Shown here in pieces: positions 1 through 64,000 of a DNA stretch of 64,000 nt; within the stretch, counting starts at the first letter, position 1; the number at the start of each line of letters is the position of its first letter. This stretch comes from Trichocoleus sp. FACHB-46 (lineage in GTDB: Bacteria; Cyanobacteriota; Cyanobacteriia; FACHB-46), in NCBI RefSeq assembly GCF_014695385.1, contig NZ_JACJOD010000028.1:124001-188000 (forward strand). The letters run 5' to 3'. A model generated the notes under the pieces. That model was not told the origin of the DNA. It saw only the letters and a list, made by a program, of their open reading frames with translations, and did not search any database. A program made the translations under genes and the position numbers.

Positions 1-863
1 CCTCGAGTTTGGCTGTAGAGCGTCCCGTCGGCGGTGAGGTAAGTATCAGTTACGCTTCCAGTCAAACCACCGGAAACGCTGAGGCGAAACACTACATTGT
101 CACCAATCGGCGTAGGCGGTTCGTTTCCTTCAGGGATGAAAGAAGTGAAGACTTCACCTCGACTGCCGCTGGCTGTAGCATTTTGGGCAATGCGGGAAGC
201 ATCTTCGCTTACATGGTAGACCCACTGTTGGCGATCGCCCGCTACAATCACCTTCCAACCAGAAATCGCAATTCTCGTGCAAGCTCGTCCGGGTTCGTAA
301 ATCCCCATGCAGCCGTCAAAGGTGGCAGCTTTAGATTCTAAAACGCGCAAGCTAGAAGCAGGAACGCGAGTTTGTTTTGCAATGGTCTCAAACAGGCGAT
401 CGACCACTTGAGGCGGCAAAGCAGAGGGATCTTGAGTTTCTATCCTGATCACTTGAGCTTTCAGGTCAGTGCGGTAGACCCAATTCTCTTTACCATTGGT
501 CATTTCAACTCGCCAACCTTCTACCGTTGCCATCGCGCAGCGCTCATTGGGTTGGGCCAGCCCTAAGCAGCTATCTCCCCAAGTTTCTCGGCTAAAGCTG
601 ACTACTTTTAAGTCGCGCGATCGCAACTCAAAGCGTTGAACTAAATCTTGTTTAACTCGCCGCACCACCATCTGGGGCAAACGAGTTTTAGCTTTAGCAG
701 CTTGGGCTTGCTTAAGTTGGGCAATCAGGGGTTGGGAAGGGTGGGACAGCGTCACTGCTGCTGGTGCAGAAACAGCACCAAACATGACGGCACCCAACAG
801 AGCTAACGACAAAAGCTTTTGAGGTTGCTTGGTTGCTGAAGAATTTGAAGTGAAACGCATCAT
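1..863 (-). CDS. Secreted conserved protein of unknown function, C-terminus beyond window
   Basis: An open minus-strand frame runs from an ATGATG start at 863/860 to the left edge without a stop, so at least 287 residues are seen and the C-terminus is missing. The N-terminus has a basic stretch and then a hydrophobic core ending in an AxA-like site (about residues 15-35), which indicates export. Two related segments follow: each has a Gly-Trp-x-Val motif (GWRVEM, GWKVIV), a nearby Trp-Val-Tyr motif (NWVYRT, QWVYHV) and a cysteine pair (DSCLG/ERCAM; DGCMG/RACTR). This suggests an internal duplication with two disulfides. I do not recognise a named family. It lies 103 bases downstream of the DAHP synthase gene on the same strand, with no strong ribosome binding site. 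Confidence 0.72.
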   Translation of the reverse strand, partial: MMRFTSNSSATKQPQKLLSLALLGAVMFGAVSAPAAVTLSHPSQPLIAQLKQAQAAKAKTRLPQMVVRRVKQDLVQRFELRSRDLKVVSFSRETWGDSCLGLAQPNERCAMATVEGWRVEMTNGKENWVYRTDLKAQVIRIETQDPSALPPQVVDRLFETIAKQTRVPASSLRVLESKAATFDGCMGIYEPGRACTRIAISGWKVIVAGDRQQWVYHVSEDASRIAQNATASGSRGEVFTSFIPEGNEPPTPIGDNVVFRLSVSGGLTGSVTDTYLTADGTLYSQTR

Positions 864-966
864 TGGAAGCACCAGAAGTAAGAGAGTCATTCATTACTCT
901 CCTAAACTAGCCTTCTGCAACCCACCCCTGAGTCCGGTTACAAAATTGGTTACAGAATTGACCAAT

Positions 967-2037
967 CTAGGCGACTGGAACTCCTCCGGTTTGCCGACTC
1001 ACCGCTTCTGCCAGATTTTCTAGCATTTCCGCAGTCGTGCCAAGGTCCACACAGGGATCGGTAATGCTCTGACCGTAGGTGAGTTGAGACAAATCGTCGG
1101 GAATGGGTTGACTGCCCGCCACCAAATGACTCTCAATCATAATCCCCATAATGTGAGGAGAGCCAGCTTTCACCTGAGCCGCAATGTCCTGCGAGACTAG
1201 GGGTTGGCGGGTGTAGTCTTTGTCAGAGTTGCCGTGACTACAATCAATCATGATGCGCTGGTTGAGCTTGTATTTGCTCAGTTCCTTGGCTGATTTCTCG
1301 ATGTAAGCAGCGTCATAGTTGGGTCCTTGCTTACCACCGCGTAGCACTAAGTGACCATCTGGATTGCCTGTTGTAGTGACAATACTCGCTAGCCCTTGGG
1401 AACTGATCCCTAAAAAATGATGAGGAGAATTGGCTGCGAGCATTGCATTTACGGCAGCACCCAGGTTGCCATCGGTACCATTCTTATAGCCGACAGGCAT
1501 AGAGAGCCCAGAAGCCATTTCTCGGTGAGTTTGGCTTTCGGTCGTACGTGCTCCGATCGCGGTCCAAGAAATGAGATCGGCTAAATACTGCGGAGTAATG
1601 GGATCGAGCAGTTCTGTGGCAGCGGGCAACCCTAATTTAGCCAACTCTAAGAGCAACTTCCGCGCCTGCCGCAATCCCGTATTGATGTCGTAGCTGCCGT
1701 CTAAATGGGGATCATTGATCAAGCCCTTCCAACCAATCGTGGTGCGGGGCTTCTCGAAATAAACACGCATGACGATCTCAAGCTGGTCTTGTAGTGCTGT
1801 CCGCAGCTTGAGCAACTTTTGGCCATACTCGTAGGCAGCATCCACATCATGAATTGAGCAGGGACCCACAATGACGAGTAGGCGTTGATCCTCTCCTTGT
1901 AGAATATTGCGGATGCGATCGCGGGTTTCTGCCACCAAAGTAGACACTTCTTCGGTGATCGGCAATTCGCTATGAATAAAGGCTGGACTTAATAGGGGAC
2001 GCGTTTCAACGACGTGCAAATCGTAGGTTCTACGCAT
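967..2037 (-). CDS. aroF: 3-deoxy-7-phosphoheptulonate (DAHP) synthase, class I AroG/AroF type
   Basis: This enzyme condenses phosphoenolpyruvate with erythrose 4-phosphate, the first step of the shikimate pathway to aromatic amino acids, plastoquinone and tocopherol. At 356 residues it matches the E. coli AroF/G/H length. Visible family motifs are VGPCSIHD near residue 57, YFEKPRTTIGWKG near 94, GARTTESQTHRE near 162, LRGGKQGPNYD near 235, DCSHGNS near 268 and IESHLVAGSQ near 301. The ATG at 2037 gives a full N-terminus. The choice of symbol among the paralogues is nominal. The allosteric effector cannot be read from sequence alone. Confidence 0.95.
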   Translation of the reverse strand: MRRTYDLHVVETRPLLSPAFIHSELPITEEVSTLVAETRDRIRNILQGEDQRLLVIVGPCSIHDVDAAYEYGQKLLKLRTALQDQLEIVMRVYFEKPRTTIGWKGLINDPHLDGSYDINTGLRQARKLLLELAKLGLPAATELLDPITPQYLADLISWTAIGARTTESQTHREMASGLSMPVGYKNGTDGNLGAAVNAMLAANSPHHFLGISSQGLASIVTTTGNPDGHLVLRGGKQGPNYDAAYIEKSAKELSKYKLNQRIMIDCSHGNSDKDYTRQPLVSQDIAAQVKAGSPHIMGIMIESHLVAGSQPIPDDLSQLTYGQSITDPCVDLGTTAEMLENLAEAVSRQTGGVPVA

Positions 2038-2186
2038 GGGACTTATAAACTCTCAACAAAGAAACCCGGTCTCTCAAATTGCAGCTTAACAGTTTCGCTC
2101 TCCATCGTGACGTTTGAATAGAGAATTTAAGCCACAATACTTAGACTTAAGCAATTCTAACTGGCCCAAAGCTCAACGTTTTGCGG

Positions 2187-2475
2187 CTAACGTCGGCGCA
2201 GCTATGCAAACACCTGCTCGACTGATAAGCTCAAAGCCATCCCCGCTAAACTTGGTAACCAGTCCGCGCCTGATAGTAAATCTGGCAAGCGCTCGGGCTG
2301 ATAAACCAAGACTGAGCGCTCCTTGGGCTCAATTAACCATGCTTGCCGCCCCCATTGGTTTTTGAATTGCTACTCCACCGATATATTCCCACGCTGGCGA
2401 CTCCTCAATAGAGGAGCGTTCGAGAAACTCTTGCAGAGTCAAAACTTGGGATGATGCGAGAGTATGGGCGATCGC
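2187..2475 (-). pseudogene. Decayed Uma2-family (DUF820) nuclease-like gene
   Basis: Read on the minus strand, 2475 to about 2370 encodes a typical Uma2 start (LTLQEFLERSSIEESPAW, then EYIGG and IQKP). After a frame change at about 2345-2360, it continues as the typical Uma2 end (RQAWLIEPKERSVLVYQPE, then LSVEQVFA). The middle of the family, well over 100 residues with the catalytic Asp/Glu/Lys core, is absent. A TAG at 2202-2204 stands where Trp is usual (VFA-stop-LRRR), and a TAA at 2476-2478 lies upstream with no ATG between. This is an internal-deletion relic. Uma2 genes are multicopy in cyanobacteria. Confidence 0.75.
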
Positions 2476-2560
2476 TTACTTAACCTTTTGATGTACAGAA
2501 TTAGCTTAGCAGTTACCTTAATAATGACTATCTTTGGGAGGTAGTGACTGCCTTAGCAAA

Positions 2561-2599
2561 AGCGATCGCCTTCTCGAATGTGAAAGAGCGATCGCCTTC
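2561..2599. repeat. Direct repeat carrying two HIP1 sites
   Basis: The 13-mer AGCGATCGCCTTC occurs at 2561-2573 and again at 2587-2599, 26 bases apart. Each copy contains the HIP1 octamer. It lies just downstream of the minus-strand LURP-one-like gene. The spacer from 2038 to 2623 otherwise holds only the Uma2 relic. Confidence 0.7.
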
Positions 2600-2623
2600 A
2601 TCCTGAACTAATTACGCACCTAA

Positions 2624-3208
2624 TTAGCCACGGTTCCGCTCCAGCAAAAGCATCATCACCAGGCTCAACAGCACTTGAGCTTCTTCGTTACCACTGAGTT
2701 GATCGACCTGCTTGATTGTAAAAATTCGAGATAAAAATGCTGGGCGTTTCTCCAAATACATCACGGGGTTTCCGTTAGCCCGATTCACTGCATAAACTGG
2801 ATTAAACACATAGCCCGTAAATAGCCCAACGATGGGAATCTCTGCAAATAGGCTATCCATGACTTTTACCCAGGGATTTTGCTCACTAATGGTAAAGACA
2901 GGAGTTCCACCATCGTAGATATCATAGTGAGCACGCCACAGGGACTTCATACCACGCCGCTTCACCGCACCCATTGTTTTGCCATTGGTATCTACAAAGT
3001 TGTAGCGAGCGGAAAAGTCAATAATGCGATCGGCTTTGATCTCGTATCTTAGCTGAGTCCGTTCCAAGTCAGAAAAAACATTGATGACTTCCTTGAGTTT
3101 GAAAAGCTTCTGACGGATACAGAAGACCGTATCACCTGTCGCGTCTTGCAGGGCAAGTTGAGGTGCCAATGACCAAAGCTTGAAGGTAAGAGTAAGTGGA
3201 TATTGCAT
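2624..3208 (-). CDS. LURP-one-related / Tubby-C-like domain protein
   Basis: The product of about 194 residues has a beta-rich pattern in which residues near the N-terminus (KLWSLAPQLALQDATGD, VFCIRQKLFKLKEVINVF) resemble LURP-one/scramblase-like proteins of the Tubby C-terminal superfamily. An ATDGD-like turn and a hydrophobic helix near the C-terminus (FLSRIFTIKQ to LLSLVMMLLLERN) complete the fold. I chose the ATG at 3208 because the longer frame would use a GTG at 3259 reached through a HIP1 site. The function of bacterial members is unknown. It is the second gene of a minus-strand pair, 71 bases after the DHH phosphoesterase. Confidence 0.6.
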   Translation of the reverse strand: MQYPLTLTFKLWSLAPQLALQDATGDTVFCIRQKLFKLKEVINVFSDLERTQLRYEIKADRIIDFSARYNFVDTNGKTMGAVKRRGMKSLWRAHYDIYDGGTPVFTISEQNPWVKVMDSLFAEIPIVGLFTGYVFNPVYAVNRANGNPVMYLEKRPAFLSRIFTIKQVDQLSGNEEAQVLLSLVMMLLLERNRG

Positions 3209-3279
3209 GGGTAGTTCCGGAAAGAAATCAGAAGGGAGCGATCGCGCTAACTGCTTCACATGGCTGTTTTGGCTATGCT

Positions 3280-4209
3280 TTAGCCATCTGTGTTAATTCG
3301 AGCAATCAATTCCTTTAGGGTTGCTTCAGCTTGAGCATTGTCGATTTGGCAAGTTCCCGCATTGGCATGACCACCGCCGCCATATTGCAGCATTAATTCG
3401 CCAATATTGGTTTTGGAGCTTTTGTTAAAAATCGACTTACCCACTGCGAAAACTGTATTCTGTTGCTTTACGCCCCACATCTGATGAATGGAGATGTTGC
3501 AGTTGGGAAACAAAGCATAAATCATGAAACGGTTGCCTGCATAGATTACATCCTCATTCCGCAGGTCTAAGACCACTAAGTTGTCATATACGGTGGCACA
3601 ACGCAGAAGTTGATCTTTGAACTGAGATGCTTGTTCAAAGTAGAGGTCAACTCGTTCCTTAACATCAGGTAGTTCTAGGATTTCAGCGATGGTGTGATTT
3701 TTGCAATAGTCGATTAATTCCATCATCAAACTGTAGTTTGAGATATTGAATTCCTTGAATCTTCCCAAACCTGTTCTGGCATCCATTAAAAAGTTGAGGA
3801 GCACCCAATTCTTAGGATGTAAGACTTCATCAATATTAAATTGAGCTGAGTCTCCTTTATCAACGGCCTCCATCATTTCGGTGGAGATGTGGGGGAATTT
3901 CTCTGAGCCTCCAAAATAGTCGTAAACCACTCTGGCTGCGGAAGGAGCCTCTGGGTTGTTAATATAGCCTGCTTCAGGATTTTGATTTCGCAGAATCTCA
4001 CTGTAGTGGTGATCGAACGCTAAATGAACTCCTGACACATAGGGTAGATTGGTGGTGATATCTTTATCGGTAATTGCAATTTTGCCATCCTGCATATCTT
4101 TGGGATGGACAAATTTAATTTCGTTAATCAAATCTAATTCTTTTAATAAAACAGCACAGACAAGGCCATCAAAATCGCTTCTAGTGACTAATCGGTATTG
4201 GTCGGTCAT
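3280..4209 (-). CDS. DHH/DHHA1-family phosphoesterase
   Basis: The sequence has the DHH-family metal motifs: a DFDG motif near residue 12, FDHHYSE near residue 66, and the DHHA1 substrate-binding motif GGGGHANAG near residue 285. Members cleave short oligonucleotides, cyclic-dinucleotide products, phosphoadenosine phosphate or polyphosphate, and the substrate cannot be told here. At about 309 residues it lacks the extra CBS or DRTGG domains of pyrophosphatases and is in the NrnA/exopolyphosphatase-like size range. I prefer the ATG at 4209 (MTDQYRLV) to a GTG nine bases upstream. It is divergent from ilvA across a 261-base spacer that shows only one HIP1-like site. Confidence 0.85.
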   Translation of the reverse strand: MTDQYRLVTRSDFDGLVCAVLLKELDLINEIKFVHPKDMQDGKIAITDKDITTNLPYVSGVHLAFDHHYSEILRNQNPEAGYINNPEAPSAARVVYDYFGGSEKFPHISTEMMEAVDKGDSAQFNIDEVLHPKNWVLLNFLMDARTGLGRFKEFNISNYSLMMELIDYCKNHTIAEILELPDVKERVDLYFEQASQFKDQLLRCATVYDNLVVLDLRNEDVIYAGNRFMIYALFPNCNISIHQMWGVKQQNTVFAVGKSIFNKSSKTNIGELMLQYGGGGHANAGTCQIDNAQAEATLKELIARINTDG

Positions 4210-4470
4210 AACTACCACTAATAATTCCTCTTATAGTAAAACCCGTTACTCAATGCGACACAGCTTTTGGTATCAGCGATCGCAAGCTAAGCATTCCACC
4301 CTAGACTTCCCAGAACTTGCTAGATGGCGACAAAGAAAGTAAAACAGCTTAACTTTGAGCGCAGGAAACTATAGAAGCTTTTCTAATTCGCGCGATCGTC
4401 CACCTGCACAGCAAAAGGCGAGACTGGAGTAAAATTGTCCTTTATCTGCCACTGCTCACCCCTTGACCCC

Positions 4471-5982
4471 ATGCTTTGCGACTACCTGGTACAAATCCTG
4501 ACGGCTCGTGTTTATGATGTCGCCCAAGAATCGCCGCTAGAGTACGCCCCTAATTTATCGGCACGGCTAAATAATAAGTTGCTACTGAAGCGGGAAGATA
4601 TGCAGTCAGTGTTTTCGTTTAAGCTGCGGGGGGCCTACAACAAAATGGCAAACTTATCCCCGGAGCAGCTAGCGCAAGGCGTGATTGCAGCTTCAGCAGG
4701 AAACCATGCTCAAGGGGTTGCTCTGGGTGCTAGTCGGCTAGGAACTCGTGCCATCATTGTCATGCCTGTGACTACTCCTCAGGTCAAGGTAGATGCGGTT
4801 AAAGCACGGGGCGGTGAAGTGGTGCTACATGGCGACACCTATGATGATGCTTATGCTTATGCCCGTCAACTTGAAGCGGAAAAAGGATTGACCTTTATTC
4901 ATCCCTTTGATGACCCCGATGTGATTGCAGGCCAAGGCACGATTGGCATGGAGATTTTGCGGCAATGTCAGCAACCGATTCATGCCATCTTTGTCGCGAT
5001 CGGTGGTGGTGGCTTAATTTCTGGAATTGCGGCTTATGTTAAACGGTTACGCCCAGAAATCAAAATCATTGGCGTAGAACCTGTGGATGCCGATGCGATG
5101 CACCAATCCCTTAAAGCAGGACATCGGGTGCGCTTGCCTCAGGTGGGGTTGTTTGCTGATGGGGTAGCGGTACGCGAGGTAGGAGAAGAAACGTTTCGCC
5201 TCTGTCAAGAATATGTAGATGACATTATTCTGGTGGATACAGATGCCACCTGTGCGGCGATCAAAGATGTGTTTGAGGATACGCGATCGATTCTGGAACC
5301 TGCCGGAGCCTTAGCGATCGCTGGAGCCAAAGCCTACGCAGAAAGAGAACAACTTGAAGGACAAACGTTAATTGCGATCGCTTGCGGTGCCAACATGAAC
5401 TTTGATCGCCTGCGATTTGTGGCAGAGCGAGCCGAGTTTGGTGAACGTCGAGAAGCGATTTTTGCCGTCAACATCCCAGAGGAGCCAGGAAGTCTCCGCA
5501 AGTTCTGTGAGTGCCTGGGTCGTCGCAATCTGACCGAGTTCAATTACCGCATTTCTGACCAAAAGGAAGCGCATATCTTTGTCGGTTTACAGATTCAAAA
5601 TCGGGCTGATGCCGCAAAGATGGCGCAAGACTTTGAGACCTGTGGATTCAAGACGATTGATCTCACAGATGATGAATTAACCAAATTACACCTCCGACAT
5701 ATGGTGGGTGGTCACTCGGCTCTGGCTCATCATGAACTGCTCTACCGCTTCGAGTTCCCCGAACGTCCCGGTGCCTTGATGAAGTTTGTCACCTCCATGA
5801 GCCCCAACTGGAACATCAGCATGTTCCACTACCGCAACAACGGTGCAGACTATGGGCGGATTGTGGTGGGGATGCAAGTGCCACCCCAAGAGATGCAAGA
5901 GTGGCAAGCCTTCCTCGACACCTTAGGATATCGCTATTGGGATGAAAGCCAGAATCCTGCCTATAAGTTGTTTTTGGGGTAG
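4471..5982 (+). CDS. ilvA: Threonine ammonia-lyase, biosynthetic
   Basis: The enzyme converts L-threonine to 2-oxobutyrate and ammonia, the committed step to isoleucine. The PLP lysine lies in SVFSFKLRGAYNKM, the phosphate-binding glycines in GGGGLISG, and SAGNHAQG is the substrate loop. The C-terminal third carries two ACT-like regulatory repeats, each beginning near an E-x-PG motif (IPEEPGSLRKF, FPERPGALMKF), as in isoleucine-inhibited long-form IlvA. I chose the ATG at 4471 (MLCDYLVQILTARVYDVA), giving 503 residues, close to the E. coli length. An upstream in-frame TTG at 4435 would add an unlikely leader. It also draws on threonine, as would the tdh/kbl genes at 38-40 kb. Confidence 0.96.
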   Translation: MLCDYLVQILTARVYDVAQESPLEYAPNLSARLNNKLLLKREDMQSVFSFKLRGAYNKMANLSPEQLAQGVIAASAGNHAQGVALGASRLGTRAIIVMPVTTPQVKVDAVKARGGEVVLHGDTYDDAYAYARQLEAEKGLTFIHPFDDPDVIAGQGTIGMEILRQCQQPIHAIFVAIGGGGLISGIAAYVKRLRPEIKIIGVEPVDADAMHQSLKAGHRVRLPQVGLFADGVAVREVGEETFRLCQEYVDDIILVDTDATCAAIKDVFEDTRSILEPAGALAIAGAKAYAEREQLEGQTLIAIACGANMNFDRLRFVAERAEFGERREAIFAVNIPEEPGSLRKFCECLGRRNLTEFNYRISDQKEAHIFVGLQIQNRADAAKMAQDFETCGFKTIDLTDDELTKLHLRHMVGGHSALAHHELLYRFEFPERPGALMKFVTSMSPNWNISMFHYRNNGADYGRIVVGMQVPPQEMQEWQAFLDTLGYRYWDESQNPAYKLFLG

Positions 5983-6008
5983 GTTTTTGGGGTAGTAAGA
6001 CTGTCTCC

Positions 6009-7349
6009 CTAGCGGCGCGATCGCAGTACCATCTTAACTCCCCGTTCTGGCCTTAGTGTGACGCCTCCGCGTACAGGACGTTCTGGCTTTTGGTCGCTCA
6101 ACTCTAATTCATAGCGCTGTAGGATCGTCGCTAACACCAATTTCATTTCAAACCAGGCTAAAGCTTCACCAATGCAGCGTCGGACACCTCCTCCAAAGGG
6201 TAAAAATTCATAGGGGGAAAACTGGCGCTCTAGGAAGCGTTCGGGTCTGAATTGTTTGGAGTCTGGGTACAGATCTTTACGATGATGGGTGAGGTAAATG
6301 CAGCCAAACACCCTGATCCCTGGCTGTAGTGAATAGCCCATAAGCTCTACAGGTTCCTTCACTGCTCGGGGCACTGTTAGCACAGCAATGGGACAAATCC
6401 GGAGAGTTTCTTGGCAAACTGCTGTGAGATAGGGCAACCGAGCAATACTGGTGGGATCAGGCGCATCTCCTAATGTGGCTAGCTCCTGAAGTATCCTCTC
6501 CCGGACATGAGGAAATTTATGCACCCAGTAGAATGTCCAGGCGATCGCAGAGGCTGTAGTTTCGTGGCCTGCCAACAGCAAAGTCATTAATTCATCTTTT
6601 AATTCTGCATCAGTCATGCCTCCTCGAGCTTCATCCTTAGCGGAAAGAAGGAGGCTCAAAATATCTGAATTAGCAGGATCATGATGTTGGCGACGAGCTT
6701 GAATTTCCGTGTAGAGTAGTTCGTCGATTTGCCGCTGGACATGCCGCACATATCCCCAAGGACTGCGAGGACCTAAATCTTTTTGTAAGTTAGGGAAAAA
6801 GAGCAAGCCTGCTATCAACGGAGATTTAAACAAATCCATCAGTGTAGTGATGCGTTGCTTTAGCTCATAGAATCGCTCTCCTTCCGATAGCCCAAACACA
6901 ACCCTCAAGATCACATCCATCGAGATGTTCTGTGCTAGGCTGCGGGCAGTAAAGGACTGACTAGGCGCTAATTGAGCAAAGGCTTTATCTGCCAACTCAA
7001 TAATTGATTGCCCATAGGCTCGCATGCGATCGCCGTGAAATGGAGGCAAGAGCAGTTTGCGCCCCTGGAGATGGCGATCGCCTTCTAATACCAGCAGGGA
7101 ATACTCACCCACTAAAGGCCGCAACAATTGATTAGGCGGAGCGGCGAATTGTTTGGTATCGCTAGAAAAAATTTGTTGAATTGCGGCAGGATGACTAACC
7201 AGCAACATGGTATCGGCATTTCCCGTAACAGGTGCATTGAAAATATCTCCGTAACGTTCTGCTGCTGTCTCCAGGAACCTTAGAGGATCTAAGGTATATT
7301 GCAGTTTTTGTAACCAAGATGGTATTTTCGGACCGTCAGGGATATTCAT
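6009..7349 (-). CDS. Cytochrome P450, CYP110-like
   Basis: This 446-residue soluble P450 has the I-helix oxygen-activation motif AGHETT, the ExxR motif in ETLR, the PERF motif and the haem loop FLPFGGGVRRCIGEA, with Cys392 as the thiolate ligand. The N-terminus DGPKIPSWLQKLQYTLDPL and overall pattern resemble the CYP110 family common in cyanobacteria, whose members hydroxylate fatty acids, alkanes and terpenes. The substrate is unknown. There is no membrane anchor. It converges on ilvA with only 26 bases between stops and follows a small membrane protein gene by 74 bases. Confidence 0.93.
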   Translation of the reverse strand: MNIPDGPKIPSWLQKLQYTLDPLRFLETAAERYGDIFNAPVTGNADTMLLVSHPAAIQQIFSSDTKQFAAPPNQLLRPLVGEYSLLVLEGDRHLQGRKLLLPPFHGDRMRAYGQSIIELADKAFAQLAPSQSFTARSLAQNISMDVILRVVFGLSEGERFYELKQRITTLMDLFKSPLIAGLLFFPNLQKDLGPRSPWGYVRHVQRQIDELLYTEIQARRQHHDPANSDILSLLLSAKDEARGGMTDAELKDELMTLLLAGHETTASAIAWTFYWVHKFPHVRERILQELATLGDAPDPTSIARLPYLTAVCQETLRICPIAVLTVPRAVKEPVELMGYSLQPGIRVFGCIYLTHHRKDLYPDSKQFRPERFLERQFSPYEFLPFGGGVRRCIGEALAWFEMKLVLATILQRYELELSDQKPERPVRGGVTLRPERGVKMVLRSRR

Positions 7350-7423
7350 CGTAGTTACTGGTTAAAGTAGGAAACTGGTTCAAGCAAGAGCGGGCTTTGC
7401 CACCGCAGATTATACCCTCTGTT

Positions 7424-7831
7424 TCATTTTGCAGTAGCTTGTTGAATTCTCTCCTCAATGTCTTCTAGCGTTTGAATCACGAGGCGCTTAGCTTGTAGTT
7501 TCCAGCCCCACTGTTGAATCTTAAAGGCGGCAAACCCAGCAGCAGCCACGATCGCAAAATCGAAAGGTTGGGAGAATGATATCCCTAGCAGTAAGCCGAG
7601 TCCAGCAATGCCCCAAAATGGCAGGGCGACGGTCTGACGCTGTTTCTCCACAAGTTGGCTTAAGGTATCTGTCGGCATCTCTGCCAGCAGTGTTTCTTTA
7701 ATCTGCCGCTGCTCTGCTAAAGGAACAGAGATACCGATTTTTTGACGCAGTTTTTCTATCTTGCGAGCATCAGTGCTGTATTGAGTGAGTTCATCCTCTG
7801 CCATAAGGATCAAGCGTTCTAGCTGTGCCAT
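7424..7831 (-). CDS. Small membrane protein of unknown function
   Basis: The 135-residue product begins with a charged helical segment (residues 1-65, many Glu/Lys/Gln), has two adjacent hydrophobic segments (about 70-88 and 90-106) and ends in a charged helix (KRLVIQTLEDIEERIQQA). This looks like a helical hairpin in the membrane with both ends on the same side. I do not recognise a named family. It may be cotranscribed with the downstream P450 gene. Confidence 0.65.
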   Translation of the reverse strand: MAQLERLILMAEDELTQYSTDARKIEKLRQKIGISVPLAEQRQIKETLLAEMPTDTLSQLVEKQRQTVALPFWGIAGLGLLLGISFSQPFDFAIVAAAGFAAFKIQQWGWKLQAKRLVIQTLEDIEERIQQATAK

Positions 7832-8059
7832 TGTTTATTACTGTGATTTGAAGAAGTCGAGTAATAAGAGTTTATAACATGGTCTCTTCTTATCCTTCAG
7901 TGGCAAGAAAACTGCGTGTGACGTTGCCCCTCAAATTATGCAGCAAGGGTTTCTAAAACTCAGGAAAACGATTTGAGATGGATGTATCTTCTATCAGTTG
8001 TCTCCTGCCTACCCCAGCAAGAGAGCAGCGATCGCTACAACTCTCTCAACTTGCGTATT

Positions 8060-8680
8060 ATGAAACGTTTTGCTATTTTTGGCCTCTTCCTATCTTTAGC
8101 TGCTGGCTGCACGCCCTTACAGCCCGCTCCTCTACCTGCCCCATACCCTGATACTGGGAGTCCGTCCCCAACTCCAACTATCACTCAGCCTACTTCTTCT
8201 CCCTCTAGCACTCAAGGAAAAAATACTTTTCAGAGCGATCGCTTTGGCTTTCGTTTCCAATATCCGGAAGGTTTTACACCGGATAATCGCAGTGAGAATC
8301 AACCTCCAGAGGCTAAAGAAGCTCTGCTAGGGCGCATAGAAGTTTGGGAAAGTGAAGACTACCAGGCGATCGCCTCTGGCACTTGGAAGGGAGGTGAGTA
8401 TCCGGCGAGCGTGACAATTTCAGTTTTTGATAATGCTCAGAAGCGCCCCCTCGCAGCTTGGAAGGAAGCCAATCTGAGCCGAGGCAAAGATAAAAATATT
8501 ACGGTAGCGGGTCAAGATGCGCTAGCTTATGCTTCCACAGGTCTTTATGAAGCAGATAATGTACTCTTCTCTAGTCCCGATGGTCGTTATGTGATTCATA
8601 TTCATGGCGCTTACATCAACCCGGAAGACCCCATGCGTCAGGCTTATCAAAAAGTAGTATCCAGTTTCGAGTTTCAGTAA
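8060..8680 (+). CDS. Lipoprotein of unknown function
   Basis: The ATG at 8060 gives a 206-residue protein whose N-terminus is a lipoprotein signal (MKRFAIFGLFLSLAAGC, lipid-modified Cys17). A Pro/Ser/Thr-rich linker follows (about residues 20-55), then a globular domain beginning FQSDRFGFRFQYPEGF. This domain resembles the PsbP-like/DUF1795-like fold, in which a short beta strand pattern ends in a helix such as QAYQKVVSSFEF. It is therefore probably an envelope-anchored protein. An upstream in-frame ATG at 7973 would put a non-signal leader in front of the lipobox, so I rejected it. It converges on the RND pump gene. Confidence 0.78.
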   Translation: MKRFAIFGLFLSLAAGCTPLQPAPLPAPYPDTGSPSPTPTITQPTSSPSSTQGKNTFQSDRFGFRFQYPEGFTPDNRSENQPPEAKEALLGRIEVWESEDYQAIASGTWKGGEYPASVTISVFDNAQKRPLAAWKEANLSRGKDKNITVAGQDALAYASTGLYEADNVLFSSPDGRYVIHIHGAYINPEDPMRQAYQKVVSSFEFQ

Positions 8681-8686
8681 AAGCAA

Positions 8687-8720
8687 GAGCGATCGCCTTA
8701 TTTGAGTAAAGCGATCGCTC
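8687..8720. repeat. HIP1-based perfect inverted repeat between convergent genes
   Basis: GAGCGATCGC at 8687-8696 and GCGATCGCTC at 8711-8720 are exact reverse complements separated by 14 bases. The structure starts 7 bases after the lipoprotein stop and ends 22 bases before the stop of the convergent RND gene. It is placed like a bidirectional terminator, although no long T run follows. Confidence 0.6.
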
Positions 8721-8741
8721 CCTGAATGTATGCCCTAATCT

Positions 8742-11700
8742 CTAGTGATGATCTGTGGCGCGGCTAGCAGTAGTTTCTCGGCTGTGATGACCTGCACCGT
8801 CACTATGCCCATCCTTATGACCATCTCCGTTGCCATCTCCGTTGCCATCTCCGTCGCTGCCCATAGTCGCTGAGTTTACACCTACAAAGGCTGGCTGGCG
8901 CGATCGCCGGAGCTGAGATTCAGCGGTTTTAATCACGATGTACAGCACAGGCACTACAAACAAACTGAGCACTGTGGCTACGCACATTCCGCCCACGATC
9001 GCTGTACCCAAAGATTGTCGGGCTGCGGCCCCTGGTCCGGTAGCAACGATCAGGGGCACAGCACCGATCACCGTTGAAATGGCGGTCATCAAGATTGGGC
9101 GTAAGCGGTCTCGGCAAGCTTCCGTCACCGCTTTGGTTAAAGTCAATCCTTCGTCAGAAAGTTGGTTGGCAAACTCCACAATCAAGACTGCGTTTTTACT
9201 CGCCATACCGATCAGCATGACTAGCCCGATCTGGGTGTAGACATCATTTGCAGTGCCCCGCAGCAGCACCGCAAATAAGGCTCCCAAAACCGCTAATGGC
9301 ACAGTCAGCATGATGATCAGAGGATCGGTATAACTTTCATACTGAGCCGCCAGGGTTAAGAAGACAAAGATAATGCCTAAAGAGAAAATAAAGACCGCTG
9401 AACCGCCTGCCTGAATCTCCTCCAAGGAGAGACCAGACCACTCATACCGGAACCCCTTGGGCAGGGTTTCGTTGGCTACGGCTTCCATCGCCTTGATTGC
9501 TTGCCCAGAACTAACGCCAGGTGATCCTGAGCCATTAATCTCTACAGAACGGGAGAGATTGTAATGGGTAATGATTGAAGGGCCGATTGTTTGATTTACG
9601 CGCACCAAGTTGCCGAGAGGAATCATCCTGCCAGCTCGCGATCGCACATACAGCTTCTTGATGTCTTCCGGATTAGAACGGAAGCGGCTATCTGCTTGCA
9701 CATAGACTCGGTAGGCCCGTTGAAACTGGTTGAAGTCATTTACATAGGCTGAGCCGAGGAAAATTTGCAACGTGCTAAAGATTTCTTCCGGTGAAACCTG
9801 GAGTTGGTTGGCTCTCACCCGATCCACTTCTACGGAGATCTGGGGAGTGTTGGCATTAAAGGTAGGCCGCAACCCAGCTAGTTGAGGTTTGTCAGGAGCG
9901 GGATAGGTAGTTGCCCGCCCCATGAATTTACCTAACACTTCCCCAATCGTGTTGAAGTCGCTGCCTGTGCGGTCTTGTAGGTGAAACTCAAATCCCCCAA
10001 AATTACCAATCCCTTGAATAGCGGGTGGGGGAAACGGCACCACGATCGCTTCCTTAATTCCAATCAGTTGCGGAAATAGCCCCGATGGTTGCGGAAAGAA
10101 GCCGCCAATAATGCCTTTAACCGACTGTTCTGCTTTAGGACGTTCTGCCCAGGGTTTTAGGGTGGAGAAAATTAAGCCATTATTGGGTGTAGCACCACTG
10201 AAGCTAAATCCTCCCACCGCAAAAATGTTCTTAATTTCAGGGCGTTGCTTCATGATCTCCTCAGCTTTTGCCAAAACTTCTTCGGTGTAGCTGAGGGATA
10301 CGCCTTCTGGACCTTGAACCAGTGTAATAAAGTAGCCTTGGTCTTCATCGGGTACAAATCCCGCTGGCACGATCGTATAGATCCAGTAGGTAAGGACTAA
10401 ACCCGCTGAAAACAAGGCCAGCACAATGCTTTTGCGCCGAATGACTTTTGTCAGTGTTCCAGTGTAGCTTTGGCGGGTCCGCTCGATCGCACCGTTAATG
10501 CCATTAAAAAACCAATTGTTTGGCGTTGTGTGTCCTTGCTTCAGCAGCAAAGCTGACAAAGTAGGCGTAAACGTAATCGCGTTGAAAGTAGAAACCACAA
10601 CCGAGAAAGCGATTGTGAGCGCAAACTGCTTATATAGTTGCCCTGTGGTGCCAGGGAAGAAGGCAATGGGCACGAACACTGTGATCAACACCAGCGATGT
10701 GGCAATGACAGCACCAAACAGCGCATTCATGGAGGCGAGAGCTGCCTCAAGGGGACGCAGTCCATCCTCGTTAATCCGCCGCGAGATATCCTCCACAATC
10801 ACGATCGCGTCATCAACTACCAGACCTGTAGCAAGTGTTAAACCGAACAAGGTCAGAGTGTTGATCGAGAAGTTGAGCAGCTTGACAAAGATAAACGTAC
10901 CAATGAAAGCTACCGGAATCGCGATCGATACTACCAGCGCCGCTCGCCAGTTCTGCAAAAATAGGAAGATTACTAAAATCACTAACGCGATCGCCTGGAA
11001 GAGCGAGACGATTACCTCTTCCGCCCCTGCTTGAATAAAAGTCGTGGTGTCAAAGGCGATTTCGTAATGCAAACCGGGAGGGAAACTAGCGGTCAGCCGT
11101 TGCATCTCATCTTTGACTGCTTGTGCTGTATCCAGAGCATTACTGCCGAACTGCTGGGTGATCCCTAGTCCTACTCCCCGATGGGTGACGCGATCGTCTG
11201 AGGTAAAGCGCAATACGGAACCGTAGTTTTCCGCGCCTAATTCCGCTCTGCCCACGTCTCTCAGCTTCACCAACGTGCCAGCATCCGTACTTTTGATCAC
11301 TAGCTCGTTGAATTCTTCCGCATCTTTCAGCCGTCCTTGGGCTGTCACTGCATATTGATACTGTTGCCCAGTAGCAGCAGGAGGCTGACCAATTTGTCCC
11401 GCGCCAATTTGGAGGTTTTGTTGCTGCAATGCCACCACTACATCTTGTGGGGTCAAGTTGCGGCTAGCTAGGCGTTCTGGGTCAAGCCACAGCCGCATAG
11501 CATATTTGCGCTCTCCAAAAATCTGTACCCCGCCCACGCCTTCGAGCCGCTTTAAGGCATCAACCACATAGAGGTCGGCGTAGTTGCTGAGATAAACATC
11601 GTCGTACAGATCTTCGTCTTTGCCCTCGTCCCGGTCAGAGTAAAGCCCGATCGCTAGCAAAAAGTTGTTGTTGGCTTTGGAAACTTGCACCCCTGTCTGG

Positions 11701-12080
11701 GTGACAGGTCCAGGCAGACGTGAGACTACAGTTGAAACCTTGTTCTGGACATCAACCGCAGCAATATCCTGATTTAGACCCAAGTCAAAGGTCAAGTTGA
11801 TACTGCTGGTGCCGTCATTGGCACTAGTAGACTTGATGTATTTCACCCCAGAGACACCGTTGAGTTCCCGTTCCAAAATGTTGGTAACAGTTGACTCTAC
11901 GATCTCCGCATTCGCGCCAATATAGTTAGACGTAACGCTGACCTGGGGGGGCGTAATGTCTGGGTACTGGGCGATCGGCAGGGTAGGGATACAGGCAAGG
12001 CCTAACAAGGTCACAACGATCGAACAGACCGTAGCGAATACAGGACGTTTGATAAAGAAGTCGGAAATGGAGAGAATCAT
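8742..12080 (-). CDS. RND-family efflux pump inner-membrane subunit (HAE1/AcrB-like)
   Basis: The 1112-residue protein is an inner-membrane trimeric proton-driven exporter of hydrophobic or amphiphilic compounds. It begins with the usual ISDFFIKRPVFATV helix. Periplasmic porter loops follow TM1 and TM7. The proton relay is intact: the Asp pair in GLVVDDAIVIVED (about residue 410) and the Lys in GMASKNAVLIVEF near residue 960. Its adaptor gene lies just upstream on the same strand, 127 bases apart. No outer-membrane TolC-like gene lies in the window. The C-terminal tail is an unusual Asp/Gly/Asn/His-rich stretch of about 45 residues. Confidence 0.95.
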   Translation of the reverse strand: MILSISDFFIKRPVFATVCSIVVTLLGLACIPTLPIAQYPDITPPQVSVTSNYIGANAEIVESTVTNILERELNGVSGVKYIKSTSANDGTSSINLTFDLGLNQDIAAVDVQNKVSTVVSRLPGPVTQTGVQVSKANNNFLLAIGLYSDRDEGKDEDLYDDVYLSNYADLYVVDALKRLEGVGGVQIFGERKYAMRLWLDPERLASRNLTPQDVVVALQQQNLQIGAGQIGQPPAATGQQYQYAVTAQGRLKDAEEFNELVIKSTDAGTLVKLRDVGRAELGAENYGSVLRFTSDDRVTHRGVGLGITQQFGSNALDTAQAVKDEMQRLTASFPPGLHYEIAFDTTTFIQAGAEEVIVSLFQAIALVILVIFLFLQNWRAALVVSIAIPVAFIGTFIFVKLLNFSINTLTLFGLTLATGLVVDDAIVIVEDISRRINEDGLRPLEAALASMNALFGAVIATSLVLITVFVPIAFFPGTTGQLYKQFALTIAFSVVVSTFNAITFTPTLSALLLKQGHTTPNNWFFNGINGAIERTRQSYTGTLTKVIRRKSIVLALFSAGLVLTYWIYTIVPAGFVPDEDQGYFITLVQGPEGVSLSYTEEVLAKAEEIMKQRPEIKNIFAVGGFSFSGATPNNGLIFSTLKPWAERPKAEQSVKGIIGGFFPQPSGLFPQLIGIKEAIVVPFPPPAIQGIGNFGGFEFHLQDRTGSDFNTIGEVLGKFMGRATTYPAPDKPQLAGLRPTFNANTPQISVEVDRVRANQLQVSPEEIFSTLQIFLGSAYVNDFNQFQRAYRVYVQADSRFRSNPEDIKKLYVRSRAGRMIPLGNLVRVNQTIGPSIITHYNLSRSVEINGSGSPGVSSGQAIKAMEAVANETLPKGFRYEWSGLSLEEIQAGGSAVFIFSLGIIFVFLTLAAQYESYTDPLIIMLTVPLAVLGALFAVLLRGTANDVYTQIGLVMLIGMASKNAVLIVEFANQLSDEGLTLTKAVTEACRDRLRPILMTAISTVIGAVPLIVATGPGAAARQSLGTAIVGGMCVATVLSLFVVPVLYIVIKTAESQLRRSRQPAFVGVNSATMGSDGDGNGDGNGDGHKDGHSDGAGHHSRETTASRATDHH
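8821..8856 (-). repeat. 12-base tandem repeat in the RND tail
   Basis: Three near-identical 12-mers (plus strand CCATCTCCGTTG twice, then CCATCTCCGTCG) encode repeated Gly-Asp-Gly-Asn units near the C-terminus of the pump. Because 12 is a multiple of three, copy-number changes would keep the frame. Confidence 0.85.
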
Positions 12081-12207
12081 AACTTCGCTACCCGTAGAAG
12101 CGGCCGTAGAAGTGCTAGAGACGAAGGATTCAGTCAGGAATTTTTGGATGAATCTAAAATTGAACTGCCGAATGCTTCGCTTCTACAAGACATGGCACAG
12201 TATCGTT

Positions 12208-13692
12208 TTAAGGAGCGCTAGCAGGAGCGTTAGCAGGTGGAGTATCTGCTGCGATCGGCATGCAGTTCTGCAATTGCAGGATGCCAGAAGTCACAATGCG
12301 ATCGCTCGCACTGAGTCCTTCTACGACTTCCTGGTTGTTGCCGACAATCCTGCCTAACTTGATGGGTTTCTGCACGGCAACTAATTGGTCAGGCTCCACC
12401 TGGGGTCCGCCAGGAGCACCACCGGGAGCCGCATTAGCTTGTGCCTGCGCTTGACAACCTGAGCTTTGAAATGGAGCTGCCACGAAGATAAAATCTCTGC
12501 CGCCTAGCCGAGAAATGGCGGTAGTAGGAGCCAGAACTCCAGAGCGTGACTGCCAAATTACTCTGGCCCGGACAAACTGCGACGTCCGGAGTTGATTGTT
12601 GGCGTTGTCGAAGAGCGCCTTCACCTGTACTGACTGAGTTGACGGATCAACACTGGGCGAAATAAATGAGACTTTGCCTGTCTGCAACACCCGGTCTTGA
12701 TCACTCAACAGCTTGACAGGCAACCCTAAGCGCAAATTAGGCGCTCTTTCCAGCGGGATGGCAATTTGTACTTCCAGTTCCTGGTTTTGCGTCAGGGTCA
12801 GTAGAGGAGTTGCAGCACTGACAACATCACCCTGCTTGACTGGGATATTGCCAATAACGCCTGCAAAAGGAGCGGTAATAGCGTAGTCTTGTAGTTGCGC
12901 CTGCCCTTCTGCTACATTCGCCTGGGCTTGCTCCAAGGCTCGCTGACTTCTGACCACTTGAGATTTGGCTCTGTTGATGGCACTTTGTTGAGCCCGGATG
13001 TCAGCCTCCGTCTGCCGGACGGTTGCTTGAGCCGTTTGCAGCGCATTGAGTCTCTGATCCAGAATTTGTCGGCTTTCCGCTCCTTGTCGCTGGAGTTCCT
13101 GGTAGCGCTCGTATTCGCGCTGATTTAGCTGGACATTGGCTTGATCAGCCGCTCGTTTTTCTTGCAACGCTTTCAGCGTGTCGATCGCGCTGGCAACATC
13201 GGCTTGCGCAGAATCAATATCAGCGGCGGCTGTATCAACCGCAGCATTGCGACTAGCGACTTGCGCCCGTTGCTCAGCCGCACCAATTTGTAAAAGTGGC
13301 TCACCTGCTTCAACGCGATCGCCCGCTTCTACATAGATAGCTGAGACTTGGCCTGACACACGCGGTTGTAGGGTCACAGACTGCCGTGAATCCAAAGTAG
13401 CCGCATAATCTGAGCTATCTTCTACTGGGGCTGATTCAGGAGTGCCTAATTGCACTAGAGTCGGTGGTGGCTGCATGGAGCCTGCCATCAGCATGGGCAT
13501 GATGAAGCGGCTAAAAATGATCCAACCTATGCCACCGAGAAGCAGCAGGCCAATTGTAACAGGCAGTAACCACCGTCGAAAGCGGCTTGAGTTAGGGGGC
13601 TGACTCGGCTCTTGCGGGTGTTGAGGAGCGTTCAGTTCTCCCTCAGAGATAGCTGGGAGAGCAGGTTGCTGTTGAGTATCGTTGCCGCTCAT
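12208..13692 (-). CDS. RND periplasmic adaptor (membrane fusion protein)
   Basis: The 494-residue protein bridges the RND pump to an outer-membrane channel. It has a cytoplasmic Pro-rich N-terminus, one membrane segment (about residues 45-68, PVTIGLLLLGGIGWIIF), and a biotinyl-lipoyl half-motif (VSAIYVEAGDRVEAGEPLLQI). A long Ala/Gln-rich coiled-coil hairpin covers about residues 130-240. The second lipoyl half is YAITAPFAGVIGNIPVKQGD, followed by beta-barrel and proximal domains. It ends in an Ala/Pro-rich tail. I prefer the ATG at 13692, preceded by AAGG, over a TTG 24 bases upstream. It should be cotranscribed with the pump gene. Confidence 0.93.
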   Translation of the reverse strand: MSGNDTQQQPALPAISEGELNAPQHPQEPSQPPNSSRFRRWLLPVTIGLLLLGGIGWIIFSRFIMPMLMAGSMQPPPTLVQLGTPESAPVEDSSDYAATLDSRQSVTLQPRVSGQVSAIYVEAGDRVEAGEPLLQIGAAEQRAQVASRNAAVDTAAADIDSAQADVASAIDTLKALQEKRAADQANVQLNQREYERYQELQRQGAESRQILDQRLNALQTAQATVRQTEADIRAQQSAINRAKSQVVRSQRALEQAQANVAEGQAQLQDYAITAPFAGVIGNIPVKQGDVVSAATPLLTLTQNQELEVQIAIPLERAPNLRLGLPVKLLSDQDRVLQTGKVSFISPSVDPSTQSVQVKALFDNANNQLRTSQFVRARVIWQSRSGVLAPTTAISRLGGRDFIFVAAPFQSSGCQAQAQANAAPGGAPGGPQVEPDQLVAVQKPIKLGRIVGNNQEVVEGLSASDRIVTSGILQLQNCMPIAADTPPANAPASAP

Positions 13693-15271
<1,579 letters not shown>

Positions 15272-15329
15272 TGCTGTTAAGGCTCTTGCATGCACTCACA
15301 CAACTGTTATGATCGTGATGTTTGAAACT

Positions 15330-15403
<74 letters not shown>

Positions 15404-15465
15404 TAGGTTTGAGCCTGTAGTTTGACTGGTGTCCTGCATCTGCATGGGTAAAGGTATGGTGAAAG

Positions 15466-15711
15466 TTAGCTGGCGATTGCGCTAACCGCTTGAGGTGATA
15501 AAGCTTTCACGAGATTAATCCACGTCAGCGTGTCTTCAGAGTGGGGAAGCAGTGGCAAGGTGTGCAAAAACGAAACGAGGTCTTCTAAGCAACTGTAAGG
15601 TTCGCTCGTGAAGTACAGATTTTCGACCCAGTAAATAGTTTCATCTTGAATCGTGGCCGTTTTGAGCAGATATCCTCGGCCCAAGGCGAGATTGAACGCT
15701 CCATTCATCAT
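15466..15711 (-). CDS. Small conserved-looking hypothetical protein
   Basis: The frame encodes about 81 residues from an ATGATG pair at 15711/15708 (MMNGAFNLALGRGYLLKTA). The composition is balanced, with aromatic and acidic residues (IYWVENLYFTSEPYSCLEDLVSFL) suggesting a small folded protein. No family is recognised. It faces the tRNA gene. A TTG 15 bases upstream is a weaker start. It could still be a chance frame. Confidence 0.45.
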   Translation of the reverse strand: MMNGAFNLALGRGYLLKTATIQDETIYWVENLYFTSEPYSCLEDLVSFLHTLPLLPHSEDTLTWINLVKALSPQAVSAIAS

Positions 15712-15863
15712 AGTTAGACTCCGCAACTGTTGGACTTTGCAGCTTTATTGATGAGTTTCAGTATCGGTTGAATGGCTGGTAGTACCTATCAGCAAAGTTG
15801 CTCAACCTTATCCGCTAGATGATGGAAGATGGCGATCGCAATATCGGGAAGTCTGTAAGAGAC

Positions 15864-15935
15864 AGCCTCGTTGAGGCTAATTTCCTGGAATTGTCAAGTA
15901 AAACCACCTCTCATCTCAATAGAGGTGTTTGACAA
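15864..15935 (+). promoter_or_regulatory. Tandem hairpins upstream of the GGDEF/EAL gene
   Basis: Two structures lie 36 bases before the ATG at 15971. The first is AGCCTC-GTT-GAGGCT (15864-15878). The second is nested: an inner stem CACCTCT/AGAGGTG (15905-15911 with 15921-15927) inside an outer stem TTGTCAA/TTGACAA (15891-15897 with 15929-15935). They could form a leader or mark the end of another transcript. No known riboswitch consensus was recognised. Confidence 0.5.
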
Positions 15936-15970
15936 CTCACCTGTTGTCTTTTAAGTCTCACTCGTTATTT

Positions 15971-17677
15971 ATGTCGCTCTCTCAGAAGCTTCATCTCTAT
16001 TCATTTCTAGCTGGCTTTAGATTCCTCAAAACTAGCTATATCGCCAAAATAATGGCAGTGGCATTTTTAGGCACCCATGTTCCTCTTCTCACGTTATTGC
16101 TAACTTTTGTTACCTCCCATTCCTATTCCTGGGAAATGGCAATCCCAGTCTTAGTCATTGCTTTGGTCGCGACGTTGATAGGTACCGCAGCCACTCTCTA
16201 TGCCTTACATCACCTTTTGATTCCAGTCATTTTGACTTCTACGGTTTTGCAAGACTATCTCAATACTAAAACCTTGCCGGAACTACCGACAGACTTTGAA
16301 GATGAAGCTGGGACGTTAATGGCGAATACCTCCCAAACGCTACACCAATTAGATGAGTTGATTCACTACATCCGCCATTACGATAACTTGACTGGCTTGC
16401 CCAATCGGGATTTGTTTTGCGATCGCCTGTATCAAACTCTGTCCCCAGTTCCGAACCAGCCAAGATTGGTGGCGGTTCTGTTAGTGGGGATTGATGACTT
16501 TACGGGCGCGAGTCACGCTTGGCAACCGGAGACTGCCAACCTGCTCCTTAGAGCCATGGCTCAACGTTTAACTACTTGCCTAGGTTCCACAGAGATTTTG
16601 GCCCATCTCAGCGAGGATCAATTTGCGATCGCTCTCACAGACTTGCCTTGCTTGGAGAGTGTGATTAAGCTTTCTCAGTTAATCTTGAGCACGCTAGCAA
16701 AACCTTTCGCTTTAGAAGGCGGGCTGATTCGGATTACAGCCAGTGTGGGAATTACCATCAATGAGCTGGGAGAGCGGCAAGGCGTCGAGCCACTTTTACA
16801 GCAGGCTCACATGGCACTTTACCGAGCCCAGCAGCAGGGACGCGGCCAATACCAATTTTATTGCCCCGAAATAGCCGCTCAGTTGCAAGAGCGCTTAGCG
16901 TTAGAGAACGAATTGTATGGTGCTTTAGAGCGCCAGGAAATGCGAGTTTACTACCAGCCTTTAATTGATTTACAGAGTGGAGAATTGACAGCGGTTGAGG
17001 CACTAGTGCGTTGGCAGCATCCGACTCTGGGTTTGGTTTCCCCCGCTAAGTTTATCCCCATTGCTGAAGCCAATGGTCTGATTGTGCCACTGGGAGAATG
17101 GGTGTTGCGTACGGCATGTGCCCAGAGCCGAGCTTGGCAGTTGGCTGGATTTCCAGCCATGCGAATGTCCGTCAACCTGTCCGCTCGACAGCTAGAACAA
17201 CCCAATTTAGTGGACATGATTAGGCAGGTTTTAGCAGAGACGGAGCTAGAGCCAGCCTATCTAGAATTGGAAGTGACTGAAAGCGCGTTGATGGTGGAGC
17301 TAGAGCGATCGATTGATACCTTAAAACAATTGCAGGGACTGGGCATCCTGCTGGCTCTAGATGACTTCGGTACAGGATATTCCTCCCTCAATTACTTAAA
17401 GCAATTTCCGGTGAGTCTGCTTAAGATCGATCGCTCCTTTGTGCAAGATATACTGTCGAATCCAGACAGTGCTGCGGTGAGCGATGCCATCATTGCTTTG
17501 GCAAAAAGCCTGCGGTTAAGCATTACAGCGGAGGGGATAGAAACTGAGGAACAGTTGGAGTACCTGCGCCAACGGGGATGTCATGAAGGCCAAGGATTCT
17601 ACTTCAGCCGTCCTGTTCCCGCAGCTAAGCTCACGCAAATGCTGGAAAGTTGTTCTCAGCAGGTACAGGTAGCCTGA
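15971..17677 (+). CDS. Membrane GGDEF-EAL protein, cyclase half degenerate
   Basis: The 568-residue protein has two membrane segments (about residues 27-48 and 55-78), a short linker, a GGDEF domain (about 130-300, starting DNLTGLPNRDLF) and an EAL domain (about 315-565). The GGDEF signature is replaced by SEDQF within HLSEDQFAIAL, so diguanylate cyclase activity is unlikely. The EAL half keeps EALVRWQHP, ELEVTES, DDFGTGYSSL, KIDRSFV, AEGIET and GQGFYFSRP, consistent with an active c-di-GMP phosphodiesterase. I use the ATG at 15971 rather than a TTG 42 bases upstream. Confidence 0.93.
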   Translation: MSLSQKLHLYSFLAGFRFLKTSYIAKIMAVAFLGTHVPLLTLLLTFVTSHSYSWEMAIPVLVIALVATLIGTAATLYALHHLLIPVILTSTVLQDYLNTKTLPELPTDFEDEAGTLMANTSQTLHQLDELIHYIRHYDNLTGLPNRDLFCDRLYQTLSPVPNQPRLVAVLLVGIDDFTGASHAWQPETANLLLRAMAQRLTTCLGSTEILAHLSEDQFAIALTDLPCLESVIKLSQLILSTLAKPFALEGGLIRITASVGITINELGERQGVEPLLQQAHMALYRAQQQGRGQYQFYCPEIAAQLQERLALENELYGALERQEMRVYYQPLIDLQSGELTAVEALVRWQHPTLGLVSPAKFIPIAEANGLIVPLGEWVLRTACAQSRAWQLAGFPAMRMSVNLSARQLEQPNLVDMIRQVLAETELEPAYLELEVTESALMVELERSIDTLKQLQGLGILLALDDFGTGYSSLNYLKQFPVSLLKIDRSFVQDILSNPDSAAVSDAIIALAKSLRLSITAEGIETEEQLEYLRQRGCHEGQGFYFSRPVPAAKLTQMLESCSQQVQVA

Positions 17678-17750
17678 GGATCAGCTCCTGCTTCTCTGAA
17701 TATTTTCGTGAGTTAGCTGAAAAGCAAAGAGCTGAATAAATTTTAGCTGC

Positions 17751-17886
17751 TATCTTCTCTCCGTTCTAAAAGCTGACGTGGGCTTACCTGAACGGAGCGA
17801 TCGCCCGATCGCGTTACTAAGCGAGTAATGGCGTTGACCGAAATCTTTCACTTGTTTGAGCACCTCTAGTTGGGGTGCTTTTTGTT
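17751..17886 (+). ncRNA. Candidate structured small RNA
   Basis: Three consecutive stem-loops lie in a spacer with no ORF. The first pairs CTCCGTTC (17759-17766) with GAACGGAG (17790-17797). The second pairs CGTTACT with AGTAATG across AAGCG (about 17811-17829). The third is an intrinsic terminator, AGCACCTC-TAGTT-GGGGTGCT followed by TTTTTG. A TGCTATCTT extended -10-like element lies at 17748-17756, just before the first stem. Alternatively this is the long 3' end of the GGDEF/EAL transcript. No known RNA family was recognised. Confidence 0.4.
17859..17886 (+). terminator. Rho-independent terminator
   Basis: An 8-bp stem (AGCACCTC/GGGGTGCT, one G-T pair) with a TAGTT loop is followed by a T-rich run (TTTTTGTTT). 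Confidence 0.8.
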
Positions 17887-17991
17887 TGCAGGGGAAGACT
17901 GGCACAACTCTGTGGAGAAGATGTGCGCACCTCTTTTCAAGAAGCTGACTTAATTAAAATCTTCCTAAGAAGATTTTAAGCAAAATTGCTA

Positions 17992-18021
17992 TTGACGAGA
18001 AAATAGAGCTTTTGATAGAAT
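17992..18021 (+). promoter_or_regulatory. Sigma-70-type promoter, long leader to the 18237 gene
   Basis: TTGACG (17992-17997) and TAGAAT (18016-18021) are separated by 18 bases. Transcription would start near 18028, leaving a 5' leader of about 210 bases before the TTG start at 18237. No other gene lies between. Confidence 0.6.
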
Positions 18022-18236
18022 TTCAAGCCTTTACGTGGTACTATTAAAAAACACCGAAACTCTTAGTAAAGCTAAGGACTCACGATACGTAGTTTCCTTC
18101 TGAGCCTAGAACTTGCGTAAGAGCGGCAAATCTGCAAATTACCCCTAATCAAAAAAGCATCATTCAATCGCTATCACCTCGTAGGTAGCATTGAACCCGT
18201 TCAGCTAAGCTAATTTCTTCATAGGTTTGGTGGTCA

Positions 18237-18488
18237 TTGAAAATTCAAGCGTTAGAGATTCAAGTGGGCGATCGCATTGTTGCTTATTGCAACAACAAGA
18301 TGCAAACCTGCACAGTGAAGCACATCGTAGATCCTGGGCAGCGTAACGTTACTTTGTCAGTTTCTACGTCCGAGCACTCTCGCAACTCCATTTCACGGGT
18401 GGTTCGGTTTCATCAAGACGCTTGGGTGGATTTGCAAGCCAAAGCTGCAAGTGCAAATCCTGTGATAGAGGATGCTTGCCAAGCGTAG
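18237..18488 (+). CDS. Small conserved cyanobacterial-type hypothetical protein
   Basis: The 83-residue product starts with MKIQALEIQVGDRIVAYCNNK and has a beta-strand-rich pattern (VGDRIVAY, QTCTVKHIVD, NVTLSVST) like a small SH3-like or RNA/DNA-binding barrel. The family is not recognised. The only in-frame start after the upstream TAG is the TTG at 18237, although an internal ATG exists at residue 22. A strong promoter-like sequence and long leader precede it. It lies 99 bases before a Lys-rich microprotein gene. Confidence 0.6.
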   Translation: MKIQALEIQVGDRIVAYCNNKMQTCTVKHIVDPGQRNVTLSVSTSEHSRNSISRVVRFHQDAWVDLQAKAASANPVIEDACQA

Positions 18489-18587
18489 TTCTCACCCGAG
18501 GATGCATGGTAACAGAGCAGGCTGATGGTGAATCGCTGATTTGCTAGTCATCTCGGCGGAAAAGAAACTCTAGTTTAAGGAATCGTT

Positions 18588-18701
18588 ATGTCTAAAGAGC
18601 AGAAAGGCAACAAAGAATCTAAAAAACCGAAAGCTCAGTCTGATGGGACCAAAAAAGAAAAGAAAGACCCTAAGCGACATGACGGACTGGGCGGCAAATA
18701 A
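18588..18701 (+). CDS. 37-residue Lys-rich microprotein
   Basis: An ATG at 18588 preceded by AAGG (7-base spacing) opens a 37-codon frame ending at TAA 18699-18701. The product starts MSKEQKGNKESKKPK, is about one third lysine, has no hydrophobic segment and ends in HDGLGGK. It is probably disordered and may bind nucleic acid. Short Lys-rich proteins with this type of start occur in cyanobacteria, in my recollection. The good ribosome binding site and low-complexity coding pattern favour a real gene. Confidence 0.65.
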   Translation: MSKEQKGNKESKKPKAQSDGTKKEKKDPKRHDGLGGK

Positions 18702-18705
18702 ACGA

Positions 18706-18777
18706 TTAGGTGTGGTGGTCCACCAGAAAGTAAAATTAAGATTTTCTGGTCAGGAAATAACTCAACACACCACCTAA
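18706..18777 (+). repeat. Nested inverted repeat between microprotein and rbp genes
   Basis: The inner arms ACCAGAAA (18722-18729) and TTTCTGGT (18743-18750) pair perfectly. The outer arms TTAGGTGTGGTG (18706-18717) and CACACCACCTAA (18766-18777) pair at 10 of 12 positions. It begins 4 bases after the microprotein stop. No T run follows, so it may be an mRNA-stability or leader structure rather than a terminator. Confidence 0.6.
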
Positions 18778-18787
18778 CTATTGTGTT

Positions 18788-18934
18788 ATGGTTGAGAAGA
18801 GAATTAGTAATCGGTTGCAGCGTTTGTTTTTAGCATTGACGGTTTTTTCACCTTTGGTATTGGCAAGCTTCTCTCCGAAATCTCAATCTCTACACCCCTA
18901 TGATTTTGGAGACAAGCTATGTCGATTTATGTAG
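18788..18934 (+). CDS. Possible 48-codon upstream ORF overlapping the rbp start
   Basis: An ATG at 18788 opens a 48-codon frame with a basic N-terminus and hydrophobic centre (RLFLALTVFSPLVLASF), ending at TAG 18932-18934, 16 bases inside the rbp gene in another frame. No clear ribosome binding site precedes it, so chance is a real alternative. If translated, it could couple to rbp translation. Confidence 0.25.
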   Translation: MVEKRISNRLQRLFLALTVFSPLVLASFSPKSQSLHPYDFGDKLCRFM

Positions 18935-19230
18935 GCAATTTGTCCTATGAAGTTACAGAAGCAGATTTGACTGCTGTATTTGCTGAATACGGTTCAGTTA
19001 AGCGAGTTCAGCTTCCCACCGATCGCGAAACTGGTCGGATGCGTGGCTTCGGCTTCGTAGAAATGGGTGCAGACGCTGAAGAAGCAGCTGCCATTGAAGC
19101 ATTGGACGGAGCTGAGTGGATGGGCCGCGATTTGAAGGTTAACAAAGCCAAGCCTCGTGAAGACCGTGGTGGTGGTTCCTTCGGTGGTGGCGGTGGCCGC
19201 AGAAACGACAGTTTCTCTCGCGGTTACTAA
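18919..19230 (+). CDS. rbp: RRM RNA-binding protein, cyanobacterial Rbp type
   Basis: The 103-residue protein has one RNA-recognition motif with RNP2 IYVGNLSY at residues 3-10 and RNP1 RGFGFVEM at about 42-49. A short Gly/Arg tail follows (GGGSFGGGGGRRND), as in cold-inducible cyanobacterial Rbp proteins. These bind single-stranded RNA and often rise at low temperature. GGAGA lies 7 bases before the ATG. A strong terminator follows. Confidence 0.95.
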   Translation: MSIYVGNLSYEVTEADLTAVFAEYGSVKRVQLPTDRETGRMRGFGFVEMGADAEEAAAIEALDGAEWMGRDLKVNKAKPREDRGGGSFGGGGGRRNDSFSRGY

Positions 19231-19346
19231 TCCCTGAACTTTTGTCGCTTGATTCTCAAGCCATTAGTTTTCAAGGATTGAGAGAGCTAAACTGGCCAAA
19301 CTTAATGTCTGGTTAGGTTCTCTAGCTCATCAAATTTAATTTGTAT

Positions 19347-19383
19347 AGGCTCAGGTTATTGCTACCTGGGCCTTTGTTTTTGC
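19347..19383 (+). terminator. Rho-independent terminator of rbp
   Basis: AGGCTCAGGT (19347-19356) pairs with ACCTGGGCCT (19364-19373), ten pairs with one G-T, across TATTGCT, and is followed by TTTGTTTTTG. Confidence 0.88.
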
Positions 19384-19390
19384 TCTATTT

Positions 19391-20224
19391 TTACAACATT
19401 TCTAGGGAAACTCTCTTCGTTGGGGCTGGAAAGGCCGCATCCAAGGCTTGCAGATCCTCCGGCGTGAGTTTCAGATCCAGCGTGGCTCGATTTTCTTCTA
19501 CGTGAGCGATACTGCTGGATTTAGGAATGACAATCACATTTTCTTGGTGCAGCAACCAAGCGATCGCGATTTGAGCGGGAGTTACGTTTTTTTGTTGGGC
19601 AATGGTCTGTAGGGTACGATGCTGGAGCAGTCGGCCTTGTTCCACGGGTGAGTAGGCCATGATCGGGATACTTCGTTGGCGGCACCAAGGTAACAAGTCC
19701 CACTCAACGCCACGACGCATCAAGTTGTAAAGCACTTGATTGGTGGCGATCGCTTCTCCTCCGGGTGAAGCAATGGCTTGCTTCATATCGGCTACATCGA
19801 AATTACTGACTCCGTAATCTCGGATTTTGCCCGCCTGCTTCAGGGTTTGAAAGGCTTCCAAGGTTTCGGAGAGAGGGACAGAACCTCGCCAGTGCAATAA
19901 ATAAAGATCAAGATAATTAGTTTTGAGCCGTCGTAAACTGCGCTCACAGGCAGCGATCGCGTCTTGACGAGAGGCGTTGTGCGGATAAACCTTGCTGACT
20001 AAAAAAGCGGAGGAACGCCGATCAGCAATGGCTTCAGCAATCACAGTTTCAGCACCGCCTTCGCCGTACATTTCGGCTGTATCAATCAGAGTGATACCGA
20101 GATTAAGGCCATGCTGCAAGGCTGCGATCTCGTTGGGACGTTGAGTAGCAGATTCTCCCATCCTCCAAGTGCCCATCCCTAAGGCTGGAATTGATTGACC
20201 CGATGGTAAGCGGATGGTTCTCAT
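19391..20224 (-). CDS. Aldo/keto reductase
   Basis: The 277-residue NADPH-dependent oxidoreductase has the aldo/keto reductase tetrad: Asp in LIDTAEMYGEGGAE, Tyr in the same motif, Lys in FLVSKVYP and His in YLLHW. Further motifs are YGVSNF and the cofactor segment IPKSSS near the C-terminus. It resembles bacterial 2,5-diketogluconate or glyoxal reductase-like members, and the substrate is unknown. I prefer the ATG at 20224 (MRTIRLPSG) to the TTG at 20242. Its stop falls 8 bases past the rbp terminator, so the two genes converge. Confidence 0.92.
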   Translation of the reverse strand: MRTIRLPSGQSIPALGMGTWRMGESATQRPNEIAALQHGLNLGITLIDTAEMYGEGGAETVIAEAIADRRSSAFLVSKVYPHNASRQDAIAACERSLRRLKTNYLDLYLLHWRGSVPLSETLEAFQTLKQAGKIRDYGVSNFDVADMKQAIASPGGEAIATNQVLYNLMRRGVEWDLLPWCRQRSIPIMAYSPVEQGRLLQHRTLQTIAQQKNVTPAQIAIAWLLHQENVIVIPKSSSIAHVEENRATLDLKLTPEDLQALDAAFPAPTKRVSLEML

Positions 20225-20435
20225 GGCAACTCTGGGAAGCAACTTTTTCAGACACTGCGATCGCGCTGCAATTCAGGAATACGACAGCAATTCTGGGCAC
20301 AATAGCGCACTTAGCAACGATGAACATCTAACTGGAGGGCGATCGCCTCATACTCCGAAAACCTGTCCCATCTAGCTATCAGCTAGGCCAAGCCCTCCCC
20401 TCGATTGGTGCTGTTTAGACTGGAAGGAGACGTTT

Positions 20436-20717
20436 GTGAATTCTATGAGTCAGAATCCTGTGCCTAATTCTGAGAGTGTGGCAGACGCATTGATTGCTGA
20501 TTTGAGACAAGAGGGGCAACTCATCAATTTAATTCTTCAAGGATGTATTGAGCTGCGTTGGGCAATCGGTCCAGAAGAACAGGACATTGCTAGAGCCATG
20601 ATTTACAATGCGTTTGAAACCTACGCCTTGGAGCGAGGCATGTCTTTAGCAGCAGCCGAGCAGTTTTGTGAGCAGCATTTAGAAGACCTGATTCAGGATA
20701 TTTTAGCCGTTTTATGA
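20436..20717 (+). CDS. Hypothetical protein translationally coupled to the TspO-like gene
   Basis: The product of 93 residues is acidic and largely helical (VADALIADLRQEGQLINLILQ, then ARAMIYNAFETYALERG). No family is recognised. AAGGAG at 20424-20429 lies 6 bases before the GTG at 20436 but 15 before the ATG at 20445, so the GTG start is favoured. Its TGA overlaps the next ATG in an ATGA, which implies coupling. Confidence 0.65.
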   Translation: MNSMSQNPVPNSESVADALIADLRQEGQLINLILQGCIELRWAIGPEEQDIARAMIYNAFETYALERGMSLAAAEQFCEQHLEDLIQDILAVL

Positions 20718-21511
20718 AAGTGTCGCCGCCAGAATCTAGATCGGGATCGCGCGCAGGCATGAGCTTGGCGATCGCAACGCTTGTGGCCATCGTCGCAACG
20801 CTGCTAGTCAATGCCCTCTCGAATTTTTTCCCGATTGCGGGGTTAAACATTGGCGCGGTTGCCAACACCATTCTGGGGGGTGTGCAGATTACCCCGGCTA
20901 ACTACGCCTTTGCAATTTGGGGTCTAATTTATCTTGGACTCATTGCCTATGGGGTTTATCAGCTCGGCCCTGCTCAGCGCCAAGAGGCTACGCTGCGGCG
21001 GGCTAGCTCTCTGCTGATTGTGGCTTGCTTAGCTCAGATTGCTTGGGTTTATCTCTTCACGCTACAACTGTTTTGGCCTTCAGTGGCGGCAATGTTAGTG
21101 ATTCTGCTGCCATTGATTGGAGCTTATTTGCAGCTACATGATGGCGGACGAGTGTCGCGCGATCGCCAATGGTTGGCCCATATCCCGTTTAGCATTTACT
21201 TAGGCTGGATTTCTGTCGCTACCATCGTCAATGTAGCCTCAGCGCTGTATAGTTCTGGCTGGGATCGCTGGGGTTTAAGTGCCACTAGTTGGACAGTCGC
21301 GATGTTGGTCGTTGCGACAATCATTGGAGCGCTTGTGGCCATACGACGCGCTGATATTGCCTTTACCTCGGTGTTCATCTGGGCCTTTGTGGCGATCGCA
21401 GTGCGTCAATTAGCGAACTCAGCCATAACGGCGACTGCGATTGGTGGAGCGATCGTCATGGCTGTGCTCTTAATATTCATTAACCGTAAATATAACCAAC
21501 GCCACCTTTAG
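20714..21511 (+). CDS. TspO/MBR-like (tryptophan-rich sensory) membrane protein
   Basis: The 265-residue protein has about seven to eight hydrophobic segments and the motif ITPANYAFAIWGLIYLGL near residue 60. This motif is typical of proteins annotated as tryptophan-rich sensory or TspO/MBR-related in cyanobacteria. It is longer than classical TspO (about 160 residues), so the assignment is to a related family. Ligand and role are unknown; TspO proteins bind porphyrins and sterols. It overlaps the upstream small gene by four bases. Confidence 0.65.
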   Translation: MKVSPPESRSGSRAGMSLAIATLVAIVATLLVNALSNFFPIAGLNIGAVANTILGGVQITPANYAFAIWGLIYLGLIAYGVYQLGPAQRQEATLRRASSLLIVACLAQIAWVYLFTLQLFWPSVAAMLVILLPLIGAYLQLHDGGRVSRDRQWLAHIPFSIYLGWISVATIVNVASALYSSGWDRWGLSATSWTVAMLVVATIIGALVAIRRADIAFTSVFIWAFVAIAVRQLANSAITATAIGGAIVMAVLLIFINRKYNQRHL

Positions 21512-21650
21512 AGGTAATTTTTCACCCTGTACTTGAAGTTTCGGGCCTTCAGACGAGTGAGTCTATCGGAAGGTAGGGAGCGTATGGGCCGACATGCAGT
21601 AGAACAAACATAGGAGTGTTACATTTGCTGGGCGCAAGTACGAGTTTCAA

Positions 21651-22136
21651 ATGTATCAAATTGCGATCGTTGATGATAATGAGGCTTGGTGCTTCATTTT
21701 AGAGGCTAGGCTAGGTCAACATGGCTATGCTGTGTCCACCTTTACTGATCCAGATGCTTTTCTGCGAGAAGCAGAGCGATTTGATCTCGCCCTGATTGAC
21801 TTTTCCATGCCCCCACGACGCTACCAAATCAATACAGATGGCCCGGATGTGATTTGCCGATTGAGGCAGCGTGTAGCTAATCCACCTTTGGTAATTTTGA
21901 TTTCATCTTTTTTCACGGATGATATCCTCAGTCAAACTTCTGATCTGGGGCTGGAAGCCGATGCTTACCTCAGCAAAAGTGTTGAGTCAGCAGGACTGCT
22001 GCGACAGATAGACCGCTTGCTAGCTCCTAAACGATCGCTGGCTAGAGAAAAATCTCAAGGGAGAACTGATAGCCAACAGCGCTCAGAACGCTCTTCCGTG
22101 ATGGAGATGGGCGACTCCTTGCGGCGCTGCGGTTAG
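21651..22136 (+). CDS. Single-domain response regulator
   Basis: The receiver domain (residues 1-125) has the acidic pair D8/D9, the phosphorylation site D50 in LALIDFSMPP, S85 and K109. About 35 polar residues follow with no DNA-binding domain. It may act through protein contacts, as CheY/Spo0F types do. It lies just upstream of a sensor kinase gene on the same strand, 158 bases apart. The loop after D50 (PPRRYQINTDGPDV) is longer than usual. Confidence 0.9.
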   Translation: MYQIAIVDDNEAWCFILEARLGQHGYAVSTFTDPDAFLREAERFDLALIDFSMPPRRYQINTDGPDVICRLRQRVANPPLVILISSFFTDDILSQTSDLGLEADAYLSKSVESAGLLRQIDRLLAPKRSLAREKSQGRTDSQQRSERSSVMEMGDSLRRCG

Positions 22137-22294
22137 TTAAAGTAGTGTCATTGCTACTTATCGCTACCTGAAAGGCTGTTGAAGCTACAGAAGTCAGATT
22201 AGGATGAGTTTAGAGCGATCGCAATTCTGCTAATTTCTTTAGAAAGGCATAAAAGCAGCAAAGCGCCTCCGAACTCTCTAAGGAAACTTGGGTA

Positions 22295-25069
22295 ATGGCC
22301 AGAGCAAAGCAGTTGCTGCAATCAGAGTATAGTGTTGCAGTGTTGGCAACCCTATTCGCTCTATTATTGCGATTCTTGCTAACGCCACTGCTACGCGAAA
22401 ACGCTCCACTTTTGGTTTTCGTCTTGCCCGTCATGTTTAGTGCTTGGTACGGCGGGTTCCGAGCAGGGCTACTTGCAACCGGATTATGCACGTTATTCGG
22501 AACTTATTTCTTTATCCCCCCGTATTTCAGCTTACAGGTTACGGATGCAGTTAACCTAACCCGAATTTCAATCTTTGTCTTTGAGGGTCTATTCATTAGT
22601 TGGCTCAGTCAATCTTTACGAAGTGCTAGACAAAGGGCTGAAAAGGCTTTTGCGATCCTGAAAGAGAGTGAGGAGCAATACCGTCTTCTGGTAGAGGGAG
22701 TCCGGGACTACGCCATCTTTGGGCTGGATGCTAACGGATACATTACCAGTTGGAACAGTGGCGCAGAAGTACTGAAGGGATATAAGGCCGCAGAAGTCTT
22801 GGGTCATCATTTTTCGATCTTTTATCCAGAAGCAGCGATCGCTCAAAATAAGCCTGCTTATGGGTTGCAAGTTGCAATTGCAGAAGGACACTATACAGAC
22901 GAAGGTTGGCGGAGACGCAAGGATGGTTCGTTGTTTTGGGCAAGCGTAGTGATTACTGCCCTCTACGATGAGAACCAGAAGCTATATGGTTTTTCTAAAG
23001 TCACTCGCGACATTACAGAACGTAGGCGTAGTGAGCAAGCCTTGCAAGAGAGCTATAACTTGCTGGAGCGGGTGATTGAAGAAACGGCAGATGCGGTGTT
23101 TGTCAAGGATCTTCAGGGAAAATATCAACTAGTTAACTCGGCAACAGCACGTGTTTTTGGTAAGCCAAAGACAGAAATTTTAGGAAAATCCGATCTAGAG
23201 TTAATTCCTTTGAAGCAGGCGATCGCGCTGCAAAAGATCGATCGCTCTGTGATAGAAACAGGCATCTCGCAAGCCTCGGAAGAACCCCTTTTAGTAGCAG
23301 GCGAGGTCCGCATATTTCTCACAAGCAAAGATCCTTGCCGTGATGCTGAAGGAAACATCGTGGGTGTGATTGGGGTAGCGCGGGATCTAACGGAACGCAT
23401 CCAAGCGGAGATGGCTCAGCGGCAACTACTCAAAGACCTGTCAGATGTGAAATTTGCTCTGGATCAAGCTGCAATTTTAGCCACCACAGATAGTCATGGC
23501 GTGATCACAGAGGTCAATGACCAGTTTTGTCAAATCTCGCAATTTAGCCGAGCTGAATTGATTGGCCAAACACATCGCCTGATCAACTCTGGCTACCACT
23601 CTCAAGAATTCTTTCGGCAGCTCTGGTCCACGATTACTCAGGGAGAAGTTTGGCAGGGAGAGATTAAGAACCGAGCCAAGGATGGCACCAGCTATTGGGT
23701 TGACACCACAATCGTGCCGTTTTTGGATGAATCAGGTAAGCCGCTGCAATATCTCGCGGTTCGGTTTGATATCACAACTCGCAAGCAAGCAGAAGCCAAA
23801 CTGCAACGTTCAATTCAACGCCTAGAAGCCGTACATCAGATTGACCAAGCAATTCTAAGCCTAGAGGCTCCATCTGCGATCGCCCATTCCGCTCTATCTC
23901 ACCTGAGCAACGTGCTGCCTTGCAACCAGTCGGCTGTGGTTCTGTTTGACATCGAAGCCGCTGAACTTCAGATCCTAGCTGGAGCAATTGCCAATGATGT
24001 GGCAGGAACTGTCCTCCCGATTAGAGATCGCTTTCCAATTGCCATGCTATGGGATCGAGAACCGATTTGGTATGTCCAAGACCTAGCAGATTTGCCGCAA
24101 CGCTCCGTGGGCTTAGAGCAAATCCTGACCGCTGGATATCATAGCTTTCTGGCGATCGCCCTCACCGTTGAGAACTCTGTTTTAGGAGATTTGATTTTAT
24201 TGGCTCAGGCAAGGGATGCCTTTAGTGCTGAAGATCAACAAATTGCTCAAGAAGTGGCAAGTCAGCTGGCGATCGCGATTCAGCAAACTCGATTGCGAGA
24301 CCAACTTCAAGGTTATACCAATCAACTAGAACAACGAGTGGCAGAACGCACTACAGCTCTCGAAGAAGCAATTGATGGCTTAGAGACTTTTAGCTATTCG
24401 GTGTCCCACGATTTACGCGCTCCCCTACGGTCTATGCAGGGTTTATCTCAAGCCCTTTTGGAAGACTACGGCGATCGCCTGGATGCCATAGGGCAACGGT
24501 ACGCTCAGGAAATTTCGGCTTCTGCCCAACAAGCGGACCAGCTAGTCAACGATTTGCTAGATTATGGGCGCTTGTCGCGAGCGGAGATTATTGTTCAACC
24601 GCTCAACCTAACTGAATTGGTAACGACAGTAGTTGAGAAAACAGAAGCTGAGTGGCAAGCCCGACCCGCAATGGTGACAGTGGATCACCCACTGCCAGAG
24701 GTGATGGGCCATCGGCTCACCCTGATTCAAGCTTTGCTGAATCTTCTAAACAATGCGGTGAAGTTTGTCCCCCCAGACAGACAGCCTCAGATTCACATCT
24801 GGGCAGAATTGCGGTCTGGATGGGTGCGGCTGTGGATCGAAGATAACGGCATTGGCATTGCCCCTCAATATCATGAGCGGATTTTTCAAGCCTTTGAGCG
24901 ATTGCACACCAGGCAGGCTTATCCGGGGACAGGTGTAGGGCTGGCGATCGTCCGCAAAGGAGCTGAGCGTATGAGAGGGCGAGTAGGAGTCGAGTCAGCC
25001 TTGGGGCAAGGAAGCCGCTTTTGGTTAGAGTTACAAGCAGGCGAGGAGAGCAGCACCGCTGAGCCTTGA
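22295..25069 (+). CDS. Membrane sensor histidine kinase (DUF4118-PAS3-GAF-HisKA-HATPase)
   Basis: The 924-residue kinase starts with a KdpD-like four-helix DUF4118 segment (about residues 15-105, AWYGGFRAGLLAT). Three PAS domains follow (about 125-245, 255-370 and 385-500), each ending in a DxTxR-type motif (TRDITERRR, ARDLTERIQ, RFDITTRKQ). Next are a GAF domain (about 515-660) and a HisKA domain with the phosphorylated His in SYSVSHDLRAPLRS. The HATPase domain carries NLLNNAVKF, DNGIGI and the GTGVGLAIV lid. The sensory range suggests redox, light or small-ligand input; no Cys typical of a bilin site in GAF was obvious. Confidence 0.95.
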   Translation: MARAKQLLQSEYSVAVLATLFALLLRFLLTPLLRENAPLLVFVLPVMFSAWYGGFRAGLLATGLCTLFGTYFFIPPYFSLQVTDAVNLTRISIFVFEGLFISWLSQSLRSARQRAEKAFAILKESEEQYRLLVEGVRDYAIFGLDANGYITSWNSGAEVLKGYKAAEVLGHHFSIFYPEAAIAQNKPAYGLQVAIAEGHYTDEGWRRRKDGSLFWASVVITALYDENQKLYGFSKVTRDITERRRSEQALQESYNLLERVIEETADAVFVKDLQGKYQLVNSATARVFGKPKTEILGKSDLELIPLKQAIALQKIDRSVIETGISQASEEPLLVAGEVRIFLTSKDPCRDAEGNIVGVIGVARDLTERIQAEMAQRQLLKDLSDVKFALDQAAILATTDSHGVITEVNDQFCQISQFSRAELIGQTHRLINSGYHSQEFFRQLWSTITQGEVWQGEIKNRAKDGTSYWVDTTIVPFLDESGKPLQYLAVRFDITTRKQAEAKLQRSIQRLEAVHQIDQAILSLEAPSAIAHSALSHLSNVLPCNQSAVVLFDIEAAELQILAGAIANDVAGTVLPIRDRFPIAMLWDREPIWYVQDLADLPQRSVGLEQILTAGYHSFLAIALTVENSVLGDLILLAQARDAFSAEDQQIAQEVASQLAIAIQQTRLRDQLQGYTNQLEQRVAERTTALEEAIDGLETFSYSVSHDLRAPLRSMQGLSQALLEDYGDRLDAIGQRYAQEISASAQQADQLVNDLLDYGRLSRAEIIVQPLNLTELVTTVVEKTEAEWQARPAMVTVDHPLPEVMGHRLTLIQALLNLLNNAVKFVPPDRQPQIHIWAELRSGWVRLWIEDNGIGIAPQYHERIFQAFERLHTRQAYPGTGVGLAIVRKGAERMRGRVGVESALGQGSRFWLELQAGEESSTAEP

Positions 25070-25125
25070 TTTATTATTTCTACGAATAAATATCTTTTGA
25101 AGAATGGAGCCCATGAGGACAGTCA

Positions 25126-25488
25126 ATGGATATTTTGGTTATCGATGACAACTAGGGCGATCGCTTGTTGGCAGAACGCGAGCTATACCCTATTAAATTT
25201 GTATCTCCTGGCATACAGCCACAGGTAAGGATATGGACCGAACATCGGGATCACTAGGTGTGCCTGTGGGTGGAAGATAACGGCATCGGGATCGCTTCCG
25301 AAAACCAGAATCGTATTTTTGGTGGATTTGAGCGCCTACATGCCGAAGAAACTTATCTTGTTACTGGCATTGGATTAGCCATTCTGCGGCGTGCGTTGGA
25401 GCGGATGTGTGGGCAGACTAATGTGGAGGCTGATCTGGGTACAGGCAGGCGCTTTTAGCTCGAATTACCAGTCCCCGCTGAGTTCTAA
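25126..25488 (+). pseudogene. Decayed receiver / histidine kinase fusion fragment
   Basis: One continuous frame begins like a response regulator (MDILVIDDN, then stop, GDRLLAEREL). It jumps straight into the HATPase half of a kinase (IKFVSPGIQPQVRIWTE, then DNGIGI, FERLHAEETY and TGIGLAIL) and ends LELPVPAEF-stop. Three TAG codons interrupt it: codon 10 where Gln is expected, 25255-25257, and 25456-25458 where Trp is expected. The receiver core, HisKA and much of the ATPase are missing. The start resembles the receiver of the next gene, and the end resembles the kinase upstream. Confidence 0.85.
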
Positions 25489-25650
25489 TATGATTCAGTG
25501 TCAATTAATACAAGAAAATATATTGAGTGATTTCTTTAACAAGCAGTACAGTCTTAAGGTTGATTCCCAGCTTGCCTGCTAACGCTGTAACCTGATCTTT
25601 AGCTTTTCGCCTATTCCCTCGTCCACCCTGCGCCACCCGCTGAAATTGTA

Positions 25651-27219
25651 ATGCTCCGTGTCTTGCTGATTGACGATAATCAGGGCGATCGCCTACTCGC
25701 CATTCGTGAATTGAAGAAAACGTTTTTCGATTTGCAAGTTCAAGAAGTTGGTGAGGCGAGTGAGTTTACCCAAGCTCTGGAGGCAGGAGAGTTTGATTTG
25801 GTCGTGACTGACTACCAACTGCGTTGGAGCAACGGCTTAGAAATCCTACAAAGTATAAAACTTTGCTACCCCCACTGCCCTGTAGTGATGTTTACAAACA
25901 GTGGCTCTGAGGAAGTGGCTGTCAGGGGTATGAAGCAGGGCTTGAGCGACTATGTGCTAAAGGGCAAGCCATTATATCGCTTGGCTATTGCCGTACAAGA
26001 AAGCTTAGACAAAGAACGGCTCCGCCGGGAGTACGAAGAAACGCTAGAACAACTGAGGCTTTCAGAAGAACGGTTCCGCCAGCAAGCTAAAGAGCTAGAG
26101 GAAGCCAATCAACTTAAGGATGAGTTTCTCGCAGTGCTGTCTCACGAGTTGCGATCGCCCTTGAACCCGATTCTAGGCTGGGTCCAAATCCTTCGCAGCG
26201 GTAAGTTAGATGCAGACAAAGTGAACTACGCTCTAGAAACGATTGAGCGTAATGCCAGACTGCAAACTCAATTAATCGAAGACTTATTAGATATTTCCCG
26301 CATTTTGCGCGGCAAACTCCACTTAAACAGTACGGCGGTTGACCTAGTGCCCACCATTGAGGCCGCTTTAGAGAATATCCGTTTAGCGGCTGAAGCTAAG
26401 CATATTCAACTTACGACTCGCTTAGAACCACGAGGTAAATTTATCGCTGGAGATGTGGCTCGCCTGCAACAGATTCTCTGGAATTTGCTTTCTAATGCGA
26501 TTAAATTTACGCCGACTGGAGGCAAAGTTGAAGTTTGCTTAGAATATGTTGATCTAGAAGCCAAAATCACAGTCAACGATACAGGCAAAGGAATTAACCC
26601 AGAGTTTCTACCACATGTGTTTGACTACTTTCGCCAAGCTGACAGCTCTACCACTCGCAACTTTGGCGGCTTAGGTCTGGGATTAGCGATCGTTCAACAC
26701 TTAACAGAGATTCATGGTGGCAGGGTGCAAGCTGCGAGTTTAGGGGAGGGTCAAGGTGCCACTTTTACGGTGCTGCTACCTTTGCTGACCACAGATACAG
26801 AAGGAGTTGGCACGGCAGTTCTGGTTGATCAATCTTCCAATTTGCAAGGAGTCAAAGTGCTTGTAGTAGACGATGAACCGGATAACTTAGAGCTGGTTCA
26901 TTTTGTCCTCGAAGATGTAGGCGCAACAGTCATTGCAGTATCTTCAGCGCGAGCTGTATTGGAGCTATTACTAGAATTTCAACCCGATGTTCTAGTCAGC
27001 GATATTGGGCTGCCTGAAATGGATGGGTATGCTCTATTGCGAGAAGTTCAGGCTTTAACCTCACAACTGGGAAGAAGTCTGCCTGCGATTGCGCTGACTG
27101 CTTATGCGGGTGAAGTCAACCAACAACAAGCGATCGCTGCTGGATTCGAGATTCATCTAGCGAAACCCATCGACCCCCTTGAGTTAATCACCGCGATCGC
27201 AAACTTATCCAAGAGATAA
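25651..27219 (+). CDS. Hybrid histidine kinase: receiver-HisKA-HATPase-receiver
   Basis: The 522-residue soluble protein has an N-terminal receiver (D54 in VVTDYQL, K104), a short coiled coil, HisKA with H165 in VLSHELRSPL, and HATPase motifs NLLSNAIKF, NDTGKGI and GLGLGLAIV. A second receiver has DDEPDN and D451 in DIGLPEMDG. This double-receiver arrangement indicates a phosphorelay node with input by phosphotransfer rather than direct ligand sensing. The output partner is not visible. A leftward gene converges 12 bases after its stop. Confidence 0.94.
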   Translation: MLRVLLIDDNQGDRLLAIRELKKTFFDLQVQEVGEASEFTQALEAGEFDLVVTDYQLRWSNGLEILQSIKLCYPHCPVVMFTNSGSEEVAVRGMKQGLSDYVLKGKPLYRLAIAVQESLDKERLRREYEETLEQLRLSEERFRQQAKELEEANQLKDEFLAVLSHELRSPLNPILGWVQILRSGKLDADKVNYALETIERNARLQTQLIEDLLDISRILRGKLHLNSTAVDLVPTIEAALENIRLAAEAKHIQLTTRLEPRGKFIAGDVARLQQILWNLLSNAIKFTPTGGKVEVCLEYVDLEAKITVNDTGKGINPEFLPHVFDYFRQADSSTTRNFGGLGLGLAIVQHLTEIHGGRVQAASLGEGQGATFTVLLPLLTTDTEGVGTAVLVDQSSNLQGVKVLVVDDEPDNLELVHFVLEDVGATVIAVSSARAVLELLLEFQPDVLVSDIGLPEMDGYALLREVQALTSQLGRSLPAIALTAYAGEVNQQQAIAAGFEIHLAKPIDPLELITAIANLSKR

Positions 27220-27231
27220 AGATAGGCTGAT

Positions 27232-28149
27232 TTATATCTTTTTGCTGCTAAGTTCTTGTCTTGTCTGTGGCTCAGGTTTTGATAAGAGCTGCATGGCTTG
27301 CAGTCCAGCAATTGGTTCTACAAACGAGCAGGAGCCGAAGGAACGGAAGATCTGTTTACGGGCGATCGCTAGTTCTGGCAGGCTGAGCTGATGTTGGTTC
27401 CAGCTAATAGCGCTGTCTGTTAGTAGAAACTGATCAGCCGACTGTTCTTGCAGCAAGCTTAAACCAGCTTCCGAAGTAATCTTTTGCCAGTAGACCAAAG
27501 CTGAAGCCAGCGCCACATTTAAGAAACCAGGCATCGTTGTGACCTCACTCTCTGGTTCGTAGGTCAACGGGTACTCGCCAGGTATGGGGTGATGAAGACC
27601 TGCAGTGGCCTTGAAGGAGACTTGAGCCTGAGCACAGGCAAAGATAAATTCGTAGAGTTGTACTGCACTTGGAAAGGCAGCCGCAGTTATGCCACCAGTC
27701 CGAATTTTGGCAGAGGCTCCTTGGTGGTGTAACACGTCTAAGTAAGGAGTTAAATCCTGATCCAGAGGAATTTCAAAAAAGGTTTCTACTTGTGGCAGTA
27801 GATCGAGAGCGGTGATTTCAGTTGCTGTTAAGGGAGGAAATTCTAGAGCTTGGAGGGCGATCGCAGGGTTATGAGCCGCTAAAGATTGAACTCGACTGAG
27901 AACAGGCTCAAAATCCTGAGAAATAACGATACTAAGCGGCCACTGGGCGAGCGGGAAGGTAGGTAAGAGAGCAATGAATTCTTCTAGGTGTGAGGCGGGC
28001 AGGACGAATCGCCCCAGCATCCAAGCGTCAGGAGAAGCGTGATATTGAGCATAATTCGCCATTGCTGCTTTTAGGCTCAACTGAGCGGGTGGAAAGAAAC
28101 CTGCATAATCTACGATCGCTGAAAGAAAGGTACTAACTGATGACAGCAT
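27232..28149 (-). CDS. Conserved-looking hypothetical protein, hppD-adjacent
   Basis: The 305-residue protein has no signal peptide or membrane segment. The N-terminal motif DYAGFFPPAQLSL, followed by alternating strand/helix segments (WPLSIVISQD, ALQALEFPPL, SAKIRTGGI, VSFKATAGLHHPI), suggests a TIM-barrel-like alpha/beta fold. The segment KIRTGG with downstream FKATAGLHH is reminiscent of barrel-strand phosphate or metal sites. I do not recognise a named family. It is divergent from the hppD operon across a 348-base spacer and may share regulation. Confidence 0.7.
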   Translation of the reverse strand: MLSSVSTFLSAIVDYAGFFPPAQLSLKAAMANYAQYHASPDAWMLGRFVLPASHLEEFIALLPTFPLAQWPLSIVISQDFEPVLSRVQSLAAHNPAIALQALEFPPLTATEITALDLLPQVETFFEIPLDQDLTPYLDVLHHQGASAKIRTGGITAAAFPSAVQLYEFIFACAQAQVSFKATAGLHHPIPGEYPLTYEPESEVTTMPGFLNVALASALVYWQKITSEAGLSLLQEQSADQFLLTDSAISWNQHQLSLPELAIARKQIFRSFGSCSFVEPIAGLQAMQLLSKPEPQTRQELSSKKI

Positions 28150-28232
28150 CTAGCGTTACCTCAAATACGGATTATCTTCGAGGTGGTTTAGATGTCCGTA
28201 CTCAACCTAATTGCCTTGTCAAAAATTAACCC

Positions 28233-28262
28233 TTGAGACGGACCAAAAATAAAATCTATAAT
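28233..28262 (+). promoter_or_regulatory. Sigma-70-type promoter of the hppD-hmgA operon
   Basis: TTGAGA (28233-28238) and a consensus TATAAT (28257-28262) are spaced by 18 bases. A start near 28269 would give a leader of about 230 bases before the hppD ATG. The rest of the spacer (28150-28497) holds no ORF that I support. Confidence 0.72.
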
Positions 28263-28497
28263 CTTACTATAGGGTTAGTAGCAAGTGAGCTGCAAACCAC
28301 AGAACCCCTCTCAGGACGAGTCTGTATTCTGACGCTGCATTGACAGAAAACATCTCTGATTTAAGTAATGAGATCGCTCCAGTGAATAAAGGTAGGTAAG
28401 GTCGAGCGCCTTTTATCAGCTGGAATAGTCATGGATTTTGGTGTGAGGAGTGGGAGCGGTGCCCTGCGGTAGAAGCGGCTGGTCAGGAGGAATCCCC

Positions 28498-29586
28498 ATG
28501 CATGATATTTGCCCGATTAAACGCTTTGATCACCTAGAATTCTACGTGGGTAATGCCAAGCAAGCAGCGCTCTTTTATGCTGATTGCTTTGGTTTTACCA
28601 ATACTGCTTATCGGGGATTAAGTACTGGAAGCCGCGACGTAACCTCCTATGTCATGGAGCAAGGAGAAATTCGTTTGGTCCTAAGTAGCGCTCTGCACCC
28701 CGATCACGCGATCGCGCAGAGCGGGTTGAAACATGGCGATAGTGTGGCAGTGATTGCTCTAGAAGTGCCAGATGCAGAGAAAGCCTTCTGGGAAACAACA
28801 TCTCGTGGAGCTAGAGAAGCGATCGCACTGACTGAGGAGCAAGACGAGCAAGGGGTGTTTCGCTACGCCGTTATTCATGTCTATGGAGATATGCTAGTTA
28901 AGTTTGTTGAGCGCAGCCAATACCAAGGATTTGCTCCTGGTTTCGCTATGCGTCAGCAGGCTCATCAACGGGTTGGTGCAGGGCTAACCGCGATTGATCA
29001 TGTCGTAGCCAACGTAGAATATGGCGCAATGGATCGCTGGGTACAGTTCTTCACCGATACGCTGGGCTTTGAGCTATTGATGCACTTTGATGATCAGGCA
29101 ATTTCTACAGAATATTCTGCTTTGATGTCTAAGGTGATGCGCGATCGTACAGGCAAAATTAAGCTACCCATCAACGAGCCCGCCTATGGCAAACGCAAAT
29201 CACAGATTGATGAGTTCTTGGAATATCACCACGGACCTGGGATTCAGCATATCGCTTTAGCAACCAACAATATTATTGAAACAGTCACCCAACTAAAACG
29301 CTCTGGCGTTGAGTTCCTCCAGACTCCCCCGACATATTACCAAAACTTAGCTTCCCGTGTCGGTGCTCTAGAAGAACCGATTGATCAACTTGCTCAGTTA
29401 GGCATTCTGATCGATCGCGATTCGGAAGGCTATCTCCTCCAGATCTTCACCCAACCTGTCCAAGACCGCCCCACCCTATTCTTTGAGATCATTCAGCGCC
29501 ACGGAGCCCAAGGATTTGGTGAAGGCAACTTTAAGGCACTGTTTGAAGCGATCGAACGAGAACAAGCGCTGAGGGGAAATCTTTGA
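28498..29586 (+). CDS. hppD: 4-hydroxyphenylpyruvate dioxygenase
   Basis: This Fe(II) enzyme turns 4-hydroxyphenylpyruvate into homogentisate, the entry point of tyrosine breakdown and of tocopherol headgroup synthesis. It has two VOC half-domains. The iron ligands are visible as His in AIDHVVANV, His in GIQHIALATN and Glu in FFEIIQRHG near the C-terminus, where the family tail QGFGEGNFKALFEAIE follows. A perfect AGGAGG lies 7 bases before the ATG at 28498 and sets the start at 362 residues. The upstream GTG at 28450 is rejected. hmgA follows 6 bases after its stop. Confidence 0.97.
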   Translation: MHDICPIKRFDHLEFYVGNAKQAALFYADCFGFTNTAYRGLSTGSRDVTSYVMEQGEIRLVLSSALHPDHAIAQSGLKHGDSVAVIALEVPDAEKAFWETTSRGAREAIALTEEQDEQGVFRYAVIHVYGDMLVKFVERSQYQGFAPGFAMRQQAHQRVGAGLTAIDHVVANVEYGAMDRWVQFFTDTLGFELLMHFDDQAISTEYSALMSKVMRDRTGKIKLPINEPAYGKRKSQIDEFLEYHHGPGIQHIALATNNIIETVTQLKRSGVEFLQTPPTYYQNLASRVGALEEPIDQLAQLGILIDRDSEGYLLQIFTQPVQDRPTLFFEIIQRHGAQGFGEGNFKALFEAIEREQALRGNL

Positions 29587-29592
29587 GAAGTT

Positions 29593-30750
29593 ATGAGCTA
29601 CTACTACAAACTAGGAGCAATTCCCCATAAACGGCACACGCAGTTCCGTCAACCGGATGGCTCGCTTTATCACGAAGAATTGATTAGTGTCCAAGGGTTT
29701 TCGGGGGTGCAATCTTTGCTGTACCACTTGCGGCCACCAACTCAGGTTTATAAGGTGTTATCTCATCAAGACACCAAGATTGTTCATGAGGAGTCGAGTG
29801 CCTTGCGGCATCGTCATTTACGCACCGCAGATGTCACAGCAGGTGGAGATGCGATCGCGGCTCGAATTCCTTTACTAGTAAATGCCGATGTCTGTATTTC
29901 TGTCGCTCGACCAACAGAGCCGATGGCTTACTGGTACCGCTTTGCTCACGGAGATGAGGTGATCTTTATCCATCAGGGTACAGGGATATTGGAGAGCCAA
30001 TATGGGGTGCTGCCTTATCGACCGGGAGATTATTTGGTAATTCCAACCGGGGTACTGTGGCGGATTCTGCCAGATGCAAAAAGCGAGCAGCGGATGTTGG
30101 CGATCGAAGCTCAGGGACATATCGAACCACCTCAGCGGTATCTAAATCGGTACGGCCAGTTTCTGGAACATGCACCTTACTGTGAGCGGGACATTCGCCC
30201 ACCCCAAGACTTAGTGGTTCACGATGAAGCAGGGGAGTTCGAAGTTCAAATTAAAACTCAGGGTTGTATTACGCATTATCTCTATCACTATCATCCGCTA
30301 GATGTGGTGGGTTGGGATGGTCATCTGTATCCTTATGCTTTAAATATTGAGGATTTTGAACCAATTACCGGACGGGTGCACCAGCCGCCTCCTGTGCATC
30401 AAACCTTTGCGGCGGCTGGGTTTGTGATTTGTTCTTTTGTGCCGCGTCTGTTCGATTACCATCCACTCGCCATTCCTGCACCCTACAATCACTCCAATGT
30501 CGATTCGGATGAGGTGCTTTACTACGCTGCGGGTAACTTTATGTCACGCAGAGGCATCGAAGAAGCTTCTGTCACTGTGCATCCTAGCGGCATCCCCCAC
30601 GGTCCCCATCCCGGTATGTATGAAGGGTCAATTGGTAAAGAGCGCACCGATGAATTAGCTGTCATGATTGACACCTTCCGCCCCCTCAAGTTAACGGCTC
30701 AGGCTACGCACTTAGAGGATCTCAATTATCTCTACAGTTGGAGCGCTTAA
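29593..30750 (+). CDS. hmgA: Homogentisate 1,2-dioxygenase
   Basis: This cupin-fold Fe(II) enzyme opens the homogentisate ring to maleylacetoacetate. The metal-binding region is intact: HSNVDSDEVLYYAAG near residue 297 and HPSGIPHGPHPG near 330, which supply the His and Glu ligands of the family. Length (385) is typical of the shorter bacterial type. It sits 6 bases after hppD. Neither maleylacetoacetate isomerase nor fumarylacetoacetase is in the window, so the lower pathway, if present, is elsewhere. Confidence 0.95.
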   Translation: MSYYYKLGAIPHKRHTQFRQPDGSLYHEELISVQGFSGVQSLLYHLRPPTQVYKVLSHQDTKIVHEESSALRHRHLRTADVTAGGDAIAARIPLLVNADVCISVARPTEPMAYWYRFAHGDEVIFIHQGTGILESQYGVLPYRPGDYLVIPTGVLWRILPDAKSEQRMLAIEAQGHIEPPQRYLNRYGQFLEHAPYCERDIRPPQDLVVHDEAGEFEVQIKTQGCITHYLYHYHPLDVVGWDGHLYPYALNIEDFEPITGRVHQPPPVHQTFAAAGFVICSFVPRLFDYHPLAIPAPYNHSNVDSDEVLYYAAGNFMSRRGIEEASVTVHPSGIPHGPHPGMYEGSIGKERTDELAVMIDTFRPLKLTAQATHLEDLNYLYSWSA

Positions 30751-30792
30751 TCTGGACTTTTAGTTTTTCTCTCTCTTCTCAGGAGAACTTCG

Positions 30793-31704
30793 ATGATGAC
30801 TACAGTTCTCAACTCGCCTACTCCTGCAATCTCTGCTCGAATTCAAGAACGTTTGCAGCAAGGCCAGCTAACTCAAGACCAAGTGACCGAGTTTCAAGCT
30901 TTTCTGGCTGAAATCGATCGCCACTTTCTGCAACACCGGATTATTACAGACAATGCTTACACCCGTTGGTTTCAGCAAGGTGAAGCGGCAGATGCTGAGT
31001 TGCGGCATTTTATCCAGCAATTCTCGGTTTTCTCTAATCAGTTTCTAATTGCAGCGCTACAAAAGGAGATTAATGCTCCCACGCTCCAACAGTCGCGGGC
31101 GAGCCGAGAAATTCTCTTAAATGAATTAGGCGTAATCTACCGTAAAACTGGGCAAGCGATCGCCAATCAGCCATCTTTAACCGAGGCAGAAAAAGAGCGA
31201 GAAGGTGATCCAGAACTGGTCGGAACAGAAGGCACAGTAGATGGAGGGATTTGTCGTTTCCGCGCCGCTCACTTTGAATGGTTGGTGGCAGTGGCAGCGA
31301 GTTTAGGGCTGAATTTCGCGGATATTGGTAAACGCAAGCATGGCACGCCAGCAACGCTGCATTTCTGCGATGAGTTAATTCGGCTTTACGGCAGCGACGA
31401 CCCCCAAATCGCGGAAGGTGCGAGCTTTGCGGTGGAGCATTGGGCCGCAGCAGGCTTCTGGCAAGAGCTAGAAGATGGTTTACTGAAGATTAAACAAATT
31501 CGACATCCTCAACTACCGCTAGCCTTCTTCACCTGGCACAACCGCGTAGAAGCGCAACATGCAGGACATACCTTAGAAGAGATTGAAGCTGTTTACTTCA
31601 GCTCTGATTTTGATCCAGTCAAGTTTTTTCAAGGAGGTCGAGAGATTCTGGAAGCGATCGCGGTCTTTTGGAATGGCTTAGCGAGCGATCTTTACATGCA
31701 ATAA
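30793..31704 (+). CDS. Haem-oxygenase-like putative diiron enzyme (TenA/PqqC/HDO fold)
   Basis: The all-helical 303-residue protein carries spaced Glu/His residues expected of haem-oxygenase-like diiron oxidases: E111, H160, E215-H216, H249, E253 and H256/H259. The motif WHNRVEAQHAGH is especially suggestive. Annotators call such proteins iron-containing redox enzymes, and known HDOs cut or hydroxylate amino-acid-derived substrates. The substrate is not predictable. It lies 42 bases after hmgA on the same strand, behind a good AGGAG site, so it is probably the third gene of the operon. Confidence 0.78.
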   Translation: MMTTVLNSPTPAISARIQERLQQGQLTQDQVTEFQAFLAEIDRHFLQHRIITDNAYTRWFQQGEAADAELRHFIQQFSVFSNQFLIAALQKEINAPTLQQSRASREILLNELGVIYRKTGQAIANQPSLTEAEKEREGDPELVGTEGTVDGGICRFRAAHFEWLVAVAASLGLNFADIGKRKHGTPATLHFCDELIRLYGSDDPQIAEGASFAVEHWAAAGFWQELEDGLLKIKQIRHPQLPLAFFTWHNRVEAQHAGHTLEEIEAVYFSSDFDPVKFFQGGREILEAIAVFWNGLASDLYMQ

Positions 31705-31712
31705 CCACCTGC

Positions 31713-33770
31713 TTAAAAAATTGTCTTGAGTAGCAAGTTATCCATCAACTTGTGATCTACCAAATATTTGACAATTGCATGCCCTGATTCCTCAAATGCT
31801 TGAATTGTGCAGTTTGGTAAGGCATTAAAGCGGCTAGCATGCAGATCGTCTAAATTCACAGTTCCAGGTGTTTCTGGATCTAGCTTTTTACCATAGAAGA
31901 TACGTATATCTGGAGTATGAGGAGAAGTCTGGCAGAGTGTAGGCAAGTCAAAATAACGAACACTAGGAGGATTTGTCTCTAGGGCTTCCATGATGGAGAG
32001 CCAGCGAGTATCGCCCATTGCGATCGCTTGAGCGGAGTCTAGGCAGGACAGAGGACCAAAAGTAATGATCTGATCGGCTCCTAACAGTTGTCCAAACATA
32101 ATGGCGGCATACCCACCCATAGACTGCCCAATCATAATGACTTTGCTAGGGGCAATTTGAACAATTAGTTGTTTCAGGCTATCTACAACTTCGTTAACTG
32201 TGTGTCCTAGTCCTGGGATGCCGCGCTGATACCAACTGTTGGATAAGTCTCGCACCAAAATTCGGTTGATAGGTTTAGCAGCTAACTGAGCCAATTTTTT
32301 GGTTCTGCCGTAAAAATCAAACTGAGGAAGACCATCCCAAGAGACAAAACCAAACGAAATAGTTAACGGTTCCCCGGCAAAGATCTCATCTACCAGGTAT
32401 GAAGCATTGGTGCTCTCAACTATCTCATTCGTGAGAGGGCCATGATTCAGGACCAAATTAGACTGCTGAGCCAGCAAAGTTGCTTGCCCTGACGCTACCT
32501 GACTACTTTGAGCCGCTTTGCCTGTCGATGATATGTCTGTCGATGAAGTGATATGAGGGTTTTGATGTGAGTATGTGTTGGGGAAGATGAAATTGGTAAA
32601 TGACAGCGAGATGCTAACGTCCAGCCCTTTGACTTGATGCCACCATCCCACTGGTACGAAAATTACTTCTCCAGGTTCTAATACTGTTTCAATAATCTGA
32701 ACATCTTTAACGAGTGGATACTTTTCGTAATCTATATTCTCCAAATCTACACGACTGAAGACACCAATATCGTTGTAAACCAAGGGAGTGGCAGCGGGTG
32801 AAATTAGCCGCCAGCGCTTGCGTCCATACACTTGAGCCATCATCAAGTTCATTGGGTCGTGGTGCAACGGAGTAACGGTGCCTGCTGGCCCAAACCAAAA
32901 GAAGACTGTGCCTTTTGTGCTTTCAGGGTTCAGTAGTTCCGGAAACATGATAAAGTCCTTGAACAGACCTTTGAGGTCTTCGCGCTCAAGGTTGCCATTG
33001 TTGGCAACCATGTAGTAGTCATTACTTTCTCCACCCTGAACCACCATATCTACATATTCGCTAAGCTTGATTGCCCGCTTATATTGATTAGTATTGATTT
33101 CGTAGCTGGGGTCTGAGGTGCGACCAAATTGGATTTGTACTTCTGCTTGACCGTAATTCGTCTTTAAAAAGTCAGGAGTCCACGAGGAAAGGGCAGGCCA
33201 GTCCGCCATCATGCCTGTCAAAATAACAGGTGTGTTGGTTGCGTAATATTTTTCTAAAAATTCTTCTCTAGAGATGCGATCGCGTCGTTCAATCGTACTA
33301 AAGTTAGGAGATAGCTGTGTGAGTTGGCGTTGAATCGTCAGAATAGACTCTAGTTTACGTAGACGTTGCAGTGTTTCACTTTCTGTTTGAAAGGTTTTTT
33401 CGGTTGCAATATAGCTGACTGCCTGAGTTGCTAGGGCTGCATCAATTCCTTCGCGGACCATTGTCTCAACTAAAACAGAGTCTGGAACTTGGCGAAGCTT
33501 GTTCTCAATGATCCATTGTTTCCAAGGCTCAGAGAGATTTAAGGCCGATGAATCTGCCTGACTTGCTACAGATGTCTGTGGGATTACCTTTTGTTGTTCT
33601 AGTTCCAAAATTTTGGCAGCAAGATTCATCCGCTCTTGTACAGAGAGCTGCTCACTGGACAACATTGCCTCCAATGTTTCTATTGCTCGCTCAACTAAAT
33701 TGCCAAATTTTGGTGATTGAGCAATCGCTGTGGGATCAAGATTGAGTGCCAACTGCTTTTCTGTAAACAT
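31713..33770 (-). CDS. JmjC/cupin-like oxygenase fused to an alpha/beta hydrolase
   Basis: The 685-residue protein has an N-terminal helical region (1-150). A JmjC-type cupin domain covers about 155-395, with the 2OG-Fe ligands visible as H303-x-D305 in PLHHDPM and H378 in GWWHQVKGLDVS. A Ser/Gln-rich linker spans about 396-445. The alpha/beta hydrolase domain has the nucleophile elbow GQSMGG (S550) and a likely catalytic His in ESGHA (H664). Known JmjC enzymes of this bacterial class hydroxylate peptides or proteins. The fusion implies sequential hydroxylation and ester or thioester cleavage. It converges on the diiron enzyme gene (8-base gap). Confidence 0.85.
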   Translation of the reverse strand: MFTEKQLALNLDPTAIAQSPKFGNLVERAIETLEAMLSSEQLSVQERMNLAAKILELEQQKVIPQTSVASQADSSALNLSEPWKQWIIENKLRQVPDSVLVETMVREGIDAALATQAVSYIATEKTFQTESETLQRLRKLESILTIQRQLTQLSPNFSTIERRDRISREEFLEKYYATNTPVILTGMMADWPALSSWTPDFLKTNYGQAEVQIQFGRTSDPSYEINTNQYKRAIKLSEYVDMVVQGGESNDYYMVANNGNLEREDLKGLFKDFIMFPELLNPESTKGTVFFWFGPAGTVTPLHHDPMNLMMAQVYGRKRWRLISPAATPLVYNDIGVFSRVDLENIDYEKYPLVKDVQIIETVLEPGEVIFVPVGWWHQVKGLDVSISLSFTNFIFPNTYSHQNPHITSSTDISSTGKAAQSSQVASGQATLLAQQSNLVLNHGPLTNEIVESTNASYLVDEIFAGEPLTISFGFVSWDGLPQFDFYGRTKKLAQLAAKPINRILVRDLSNSWYQRGIPGLGHTVNEVVDSLKQLIVQIAPSKVIMIGQSMGGYAAIMFGQLLGADQIITFGPLSCLDSAQAIAMGDTRWLSIMEALETNPPSVRYFDLPTLCQTSPHTPDIRIFYGKKLDPETPGTVNLDDLHASRFNALPNCTIQAFEESGHAIVKYLVDHKLMDNLLLKTIF

Positions 33771-34010
33771 ATTAAATGTTTGTAATCAATCTCTAACTCT
33801 TGGAAATCAAGCTTAGTAAAGCTTTAGAGGTCAGGCAGATAAGTGTATTAACATAGATGCAGAGGAGTGTTTCAAGCTTCATCATACACGCTCTAAATTT
33901 TGATTCCATTTCCTCTCAAATGACTTGAAGCTTTTCATCACTCCCCATCAGGCAGCTAGATTCAAATCTATTTTTGCAAGGGGTGAATTGCGATCGCCAA
34001 ACAACTGTCC
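33771..34010. other. Divergent spacer between JmjC fusion and acyl-activating enzyme genes
   Basis: AT-rich sequence presumably holds both promoters. One HIP1-like site overlaps the 5' end of the acyl-activating gene. No ORF or distinctive structure was found. Confidence 0.45.
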
Positions 34011-36089
34011 TTGGCGCAACTTCTGATCTGTGGCATTGAAAACCACATTGCCACTCAACTTTTAACCCAGATCAATCAGTTGCTTGTTGCTTTACCAACG
34101 ATTGAGTGTTGGCAATATTTCACTCAGCATCTTCTGAAGCCTGAGCATCCTTGGGCGTTACATCAACTCCTCTACACTGAAACTTTTGCTGACTGGGATG
34201 AAAAACAGGGGCCGCCTCCTGCTTGGTCTCCTTCTCTGGAGCAAATTCAGTCTACAAATATTGCGGCTTTGATGCGAAAACAGGCGATCGCAACCTACCC
34301 GGAATTACATGCTTGGTCCTGTCAGCATCGAGATGAGTTTTGGCAAATCATGATGCGACGGTTGGGAATTCGCTTTCAGCAAAACTATACACAGATTCTA
34401 GATTTATCCCAAGGAGTTGAATCGCCTCAGTGGTTGATCAACGCTCGGCTCAATATTGTAGAAAGTTGTTTCCAAGCCCCCGATAGCGCTATAGCCATTG
34501 TCTTTCAACCGGAGGGGGGTTCTCTGGATACCCTCACCTATGGCGAACTGCGTAGTTTGGTGAATCAGGTTTCAAATGGTCTAGTAGAACTGGGTCTACG
34601 ACCAGGAGACGCGATCGCTGTTGTCTTACCGATGACAGTAGAAGCAGTTGTGATTTATTTGGGGATTGTTCAGGCGGGTTGTGTGGTGGTGTCGGTCGCG
34701 GATAGCTTTGCTGCACCTGAAATCGCTATCCGCTTACAGATTGCGCAAGCAAAAGCAGTATTCACGCAAGCCTTGATTCTGCGGGCTGGAAAGCAATTGC
34801 CTCTCTATACCAAAGTCATAGAGGCACAGTCTCCAAAAGCGATCGTTCTTGCTGCTTCTTCTAACACTCAATTGCGATCGGGTGATCTGTCCTGGCAAGA
34901 TTTCCTGAGTGATCGCCAGCAATTTCAGCCTATACCTGCGGTTTCATCAGCTCACACTAATATCTTGTTCTCTTCTGGGACCACTGGTGAACCCAAGGCA
35001 GTTCCTTGGACGCAGACCACGCCGATTAAATGTGCCGTGGATGGACATCTACACCAAGACATTCATGCTGGAGATGTGGTGGCTTGGCCGACAAACCTGG
35101 GTTGGATGATGGGTCCGTGGCTGATCTATGCCAGTTTGATTAATCAGGCCGCGATCACCTTGTACTATGGTACTCCGACGACCAGAGAGTTCGGAAAATT
35201 TATTCAAGACGCTCAGGTAACGATGCTGGGTGTAGTGCCTAGTTTAGTAACAGCATGGAAAAATACTGATTGTATGAAAGGACTGGACTGGAGCACAATT
35301 AAAACTTTTAGCTCTACAGGTGAGTGTTCTAATTCACAGGATATGTTGTTCCTCATGTCTTTGGCAGGCTATAAACCCATCATAGAATACTGCGGTGGGA
35401 CCGAAATCGGTGGAGCATATATCACTGGAACTGTAGTACAACCCTGCGCTCCTGCAACTTTTACCACTCCTGCTCTCGGTCTTGATGTTGTCATTATGAA
35501 CCCAGAGGGACAGCCAGCAGAGAGAGGTGAAGCATTCATCATTCCTCCGTCTATTGGGCTCTCAACTGAACTGCTGAATCGGGATCATCATCAAGTGTAC
35601 TTTGCCGATACACCTTGTTTACCTGTCGTGCGCGAGGCTATAGAAGCCAAGAGTCAAAGAGGCTTTTCTCATGCTTCACCCTCCATCCCTCTTCGTCGCC
35701 ACGGCGATCGCTTAGAACGTTTACCCAACGGCTACTATCGAGCCCAGGGACGAGTAGATGATGCAATGAATTTGGGTGGAATTAAGGTGAGTTCCACAGA
35801 GATCGAGCAAGTGCTGAATAGAGTTGAGGATATTGGTGAGACAGCGGCGATCGCGATCGCTCCTCCGGGCGGTGGTCCTAGCCAGTTAATTATTTATGCG
35901 GTTGTTGTCCCGAATAGCTCGAAAACTAGAGAGGAACTAAAAACCTCTCTGCAAACTGCGCTCGCTCAGAATCTCAATCCTCTCTTCAAAATTCGTGATG
36001 TGGTCATGTTGGATGCTTTGCCACGGACAGCTTCTAACAAGGTGATGCGACGGGTGCTGCGTGACCAATACCGTCTAACGCCTTTATGA
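34011..36089 (+). CDS. Acyl-activating enzyme resembling plant AAE17/AAE18
   Basis: The ANL-superfamily ligase forms an acyl adenylate and then probably an acyl-CoA. The P-loop-like motif is FSSGTTGEPKAVPW near residue 320. The segments NLGWMMGPWL, YCGGTEIGGAY and GRVDDAMNLGGIKVSS are near-matches to plant peroxisomal AAE17/18 as I recall them. The C-terminal catalytic Lys lies in PRTASNKVMRRVL. The N-terminal 150 residues also fit this family. The usual ATG is missing; I give the TTG at 34011, but an ATT 24 bases upstream is also in frame. It precedes an aminotransferase by 45 bases. The substrate is unknown. Confidence 0.82.
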   Translation: MAQLLICGIENHIATQLLTQINQLLVALPTIECWQYFTQHLLKPEHPWALHQLLYTETFADWDEKQGPPPAWSPSLEQIQSTNIAALMRKQAIATYPELHAWSCQHRDEFWQIMMRRLGIRFQQNYTQILDLSQGVESPQWLINARLNIVESCFQAPDSAIAIVFQPEGGSLDTLTYGELRSLVNQVSNGLVELGLRPGDAIAVVLPMTVEAVVIYLGIVQAGCVVVSVADSFAAPEIAIRLQIAQAKAVFTQALILRAGKQLPLYTKVIEAQSPKAIVLAASSNTQLRSGDLSWQDFLSDRQQFQPIPAVSSAHTNILFSSGTTGEPKAVPWTQTTPIKCAVDGHLHQDIHAGDVVAWPTNLGWMMGPWLIYASLINQAAITLYYGTPTTREFGKFIQDAQVTMLGVVPSLVTAWKNTDCMKGLDWSTIKTFSSTGECSNSQDMLFLMSLAGYKPIIEYCGGTEIGGAYITGTVVQPCAPATFTTPALGLDVVIMNPEGQPAERGEAFIIPPSIGLSTELLNRDHHQVYFADTPCLPVVREAIEAKSQRGFSHASPSIPLRRHGDRLERLPNGYYRAQGRVDDAMNLGGIKVSSTEIEQVLNRVEDIGETAAIAIAPPGGGPSQLIIYAVVVPNSSKTREELKTSLQTALAQNLNPLFKIRDVVMLDALPRTASNKVMRRVLRDQYRLTPL

Positions 36090-36134
36090 GGGAGATTTAG
36101 GGAGCTAGCTGATTTTTCATACAGTGAGGTAATT

Positions 36135-37304
36135 ATGACAATATTTGCAGAACGTATGAGTCACCTAGGCACTGAATCCGCTTTTGAGGTGCTTGCTAGA
36201 GCTAAAAAGTTAGAAGCTCAGGGCAAAAGTGTGATTCATCTAGAGATTGGTCAGCCCGATTTTCCCACCCCTGACAATATCTGTGAAGCCGCTTGCCGAG
36301 CCATGCGCGAAGGATATACGGGCTATGGTCCTGCAGCTGGGTTATTGGAGTTTCGCAAAGTAGTTGCTGAGTATATTGCAGCGACCAGAGGTGTGGAAGT
36401 TCATCCCGATGAAGTCGTCGTCACACCTGGAGCTAAACCAATTATTTTTTTCACGATATTGACGCTGGTGAATCCGGGAGATGAGGTCATTTATCCCAAT
36501 CCAGGTTTTCCGGTTTATGAATCGGTAATCAGTTTTGTTGGCGCTAAAGCTGTGCCTTTACCGTTACGGGAAGAAGTAGATTTTCGCTTTCGGATTGAAG
36601 ACTTAGTTAGTGCTATTTCCGATCGCACCAAACTCTTAATTATTAATTCTCCTCAAAATCCTACAGGCGGGCTGTTGGCCGCAGAAGATTTGGCTGCGAT
36701 CGCAGAGCTAGCCAATAAACATGATTTCTATGTGCTCTCTGATGAGGTTTATTCCCGGATGGTCTATGGCGAGAAGCATCAAAGTATCTTAAGTTTGCCA
36801 GGGATGAAAGCGCGGACTATTTTGCTGGATGGTCACTCGAAAACCTATGCGATGACAGGCTGGCGCTTGGGGTATGGTGTGGCTCCTCAGGCCATCACGG
36901 AAAAGATGGTGCAACTGATGATTAATTCTAATTCTTGCACCTGCTCTTTTACACAAATCGCTGGAATGGAAGCATTGACTGGGCCACAGGATGCGGTGGA
37001 GCAAATGATGGCTGAATTCCAACAACGGCGAGATGTGATTGTTGAAGGACTCAATGCGATCGCTGGAATCCAATGTCGCAAACCCACAGGTGCGTTCTAT
37101 GTATTCCCCAATGTCAAGCAACTACCCCTCTCTTCTGATGCGCTGGCTGATTATCTTTTGCAGGAAGCAAATGTCGCCGTCCTCTCAGGAACTGCTTTCG
37201 GTGAGTATGGTGATGGCTACTTAAGACTTTCCTACGCTAATTCTCCAGAGAATATCCATGAGGCGTTAGAACGAATTCAAATAGCGATAATTAAGCTTAA
37301 GTAG
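36135..37304 (+). CDS. Class I PLP aminotransferase (aspartate-aminotransferase-like)
   Basis: The 389-residue fold-type I enzyme shows the PLP lysine in DGHSKTYAMTGWRLGY, the NPTGG motif, SDEVYSRM and the C-terminal Arg in YLRLSYA that binds the carboxylate. It resembles broad aspartate/aromatic aminotransferases. In this setting, amino donors or an oxo acid linked to the upstream ligase are plausible but unproven. The two genes are probably cotranscribed. Confidence 0.88.
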   Translation: MTIFAERMSHLGTESAFEVLARAKKLEAQGKSVIHLEIGQPDFPTPDNICEAACRAMREGYTGYGPAAGLLEFRKVVAEYIAATRGVEVHPDEVVVTPGAKPIIFFTILTLVNPGDEVIYPNPGFPVYESVISFVGAKAVPLPLREEVDFRFRIEDLVSAISDRTKLLIINSPQNPTGGLLAAEDLAAIAELANKHDFYVLSDEVYSRMVYGEKHQSILSLPGMKARTILLDGHSKTYAMTGWRLGYGVAPQAITEKMVQLMINSNSCTCSFTQIAGMEALTGPQDAVEQMMAEFQQRRDVIVEGLNAIAGIQCRKPTGAFYVFPNVKQLPLSSDALADYLLQEANVAVLSGTAFGEYGDGYLRLSYANSPENIHEALERIQIAIIKLK

Positions 37305-37325
37305 GCGCAACGGAAAGAGGGGGGG

Positions 37326-37982
37326 TTAAGTTTCTTCGGTAAGACGTAAGGCAGCAATGTTTTGACAAGAGAAAGTGGCTCCCTCTACACATCGACGGTG
37401 AATCAATTCTATGATCTGTCTGGCTGAATTTTTGAAAGACCACTGACACAGGCAACCATCATCTTGAGGTGCTACTGATAAGGGTACAAAGCCTTTGCTC
37501 TGCCATACTTCGGCTGCTGCATTTATATCATTGGTACGCAGGGCAACATGATGAACGGTATTTAAGCCCCGCTCTTGCAAAAGGCGATCGAGCTGATCAC
37601 TAGATGCGTGGGGAGCGGCTAGGACCAGAATGCCGCCGGATGGCATTAGCACTGAGAGCAAATACATCGTTAGATCAGCCGGGAAAGTGGTGAAACCTGG
37701 GCAGAAGTCTTGTGGCCATATTCCTGGCCCTTCAATGGTTTTCGCTCCATACTGAATTAAGCGGTTGGCGTATTGGGTGAGATCCACGGAGCTGGAGAAC
37801 AACATCACCAAGTGATCTATAACCACCCTTTCACCAAATAAGATGGTTACAAATGCAGCATCTAGAAACTCAGGTTGTTTGCCTGCCTCTTTGTAGAAAA
37901 GCAGTCCATCAACTTCTACATAAGGTGGCTCGTGAATGCTTTGAGGCTGGTTTGCAGTGCGATCGCGAGTAGAGTATGACAT
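37326..37982 (-). CDS. VOC-fold protein distantly related to HPPD
   Basis: The 218-residue protein has two glyoxalase-type repeats, with one His in VIDHLVMLF near residue 55 and HHVALRTNDI near 145. The last repeat resembles the HPPD half-domain, but the usual C-terminal Glu region is not clear. It may be a divergent dioxygenase or a binding protein. I prefer the ATG at 37982 to the TTG at 37988. It is the last gene of a minus-strand run, 11 bases after kbl. Confidence 0.65.
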   Translation of the reverse strand: MSYSTRDRTANQPQSIHEPPYVEVDGLLFYKEAGKQPEFLDAAFVTILFGERVVIDHLVMLFSSSVDLTQYANRLIQYGAKTIEGPGIWPQDFCPGFTTFPADLTMYLLSVLMPSGGILVLAAPHASSDQLDRLLQERGLNTVHHVALRTNDINAAAEVWQSKGFVPLSVAPQDDGCLCQWSFKNSARQIIELIHRRCVEGATFSCQNIAALRLTEET

Positions 37983-37993
37983 AACCAATTCAC

Positions 37994-39178
37994 CTAAATC
38001 ACGCCATGTTTTTTGCCGACTCTTGCAAACGCATCAATACAGTGGTCAAGATGGGCTTGGGTATGAGCAGCAGAGAGCTGGATTCGAATGCGGGCCTGAC
38101 CTTGAGGCACCACAGGATAGCTAAACCCAATCACATAAATGCCTTCCTCTAGCAGATCATGTGCCATATCCTTGGCTAACTTGGCTTTGTAGAGCATGAT
38201 TGGCACAATGGGATGGATACCTGGTTTAATGTCGAAGCCGCGATCGCTCATCTGCTGCCGAAAGTAGCGTGTATTCTCCATCAGGCGATCGCGTAGCTCA
38301 CTAGTTTCGTTGAGCAGATCTAAGACTCGAATGCTGGTGTAGGTAATGGCAGGAGCCAATGTATTAGAGAACAGATAAGGCCGCGATCGCTGCCGCAGTA
38401 GATCCACTATCTGTTTATGAGCAGCGGTAAAGCCACCAGAAGCACCTCCTAAGGCTTTCCCAAGAGTGCTGGTGATAATATCTACTCGCCCGATTACGCC
38501 ACAATGCTCGATCGAACCCCGTCCCTGGGCTCCCAAAACTCCGGTGCCGTGGCTATCATCTACCATGACCAAAGCATCATATTTCTCCGCTAAGTCGCAA
38601 ACTTGCTCTAGCTGGGCAATCTCTCCATCCATGCTAAAAACGCCATCTGTGGCAATCAGCCGAATTTTAGCGGTCTGAGTCTCTTGCAGAACTTGTTCTA
38701 ATTCCTGCATATCACTATGCGCATAGCGATACCGCTTAGCTTTGCACAGCCGAATGCCATCAATAATGCTGGCATGGTTTAGGGCATCGCTGATTACCGC
38801 AGACTCAGCATCAAGGATGGTCTCAAATAATCCTCCATTCGCATCAAAACAGGAGGTGTAGAGGATCGCGTCCTCCGTGCCCAAGAATTCTGAAATCCGA
38901 GCCTCCAGCTCTTTATGAATCACTTGAGTACCACAGATAAAGCGCCCAGAGGAGAGGCCAAATCCGTACTTGGCAATTCCCACCTGCGCCGCTGCTACGA
39001 CATCAGGATGATTAGCCAATCCCAAGTAGTTGTTGGCGCAAAAGTTCAGTACTTCCCTGCCACCCTGAACCACAATTTCAGCTCCCTGTGGCATTGTTAG
39101 CGCCCGTTCTTCTTTACTTAAGCCCGATTGCTGGATCTCATCTAGGAGGGTTTGAAAAATAGCTTTGGAGGTAAACAT
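37994..39178 (-). CDS. kbl: 2-amino-3-ketobutyrate CoA ligase (glycine C-acetyltransferase)
   Basis: This alpha-oxoamine synthase cleaves 2-amino-3-ketobutyrate to glycine and acetyl-CoA. It has [19 protein letters not shown]-like [10 protein letters not shown], the PLP region [15 protein letters not shown] and the PLP lysine in [14 protein letters not shown]. Its length, about 394, matches E. coli Kbl. It is downstream of the disrupted tdh gene, its normal partner. If tdh is dead, it would need another source of the ketoacid or run in reverse. The ATG at 39178 follows GGAGG-like sequence at a distance. Confidence 0.92.
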
Positions 39179-39222
39179 GACCAAATTAAAACGAACTAAA
39201 AAGTGTTAATGAAAGTCAAAAG

Positions 39223-40192
39223 TCAGCTTCTCACGGCTGGCTTTTGGCTTGTGACTTCTATCCTTTGCGAGAGCTTTTCTAACATATCCACCACGATCGC
39301 CGATAAGCCATATTGATGCCTCCAACCCCAATCGGCTCTTGCGCGTGAATCATCAATCACAGCAGGCCAAGAATCTGCGATCGCTTGACGAAAATCCGGT
39401 GCGTAGTGGCAGTTAAAATGAGGAAGATGCTTTTGAATTTCAGTGACCAATTCGGCAGCAGAGAAACTCACGGCAGTAATGTTATAACTGGAGCGAATTT
39501 TAATCGAATTTGGCTCAGCAGCCATTAAATCTAAAATGGCACGGATAGCATCTGGCACATACATCATGGGTAGCCGAGTTTCTGGACGCACAAAGCAGGT
39601 GTAAGTGCCGTGCTGAAGCGCTGCTGCAAAAATTTCTACCGCAAAATCTGTGGTGCCGCCGCCCGGAGGAGTGCTGTAGCTGATGATGCCTGGCAAACGT
39701 AGACTCCGGACATCAACGCCAAAGTGGTGCGCGTAGTAATGGCAGAGCAATTCCCCTGTAACCTTAGTGATCCCGTAGATCGTAGCGGGATCTTCAACCG
39801 TAATTTGGGGTATCTAGTTTAGGGGTGTGAGGCCCAAAGACCGCGATCGAGCTAGGAAAAAAGACTTTTAACTGATATGTTTTTGCAGCTTCTAAAATGT
39901 TTCTCAAACCATTGACATTGACATCCCAGCAGCGATCTGGGTATTTTTCTCCTTTGGCCGAGAGTACTCCGGCAAGATGATAGATCGTTTGAATCTGCTC
40001 TTGTTCAATGATCGTCTGTAGCTGCTGATGGTTAGTAACATCTAGGGTTTTATACAAGTAGAAATTGTTTTCAGAATGAGGTGGCGATCGCCCACTTTCT
40101 ACAACCTGTTCTACTCCATAGATCTGACGCAGAACTGTCACCAAGTCACTTCCCAGTTGCCCTTGCGACCCAGTTACTAAAATTCTGTTCAT
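39223..40192 (-). pseudogene. tdh: L-threonine 3-dehydrogenase (SDR type), frameshifted
   Basis: From 40192 the frame encodes an NAD-binding start (MNRILVTGSQGQLGSDLV) and continues to PHTPKLDTP. A net two-base loss at the G-run 39807-39810 (minus-strand C-run) then leads to a stop at 39794. The other frame continues the family exactly (QITVEDPATIYGITKVTGE, then GVDVRSLRLPGIISY, FRQAIADSWPAVIDDS and DWGW) to a stop at 39223. Both halves are otherwise intact and match the SDR-type threonine dehydrogenase. It lies 45 bases upstream of kbl. The cause could be mutation, a sequencing error or programmed frameshifting. Confidence 0.85.
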
Positions 40193-40243
40193 TTCTCATT
40201 ACCCCTCGTAGCTAATATTCCATAGTGGTGGGGATAGGTTTAG

Positions 40244-41536
40244 CTAAGATATATGTTGAGAGGATAATCTATTTGCAAAACCCACCCCTACAGGTTCGGT
40301 CATTTCATGTAATGCCTGTAGTAACCGATTCACCTCATCCATCGTGTTGTAGTGCACCAAGCCAATCCTCAGTAAACCACCGCTTGCTGCCAGCCCTAGC
40401 CGCTCTATTACGCCTAAGGCATAGAAGTGACCATGCCAGGTGAAGATAGCGCGATCGCCCAGTTGAGTCGCGAGTTCCGCAGGGGTGTAGCCCTTGATGC
40501 GGAGACCGAAGGTTGGGGTACGTTCAGCTAAGCGGTTTAGCTCGGTGATGCCATAGATGGTTAAACCAGGGATCTCCAGCAATCCCCGCAGTAATGCTTG
40601 GCTCAGTTCGGCTTCATAGGTGTGAATCGCAGATGTAACGGCAGTTAGAGCCGCCCGGCGGTTTTGCATAGATGGGTCAACTCGATGTCCCAGTTCAGTT
40701 AAGTAGCCCAGGGTAGCAAGCAGACCTGCCATACCTTCATAGTTTTGCGTCCCTGTTTCCCAGCGAGACGGCACCTCATCGGGAGCAGGCAGGACTTTGT
40801 AAGGCTGGAGGCGTGCTAAATGTTCTCGCTTGCCATATAGAATCCCTAGGTGAGGCCCAAAGAATTTATAAGCTGAGCAGACGAGAAAATCACAATCTAA
40901 GGCTTGCACATCGATTGCGCCGTGGGGGGCATAGTGAACGGCATCTACAAACACCCGAGCGCCCACTTGGTGAGCGAGTTGAGCAATTTTAGCAACATCA
41001 TTAATGGTACCGACAGCATTGGAGGCATAGCCGATCGCCACTAACTTGGTGCGCTCATTTAGCGATCGCGTCAACTCCTCCCAATTCAGAGTGCAATCTT
41101 CGGGATGAATATCCACCGTGCGAATCACAATTCCCTGCTCCGCTAGAGCTTGCCAGGCAGAAACATTGGCGTAGTGGTCGAGGGCGGTGACAATGATTTC
41201 ATCTCCGGGTTGCAGGGTCCGACCAATGGCGCGGCTGATGGTGTAGGTGAGAGTGGTCATGTTGGCACCGAACACAACTTCATCACTGCCACAGTTGAGA
41301 AAGTCAGCAACAGCATCACGAGCGGCGGCAATTAGCGCATCTGTCCGCTGGCTCGTAGCAAAAGCACCATGAGCATTGGCGTTGGAGGTGAGCAAGTAGT
41401 CGCTGATGGCATCCACTACCGCCTTTGGGACTTGAGTACCACCAGGACCATCGCAAAAGATAGCAGGTTGACCGTTGATTTCTTGCGTCAAGGCTGGAAA
41501 CTGGGAGCGAATCCAGTTGAGGTCAAGGGCAATCAT
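40244..41536 (-). CDS. Cysteine-desulfurase-like class V PLP enzyme
   Basis: The 430-residue enzyme starts MIALDLNWIRSQFPAL and has the PLP lysine in CSAYKFFGPHLG, the segment FGANMTTLTYT and a C-terminal RIGLVHYNT. It matches proteins annotated as cysteine desulfurase-like or class V aminotransferase, which lack the usual Cys-loop function. GGGGAGA lies just before the ATG at 41536. The longer frame to 41647 would overlap the dioxygenase gene and is rejected. The substrate is unknown, but its place in the run suggests an amino acid. Confidence 0.8.
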   Translation of the reverse strand: MIALDLNWIRSQFPALTQEINGQPAIFCDGPGGTQVPKAVVDAISDYLLTSNANAHGAFATSQRTDALIAAARDAVADFLNCGSDEVVFGANMTTLTYTISRAIGRTLQPGDEIIVTALDHYANVSAWQALAEQGIVIRTVDIHPEDCTLNWEELTRSLNERTKLVAIGYASNAVGTINDVAKIAQLAHQVGARVFVDAVHYAPHGAIDVQALDCDFLVCSAYKFFGPHLGILYGKREHLARLQPYKVLPAPDEVPSRWETGTQNYEGMAGLLATLGYLTELGHRVDPSMQNRRAALTAVTSAIHTYEAELSQALLRGLLEIPGLTIYGITELNRLAERTPTFGLRIKGYTPAELATQLGDRAIFTWHGHFYALGVIERLGLAASGGLLRIGLVHYNTMDEVNRLLQALHEMTEPVGVGFANRLSSQHIS

Positions 41537-41573
41537 AAACGTCTCCCCATTAATGTTGATTTGGGTGGAAGGT

Positions 41574-42248
41574 TTATTCTGGTGGAAAGAGCCCAGGGCA
41601 AGTGAAGACAAAGACATCTCTCTCCCCAGCTTCAGGGGCGATCGCACTCACAGAGGAGGTGAAATGAAAATATTGATCATCTCTAAATACTAGAAGCTCG
41701 CCTGGATTGAGCACTTTAGTAAAAGCTGGACTGCCCTGCTTATCTTTGTAGAGATGTGTTTCACCCCCCTCAATTTGCATGCGATTGACAGAGAAGATAC
41801 CCACTAAATCAACCCCATCCCGGTGAATTCCTTCTGGAGCCGGATTCCCCACCTGTTGAGAGGTAGCTGTGGTTCTAATTTGATGAACCGCAACTTCTTT
41901 ATGAGGAGTGCAAAGTTGGCAAAACTGGAAAAATTCCCAGATGATTTTTTGAAAGTCTTCCAGCTCAATTAATGCATCATCCAGCTCGGCATATTCTCTC
42001 GCTACATCGCCCAATAAGGGATTGTAAGCTTTCGATTGGAATAAACGTCGATGGGGTAATTTAACCAAGCGATCGCCTTCAATTTGAAAATGAGAGAGAC
42101 GCCTAAAGCGGTAATTGCCCGTTAAATAAGGATCGGGTGGCAGGGTGTCAAAGAAGGGCTTGAGTTGGTCTACCTTTACAGCTGTCACCATTTCTAGAAT
42201 GTAGCTGGCTAGGCAATCAAACTCCTTCGGCTTGGATAAGTTCAGCAT
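41574..42248 (-). CDS. 2OG-Fe(II) dioxygenase of the free amino-acid hydroxylase type (PF10014-like)
   Basis: The 224-residue enzyme has the family signature EGIHRDGVDLVG (H142, D144), RMQIEGGETHLY near residue 157 and distal H195 in DQYFHFTSS, expected as Fe ligands. VHQIRTT near 122 is also typical. This family includes bacterial isoleucine 4-hydroxylase (IDO)-like enzymes that act on free aliphatic amino acids. It is the first gene of the minus-strand run that ends at 37326. The substrate is an inference. Confidence 0.8.
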   Translation of the reverse strand: MLNLSKPKEFDCLASYILEMVTAVKVDQLKPFFDTLPPDPYLTGNYRFRRLSHFQIEGDRLVKLPHRRLFQSKAYNPLLGDVAREYAELDDALIELEDFQKIIWEFFQFCQLCTPHKEVAVHQIRTTATSQQVGNPAPEGIHRDGVDLVGIFSVNRMQIEGGETHLYKDKQGSPAFTKVLNPGELLVFRDDQYFHFTSSVSAIAPEAGERDVFVFTCPGLFPPE

Positions 42249-43304
42249 GTCACTTAACTTCCTCGCTTAAATTTTTCAGCAGCGTCTAGTTCTGCTAGCT
42301 TGAATCAAGCCACAGGGGTCACTAAAAATATGAGTAATGTGGTGTTGAGTCCTACAATTTGCAGGAAATCAAAGAGAGAGTAGGGAGCAAAAAGAGAGGC
42401 CAGATGTTGGATATTCTTGCGCTGTAGCGTCAGATAAGCTTGATAAGCTTAGCCCCTCTCAAATAGCTTGACTAAGACTTGGTTGAGTGATGCGCTCTAG
42501 ACTTAGAAAAGATATCAGTAAAGCTTTTTCCAATTCTTAAGAATAACACCTCATATTGAATGGATGCTGATTTCATTGTAGTAATACTTTTTGAATGTTG
42601 TCGATCCCTAGCCCTACTTAGATAGTTTTTTACTCAATCTTCATAACTTCTTGGCTCTGCCTATTTTTAGCAACCTAGTTTTATTTAATCAAAGTTCATA
42701 ATCAAATGTTTCTATTCTAAGCAGCTCTGAGATTTTTTCTCTAATCAACCTCTGCCTGAGGTAAGAACTTCAGTTAAGAATTATTCTTGGCAAGCGATCG
42801 CGTAGCTCATCAATTTTGGCGATCGCTTAGCTATCAAGTGCAATAAGCCTATCTTCTGCACTAAACCTACTTGTTGAGCTGGATAACTGGCTTTTATAGA
42901 CAGTAGCGCCACCTTAGCAAACACAGTAGACACCGACCTATTCTCTAGAAAGATAGAGAATGGTTAATCAGTATTTTTCTGTATACCCTAATACAGATCA
43001 GTTTAATTTGAAATCATGACATAGGGCAGACGTGAGCCTGTTAGTTAGTCTGTACTCTACTTATTACAGCCTTAGAAGCTAGGCAAAGATTGCCAAGTTT
43101 TTATTCAGGTGGGCTGACAAAACCTGGTGATAGTGGTTTAGCCTTCGTCACTGTCATATCAATCAACAATGTCTCTCTTCGATCTGTCTTTGTTCTAAAC
43201 GGCAAAAACAGGCGGGGGAACTTTTGATATTCTCTTGCAACTGAGTTTTACCAGCCGTAGACCTCATTCAATTCAATCTTTAGTATTAGACGGAATTAAC
43301 TCAA
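42249..43304. other. Long intergenic region, no gene recognised
   Basis: This is the longest gene-free stretch. It is AT-rich and contains a tandem 9-mer GATAAGCTT-GATAAGCTT (42433-42450), a HIP1 inverted repeat (42792-42828) and many short AT runs. I found no ORF, tRNA or relic that I could support. It must hold the promoters of the dioxygenase and cyanophycinase genes. Confidence 0.5.
42792..42828. repeat. HIP1-based perfect inverted repeat
   Basis: AAGCGATCGC (42792-42801) and GCGATCGCTT (42819-42828) form 10-bp arms across 17 bases, in the middle of the longest spacer. Confidence 0.7.
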
Positions 43305-44168
43305 ATGGTCATTGACATCAATCAAGTACAGATGGGAACTCATGCTCAAGCTGTTAAACAAGGACAACTTGTAATTATCGGGGGAGCTGAGGATAAGCAG
43401 GGAGATTGCAGTATTCTGCGCGAATTTGTTCGCCGCGCTGGCAGCCGTCAAGCCAAGATTGTTGTAATGACCGTTGCAACAGAATTACCCAAAGAAGTCG
43501 GAGACAACTACATTCAAGTATTTGAGCGTCTGGGTGTTGAACAGGTTCGTGTGGTAGATACAGACAGCCGCGAGGAGGCCGAAGCTCCTGAAGCCTTGGC
43601 TGCAATTCGCGAAGCCACTGGAGTTTTTTTTACAGGCGGGCAACAGGATCGGATCACTAAATATATCAAGGGCACAAAACTAGATCGGTTGCTACATCAA
43701 CGCTATGCTCAAGGGTTGATTCTTGGGGGCACCAGTGCAGGGGCAAGCATGATGTCTGACGCCATGATTGTAGAAGGAGAAGCTGAAACTCACCCCCGAA
43801 TTGAGATTGTAGAAACAGATGATGGCCTCAGTTTTATGCCAGAGGCTGTAATCGACCAACATTTTGCCCAGCGAGGCCGCCTTGGACGCTTGCTGTCAGC
43901 CGTGGCTGAGCAACCCCACCTGTTAGGTATTGGAATTGATGAAAATACCGCAATCATCGTTAGTGGGGGGCAACTCTCAGTGATTGGTGCGGGCGCTGTT
44001 ACTATTGTCGATTTACAAGACATGGTGTACTCAAACTTACATAATTTGCTCAAAGATGAGGGTCTAGCGCTTTGTGGTGTCAAGCTGCATATCCTCCCGG
44101 ACGGATATAGCTTTGACATAAAATCGCGATCGCCTCTCGTCGAAACAAATTCTCCCAAAGCAGCGTAA
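43305..44168 (+). CDS. cphB: Cyanophycinase
   Basis: The serine peptidase-like enzyme releases beta-Asp-Arg dipeptides from cyanophycin. The nucleophile elbow LGGTSAGASMMSD (Ser near residue 147), the start IIGGAEDKQGD and the segment ETHPRIEIVE fit the family. At 287 residues it matches Synechocystis CphB. The usual partner cphA (cyanophycin synthetase) is not adjacent here; instead a DUF4327 gene and cp12 follow. Confidence 0.94.
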   Translation: MVIDINQVQMGTHAQAVKQGQLVIIGGAEDKQGDCSILREFVRRAGSRQAKIVVMTVATELPKEVGDNYIQVFERLGVEQVRVVDTDSREEAEAPEALAAIREATGVFFTGGQQDRITKYIKGTKLDRLLHQRYAQGLILGGTSAGASMMSDAMIVEGEAETHPRIEIVETDDGLSFMPEAVIDQHFAQRGRLGRLLSAVAEQPHLLGIGIDENTAIIVSGGQLSVIGAGAVTIVDLQDMVYSNLHNLLKDEGLALCGVKLHILPDGYSFDIKSRSPLVETNSPKAA

Positions 44169-44268
44169 ACCGTTAGCTGTACTTCACTAAATCTAAGGGG
44201 CAGGCTGAGTACGGTTCTGCCCTAAAAAACATCCAAAACTATCAATTGCTGGTTTTTATAAGGCTACG

Positions 44269-44490
44269 ATGAATCGCTCCATTCACGCCTCTATTGAAGT
44301 CATTCAAGATGAAGCTCGCTGCTTAGTCGAGCGAAGAGTGATTAGCCGTCATCAACCTATTTATGTCTTATTTCATTATTTTCCAGTTCGAGAATGGGTA
44401 GAAGTTGAGCAGGAGCTAGAAGCTAATGACTTTCTTCTGCGAGACCCAGTGGGTGATTTGATTGGTCATGCTCAATGGAGTAATGATTAA
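44269..44490 (+). CDS. DUF4327 family protein
   Basis: The 73-residue protein has the family pattern SIEVIQDEARCLVERRVISR, then IYVLFHYFPVREWVEVEQELE, then NDFLLRDPVGDLIG. It is found in cyanobacteria and its function is unknown. The ATG at 44269 follows a weak ribosome binding site, and the gene lies 100 bases after cphB. Confidence 0.88.
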   Translation: MNRSIHASIEVIQDEARCLVERRVISRHQPIYVLFHYFPVREWVEVEQELEANDFLLRDPVGDLIGHAQWSND

Positions 44491-44522
44491 GTATTTGCTT
44501 ATAACTTTTGCTTAGTTCCTAA

Positions 44523-44567
44523 GCAGGGGGAAAACATCCCTACAGGAATTACGGTTTTCTCACCTGC
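44523..44567 (+). promoter_or_regulatory. Two-part hairpin upstream of cp12
   Basis: GCAGG (44523-44527) pairs with CCTGC (44563-44567) and GAAAAC (44530-44535) with GTTTTC (44554-44559), about 105 bases before the cp12 ATG and 32 after the DUF4327 stop. It may be a 3' end or a leader element. Confidence 0.45.
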
Positions 44568-44672
44568 CGATCTAATTGTGGATGTCTAGAGTAAAAGAGT
44601 TAGTTGCAGTCATAACGCTTCACAACTACCTACTCACTCTACACAAGGGCTCTTGAAGGGCTGTCGTTGACC

Positions 44673-44912
44673 ATGATTAATACATTAGAAGTCTCTTCTC
44701 TAGAGCAAGCCATTCAAGACGCGATCGCTCAAGCCCGGACTGCTTGCGAGTCAACTGGTAATACTTCCGCCAATTGTGCAGTTGCTTGGGACATTGTGGA
44801 AGAACTTCAAGCTGAGCGTGCTCACCGTCAAGTGAAATCCAGCAAAACTTCTTTAGAAGTCTACTGTGACCAGAACCCAGATGCGGCTGAGTGTCGGATC
44901 TATGACATTTAA
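44673..44912 (+). CDS. cp12: CP12 Calvin-cycle regulator
   Basis: The small disordered protein ties GAPDH and phosphoribulokinase into an inactive complex in the dark. All four key cysteines are present: the N-terminal pair in ACESTGNTSANCAVAW and the C-terminal pair in YCDQNPDAAECRIYDI. The AWDIVEELQAE core is typical. The C-terminal YD ending inserts at the GAPDH site. The ATG at 44673 gives 79 residues. Its stop overlaps the tail of a relic on the other strand. Confidence 0.95.
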   Translation: MINTLEVSSLEQAIQDAIAQARTACESTGNTSANCAVAWDIVEELQAERAHRQVKSSKTSLEVYCDQNPDAAECRIYDI

Positions 44913-45097
44913 TCTACCGCTAAACCATATCTAACCTGGATGATGCGACGGGTTTGGGCAGCCACATCCGGTTCGTGAGTGACAATAACAATCGTGATGC
45001 CTTGCTCATTGAGCTTTGTGGGCAAGGTCATTACTTCTTCTGAGGTTTGATGGTCTAATGCCTCAGTTGACTCATCAGCTAGTACCAAAGCGCATGC
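44909..45097 (-). pseudogene. ABC transporter ATPase (MacB/LolD-like) C-terminal relic
   Basis: Minus-strand translation gives CALVLADESTEALDHQTSEE, then LNEQGITIVIVTHEPDVAAQ. These are the Walker B, D-loop and H-loop of a lipoprotein-export/MacB-type ATPase, with the usual Pro after DE changed to Ser. The frame upstream is closed by TGA and the P-loop half is missing. The remainder of the spacer (45098-45531) contains no ORF that I support. Confidence 0.8.
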
Positions 45098-45172
45098 CTT
45101 AAGTCACACAGCTACTTTGAACCATATTTCTAAGATTTAACTCTGAATTTTACTAGGGTTTAAAAATTATAA

Positions 45173-45198
45173 GCCTCCCATAATAAAGGCTGGGAGGC
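45173..45198 (-). terminator. Possible minus-strand terminator hairpin
   Basis: GCCTCCCA and TGGGAGGC pair perfectly (8 bp). On the minus strand, TTATAATTTTTAAA follows. No minus-strand gene now lies upstream, so it may be a relic structure. Confidence 0.35.
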
Positions 45199-45531
45199 AG
45201 TTTGCTATAAAGTTTAATGCGCTTTGGGATATCGCTTTATTTGTGTTTATCTTATCCGAGCGATCGCCCGATCTCCTTCCCCCATAAGGGTGGAACTGCC
45301 ACTGGTACTCTCATCCGGAAAACATAGGCTCTAAAACATATTCCCTTGTGCTTTTGAGTAGATAAATTGTGGCATTTGGGCGGTTGTAAGGTAGAGGTCA
45401 ATAACAAATACCTTGAAGGATGGAGCGTTGAGCTGATTCTTGAAAAATTGCAAATGTCATCATTTTTTGACTGGAATTTGGGTTTTTCCTTTTGTAGGCA
45501 TCTTTGCTACATCATCAAGAGGTTATTAACG

Positions 45532-45933
45532 GTGAATTCACGCTTCCTGTTTATTGTCGCGCTTACTGCTCTGAGTGTTACAGCCTTCTCCTCAAATGCA
45601 AACGCTGGTCTTGCCGTGAATGGCCTTGCCTTTAACGGAACTCAGTTAAATGGCAGCAACCTGAATGGAGTAACGCTCAATGGGATTAGCGTTAATGGAG
45701 TGAGAATGAATGGGACATCAGTAAATGGTAGTAATCTCAATGGGAGTAATCTGAACGGTAGCAACTTGAATGGCAGCAACCTGAATGGTGCCAACTTGAA
45801 TGGGCGTAACGTGAATGGTGAAGAAAATCAGAACGCAGCAGTGGCGGCCTCTCCAGAAACAGGCATGGTCTTGTCGAGTCCTGAGTTCACGGAGATTCAA
45901 GTTGAAGAGGGCCGTTTGGTAGGCGTTAAGTAA
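45532..45933 (+). CDS. Secreted pentapeptide-repeat protein (xxNG type)
   Basis: The 133-residue product from the GTG at 45532 has a signal peptide (SRFLFIVALTALSVTAFSSNANA). Fourteen consecutive five-residue units follow (residues 28-97) of the form x-Leu/Val/Phe/Met-Asn-Gly-x, for example NLNGS and SVNGV. The last part is acidic. This period-5 pattern predicts a right-handed quadrilateral beta helix, with Asn-Gly turns replacing the usual A(D/N)LxX pattern. AGAGG precedes the GTG by 9 bases. It is next to the ADYC gene on the same strand (105 bases). Confidence 0.82.
   Translation: MNSRFLFIVALTALSVTAFSSNANAGLAVNGLAFNGTQLNGSNLNGVTLNGISVNGVRMNGTSVNGSNLNGSNLNGSNLNGSNLNGANLNGRNVNGEENQNAAVAASPETGMVLSSPEFTEIQVEEGRLVGVK
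45613..45822 (+). repeat. 15-base tandem array encoding the NG repeats
   Basis: Fourteen 15-base units code for the pentapeptides. The middle ones (about 45720-45800) are nearly identical, built from AAT-GG[C/T]-AG[C/T]-AA[C/T]-[CT]TG codons, which suggests recent unit duplication. Confidence 0.75.
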
Positions 45934-46038
45934 ACAAGGTTGCTATCTAAATCACCTAATCGAGATGGAACAATGTTTCACGGTTCCATCTCGGTGAAGA
46001 AGTGAGATTGTTAGGATTGCTTGAGAAGAAGGTACTGC

Positions 46039-46845
46039 ATGCGTATTCGGTCAATGTTGCGATCGCTGTTGCTGGGTTTGGTGTTTTTGTTTGCTTGGAG
46101 CAGCATTGCGATCGCGAAACCTACCTCTCATCCCCCTGAAAAAGATAAAGTGCCTCTCTCCAAAACAGAGCTTCAAACCGCTGAGATGGTAGGGTTCGAT
46201 GATCAAGGTCGTCAACAGAAGTTTCAAGTGCGAAATAGTGAAGTTGATCCCCTTGATCCAGAGAAAAAAACATATCTCTACACTGTTTTTTATCAGGATA
46301 ATCAGCGGAACTGGCAGAACCTCTGTGAACCAGATGCGAAAGGAGTTGCTAAAGCTGTTGTTTTACAAGGCTCTTGGGATAGCCGAGGCAGTTACAACCC
46401 CAATAAGAAATTGGTGACATTTAGCTGCACCAACGGAGCTTTAGCCAAGTGTATGCGGTTCGGCTACAAACCTTGGCAAAATGTCAAAGGGCGATCGCTA
46501 CGAGATTATCATTCTGCTTGTGTGCGGATGGTACGAGCGGATTATTGTGGGGATGGTGTGGCCCATACCAAAGATGGCACTCCAATCAATCTCTACGATC
46601 GCCTAGGCATCCAAAAACCAGATGTAATGCCAGAGATGCGGTTTGAAGCAGCTTGGGGGGTGAATGGGGCACACTGTATCAACCAAGTCAGGTGGCCAGA
46701 GGCGCTAGCTTATGTGAAGCGAGTTTGCCCTACCCGATTGGCGACAAGAGGCAATCACTGCACCTCAGCAGAACGGGCCCAACGCCACTTTCCTGATGCT
46801 CTGTTATTCAACGACTCAGCAATACAAAAATCTCAGCGATTATAA
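46039..46845 (+). CDS. Secreted ADYC-domain protein
   Basis: From the ATG at 46039 (AAGAAGG just upstream) the 268-residue protein has a signal peptide to about residue 27 (ending SIAIA). It then has a Cys-rich domain with the namesake-like motif VRADYCGDG near residue 165. Further Cys pairs lie in FSCTNGALAKCMRFGYKPW, SACVRMV and RVCPTRL, and THEF-like trailing segments complete it. ADYC-domain proteins have no known function. They are known from myxobacteria and cyanobacteria, in my recollection often near pentapeptide-repeat genes, as here. Confidence 0.78.
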   Translation: MRIRSMLRSLLLGLVFLFAWSSIAIAKPTSHPPEKDKVPLSKTELQTAEMVGFDDQGRQQKFQVRNSEVDPLDPEKKTYLYTVFYQDNQRNWQNLCEPDAKGVAKAVVLQGSWDSRGSYNPNKKLVTFSCTNGALAKCMRFGYKPWQNVKGRSLRDYHSACVRMVRADYCGDGVAHTKDGTPINLYDRLGIQKPDVMPEMRFEAAWGVNGAHCINQVRWPEALAYVKRVCPTRLATRGNHCTSAERAQRHFPDALLFNDSAIQKSQRL

Positions 46846-47006
46846 ATAGCGATTGTAAGCATTGATTTGTAGGGGCACCTTTTGTGGATGCCTTAGTTTA
46901 TTTTGAGAAGACTAATATCAAATATGTTGCTGACAAAGGAGAGTCTGGTAACGTTTTATAGTGGCGCGATCGCATTGTTGACGTTTTTTAATCTGCTGAA
47001 ATATTT

Positions 47007-48071
47007 ATGTTGTCTACCGTTGCTCAGGTATATCCCGTTGTTTGGCAAGAAGACCGAGTCTTGCTAATTGACCAAACCCGTTTGCCCAACGAATATATCG
47101 TTGTGGAAATTAGCCGCTATGAAGACATGGCTCGGGCGATTAAGACCATGATTGTGCGGGGGGCTCCGGCGATCGGGGTGGCAGCGGCCTACGGTGTGTA
47201 CTTGGGGGCACGAGCGATTCAGACGAGCGATCGCGATCAATTTTTGGCTCAACTAGAAACAGTGGCTCAGGAGTTGCGGGAAACTCGCCCGACTGCGGTG
47301 AACTTGTTCTGGGCGATCGCGCGGATGCTGAAGACAGCACGGCAGACGATTGGGCCTGTGGAATATCTGAAAGAGACTTTGCTGCAAACGGCAAAGCAAA
47401 TTAATGCAGATGACATCCAAACCTGTCAGGCGATCGGCGATCATGGAGTAAAGGCACTACCCACAAGCCCAGAAAAGCTGCGGATTTTGACCCACTGCAA
47501 TGCGGGGGCTTTGGCAACGGCAGGATATGGCACCGCGTTGGGTGTAGTGCGCTCGGCTTGGCGAGATGGACGGCTAGAGCGAGTGTATGCCGATGAAACT
47601 CGGCCTCGGTTACAAGGGGCAAAGCTAACGGCTTGGGAATGTGTGCAAGAAGGCATTCCAGTAACGTTGATTTCGGATGGGATGGCGGCGCACTGCATGA
47701 AGCAGGGCCTGATTCACGCGGTTGTGGTGGGGGCCGATCGCATTGCAGCCAATGGCGATGCGGCAAACAAGATTGGGACTTACAGTGTGGCGATCGCTGC
47801 GAAAGCCCACAATGTTCCTTTCTTTGTAGCGGCTCCCCTGTCCACTATTGACTTTTCTTTGTCGGATGGTAGCGGAATTCCTATTGAGGAACGCGATCCG
47901 GTGGAGATTTACCAAGTGGGTGACACTCGCATTTGTTCGCCAGGTGTGGAGTTCTACAATCCCGCGTTTGATGTGACTCCTGCGGAGTTGATTACGGCGA
48001 TCGTGACTGAGTTTGGGGCGTTTGCTCCGAGTGAGTTGAAGCCTCAGTTGCACGAGAAACAAGCAGTTTAA
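47007..48071 (+). CDS. mtnA: S-methyl-5-thioribose-1-phosphate isomerase
   Basis: The enzyme isomerises methylthioribose-1-phosphate to methylthioribulose-1-phosphate in methionine salvage. Diagnostic segments are [15 protein letters not shown] near residue 50, [18 protein letters not shown] near 160, [15 protein letters not shown] near 195, [18 protein letters not shown] near 240 and PLSTIDF near 280. The length of 354 is typical. It shares the eIF2B alpha/beta/delta fold, and the family motifs support MtnA over a ribose-1,5-bisphosphate isomerase. Confidence 0.95.
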
Positions 48072-48091
48072 CTACTTAAGGAACCAAGCCC

Positions 48092-48138
48092 TTGGGGGCA
48101 CTCGCCCCCAACCCCCCGCTGAGGGACGGTTGCGTCCC
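48092..48138. repeat. GC-rich double hairpin, interspersed-repeat-like
   Basis: TTGGGGGC-ACTC-GCCCCCAA (48092-48111) is followed by GGGACG-GTTG-CGTCCC (48123-48138). The C-rich context (CCCCCAACCCCCCGCTGAGG) is unlike the neighbouring coding DNA and resembles short intergenic repeats I remember in cyanobacterial genomes. It also lies right after mtnA and may aid termination. Confidence 0.5.
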
Positions 48139-48312
48139 CCAGATCCCCTCCAAAAGTTTGCCTTTAGCCGCCGTTTTCAAAGCCTTCTCCGCATCGGGGA
48201 GGGTTTGGGAGGGGTGATTTTGATCAATTTAGAACATTTCAGTCTTAAGAAGGGTGCTGTTCTCTGCTCAGGTGTTCCAATGGTTGGCAGTTGTTGATAT
48301 GGGAGATCACGA

Positions 48313-49293
<981 letters not shown>

Positions 49294-49308
49294 CTCGAAT
49301 CGCTGAAG

Positions 49309-50535
49309 CTAGCGCAAGGCCCAAGCCAAAAACCGCTCGACATAATAGAGAGTTACCTGGCTCCCCAGCCCTTGAAAGACTTCATCAAAGCTGTGCTCGG
49401 CCCAAGGAAGCTCTAGCAGGGCTACGGGGCTGCCCACAGACCGCAATCGTTGGTACATGCCCTGGGCAAATTTGACTTCCACCAGATGATCGCGCCGACC
49501 ATGGACGAGTAATGTGGGGGGTAAAAGTCGACTGACATAGGTGGCGGGGGAAGCCTGGCGATAGAGCGCTGGTTTCTCAGTTGGGGTGCCGCCCAAGAAA
49601 GCTCTTAAAGCTGCCCGGACATCGATTGGGTCAGGTTCAGGCGGATCGGCGTAACCTGCTGTCAAGTTGAAAGGGCCGTAGTAGCTGACCACCGCTCGAA
49701 TCGGCAGAGCGTCGGATTGGTAGGCTGCTAGCATCGCCAAGTGCCCACCAGCAGAGCGACCCAGTAAAGCCATGCGATCGCCATCTGCTTCATATTCAGT
49801 GGCATGTTCGCGCACAAAAGCTAAGGCGGTGCGGACATCCTCTAGTTGCGCTGGAAAAGGGTGCTGAGGCGCATGGCGGTAGTCGATCGCGAAGACCGTG
49901 TAACCTCTGGCGGCCATGTAACGGCTGAAAACAGCATTGGCTAATGGGCTTCCCCCTCGCCAAGCTCCCCCATAAATCACCACTAAGGCTGGATAGCGAC
50001 CCACTTGAGGCGGTCGGTAAATATCTATGCTGAGCTGCACACCGTCTGGTTTGGCAAAAGGGATGTTGGGGTCATAGCGCACCGGACTAGCTGGAATTCC
50101 GGTGAAAACCTGCTGCAAAATAAAAGGTTGCGATCGCGGTCTCTCTAGATCTCCCTTGGTACTTTGTGCCGCCTGTCGATCTAATTGCTGGCTCACCTGC
50201 TCATAGCTCGCCCCAAAATTTGCTTGCAGCTCATCATTGTTTCGTTGTGATGCAAGGGGTAGCTGTAATAGGGGTAGCATACTTAGCCCCAGCCCCACCA
50301 AGCCCAGCAACACAGCTAAGCGTTGGAGCCAACTCCGGCGCATCCCTAGAGATGCCAGCAGGCAAGCGATCGCATTAAACCCGATCAACCAAGGGCTTAG
50401 CTCTGGCGTCGCTACTCCTAAAGGTAGCAGAGCTAGGGTTGGCGCAGGCACGACAATCCAAGCGCTCAGAAACAAGGTGACGCTACTGAGGAATAAGGCC
50501 AAACAAGCGTAAAGAGTTCGTAAAACGGACGGCAT
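49309..50535 (-). CDS. Membrane-anchored alpha/beta hydrolase (BD-FAE/esterase-like)
   Basis: The N-terminal 80 residues hold about three hydrophobic segments, and the rest is an alpha/beta hydrolase. The oxyanion motif is VIYGGAWRGG, the nucleophile elbow LLGRSAGGHLAM, the Asp in HGRRDHLV and the His in AEHSFDEV. A DxRxR-type pattern suggests a carboxylesterase or lipase-like enzyme on the lumen or periplasm side, and the substrate is unknown. It converges on the aldo/keto reductase gene with a 15-base gap. Confidence 0.85.
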   Translation of the reverse strand: MPSVLRTLYACLALFLSSVTLFLSAWIVVPAPTLALLPLGVATPELSPWLIGFNAIACLLASLGMRRSWLQRLAVLLGLVGLGLSMLPLLQLPLASQRNNDELQANFGASYEQVSQQLDRQAAQSTKGDLERPRSQPFILQQVFTGIPASPVRYDPNIPFAKPDGVQLSIDIYRPPQVGRYPALVVIYGGAWRGGSPLANAVFSRYMAARGYTVFAIDYRHAPQHPFPAQLEDVRTALAFVREHATEYEADGDRMALLGRSAGGHLAMLAAYQSDALPIRAVVSYYGPFNLTAGYADPPEPDPIDVRAALRAFLGGTPTEKPALYRQASPATYVSRLLPPTLLVHGRRDHLVEVKFAQGMYQRLRSVGSPVALLELPWAEHSFDEVFQGLGSQVTLYYVERFLAWALR

Positions 50536-50744
50536 CCAAAATTACCTGCTTTGTCAGGGGATCATCATAATTAGGGCAGAATATTTCGACTTTGCTTAAA
50601 ACTTTTTCTATTTCGCGCCAACCTCTATCTAAAGGAATAGGTTGCACTGAATTCGCTTTCGTTTATAAGGAAAGTACGTAAAAACCATATGACTGATAAC
50701 AGTACTTAAACACTACTTAAACACTAAGTCTTGAGGGAAACTAC

Positions 50745-51119
50745 ATGCGTTCTACCATGCTTGCTTTTTTTGGCGCAGGGCTTGGAGTGCTGGTTGGGGC
50801 GGTTGCAGGTCAGGCTCAAACCGCTAACTCACCAGAGGTACTGCCCGGTAGTGTGACATTGTCCAGTCAATCTCTTCAAGGCGTACAAACTCGCAGCCTG
50901 AATGACTTTAAAGCGCCTAAGTCTCGAGTGAATCTGGAGTTACGTGGCAATTCCAATTCTGTACGTCCCTCTGCACCAGGTTTCAAAGTGCAAGATCGAA
51001 CAGTGGTGATTGTAGAGCGATCGCGTCCCTCAGAAAAAAACTCAACGGTGTTCTTAGATGACGTTGGTAGCGATCGTGAGCAACGGTTTAAGGTGCAGTA
51101 TCAGTTAACGGACCAGTAG
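50745..51119 (+). CDS. Secreted hypothetical protein
   Basis: The 124-residue product starts with a signal peptide (MLAFFGAGLGVLVGAVAGQAQ, cut near residue 25). The mature part is polar, with a central beta-rich segment (RVNLELRGNSNS, DRTVVIVERS) and an acidic end. No family is recognised. An upstream AT-rich spacer (50536-50744) separates it from the divergent hydrolase gene. Confidence 0.65.
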   Translation: MRSTMLAFFGAGLGVLVGAVAGQAQTANSPEVLPGSVTLSSQSLQGVQTRSLNDFKAPKSRVNLELRGNSNSVRPSAPGFKVQDRTVVIVERSRPSEKNSTVFLDDVGSDREQRFKVQYQLTDQ

Positions 51120-51167
51120 TTGCAATTTTTCCTATTCTTCCTAGCAGTGGTTTTTTGCTGGAGCTAC

Positions 51168-51205
51168 AAGCGATCGCCTGATTAATAGAGATTGTGCGAT
51201 CGCTT
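51168..51205. repeat. HIP1-based perfect inverted repeat between convergent genes
   Basis: AAGCGATCGC (51168-51177) and GCGATCGCTT (51196-51205) form 10-bp arms across 18 bases, between the convergent stops at 51119 and 51233. Confidence 0.7.
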
Positions 51206-51232
51206 CTTCTAGTTGTTTTCAGCATCAGAAAT

Positions 51233-52552
51233 CTATTGACTTTGCTGCGCTAAAAACTTCTGATTGGATCGTTTCACTTTAGCTATCCAGCGACGGTATG
51301 ACGACAAGATCTCCGAATAGGGAACCGTAGTGTCAGACAACAGCTCAAACAGGGAAGTTGGAAAATGCTGCGGTAATAGTTGATGCAGCACTTTGCCCAA
51401 TTTCTGTCTCACTATGAGTTCCAGAAATAAGGATTTAGATAGCGGAAATGGACTATCAGACAGTTCTACCAAAGCATGAGCATCGGGTTGGCGTCGCGTA
51501 CTAAAATCTGGTAACACTAAGTTTAAGTCGTCAGAATATTCATCTAATAGACGATCCAATACTTCTACATCCTCGAAAGCAGCATTGCCTCCCTGACCCA
51601 AGGAGGGGGAAACGGCGTGAGCGGCATCGCCAATCAGTAACACGCTGTTGCCATAGTGATAATGACTGCAACGGATGGTGAGCACCTGGGAAACAGGACG
51701 ATTGAGCAATGCTTCCGCTTCGGCATCAGTAATGAGTGGGCTTAAATCAGGAAAATTCTGATGGAAAAACTCTAAAACTTGAGTAGTAGTGTTCAGCTTC
51801 ACAAACGAATTGTTGTTGCAAGAAAAAGTAATGACGCCACTGGCGATCGCCTCGCTGGTAGGAACCGCTAGAACTGTGGTGCCATCCTCCAATCGCCAAC
51901 TATGGATATGTTCTGGTTTGAGGTCTAGTCCTGCTGGCTCATTTCGTCGTAATGAAAAAAGAGTTTTGTAGTCGGTAGGCACACACTGGGCCTCAAGGGT
52001 AAATTCCTCTGTGGGCAAAAAGTGATTTCTGATTACAGAGTGCGCTCCATCAGCTCCAATCAGCAGGTCATAATCAGCCCTCAACTCCTCTGCCACGCTG
52101 TTTTCAGTAATGCTTTCAAAGGTAATGCTCTGCCGCTCAAAATGTGCGGCAATACATTTACAGTTGAAGTGGAGAGTGAGGCGATCGCTCTGGTCGGTTT
52201 CGGTGAGCTTTTCTAATAAGGTGATGACTAATTGGGTGCGATCGAGGGCAAAGAGTGGCTTCTGGCGAGATAACGTTCGCATTTTCCCTTTTCTACCATG
52301 CACCACTGTTCCCCAAATTGCGGTCCCTTGGGCTTTGACGCTATCTTCCAACCCTGGAACCTGCCTTAAAGCATGGAGGCCTCTGGCGTTGAGGGTCAGG
52401 GGGTAGGTGCGAGCTTTTTCAAAGGAGACACTGCGGGGGTCAGGACGGCGATCGTAAATTTCAATCTGATAAGCTTCCTGCCGCCGCAACAGATAATGAG
52501 CCAACAGAATCCCGCTCGGCCCAGCTCCGACAATTACAACTCTCTTCGCCAT
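51233..52552 (-). CDS. FAD-dependent monooxygenase, kynurenine-3-monooxygenase-like
   Basis: The 439-residue group A flavoprotein has the Rossmann motif VIVGAGPSGILLAHYLL, a DG motif in LLIGADGAHSVIRN and the GD motif in LLIGDAAHAVSPSLGQGGNAAFED. SVSFEKARTYPLTLNARG near residue 45 resembles kynurenine 3-monooxygenase. No other kynurenine genes are nearby, so the substrate is open. It is divergent from an SDR gene across 98 bases. Confidence 0.88.
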   Translation of the reverse strand: MAKRVVIVGAGPSGILLAHYLLRRQEAYQIEIYDRRPDPRSVSFEKARTYPLTLNARGLHALRQVPGLEDSVKAQGTAIWGTVVHGRKGKMRTLSRQKPLFALDRTQLVITLLEKLTETDQSDRLTLHFNCKCIAAHFERQSITFESITENSVAEELRADYDLLIGADGAHSVIRNHFLPTEEFTLEAQCVPTDYKTLFSLRRNEPAGLDLKPEHIHSWRLEDGTTVLAVPTSEAIASGVITFSCNNNSFVKLNTTTQVLEFFHQNFPDLSPLITDAEAEALLNRPVSQVLTIRCSHYHYGNSVLLIGDAAHAVSPSLGQGGNAAFEDVEVLDRLLDEYSDDLNLVLPDFSTRRQPDAHALVELSDSPFPLSKSLFLELIVRQKLGKVLHQLLPQHFPTSLFELLSDTTVPYSEILSSYRRWIAKVKRSNQKFLAQQSQ

Positions 52553-52650
52553 TGCTCCACCTCAAATTCGCGCTGATAGAACACTGATAGAATTAGATGC
52601 TACAGCCAATCTGCTAATGGTAGGCTGCTAACGGTTGAGTTGCTGGTCTT

Positions 52651-53421
52651 ATGTCTGTTTTTGCTGAGATACAAAATGCCAACGCCTTGATTGTGGGTGC
52701 AAATGGAGGCATTGGTTTAGGGTTTGTGCAGAAGTTGTTGCAGGACGATCGCGTTACCAAAATCTATGCGACTTATCGTCAACCCGAATCTGCAAGTGAA
52801 CTATTGGCGCTAGAACGCGAGCAGCCTGAGCGGTTAGTTTGTCTCCCGCTAGACATTACAGACGAAGCTCAAATTGCTGAATGCAGCGATCGCATTAAAG
52901 GTCAGGTAGACAAACTACATTTGGTGATCAACTGTGTCGGCATTTTGCATGAGGGAGATTTGCAGCCCGAAAAGAGCTTGCGCCAAATTAATCCCGATCA
53001 TTTAATGCGCTACTTTCAGATCAACAGTATTGGAGCGGTGCTCCTGGCTAAGCATCTATCGCCTTTGTTCGCTCATAGCGAGAGAAATGTCTTTGCCACG
53101 ATCTCCGCCAAAATTGGCAGCATTGGGGATAACCAGTTGGGCGGCTGGTATGGCTATCGGGCCTCTAAAGCGGCGTTGAATATGTTGATGCGGACTGTCG
53201 CGATCGAATATAAGCGCAAAAGCCCCAACACGATTGTAGTAACGCTACATCCTGGCACCACTGATACTCGTCTTTCCAAACCATTTCAGCGGAATGTGTC
53301 GCCCGAAAAACTGTTTCCAGTAGAGCGAACTGTTGCTCAGTTGTTGGCTGTGATTGAAAATCTAGAGCCTAAAGACAGCGGCGAGTTTTTCTCCTGGGAT
53401 GGTAGTCGCTTGCCTTGGTAA
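52651..53421 (+). CDS. Short-chain dehydrogenase/reductase
   Basis: The 256-residue NAD(P)-dependent SDR has the glycine motif VGANGGIG, an NCVG-type motif (INCVGILHEGD) and a Ser-Tyr-Lys site (TISAKIGSIGDNQ, then YGYRASKAALN). A C-terminal segment FFSWDGSRLPW resembles C-factor/CsgA-like SDRs. The substrate is unknown. It may share a promoter region with the monooxygenase. Confidence 0.92.
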   Translation: MSVFAEIQNANALIVGANGGIGLGFVQKLLQDDRVTKIYATYRQPESASELLALEREQPERLVCLPLDITDEAQIAECSDRIKGQVDKLHLVINCVGILHEGDLQPEKSLRQINPDHLMRYFQINSIGAVLLAKHLSPLFAHSERNVFATISAKIGSIGDNQLGGWYGYRASKAALNMLMRTVAIEYKRKSPNTIVVTLHPGTTDTRLSKPFQRNVSPEKLFPVERTVAQLLAVIENLEPKDSGEFFSWDGSRLPW

Positions 53422-53578
53422 AAGCTTGGTAAAAACAGGCTTGGCGTATTCAGCATTACAACAAGGTTTTACGAGTGAACAATTCTCCAGATAGAATCTT
53501 GTCTCTGCCTGTAGTGGAAGTTAGGGCTAGCGATCGCCAGTACGCTGCATAGCAGTAGCTGCTAACAAAGGTTTCACT

Positions 53579-54073
53579 ATGCAAACGAACACCTCTAACT
53601 TACTTCAGCGCCTTGACGGTGCCGAACGACTTTTTGCCATGATTCTTGGTGTAGTCTTTTTAGCCGTTGGCATCGCTGGATTTATCCCCGGCTTGATTGC
53701 TATGCCTGCGGTGGCGGGAGATGCACCGCTCTATGTTCCCGACTTGTCTTTCCCAGATGGGTATGGCAACGTCTTTGGTCTGTTTCCTACTAACTTCTTG
53801 CATAACGCGGTTCATATTGCGGTCGGTGTTTTAGGTTTGGCTGCTGCCACCAGTTTCTCTGGATCATTGGTGTTTAACCAAGGATTTGCGATCGCTTATA
53901 TCCTGATTGCCATCATGGGTTTGCTGCCAGCGACTAATACCACTTTTGGCCTCATGCCTATCTTTGGTAACAACGTTTGGTTCAATGCTCTGACTGGATT
54001 GGCCGCTGCTTATTTTGGTTTCATTAAGCCCCTCAAAGTTCAAGAGCAGATCACTTCTGCACCTAAAGCGTAG
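53579..54073 (+). CDS. DUF4383 membrane protein
   Basis: The 164-residue protein has four hydrophobic segments (about 18-38, 75-95, 100-118 and 130-150) and FGLFPTNFLHNAVHIAVGVLGL, a pattern of DUF4383. Its function is unknown; members are often seen in stress-linked sets with small membrane proteins. It lies upstream of the stress-protein-like gene. There is no signal peptide beyond the first helix. Confidence 0.8.
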   Translation: MQTNTSNLLQRLDGAERLFAMILGVVFLAVGIAGFIPGLIAMPAVAGDAPLYVPDLSFPDGYGNVFGLFPTNFLHNAVHIAVGVLGLAAATSFSGSLVFNQGFAIAYILIAIMGLLPATNTTFGLMPIFGNNVWFNALTGLAAAYFGFIKPLKVQEQITSAPKA

Positions 54074-54098
54074 GTATGAGATAAGCGCGAAATAAATA

Positions 54099-54130
54099 CA
54101 AGATAGGTGATAGGTGCGATCGCTATCTTG
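54099..54130 (+). terminator. Likely terminator after the DUF4383 gene
   Basis: CAAGATAG (54099-54106) pairs with CTATCTTG (54123-54130) and is followed by TAGAGTTTTC. A second perfect stem, CTCTCCC (54210-54216) with GGGAGAG (54233-54239), is followed by ATTTTC. The spacer to 54442 has no other feature. Confidence 0.5.
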
Positions 54131-54442
54131 TAGAGTTTTCAGCATAAAGCTTTTGATTTTATTTCAGCTGACTTAATCAACTCTTCTTTTTAACTTTTCT
54201 CTCCATTCGCTCTCCCCCGACAATAAGTTTATGGGAGAGATTTTCTATGCTTCATCGAGAGAGGGAATTAGGGCGATTTGAGGCAATATAATTCTTTGGC
54301 AAATTTGTCTTTGCAGCGTAGGCTACATCTCTAGATTGATGAGTTGCCTCAGCGGAATCATAACAATGTAGGGGCTATTAACAATTCTGCAAGCGTTGTG
54401 CTGTAGCCAACTTTGCAGATAAAGAAAGTGATGGAAGAAAGT

Positions 54443-54997
54443 ATGACTGATAATCAACAAAAACGTGCCCTAGGAGCTTTTTCTACTCGTTCAGCGGTCG
54501 AAACTGCGCTCCATGAGTTGCAAGCTACTGGTTTTCCGATGAATCAAGTGTCTGTGATTGCTAAGAACGCAGACGAAAGTCAAGAAGTGAGTGGCGCTCA
54601 TATGCAAAGTCAGGTTGGCGATCAAGAAGTCGGAGCGGGAAACGCCACTGCTTCTAACTTGGCCTATGGGGGTGCTGCCGCTACGGTGTTATTGGGCCTG
54701 ACCAGCCTCAGCATCCCTGGAGTCGGTGCTGTATTGGCTGCAGGTACCTTAGCGGCTTCTCTGGTGGCTAGCGTCGCAGGTGCTGGGATTAATGCCGCTT
54801 CAGCAAATAGCGTAGTGCAAGCGATGGCTGCGTCAGGAATTGCTAAAGAGCAAGCTGAGATTTACAGCGATCGCTTGTTGCGAGGTGATTATGTGGTGCT
54901 AATCGAAGGGAGTGATGCTGAGATTCAGCAGGCAGCAGATGTTCTAAGTCAGAAGAGTATTCAAGATTGGGGCATCTACGCAGCAGCAAATGCTTGA
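54443..54997 (+). CDS. General stress protein 17M-like protein
   Basis: The 184-residue protein starts MTDNQQKRALGAFSTRSAVETALHELQ. This is the beta-alpha-beta pattern of the GSP17M/YflT domain, with LQATGFPMNQVSVIAK near residue 30. A Gly/Ala-rich pair of hydrophobic segments (about residues 75-120) may insert into membranes. The ATG at 54443 is preceded by GGAAG (5 bases). The upstream TTG frame start at 54413 is less likely. Confidence 0.78.
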   Translation: MTDNQQKRALGAFSTRSAVETALHELQATGFPMNQVSVIAKNADESQEVSGAHMQSQVGDQEVGAGNATASNLAYGGAAATVLLGLTSLSIPGVGAVLAAGTLAASLVASVAGAGINAASANSVVQAMAASGIAKEQAEIYSDRLLRGDYVVLIEGSDAEIQQAADVLSQKSIQDWGIYAAANA

Positions 54998-55046
54998 GTT
55001 ATGCTTTGGGTGTTCCTAAGCTAATCGCACACGAGGCTCAGTAATC

Positions 55047-55787
55047 GTGACATCAGATTCAGCTAAGTTTGGCGAACAAACCCTCAATAAAATGGCGACT
55101 ATGGCGATCGCTAGCATGATCAAGGATGCCGAAGAAGTGGATGTCCAAATCAAAACCGATGTGAGCAAACTGGCTCAAGGGCAAGTTGATTCGATCGCCA
55201 TTAAGATCCAGGGTTTATTGATGCAGTCTAGCTTACGTCTGGAGGAATTTTACCTCCAGATCAATCGAGTGGCAGTTAAGCCTTTCAGTGCAATGTTCGG
55301 CAAAATTAAGCTGATGCATCCGGCTGATGGCACGATTCGGGTAGTCGTTAACGAAGCTAGCCTCACCCAAGCTCTGAATTCTGCCTCGGTGCGGAAGAAG
55401 TTGCCATCGCTGCCCCAGCTGACTAAAACTCAGGCGGGAGATCACTCAATTCAGCAAGTGAAATGTTATTTGCTGAGTGATGGCCATCTGGCCTTTAACG
55501 TGGGCTTGAATACACCAGATCCATCACTGCCGTCTATGTCTTTTACAGCGACACCCGAGATTGGCAACGATGGGCAAGCGATTGTGCTGCAAAATCTATC
55601 ACCTGTGGATCATCCAGGCTCTTTGGCTGAAATCACGGCGGCTTTAGTGGCTCAAATTAGTGACCTCCTCAGTTTGCCTGAGTTTAAGCATCAAGGTATG
55701 TCTGTGCAAATTCAGCAACTGGAGGTGGTCACTGGCAAGTTAAGCTGGGAAGCGATCGCTTCCATCGATCAATTTCAGTCTACATAA
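55047..55787 (+). CDS. DUF2993 (LmeA-like) lipid-binding protein
   Basis: The 246-residue protein has the DUF2993 pattern: an amphipathic start (FGEQTLNKMATMAIASMI), VDVQIKTDVSKLAQGQVDSI near residue 30, and strand-rich repeats FYLQINRVAVKPF and VRVVVNEAS-like. LmeA-type proteins bind phospholipids in a TULIP-like fold. No signal peptide is seen. The start codon is a GTG at 55047 (GTG ACA TCA), 49 bases after the stress-like gene, so cotranscription is possible. Confidence 0.82.
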   Translation: MTSDSAKFGEQTLNKMATMAIASMIKDAEEVDVQIKTDVSKLAQGQVDSIAIKIQGLLMQSSLRLEEFYLQINRVAVKPFSAMFGKIKLMHPADGTIRVVVNEASLTQALNSASVRKKLPSLPQLTKTQAGDHSIQQVKCYLLSDGHLAFNVGLNTPDPSLPSMSFTATPEIGNDGQAIVLQNLSPVDHPGSLAEITAALVAQISDLLSLPEFKHQGMSVQIQQLEVVTGKLSWEAIASIDQFQST

Positions 55788-55859
55788 GATCTGCCTCTAT
55801 CTATCCTTAGATTAAAGCTTTATCTTGTAACCTCCTTCCATTCCGCCTGTATTCCTGCT

Positions 55860-57191
55860 ATGACTCACTTTGGTATTATTTGTCCGCCCTATCCGGGGCA
55901 CTTGAACCCCCAAGCAGCCCTGGGTCGAGAGCTACAAAGCCAGGGGCATCGAGTGACATTGCTGCAAATCCCGGATGTTGCTCTCAAAGTTCGCTCCGAA
56001 GGGCTAGAGTTTTATCCGCTTGGAGAATCTACTTATCAACCTGGATCGTTAGCCAAAACGTTTCAGCAGTTGGGTCAGTTGAGTGAAATGGAGGCGCTTA
56101 ACTACTCTGTGGATTTTTGCCAACAGGTGACGGAGATTATTTGTCGGGATGCGCCAGGGGCGATCGCTGAATTAGGCATTGAGGCTTTGCTAATCGACCA
56201 GTTAGAACCAGCCGGAGAAACGGTAGCAGAAGGCCTGCATCTTCCCTTTGTGACTGTTTCCTGTGGTCAAGCAATTCATCGACGAGCAGATGTACCTCCT
56301 TTTTTTACGCCTTGGCGCTACCGAAAAGCTTTGTGGGCAAAGCTCCGTAATCAAGTCGCCTACTACATGCTAGACCGCAACTGCCAACCAATTCTCGATA
56401 CCATCAACCACTACCGACAGCAGTGGAATTTGCCACCTTATCAGGGCTTATATTCCACCTCAACTCGATTAGCTCATGTTAGCCAACAGCCTGCGGCCTT
56501 TGATTTTCCTTGCCCCAATTTACCCATAGACTTCCACTACACTGGGCCTTTTCGCAATCCGTCTCCCTGTGGCGTCGATTTTCCGTTTGAGCAGTTGACG
56601 GGACAACCGCTAATTTATGCCTCCTTAGGAAGCATCCAGAACACTAAAGCTGCCCTGTTTCGGGCGATCGCGGCGGCTTGTGAAGGCTTAGATGTGCAAC
56701 TCTTAATTGCCCATGGAGGTGGCATCAGTGCAGAAGATATCCAGAGTTTCCCTGGTTCTCCTTTGGTGATGGAGTATGTGCCGCAGGTAGAAGTATTAGC
56801 CAGAGCTAGCTTAACGATTACTCATGGTGGTCTCAACACAGTTCTTGACTCTCTCACTCATGGTGTGCCTTTAGTGGCGATTCCCATCACTTTCGAGCAA
56901 CCCGGAACAGGAGCGAGAATCCGCGAAACAGGAGTTGGAGAAGTATTGCCGTTGAAGCGTTTGAGGGTAAAACGTCTAAGAAAAGCCATCCAACGAGTTC
57001 TCACCAAAGAGTCCTATGCCCAGAATGCTGCTAGAGTTCAACAGTCTATCTGTAACTCAGGAGGTGTGCACAGAGCGGCTGAGATTATCGAGCACGCTGT
57101 GAAATCTCAGGTGCGAGATTTATCTGAAGTGGCATCTCGTGTACCTGCGAATGTTCTACCCAGTGCCCAAGCAACGTTGTCAGAAAAGTAG
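55860..57191 (+). CDS. GT1-family glycosyltransferase (UGT/MGT type)
   Basis: The 443-residue enzyme transfers a sugar from a nucleotide donor to a small hydrophobic acceptor. The N-terminal domain starts IICPPYPGHLNPQAALGREL. The UGT-like donor segment reads VMEYVPQVEVLARASLTITHGGLNTVLDSL and PLVAIPITFEQPGTGARI near residue 335. It resembles macrolide or carotenoid glucosyltransferases (zeaxanthin glucosyltransferase-like). The acceptor is unknown. It converges on phoX. Confidence 0.85.
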   Translation: MTHFGIICPPYPGHLNPQAALGRELQSQGHRVTLLQIPDVALKVRSEGLEFYPLGESTYQPGSLAKTFQQLGQLSEMEALNYSVDFCQQVTEIICRDAPGAIAELGIEALLIDQLEPAGETVAEGLHLPFVTVSCGQAIHRRADVPPFFTPWRYRKALWAKLRNQVAYYMLDRNCQPILDTINHYRQQWNLPPYQGLYSTSTRLAHVSQQPAAFDFPCPNLPIDFHYTGPFRNPSPCGVDFPFEQLTGQPLIYASLGSIQNTKAALFRAIAAACEGLDVQLLIAHGGGISAEDIQSFPGSPLVMEYVPQVEVLARASLTITHGGLNTVLDSLTHGVPLVAIPITFEQPGTGARIRETGVGEVLPLKRLRVKRLRKAIQRVLTKESYAQNAARVQQSICNSGGVHRAAEIIEHAVKSQVRDLSEVASRVPANVLPSAQATLSEK

Positions 57192-57227
57192 ATTGCTGTG
57201 GTTATGGATAGAGACCGCCTCCAGAGA

Positions 57228-57270
57228 CTAAAAGAAAATGCTGGTAAACGTTCAATCGCTTGCCAGCATT
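57228..57270 (-). terminator. Terminator of the phoX gene
   Basis: AATGCTGG (57237-57244) pairs with CCAGCATT (57263-57270). On the minus strand, a T-rich run (TTTTCTTTTAG) follows the stem, as expected for termination of phoX, whose stop is 72 bases upstream in that direction. Confidence 0.7.
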
Positions 57271-57341
57271 CTACCTACAGCTCCAAAACTTCTTGGCACT
57301 CTACAGAAAACGCAGAAAACAGAGACTAGCCATGATGTTGT

Positions 57342-59732
57342 TTAAACAAAGCGGCCATTCGACTGCTTCCGTCTAATGCCGATCACTGCGGGCTTGGGTG
57401 GGCCTTCAGGATTTCCCTGGATATTGCTGGGCCAGTTGCTTCCCCGTAACAGCGATCGCCGTTGAGTGAACAGAGTACCGTCCAAATTCAGCATCTCAAT
57501 ATCCCGGCTGAGAGGTACTTGAGGGCTGAACGGACAATCTTCACCGGGATGCTGTACCGAAAGAATTAAGGTATCTCCCACAAAAGTTGGTCCTGTCATT
57601 TCACAGCGGAAAGGACCGTAGGCGAAGGGCACCACTGTTCCAGCATCCGGGCCGCTCATGGGAATGAAGAAGAGCCAGTTGTTGCCAAACACACCAATCA
57701 AATTAGAAGTCTGGACATTTTTGTTGGAGTCGGTTTGGCTCGGTGCGGTTGCCCCCACCACACTATGCTCGATTAGGAGTGGATTCGCGGCTGCACCCAC
57801 ATCAAAGCCATTGTGAGCGGCTGTAGACATATCGGTGACACCCCAGACATTCCCTTGACTGTCAAAGGCCAGGTTATCCGCATTGGCAAAGCCATCACCA
57901 TTCTCGGTGCCTGCTTCTCCTCCCTTGGCTAAGCGCTCCCAACGGAAGGAAGTACCTGTGCCATCAGCGCTATTCTCTATAATCTTGAACAGTTCGCCGG
58001 AAGGTTGGTCGTCTCTAACGTCAGGGCTGTATTTGGAGACGACAAAGATACGGGAATCCGGATAGCCATCCCCACCTGGAGCCCCGTCGGTATAAGCGAT
58101 GAAGACTTCTTTGGTGCGGGGGTGAACTTCGATATCTTCGGGGCGGGCTGTGGGAGTCGCACCAATTAGGTTGGCGGCTAAGAAGGCATCCACCAAAACC
58201 GCTCCTTGAGTGGTATAGAAGTCTGATAACTTCTTGTTGCGGTAGTCAGGCAAGAATGTCGCTTCGTTGGTTGTTTCAACGTTGAGCGAACCTCCACTGC
58301 TGGTTTGGCCTGCAATACCAACGCGCTTAGGCAGCGGTAAACGACCATTTCTGGTAGCAGTGCCCAAAGCCGCAATCTCGACCGAGGCGAGCACAGAGGG
58401 AGAAATCGGGTTGGTTGGTGCATTCAGCAGCAGCGGAATCCATTCTCCAGTGCCATTCGCGTTGTAGCGGGCCACATACAAAGTGCCATCTTCAAACAGG
58501 CGACTGTTATTTTTGTCGTTAGGAGACGTGACTCGGCCAGTGCTGACAAACTTATAAGTATGGCCACCTCGGCGATCGTCGCCCATGTAACCCACTAATT
58601 GCTTGCCCGCTTCCACTCGCATCGCAATGTTTTCGTGGCGGAAGCGACCCAGCGCCGTGTGCTTGCGGGGACGGAAATCAGGATTTGCTGGATCTATTTC
58701 TACCATCCAGCCATATTTCTCACCCACTAAGCCAAAAGCCTCGCCCGTGGTGCCTGGAGTGTAGCTGGCTTGAGTACCATTGGGTTGTACCGCTTCTGTG
58801 ACCCCGACAAAGAAAGCTGCCGCTCCTTGGAAGTTTTCCTCCGCCGAAAGCACCGTGCCCCAAGGTGTAGTGCCCCCAGAGCAGTTGAAGCCTGTACCAA
58901 TAATCTTAGTTCCTAACCCATCTGTACTGAGGTTGAAGACCTGAGTGGCAGCAGGTCCCGTACCGAGCAGGTAGTTTTGATCGCCTTGCTGATAGCTCTG
59001 AGTGCCCCAAGCTGTGATCCCTTTGTATGTGTCCGATCGCTGGCTGTTGATTCCCAAACCAGACAAACCATGCAGGCGGCGGTTGTTAGCATCTCCTTTG
59101 ACGACACTAAAGCGATCGCTACGGCTTTGACGAGAAATTCGGACCACAGAGCCGCCGATGTTATACAAAAACTCACCGAATAGTTGCAGGTTTTTGGTGT
59201 TAGGCAAATCTTGGCCCACAACTAACGGATAAGAGCTAGGCGTTCCCTGAACATCTGCGGGCGCTTCTGGAGCCAACCCAGAGAAGGGGAAGGAAATATA
59301 CTCGTGGTTGACCCAGAGATAGCCATCACTCAAACTTCGGTTGGTAGGAATGAAGGCGGTGTAGTCGTTGTTGTAGCCAAAATAGTCTTCTGGATTGGGG
59401 AAGACGCGATCGCCCCAACTCACAATGATGTAGCGCTCATACTCTGGCGGCACTACCACATCGTCTAACACGGTGTAGCTAGTAAGCCTGGTGTCAGTCG
59501 TTGGATTTAAAGTCTGACCTTGATTAATTCCTGTCGGTAGGTAGCTGGGCTGCTCTTGGTAGATAGGCAGAGGATGCGGTAAGCGTAGCGGGGTTAGTTT
59601 CAGAGGTTGAGCTGCTTCAGCAACACTAGTGTCAGTGCCAAATAGTTTATTGCCGAGGGTAGGAGCCAGCACGGCAGCACCAGCACTGCTCCCGAAGAAA
59701 ATTAGCAGTTGTCTGCGGGTGAACTTGGACAT
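57342..59732 (-). CDS. phoX: PhoX-type (DUF839) alkaline phosphatase
   Basis: The 796-residue protein starts with a twin-arginine signal (FTRRQLLIFFGSSAGAA) for export of a folded enzyme. Family motifs are visible: LWVNHEYISF near residue 140, GTTPWGTVLSAEENFQ near 280, FRHENIAMRVEAGKQLVGYMGDDRR near 360 (given in part), RPEDIEVHPRTKEVF near 580 and NADNLAFDSQGNVWG near 655. PhoX enzymes use Fe(III) and Ca(II) to free phosphate from esters. The long cyanobacterial form is typical. It shares a spacer with Pho-box-like repeats and is probably induced by phosphate starvation. Confidence 0.9.
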   Translation of the reverse strand: MSKFTRRQLLIFFGSSAGAAVLAPTLGNKLFGTDTSVAEAAQPLKLTPLRLPHPLPIYQEQPSYLPTGINQGQTLNPTTDTRLTSYTVLDDVVVPPEYERYIIVSWGDRVFPNPEDYFGYNNDYTAFIPTNRSLSDGYLWVNHEYISFPFSGLAPEAPADVQGTPSSYPLVVGQDLPNTKNLQLFGEFLYNIGGSVVRISRQSRSDRFSVVKGDANNRRLHGLSGLGINSQRSDTYKGITAWGTQSYQQGDQNYLLGTGPAATQVFNLSTDGLGTKIIGTGFNCSGGTTPWGTVLSAEENFQGAAAFFVGVTEAVQPNGTQASYTPGTTGEAFGLVGEKYGWMVEIDPANPDFRPRKHTALGRFRHENIAMRVEAGKQLVGYMGDDRRGGHTYKFVSTGRVTSPNDKNNSRLFEDGTLYVARYNANGTGEWIPLLLNAPTNPISPSVLASVEIAALGTATRNGRLPLPKRVGIAGQTSSGGSLNVETTNEATFLPDYRNKKLSDFYTTQGAVLVDAFLAANLIGATPTARPEDIEVHPRTKEVFIAYTDGAPGGDGYPDSRIFVVSKYSPDVRDDQPSGELFKIIENSADGTGTSFRWERLAKGGEAGTENGDGFANADNLAFDSQGNVWGVTDMSTAAHNGFDVGAAANPLLIEHSVVGATAPSQTDSNKNVQTSNLIGVFGNNWLFFIPMSGPDAGTVVPFAYGPFRCEMTGPTFVGDTLILSVQHPGEDCPFSPQVPLSRDIEMLNLDGTLFTQRRSLLRGSNWPSNIQGNPEGPPKPAVIGIRRKQSNGRFV

Positions 59733-59853
59733 GAAACTCTCTCTTTAAGGATCACTAGGAACTTTTGGGCTCAAAGCATTCTTCGCATCCAAGCTGAGCT
59801 GTGACAGACAAAAACCAAGGTTGAGTGGTTTATTGACTGGCCCTCATTGATTA

Positions 59854-59882
59854 ACTCAATCCGTATTTTTTACGAATTGGGT
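59854..59882 (-). promoter_or_regulatory. Imperfect hairpin in the phoX leader
   Basis: ACTCAATCCGTA (59854-59865) and TACGAATTGGGT (59871-59882) pair at 10 of 12 positions (the other two are wobble) across TTTTT, about 122 bases upstream of the phoX ATG. On the minus strand the loop is AAAAA. Confidence 0.5.
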
Positions 59883-59930
59883 GCTTGTAATTGATACATT
59901 TACCTGCCCCTCAGAAACCATATCTTGAAG

Positions 59931-59962
59931 AAATTAAGGTCAGTTAATCTTCGGGTTAATGA
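59931..59962 (-). promoter_or_regulatory. Possible degenerate Pho box upstream of phoX
   Basis: Three TTAA cores (plus-strand 59934, 59944 and 59956) are spaced 10 and 12 bases. On the minus strand they read TTAACC, TTAACT and TTAATT, like the TTAAYY cores of the cyanobacterial SphR/PhoB box. The spacing is not the ideal 11, so this is tentative. Confidence 0.4.
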
Positions 59963-60118
59963 GGACTTGAATTTCTATTAATAACTTCTTAATATGCGAT
60001 CGCCCTTCAGCACGCCCTTCCGGCAAAAACCCATATCCATTTCTTTAGATAGACTAACTTTTGCTGTAACTATTCCAAAAGCATGGTGTTTGATAATAAA
60101 GGCAAAACTTGACTTGGC

Positions 60119-60148
60119 ATTAATTCAAGATTAATCAGCTTTTAACCC
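60119..60148 (+). promoter_or_regulatory. Candidate Pho box upstream of the PEP-CTERM gene
   Basis: Three units, ATTAATTC, ATTAATCA and TTTAACCC (60119, 60130, 60141), recur with an exact 11-base period. This is the geometry of known cyanobacterial Pho boxes (PyTTAAPyPy repeats with 3-base spacers). It ends 60 bases before the ATG at 60209. Confidence 0.5.
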
Positions 60149-60208
60149 ATTCATCCTTTATTGAGGAGAGGTAAGTAAAATTGCTGGCATCATTTTATTC
60201 AAAAACCC

Positions 60209-61030
60209 ATGATCAAAAATACTTTCGGTTTTACGGCGCTCGTTCTTCTAACCAGCCTGGCTTTTCCTACAGCCGGGAAAGCAGACGTGGTTAACGGTAG
60301 TTTTGAAGAGGGTTTTAAAGGTTGGGAAACCATTGGTGAAACAACGATTGAGACGGAGCAATTTGGCAGTGGTCCGGTAGAAGGGAAATCTCAAGCTTTC
60401 TTGTCTACTGCTTATCAAGAGTTACTTGGTTTTGATACCCAAGGAAACGAGATTATCGGGGGTGATGCCGCGATCGCATCTTTTGTCACAGGCTTTGAAA
60501 ACTTGGAAGAGTTTTTGAATCTACCCTCATCTTTTTTGTCCGACAATACTTTATCTAGTCTGGCAACCGGAGAAATTATTGAAGGCTCAGCAATTAAGCA
60601 AACTTTCAAGGCTAACGCAGGCCAATCGCTCAGCTTTGCCTGGAACTTCCTGACTGAGGAGTTTACTCAGGCAGTTGATAACAGCTCTTTTGAAGATTTC
60701 AATGATTTTGCTTTCGTGTCTCTACAGCGCCAATCTGACTTAAATACTGTGTTGCTTCCCTTAGCCGATACCCTAAATAGCTCTTTTCAATTTGCTAACC
60801 ATGGCTTGTTCTTTGGGGAAACTGGCTTCCAGGAGTTCTCCTACACCTTTGACCAATCAGACACTTACACCCTCGGAGTTGGAGTCGTTGATGTAGGGGA
60901 TGGCGACTTCGTTTCTGGGTTACTTGTGGACCAGGTAGATGTACCTGAAACAAGCCCAGCCGTAGGTTTAGTGGCCTTAGGTGCTTTAGGTAGCCTATCC
61001 ATCATGAAGCGTCGTTGGAAGAACAGCTAG
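60209..61030 (+). CDS. PEP-CTERM-like sorted surface protein
   Basis: The 273-residue protein has an N-terminal signal (FTALVLLTSLAFPTAGKADV), an acidic beta-rich body and a C-terminal sorting tail: VPETSPAVGL, a hydrophobic helix and the basic end KRRWKNS. The tail departs from the classical VPEP but keeps the Pro-Glu, helix and Arg cluster layout of exosortase substrates. An early NGSFEEGFKGWETIG motif is typical of such proteins. No exosortase gene is in the window. A Pho-box-like element precedes it. Confidence 0.82.
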   Translation: MIKNTFGFTALVLLTSLAFPTAGKADVVNGSFEEGFKGWETIGETTIETEQFGSGPVEGKSQAFLSTAYQELLGFDTQGNEIIGGDAAIASFVTGFENLEEFLNLPSSFLSDNTLSSLATGEIIEGSAIKQTFKANAGQSLSFAWNFLTEEFTQAVDNSSFEDFNDFAFVSLQRQSDLNTVLLPLADTLNSSFQFANHGLFFGETGFQEFSYTFDQSDTYTLGVGVVDVGDGDFVSGLLVDQVDVPETSPAVGLVALGALGSLSIMKRRWKNS

Positions 61031-61068
61031 AGTCCAAAATTGATCTGGTGCCTGATCGATTGCCGCAG

Positions 61069-61108
61069 GCGTTAGGAGCTGAGAACGGACGACAACAGCT
61101 CCTAACGC
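61069..61108. repeat. 13-bp perfect inverted repeat
   Basis: GCGTTAGGAGCTG (61069-61081) and CAGCTCCTAACGC (61096-61108) are exact reverse complements across 14 bases, between the PEP-CTERM and dapL genes. Neither side has a T run. Confidence 0.85.
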
Positions 61109-61153
61109 AACAGTTGGCAGTAAGCTGGTTTACGGCACTTGTATCAATCCATC

Positions 61154-62389
61154 ATGGCAACGATTAACGATAACTACCTCAAGCTCAAAGCAGGCTACCT
61201 GTTCCCTGAGATCGCTCGCCGAGTCAATGCCTTTGCTGAGGCCAACCCAGCAGCAAAAATTATTCGACTGGGGATTGGGGATGTCACCGAACCCTTACCT
61301 GAAGCTTGTCGCGCCGCGATGATTCAAGCGGTGGAAGACATGGGCGATCGCGGTGCCTTCCGAGGCTACGGTCCAGAGCAAGGCTACGCCTGGTTGCGGG
61401 AGAAAATTGCTCAGTTCGACTTCCAAGCTCGCGGTTGTGACATCAGCGCCGATGAGATTTTTATCTCGGATGGTTCGAAGTGCGACACAGGTAACATCCT
61501 AGATATTTTTGGCGACAACAATACCATTGCGGTAACTGACCCAGTCTATCCCGTCTATGTCGATACCAATGTCATGGCAGGTCACACGGGCGCAGCCAAT
61601 GACAAAGGCGAGTTTGAGGGCTTAGTGTACCTCCCTGTCACCGCAGAGAACAACTTCACCGCTGAGATTCCCACTCAGAAGGTAGACCTAATTTACCTGT
61701 GCTTCCCCAACAACCCCACAGGCGCAACTGCTAGCAGAGAACACCTCCAAGCTTGGGTAGACTACGCCAAAGCCCACGGCTCGATCATCTTCTTTGATGC
61801 TGCTTACGAAGCCTTTATCACTGATCCAAGCATTCCTCACTCCATCTACGAGATCCCTGGAGCTAAGGATTGCGCGATCGAATTCCGCTCCTTCTCCAAG
61901 AATGCTGGCTTTACCGGAACTCGTTGTGCCTTGACTGTGGTGCCCAAAAACCTCAAGGCTAAAGCTGCTGATGGCTCGGATGTAGAACTGTGGAAGCTGT
62001 GGAACCGCCGCCAATCCACTAAGTTCAATGGCGTATCCTACATTGTGCAGCGAGGGGCTGAAGCGGTTTACTCAGAAGCAGGCCAAGCCCAAACTAAAGC
62101 GCTTGTTAGCTTCTACTTAGAAAACGCCAAAATCGTTCGCGAGCAACTCACTGCTGCAGGATTAGCGGTATACGGTGGTGTGAACGCACCTTATGTCTGG
62201 GTGCAGACGCCCAACAATCTCTCTAGCTGGGACTTCTTTGATAAATTGCTACAGACCTGCAATGTCGTCGGCACGCCTGGTTCGGGCTTTGGAGCTGCGG
62301 GTGAGGGCTACTTCCGCATTTCTGCCTTTAACAGCCGTGAAAACGTAGAAGAAGCCATGAAGCGGATCACCGAGAAGTTCAAGGCATAA
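61154..62389 (+). CDS. dapL: LL-diaminopimelate aminotransferase
   Basis: This enzyme makes LL-diaminopimelate directly from tetrahydrodipicolinate, as in cyanobacteria and plants, for lysine and peptidoglycan. From the ATG at 61154 ([20 protein letters not shown]) it has 411 residues. The PLP lysine lies in [23 protein letters not shown] and [14 protein letters not shown] are diagnostic. An in-frame TTG at 61139 is rejected. Confidence 0.96.
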
Positions 62390-62479
62390 TCAATCCAGCC
62401 AGGATATAGGTGGGCGATCGCATACATCCATCAACGCGAGATGCCTAAATTAAACTTGGCACATCCAGTCTAAAAACTG

Positions 62480-62503
62480 AGGTGGGCATCATTTAGCCCA
62501 CCT
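62480..62503 (+). terminator. Hairpin terminator after dapL
   Basis: AGGTGGGC-ATCATTTA-GCCCACCT is a perfect 8-bp stem 90 bases downstream of the dapL stop, followed by TTATA. The opposite strand would have TTTTTA after the stem. Confidence 0.55.
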
Positions 62504-62655
62504 TATAGCCCTCACAACTCAGCCAGATATAGCAATCCGCAACAGGTTATAAGAGCAGGTTGTAAGGATAAGAGAAAAAGCAGTAGGCAGGCTTAAACCT
62601 TTGGCTAGCAAGTTTCAAGGTTTCATCCAGAAGTACATGCAGAAATGACAGTAAA

Positions 62656-62671
62656 TTACATAGAAATGTAA
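62656..62671 (+). promoter_or_regulatory. Inverted repeat operator candidate upstream of sbtA
   Basis: TTACAT-AGAA-ATGTAA is a perfect 6-bp dyad about 121 bases before the sbtA ATG. A TTGCCA (62682) and TATGAT (62707), spaced 19 bases, lie just downstream as a weak promoter. CO2-responsive LysR regulators (CcmR/NdhR, CmpR) bind dyads near such genes. The match to their known boxes is inferred only. Confidence 0.45.
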
Positions 62672-62792
62672 CTTTTCTGCCTTGCCATCCAGTATTTCTA
62701 CAAGACTATGATGACTGAGTACTGAATATTTCACGACCTAGCATGAAGCAAGCTGTATTAGATTGCTGTTTAAGCAATGTGGAGGGGTGGAT

Positions 62793-63764
62793 ATGGACGT
62801 AAGCCTGATTATGTCTAACATCTTGAATCCACCAGTGCTGTTTTTCTTCTTGGGAATGACAGCGGTTTTTGTGAAGTCAGACTTGGAAATTCCGCCACCG
62901 ATTCCCAAGCTGTTTTCACTGTACTTGCTGTTTGCGATCGGTTTTAAAGGAGGGGTAGAACTTGCTAAAAGTGGGCTGAATCAGGAAGTGTTCCTGACGA
63001 TGCTGGTAGCAATCGTGATGGCGTGCTTAGTGCCTATCTACACGTTCTTTATTCTGAAGATTAAGCTTGACGCCTATAATGCTGCCGCGATCGCTGCAAC
63101 TTACGGCTCGATTAGTGCCGTCACCTTTATTACAGCTAGCTCATTCCTACAACAACTAAGTATTGACTTTGATGGCTACATGGTGGCTGCCCTAGCTCTG
63201 ATGGAGTCTCCAGCGATCATTGTGGGATTGATCTTGGTCAATCTCTTTACTCAGGATCAGACAGAGCGTGATTTTTCTTGGCCTGAAGTTTTGCGAGAAG
63301 CATTTCTGAATGGTTCAGTTTTCTTGCTAGTTGGTAGCCTGATTATTGGCTTTTTGACGGGGGAGCATGGCTGGAAAGTCTTATCTCCCTTTACACAGGA
63401 TATGTTTTATGGCGTCCTGACCTTCTTCTTGCTAGATATGGGTTTAGTCGCCGCTAAAAGAATTAAAGATTTAGAGAAAACTGGTCCATTTCTGATCTCA
63501 TTTGCCATACTGATCCCAATACTTAATGCTGGAATTGGGCTGCTAATTGCCAAGCTGATTGGGATGCCTCCAGGAAATGCCCTCCTATTTTCTGTGTTGT
63601 GCGCTAGTGCCTCTTATATCGCTGTGCCAGCCGCCATGAGGTTAACGGTTCCAGAAGCTAATCCGAGTCTATATATCTCTACGGCTTTAGCTGTGACATT
63701 CCCCTTTAACATCATTTTCGGCATTCCTTTGTATTTGTACGGGATCGATTTGCTATGGAGATAA
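62793..63764 (+). CDS. sbtA: Sodium-dependent bicarbonate transporter SbtA
   Basis: The 323-residue inner-membrane protein concentrates bicarbonate with sodium. It has about ten hydrophobic segments and the family start SNILNPPVLFFFLGM. Conserved segments include AIGFKGGVELAKSG, ATYGSISAVTFITAS, LALMESPAIIVGL and ASASYIAVPAAMR. GGAGGGG is 5 bases before the ATG at 62793. A TTG at 62763 is rejected. The stop is 4 bases before sbtB, so the two are cotranscribed. Confidence 0.97.
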   Translation: MDVSLIMSNILNPPVLFFFLGMTAVFVKSDLEIPPPIPKLFSLYLLFAIGFKGGVELAKSGLNQEVFLTMLVAIVMACLVPIYTFFILKIKLDAYNAAAIAATYGSISAVTFITASSFLQQLSIDFDGYMVAALALMESPAIIVGLILVNLFTQDQTERDFSWPEVLREAFLNGSVFLLVGSLIIGFLTGEHGWKVLSPFTQDMFYGVLTFFLLDMGLVAAKRIKDLEKTGPFLISFAILIPILNAGIGLLIAKLIGMPPGNALLFSVLCASASYIAVPAAMRLTVPEANPSLYISTALAVTFPFNIIFGIPLYLYGIDLLWR

Positions 63765-63768
63765 GATC

Positions 63769-64000
63769 ATGCATGTGGTAAAAAAAATTGAAATTTTTTC
63801 AGACTCCGTAGAGTTAGGCAAAATCATCAGCGCCTTGGAACGAGGCGGGGTTTCTAGTTACACCGTGATTCGTAATGTGGCAGGCAAGGGAGTGCGTGGC
63901 GGCGTATTTGATGACTCTGCCGTGACGATGTTAGACAACGCTTATGTCATCGCCTTTTGCTCGCCTGACATCCTTAAATCTGTTGTGGAAATTGTGCGAC
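63769..64000 (+). CDS. sbtB: SbtB, PII-like regulator of SbtA, 3' end beyond window
   Basis: The frame from ATG at 63769 encodes HVVKKIEIFSDSVELGKI, then SYTVIRNVAGKGVRGGVFD and VIAFCSPD, which fits the PII-like SbtB fold with the nucleotide-binding T-loop region. SbtB binds adenyl nucleotides including cAMP and c-di-AMP and modulates SbtA. About 77 codons are visible. The C-terminus, including any redox-active CGPxGC motif, lies outside the window. Confidence 0.92.
   Translation, partial: MHVVKKIEIFSDSVELGKIISALERGGVSSYTVIRNVAGKGVRGGVFDDSAVTMLDNAYVIAFCSPDILKSVVEIVR

Follow-up and report, generated by a model that had tools for sequence, protein, structure and literature searches.

A cyanobacterial JmjC oxygenase fused to an alpha/beta hydrolase domain as a candidate modular enzyme with two activities

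A single gene of Trichocoleus sp. FACHB-46 encodes a predicted helical part, a JmjC-type oxygenase domain and an alpha/beta hydrolase domain (hereafter H) in one polypeptide. We put at about one in two the probability that this protein is a modular modifying enzyme whose two activities, oxidation and acyl chemistry, serve one target. The fusion architecture is new, whereas the kinds of enzyme that it joins are known. A literature search, which covered titles and abstract openings and for which subscription papers were mostly out of reach, returned no paper on a JmjC-alpha/beta hydrolase fusion, although we make no claim that it is absent from print.

The gene lies on the minus strand of the window (the whole stretch of 64,000 nucleotides that was analysed) and runs as a single intact open frame from an ATG at 33770 to a stop codon at 31713-31715. 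An earlier note, made from the letters alone, had read a JmjC domain and an alpha/beta hydrolase in one polypeptide at 31713-33770, and these coordinates proved exact. The features are as follows, in order along the protein, with the basis of each in brackets.

31713..33770, minus strand: whole gene, 685 aa, helical part, JmjC and alpha/beta hydrolase (685-aa ortholog in a congener)
33537..33770, minus strand: residues 1-78, N-terminal helices, faster-evolving (model; dN/dS 0.30)
33396..33536, minus strand: residues 79-125, helical 'N module' (16-example alignment; 23/373 genomes; leave-one-out profile)
33300..33395, minus strand: residues 126-157, helical connector (model; dN/dS 0.05)
32547..33299, minus strand: residues 158-408, JmjC (Cupin_8) domain, JMJD5-like fold (Pfam; PDB phmmer; fold Z 27.8)
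32862..32864, minus strand: H303, predicted Fe(II) ligand (18/18 aligned)
32856..32858, minus strand: D305, predicted Fe(II) ligand (18/18 aligned)
32817..32819, minus strand: K318, predicted 2OG-binding Lys (18/18; aligned to the Lys of JMJD5 GRK)
32637..32639, minus strand: H378, predicted Fe(II) ligand (18/18 aligned)
32406..32546, minus strand: residues 409-455, poorly ordered linker (low pLDDT; dN/dS 0.34)
31716..32405, minus strand: residues 456-685, alpha/beta hydrolase domain H (model of 450-685; fold matches)
32121..32123, minus strand: S550, predicted nucleophile in GQSMGG (invariant in 8/8 rows; model)
31848..31850, minus strand: D641, predicted triad acid (invariant in 8/8 rows)
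31779..31781, minus strand: H664, predicted triad histidine (invariant in 8/8 rows)

The ortholog in a sister species of the same genus (G387) is also 685 aa long and is 88% identical to the window protein, with 86.6% identity at the DNA level. In this pair, from which alone dN/dS was taken because synonymous sites are saturated against the more distant fusion in G407, the ratio is 0.06 for the N module, 0.064 for JmjC, 0.078 for H and 0.34 for the linker. Both the JmjC and H domains are thus under purifying selection, and the linker is much looser. The low ratios in the two domains, together with an ortholog of the same length, argue that the fusion is not an accident of assembly. Neither the 685-aa protein nor H has a second match in the 6.56-Mb genome of the window organism.

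Pfam assigns residues 169-390 to Cupin_8 (E 1.8e-41; 143.1 bits against a curated cut-off of 27.4) and also recognizes the JmjC family (E 1.8e-8; 35.3 bits against a curated cut-off of 24). The HxD...H ligands that the earlier note saw in the letters are H303, D305 and H378. These three residues, K318, which we take to be the lysine that binds 2-oxoglutarate (2OG), and T300 are invariant in all 18 aligned N-module-JmjC proteins, of which 13 are bacterial and 5 come from viral contigs, four further viral contigs having been left out of the alignment. Separately, genome G211 carries an N-module-JmjC-like protein (L111 694-1839, minus strand) in which the HxD and the second His appear, by eye, to have been lost (FPLQAKLED..., ALWWQQC); it is probably a dead oxygenase.

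In the whole-protein prediction H was poorly modelled (blocks at about 35-84, pTM 0.44), and a fold search with that model had JmjC-type chains only among the matches listed. We therefore predicted H alone, as residues 450-685 together with three relatives, which gave a pLDDT of 83.8 and a pTM of 0.86. In this model S550, the serine that the earlier note had picked out in GQSMGG, sits between strand 544-549 and helix 551-563, D641 follows the last-but-one strand (621-627) and H664 follows the last strand (654-659). H is accordingly modelled as an alpha/beta hydrolase, with the G-x-S-x-G nucleophile elbow after a strand and the acid and histidine after later strands, and its three putative catalytic residues are invariant in an alignment of the window protein with seven homologues of identity down to 27%. 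On these predictions and alignments, both JmjC and H look catalytically competent.

What kind of reaction H might catalyse was approached through its relatives. Pfam sees the domain weakly (UPF0227, E 9e-5). The top PDB fold match is Gap2 (Glycosylation Associate Protein 2; 6oyc chain B; Z 16.6, rmsd 3.5, 209 aligned; Foldseek E 6.3e-8), which we take to be the Asp2 of S. agalactiae, an O-acetyltransferase of the accessory Sec system. SacC, the O-acetyltransferase of the serogroup A capsule (Z 15.6, rmsd 3.6, 201 aligned), is tied with the esterase-type FphI at 15.6, and the general hydrolases below include a lipase within 15.6-14.8 and Est30 at 14.8. Profile searches gave a similar mixture: the 8-row H profile placed SacC first at E 0.013, not significant alone, with Gap2 at E 0.76, and an earlier 6-row profile placed two lipases first (E 0.018 and 0.021), with SacC at E 0.23. 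NCBIfam added weak matches to Asp2 and XcbB/CpsF (E 0.0011 to 0.21), and none of the ten window proteins scanned looks like an accessory Sec or capsule gene. Because fold matches less than 1 Z unit apart count as ties, the likeness to O-acetyltransferases is a lead, not a result.

Gap2 leads FphI by only 1 Z unit, so the fold scores do not separate acyl transfer from hydrolysis; since the first fold match acetylates glycans and the esterases are level or just behind, we give acyl transfer no lower odds than cleavage. The earlier note had proposed hydroxylation followed by ester, thioester or peptide cleavage of one substrate. Oxidation combined with ester chemistry gains from the repeated and differently arranged pairings described below; nothing specific points to peptide cleavage. 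We think it unlikely that H is a deacylase or demethylesterase that acts on a protein or glycan target and clears the way for the oxygenase or for a later glycosyltransferase or sulfotransferase. Esterases and lipases, by title, make up most of the best 50 fold matches listed for H, and the predicted triad is intact, but glycan O-acetyltransferases head both the fold search and the profile search, a different one in each and by small margins.

The fusion is not confined to the window sequence; with the predicted triad in place as well, neither of the two results that the earlier note had named as refuting was obtained. A search of the phylum with the whole protein as query gave matches in 63 of 386 genomes, both domains lying in one protein only in the window's genome, but a set of 59 closer genomes contained the fusion in four: the window's, G387, G407 and G396. 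The G407 protein, from another family, has the same order (helical part, JmjC, H) and is 58% identical, with its N module and JmjC in different frames; that of G396 has the reverse order, H, N module, JmjC. In the JmjC tree, which carries a long-branch warning, the reversed-order G396 protein clusters with a viral protein; with that viral row removed its placement is open. Forcing all four fused proteins into one clade was rejected (p-AU 1.3e-5), the clade having been chosen once a first tree was in view. The rejection of a single clade makes at least two separate joinings likely, though not proven. A genome-contig scan with the whole protein as query returned 16 stretches and no relative.

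H is also joined to oxygenases of other families. In another cyanobacterium (G093), a 448-aa protein fuses H to a non-JmjC 2OG oxygenase of the P4H/YbiX type, which matches the PHROG 2OG-Fe(II) oxygenase at E 3.4e-27, Pfam weakly and the NCBIfam Fe2+-dependent dioxygenase at E 1.2e-13, below the family cut-off. In cyanophage S-H9-2 an H gene overlaps a 2OG-FeII_Oxy_5 gene (E 1.5e-20) by 4 nt, and in cyanophage S-RIM32 an H match sets in where a gene annotated as a 2OG-Fe(II) oxygenase ends. This match spans 586 bases in two parts and seems to contain a frameshift. The S-H9-2 H gene (L120 4959-5561, plus strand) is annotated 'hypothetical protein' and keeps GNSAGGY. Viral scans with hydrolase queries found no relative, and one with the phage hydrolase as query found one locus; a weak H match in a region of the record 'Acinetobacter phage MD-2021a' was left out of the evidence. 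The variety of ways in which oxygenase and H are combined, from one microbe to another, suggests that they act together on one target.

H is rare. Profile A1 matched it in 5 of 386 genomes and profile A3 in 7 of 373 (G189 and G292 were left out of further reading); in the class of a Methylococcaceae metagenome-assembled genome (MAG), 12 of 369 genomes gave a match, although several of these matches are weak and some are false. Among the 12, we read frames in G418, G606, G556, G763, G726 and G435 and one of G559. Two candidates were dropped by eye, one in G559 as an S9-type peptidase and one in G210 as resembling homoserine O-acetyltransferase. A 2OG oxygenase accompanies H at 7 of the 15 loci examined, a count that stands without a control family and includes several short contigs (that of G606 has 3,954 bases). 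At the other eight (the Methylococcaceae MAG, G606, G556, G763, G726, G435, G320 and G102) inspection by eye out to about 3.5 kb, or to the end of the contig, showed none. Neighbours, taken as the first 260 residues of frames of at least 90 codons, were mostly judged by eye. In G606 the genes beside H encode a TPR-GT41 glycosyltransferase (Pfam E 1.9e-34) and a sulfotransferase-like protein; in G763 a sulfotransferase gene (E 1.8e-25) adjoins it.

Two relatives bear on whether H might instead be a non-catalytic docking domain. For the S-H9-2 protein, the alignment read by eye suggests that the Asp and His of the triad are missing, and a related copy in G320 has an in-frame TAG. We nevertheless hold a docking role to be very improbable, as the fused proteins retain the complete triad together with the nucleophile elbow, and H is under purifying selection.

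The helical part also occurs outside these fusions. An alignment of 16 examples defines the N module by the motif W..WI.ENKL....D..LV..M...GID...A...V, and it occurs in 23 of 373 genomes of the cyanobacterial phylum: the window's, the 13 genomes with N-module-JmjC proteins, G211, G044 and seven that belong to a single small-genome genus (f20 g61). In this genus the N module heads a 2OG oxygenase in the four frames read (in L112, 2OG-FeII_Oxy_3, E 4.8e-15); the gene beside it is presumably gatB. The module is thus common to other 2OG oxygenases, and it is weakly detected on a hydrolase without an oxygenase, as a tail on the lone H of the Methylococcaceae MAG. With the MAG row removed from the profile, the MAG H protein ranks immediately below the true members (E 0.0016 among 244 proteins; the next unrelated protein is at 0.019), which is only suggestive that this H carries a relative of the N module.

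A natural exchange is seen in the congener G386. Its DNA is homologous to the window at 27289-31690 and at 33415-38000 (with a small gap at 35627-35685) but not at 31691-33414. The syntenic gene there encodes 356 aa, of which the N-terminal part is kept (63% over residues 1-145) and is followed by a P4H-type 2OG-FeII_Oxy_3 oxygenase (E 5.6e-19). JmjC and hydrolase are thus replaced by a P4H-type oxygenase with the helical part retained, and no further match to the window protein was reported in G386. In G229, a JmjC gene and three genes for P4H-type oxygenases lie next to one another (Pfam was run on two of the three). JmjC relatives elsewhere are annotated 'cupin-like domain-containing protein'. 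The two fusion orders, the presence of H with other oxygenases and the replacement of JmjC-H in G386 together indicate that the modules are exchangeable. Since the swap keeps the helical part, we suggest that this part carries the choice of target; the N module would then be a common element that brings catalytic modules to a shared target or partner.

Five of the nine viral JmjC contigs were read. On one (L078) the N-module-JmjC gene (3854-4984, plus strand) lies directly 3' of a major head protein gene (PHROG E 7.5e-24), an order that hints at a virion protein as target. On phage contig L074, a gene adjoining the JmjC gene seemed to resemble a hydroxyproline-glycosyltransferase, a resemblance that we set aside when Pfam, PHROGs and PDB sequences gave it no support.

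We then considered the genomic neighbourhood. The fusion gene is opposite in orientation to both direct neighbours, which belong to a plus-strand cluster (28450-31704 and 34011-37304) that all three congeners under comparison share. Of the nine flanking proteins that were scanned, most are enzymes that resemble those of tyrosine and amino-acid metabolism. The cluster includes a true 4-hydroxyphenylpyruvate dioxygenase (HPPD; 431 against 277 bits), a protein that is HgmA-like yet far under the HgmA cut-off (50 against 511 bits), an acetoacetyl-CoA-synthetase-like ligase (AMP-ligase), an aminotransferase and a protein without a Pfam match that weakly matches BesC and that we assume to be heme-oxygenase-like. 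The cluster is possibly a non-standard tyrosine pathway. None of its gene families was found shared in the 20 kb around the G407 and G396 fusions, and we therefore treat the neighbourhood as background. We could make out no substrate gene beside the fusion gene. The earlier note had mentioned JmjC proteins with helical N-termini from bacterial peptide pathways; this link found no support here, as the nine flanking proteins show no sign of a RiPP pathway, no precursor-like gene was recognized, and the 240-base gap upstream holds, among ATG-started frames of at least 20 codons, only two (23 and 38 codons), the other gaps being covered for frames of at least 60 codons. Further along the window, an epimerase-like gene (39223-40192, minus strand), presumably threonine-dehydrogenase-like, is in two pieces (175 + 132 aa) and is one 323-aa frame in G386.

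It is possible, although we doubt it, that the fusion protein works on small molecules as part of this cluster, with JmjC hydroxylating a free or carrier-bound amino acid and H releasing it as a thioesterase or esterase. Conservation of the cluster in the three congeners favours this, but the orientation of the fusion gene and the different surroundings in G407 and G396 speak against it, as do the protein substrates of JMJD5 and FIH, which belong to the nearest solved folds. On a plasmid of Streptomyces hirsutus (NZ_CP109265.1, L121), a JmjC gene adjoins an alpha/beta hydrolase in a cluster with class-I tRNA-ligase, AMP-ligase, ATP-grasp and MFS genes, which also favours a small-molecule role and which resembles the clusters described in PMC2922099. 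By BLASTP, however, the Streptomyces hydrolase is unrelated to H, and we rejected the pair as a homologue of the window's.

We return to the modular modifying enzyme. The JMJD5-like JmjC domain would hydroxylate a side-chain carbon of an amino acid, using Fe(II), 2OG and O2. This residue probably lies within a protein or peptide, a substrate class suggested by the JMJD5 and FIH relatives and by the GT41 and sulfotransferase neighbours of H. The Ser-Asp-His domain H would then move or remove an acyl group on the same target, where we prefer O-acylation of the Asp2/SacC kind to plain ester hydrolysis, but only slightly. A more specific version, which we consider improbable, is a composite mark: H would O-acylate the very hydroxyl that JmjC had introduced, leaving an O-acyl-hydroxy-amino acid in a protein. 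If this were true, the pairs of H with JmjC, P4H-type and phage 2OG-FeII_Oxy_5 oxygenases would be variants of one 'hydroxylate then acylate' system.

To our knowledge, substrates have been identified for only a minority of bacterial JmjC proteins. A second activity that is fused recurrently, and with different oxygenases, narrows the search for a target to a position at which oxidation meets acyl chemistry. This idea and that of the helical module as carrier of target choice are open to test in culturable cyanobacteria.

Among the close known relatives are the N-module-JmjC proteins of cyanobacteria (13 of the 386 genomes; 48-61% identity over the N module and JmjC) and of viral contigs (31-42% identity), which differ from the window protein in having no hydrolase domain; H is therefore optional, as most close N-module-JmjC genes are without it. 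The G093 fusion has an H of the same family (27% identity, triad kept) that is likewise joined to a 2OG-Fe(II) oxygenase, but its oxygenase is of a different family, and the profile search, taken to E 10, shows no N module in it.

Among solved structures, JMJD5 is the best relative of the window JmjC domain both by sequence (PDB phmmer E 1.5e-33) and by fold (Z 27.8, rmsd 2.2, 226 aligned), and its Fe ligands and 2OG lysine align with those predicted here. We know of no JMJD5 that has the bacterial N module or a hydrolase domain. In JMJD5, Glu238 and Tyr243 bind the guanidino group of the substrate arginine, according to PMC5862942. These correspond in the alignment, with JMJD5 numbering assigned to the aligned letters, to Q214, which is invariant in 18/18 N-module-JmjC proteins, and T218. 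We therefore rejected an arginyl hydroxylase by JMJD5 homology: although like JMJD5 in fold and predicted chemistry, the domain should not be classed as one, and by this comparison its target residue would not be arginine.

According to PMC5578698, Asp2 carries a Ser-Asp-His triad and adds O-acetyl groups to GlcNAc on the adhesin GspB. The window H shares this predicted triad and has Gap2 as first fold match with SacC near the top, at marginal sequence similarity, but unlike these proteins it is fused to an oxygenase.
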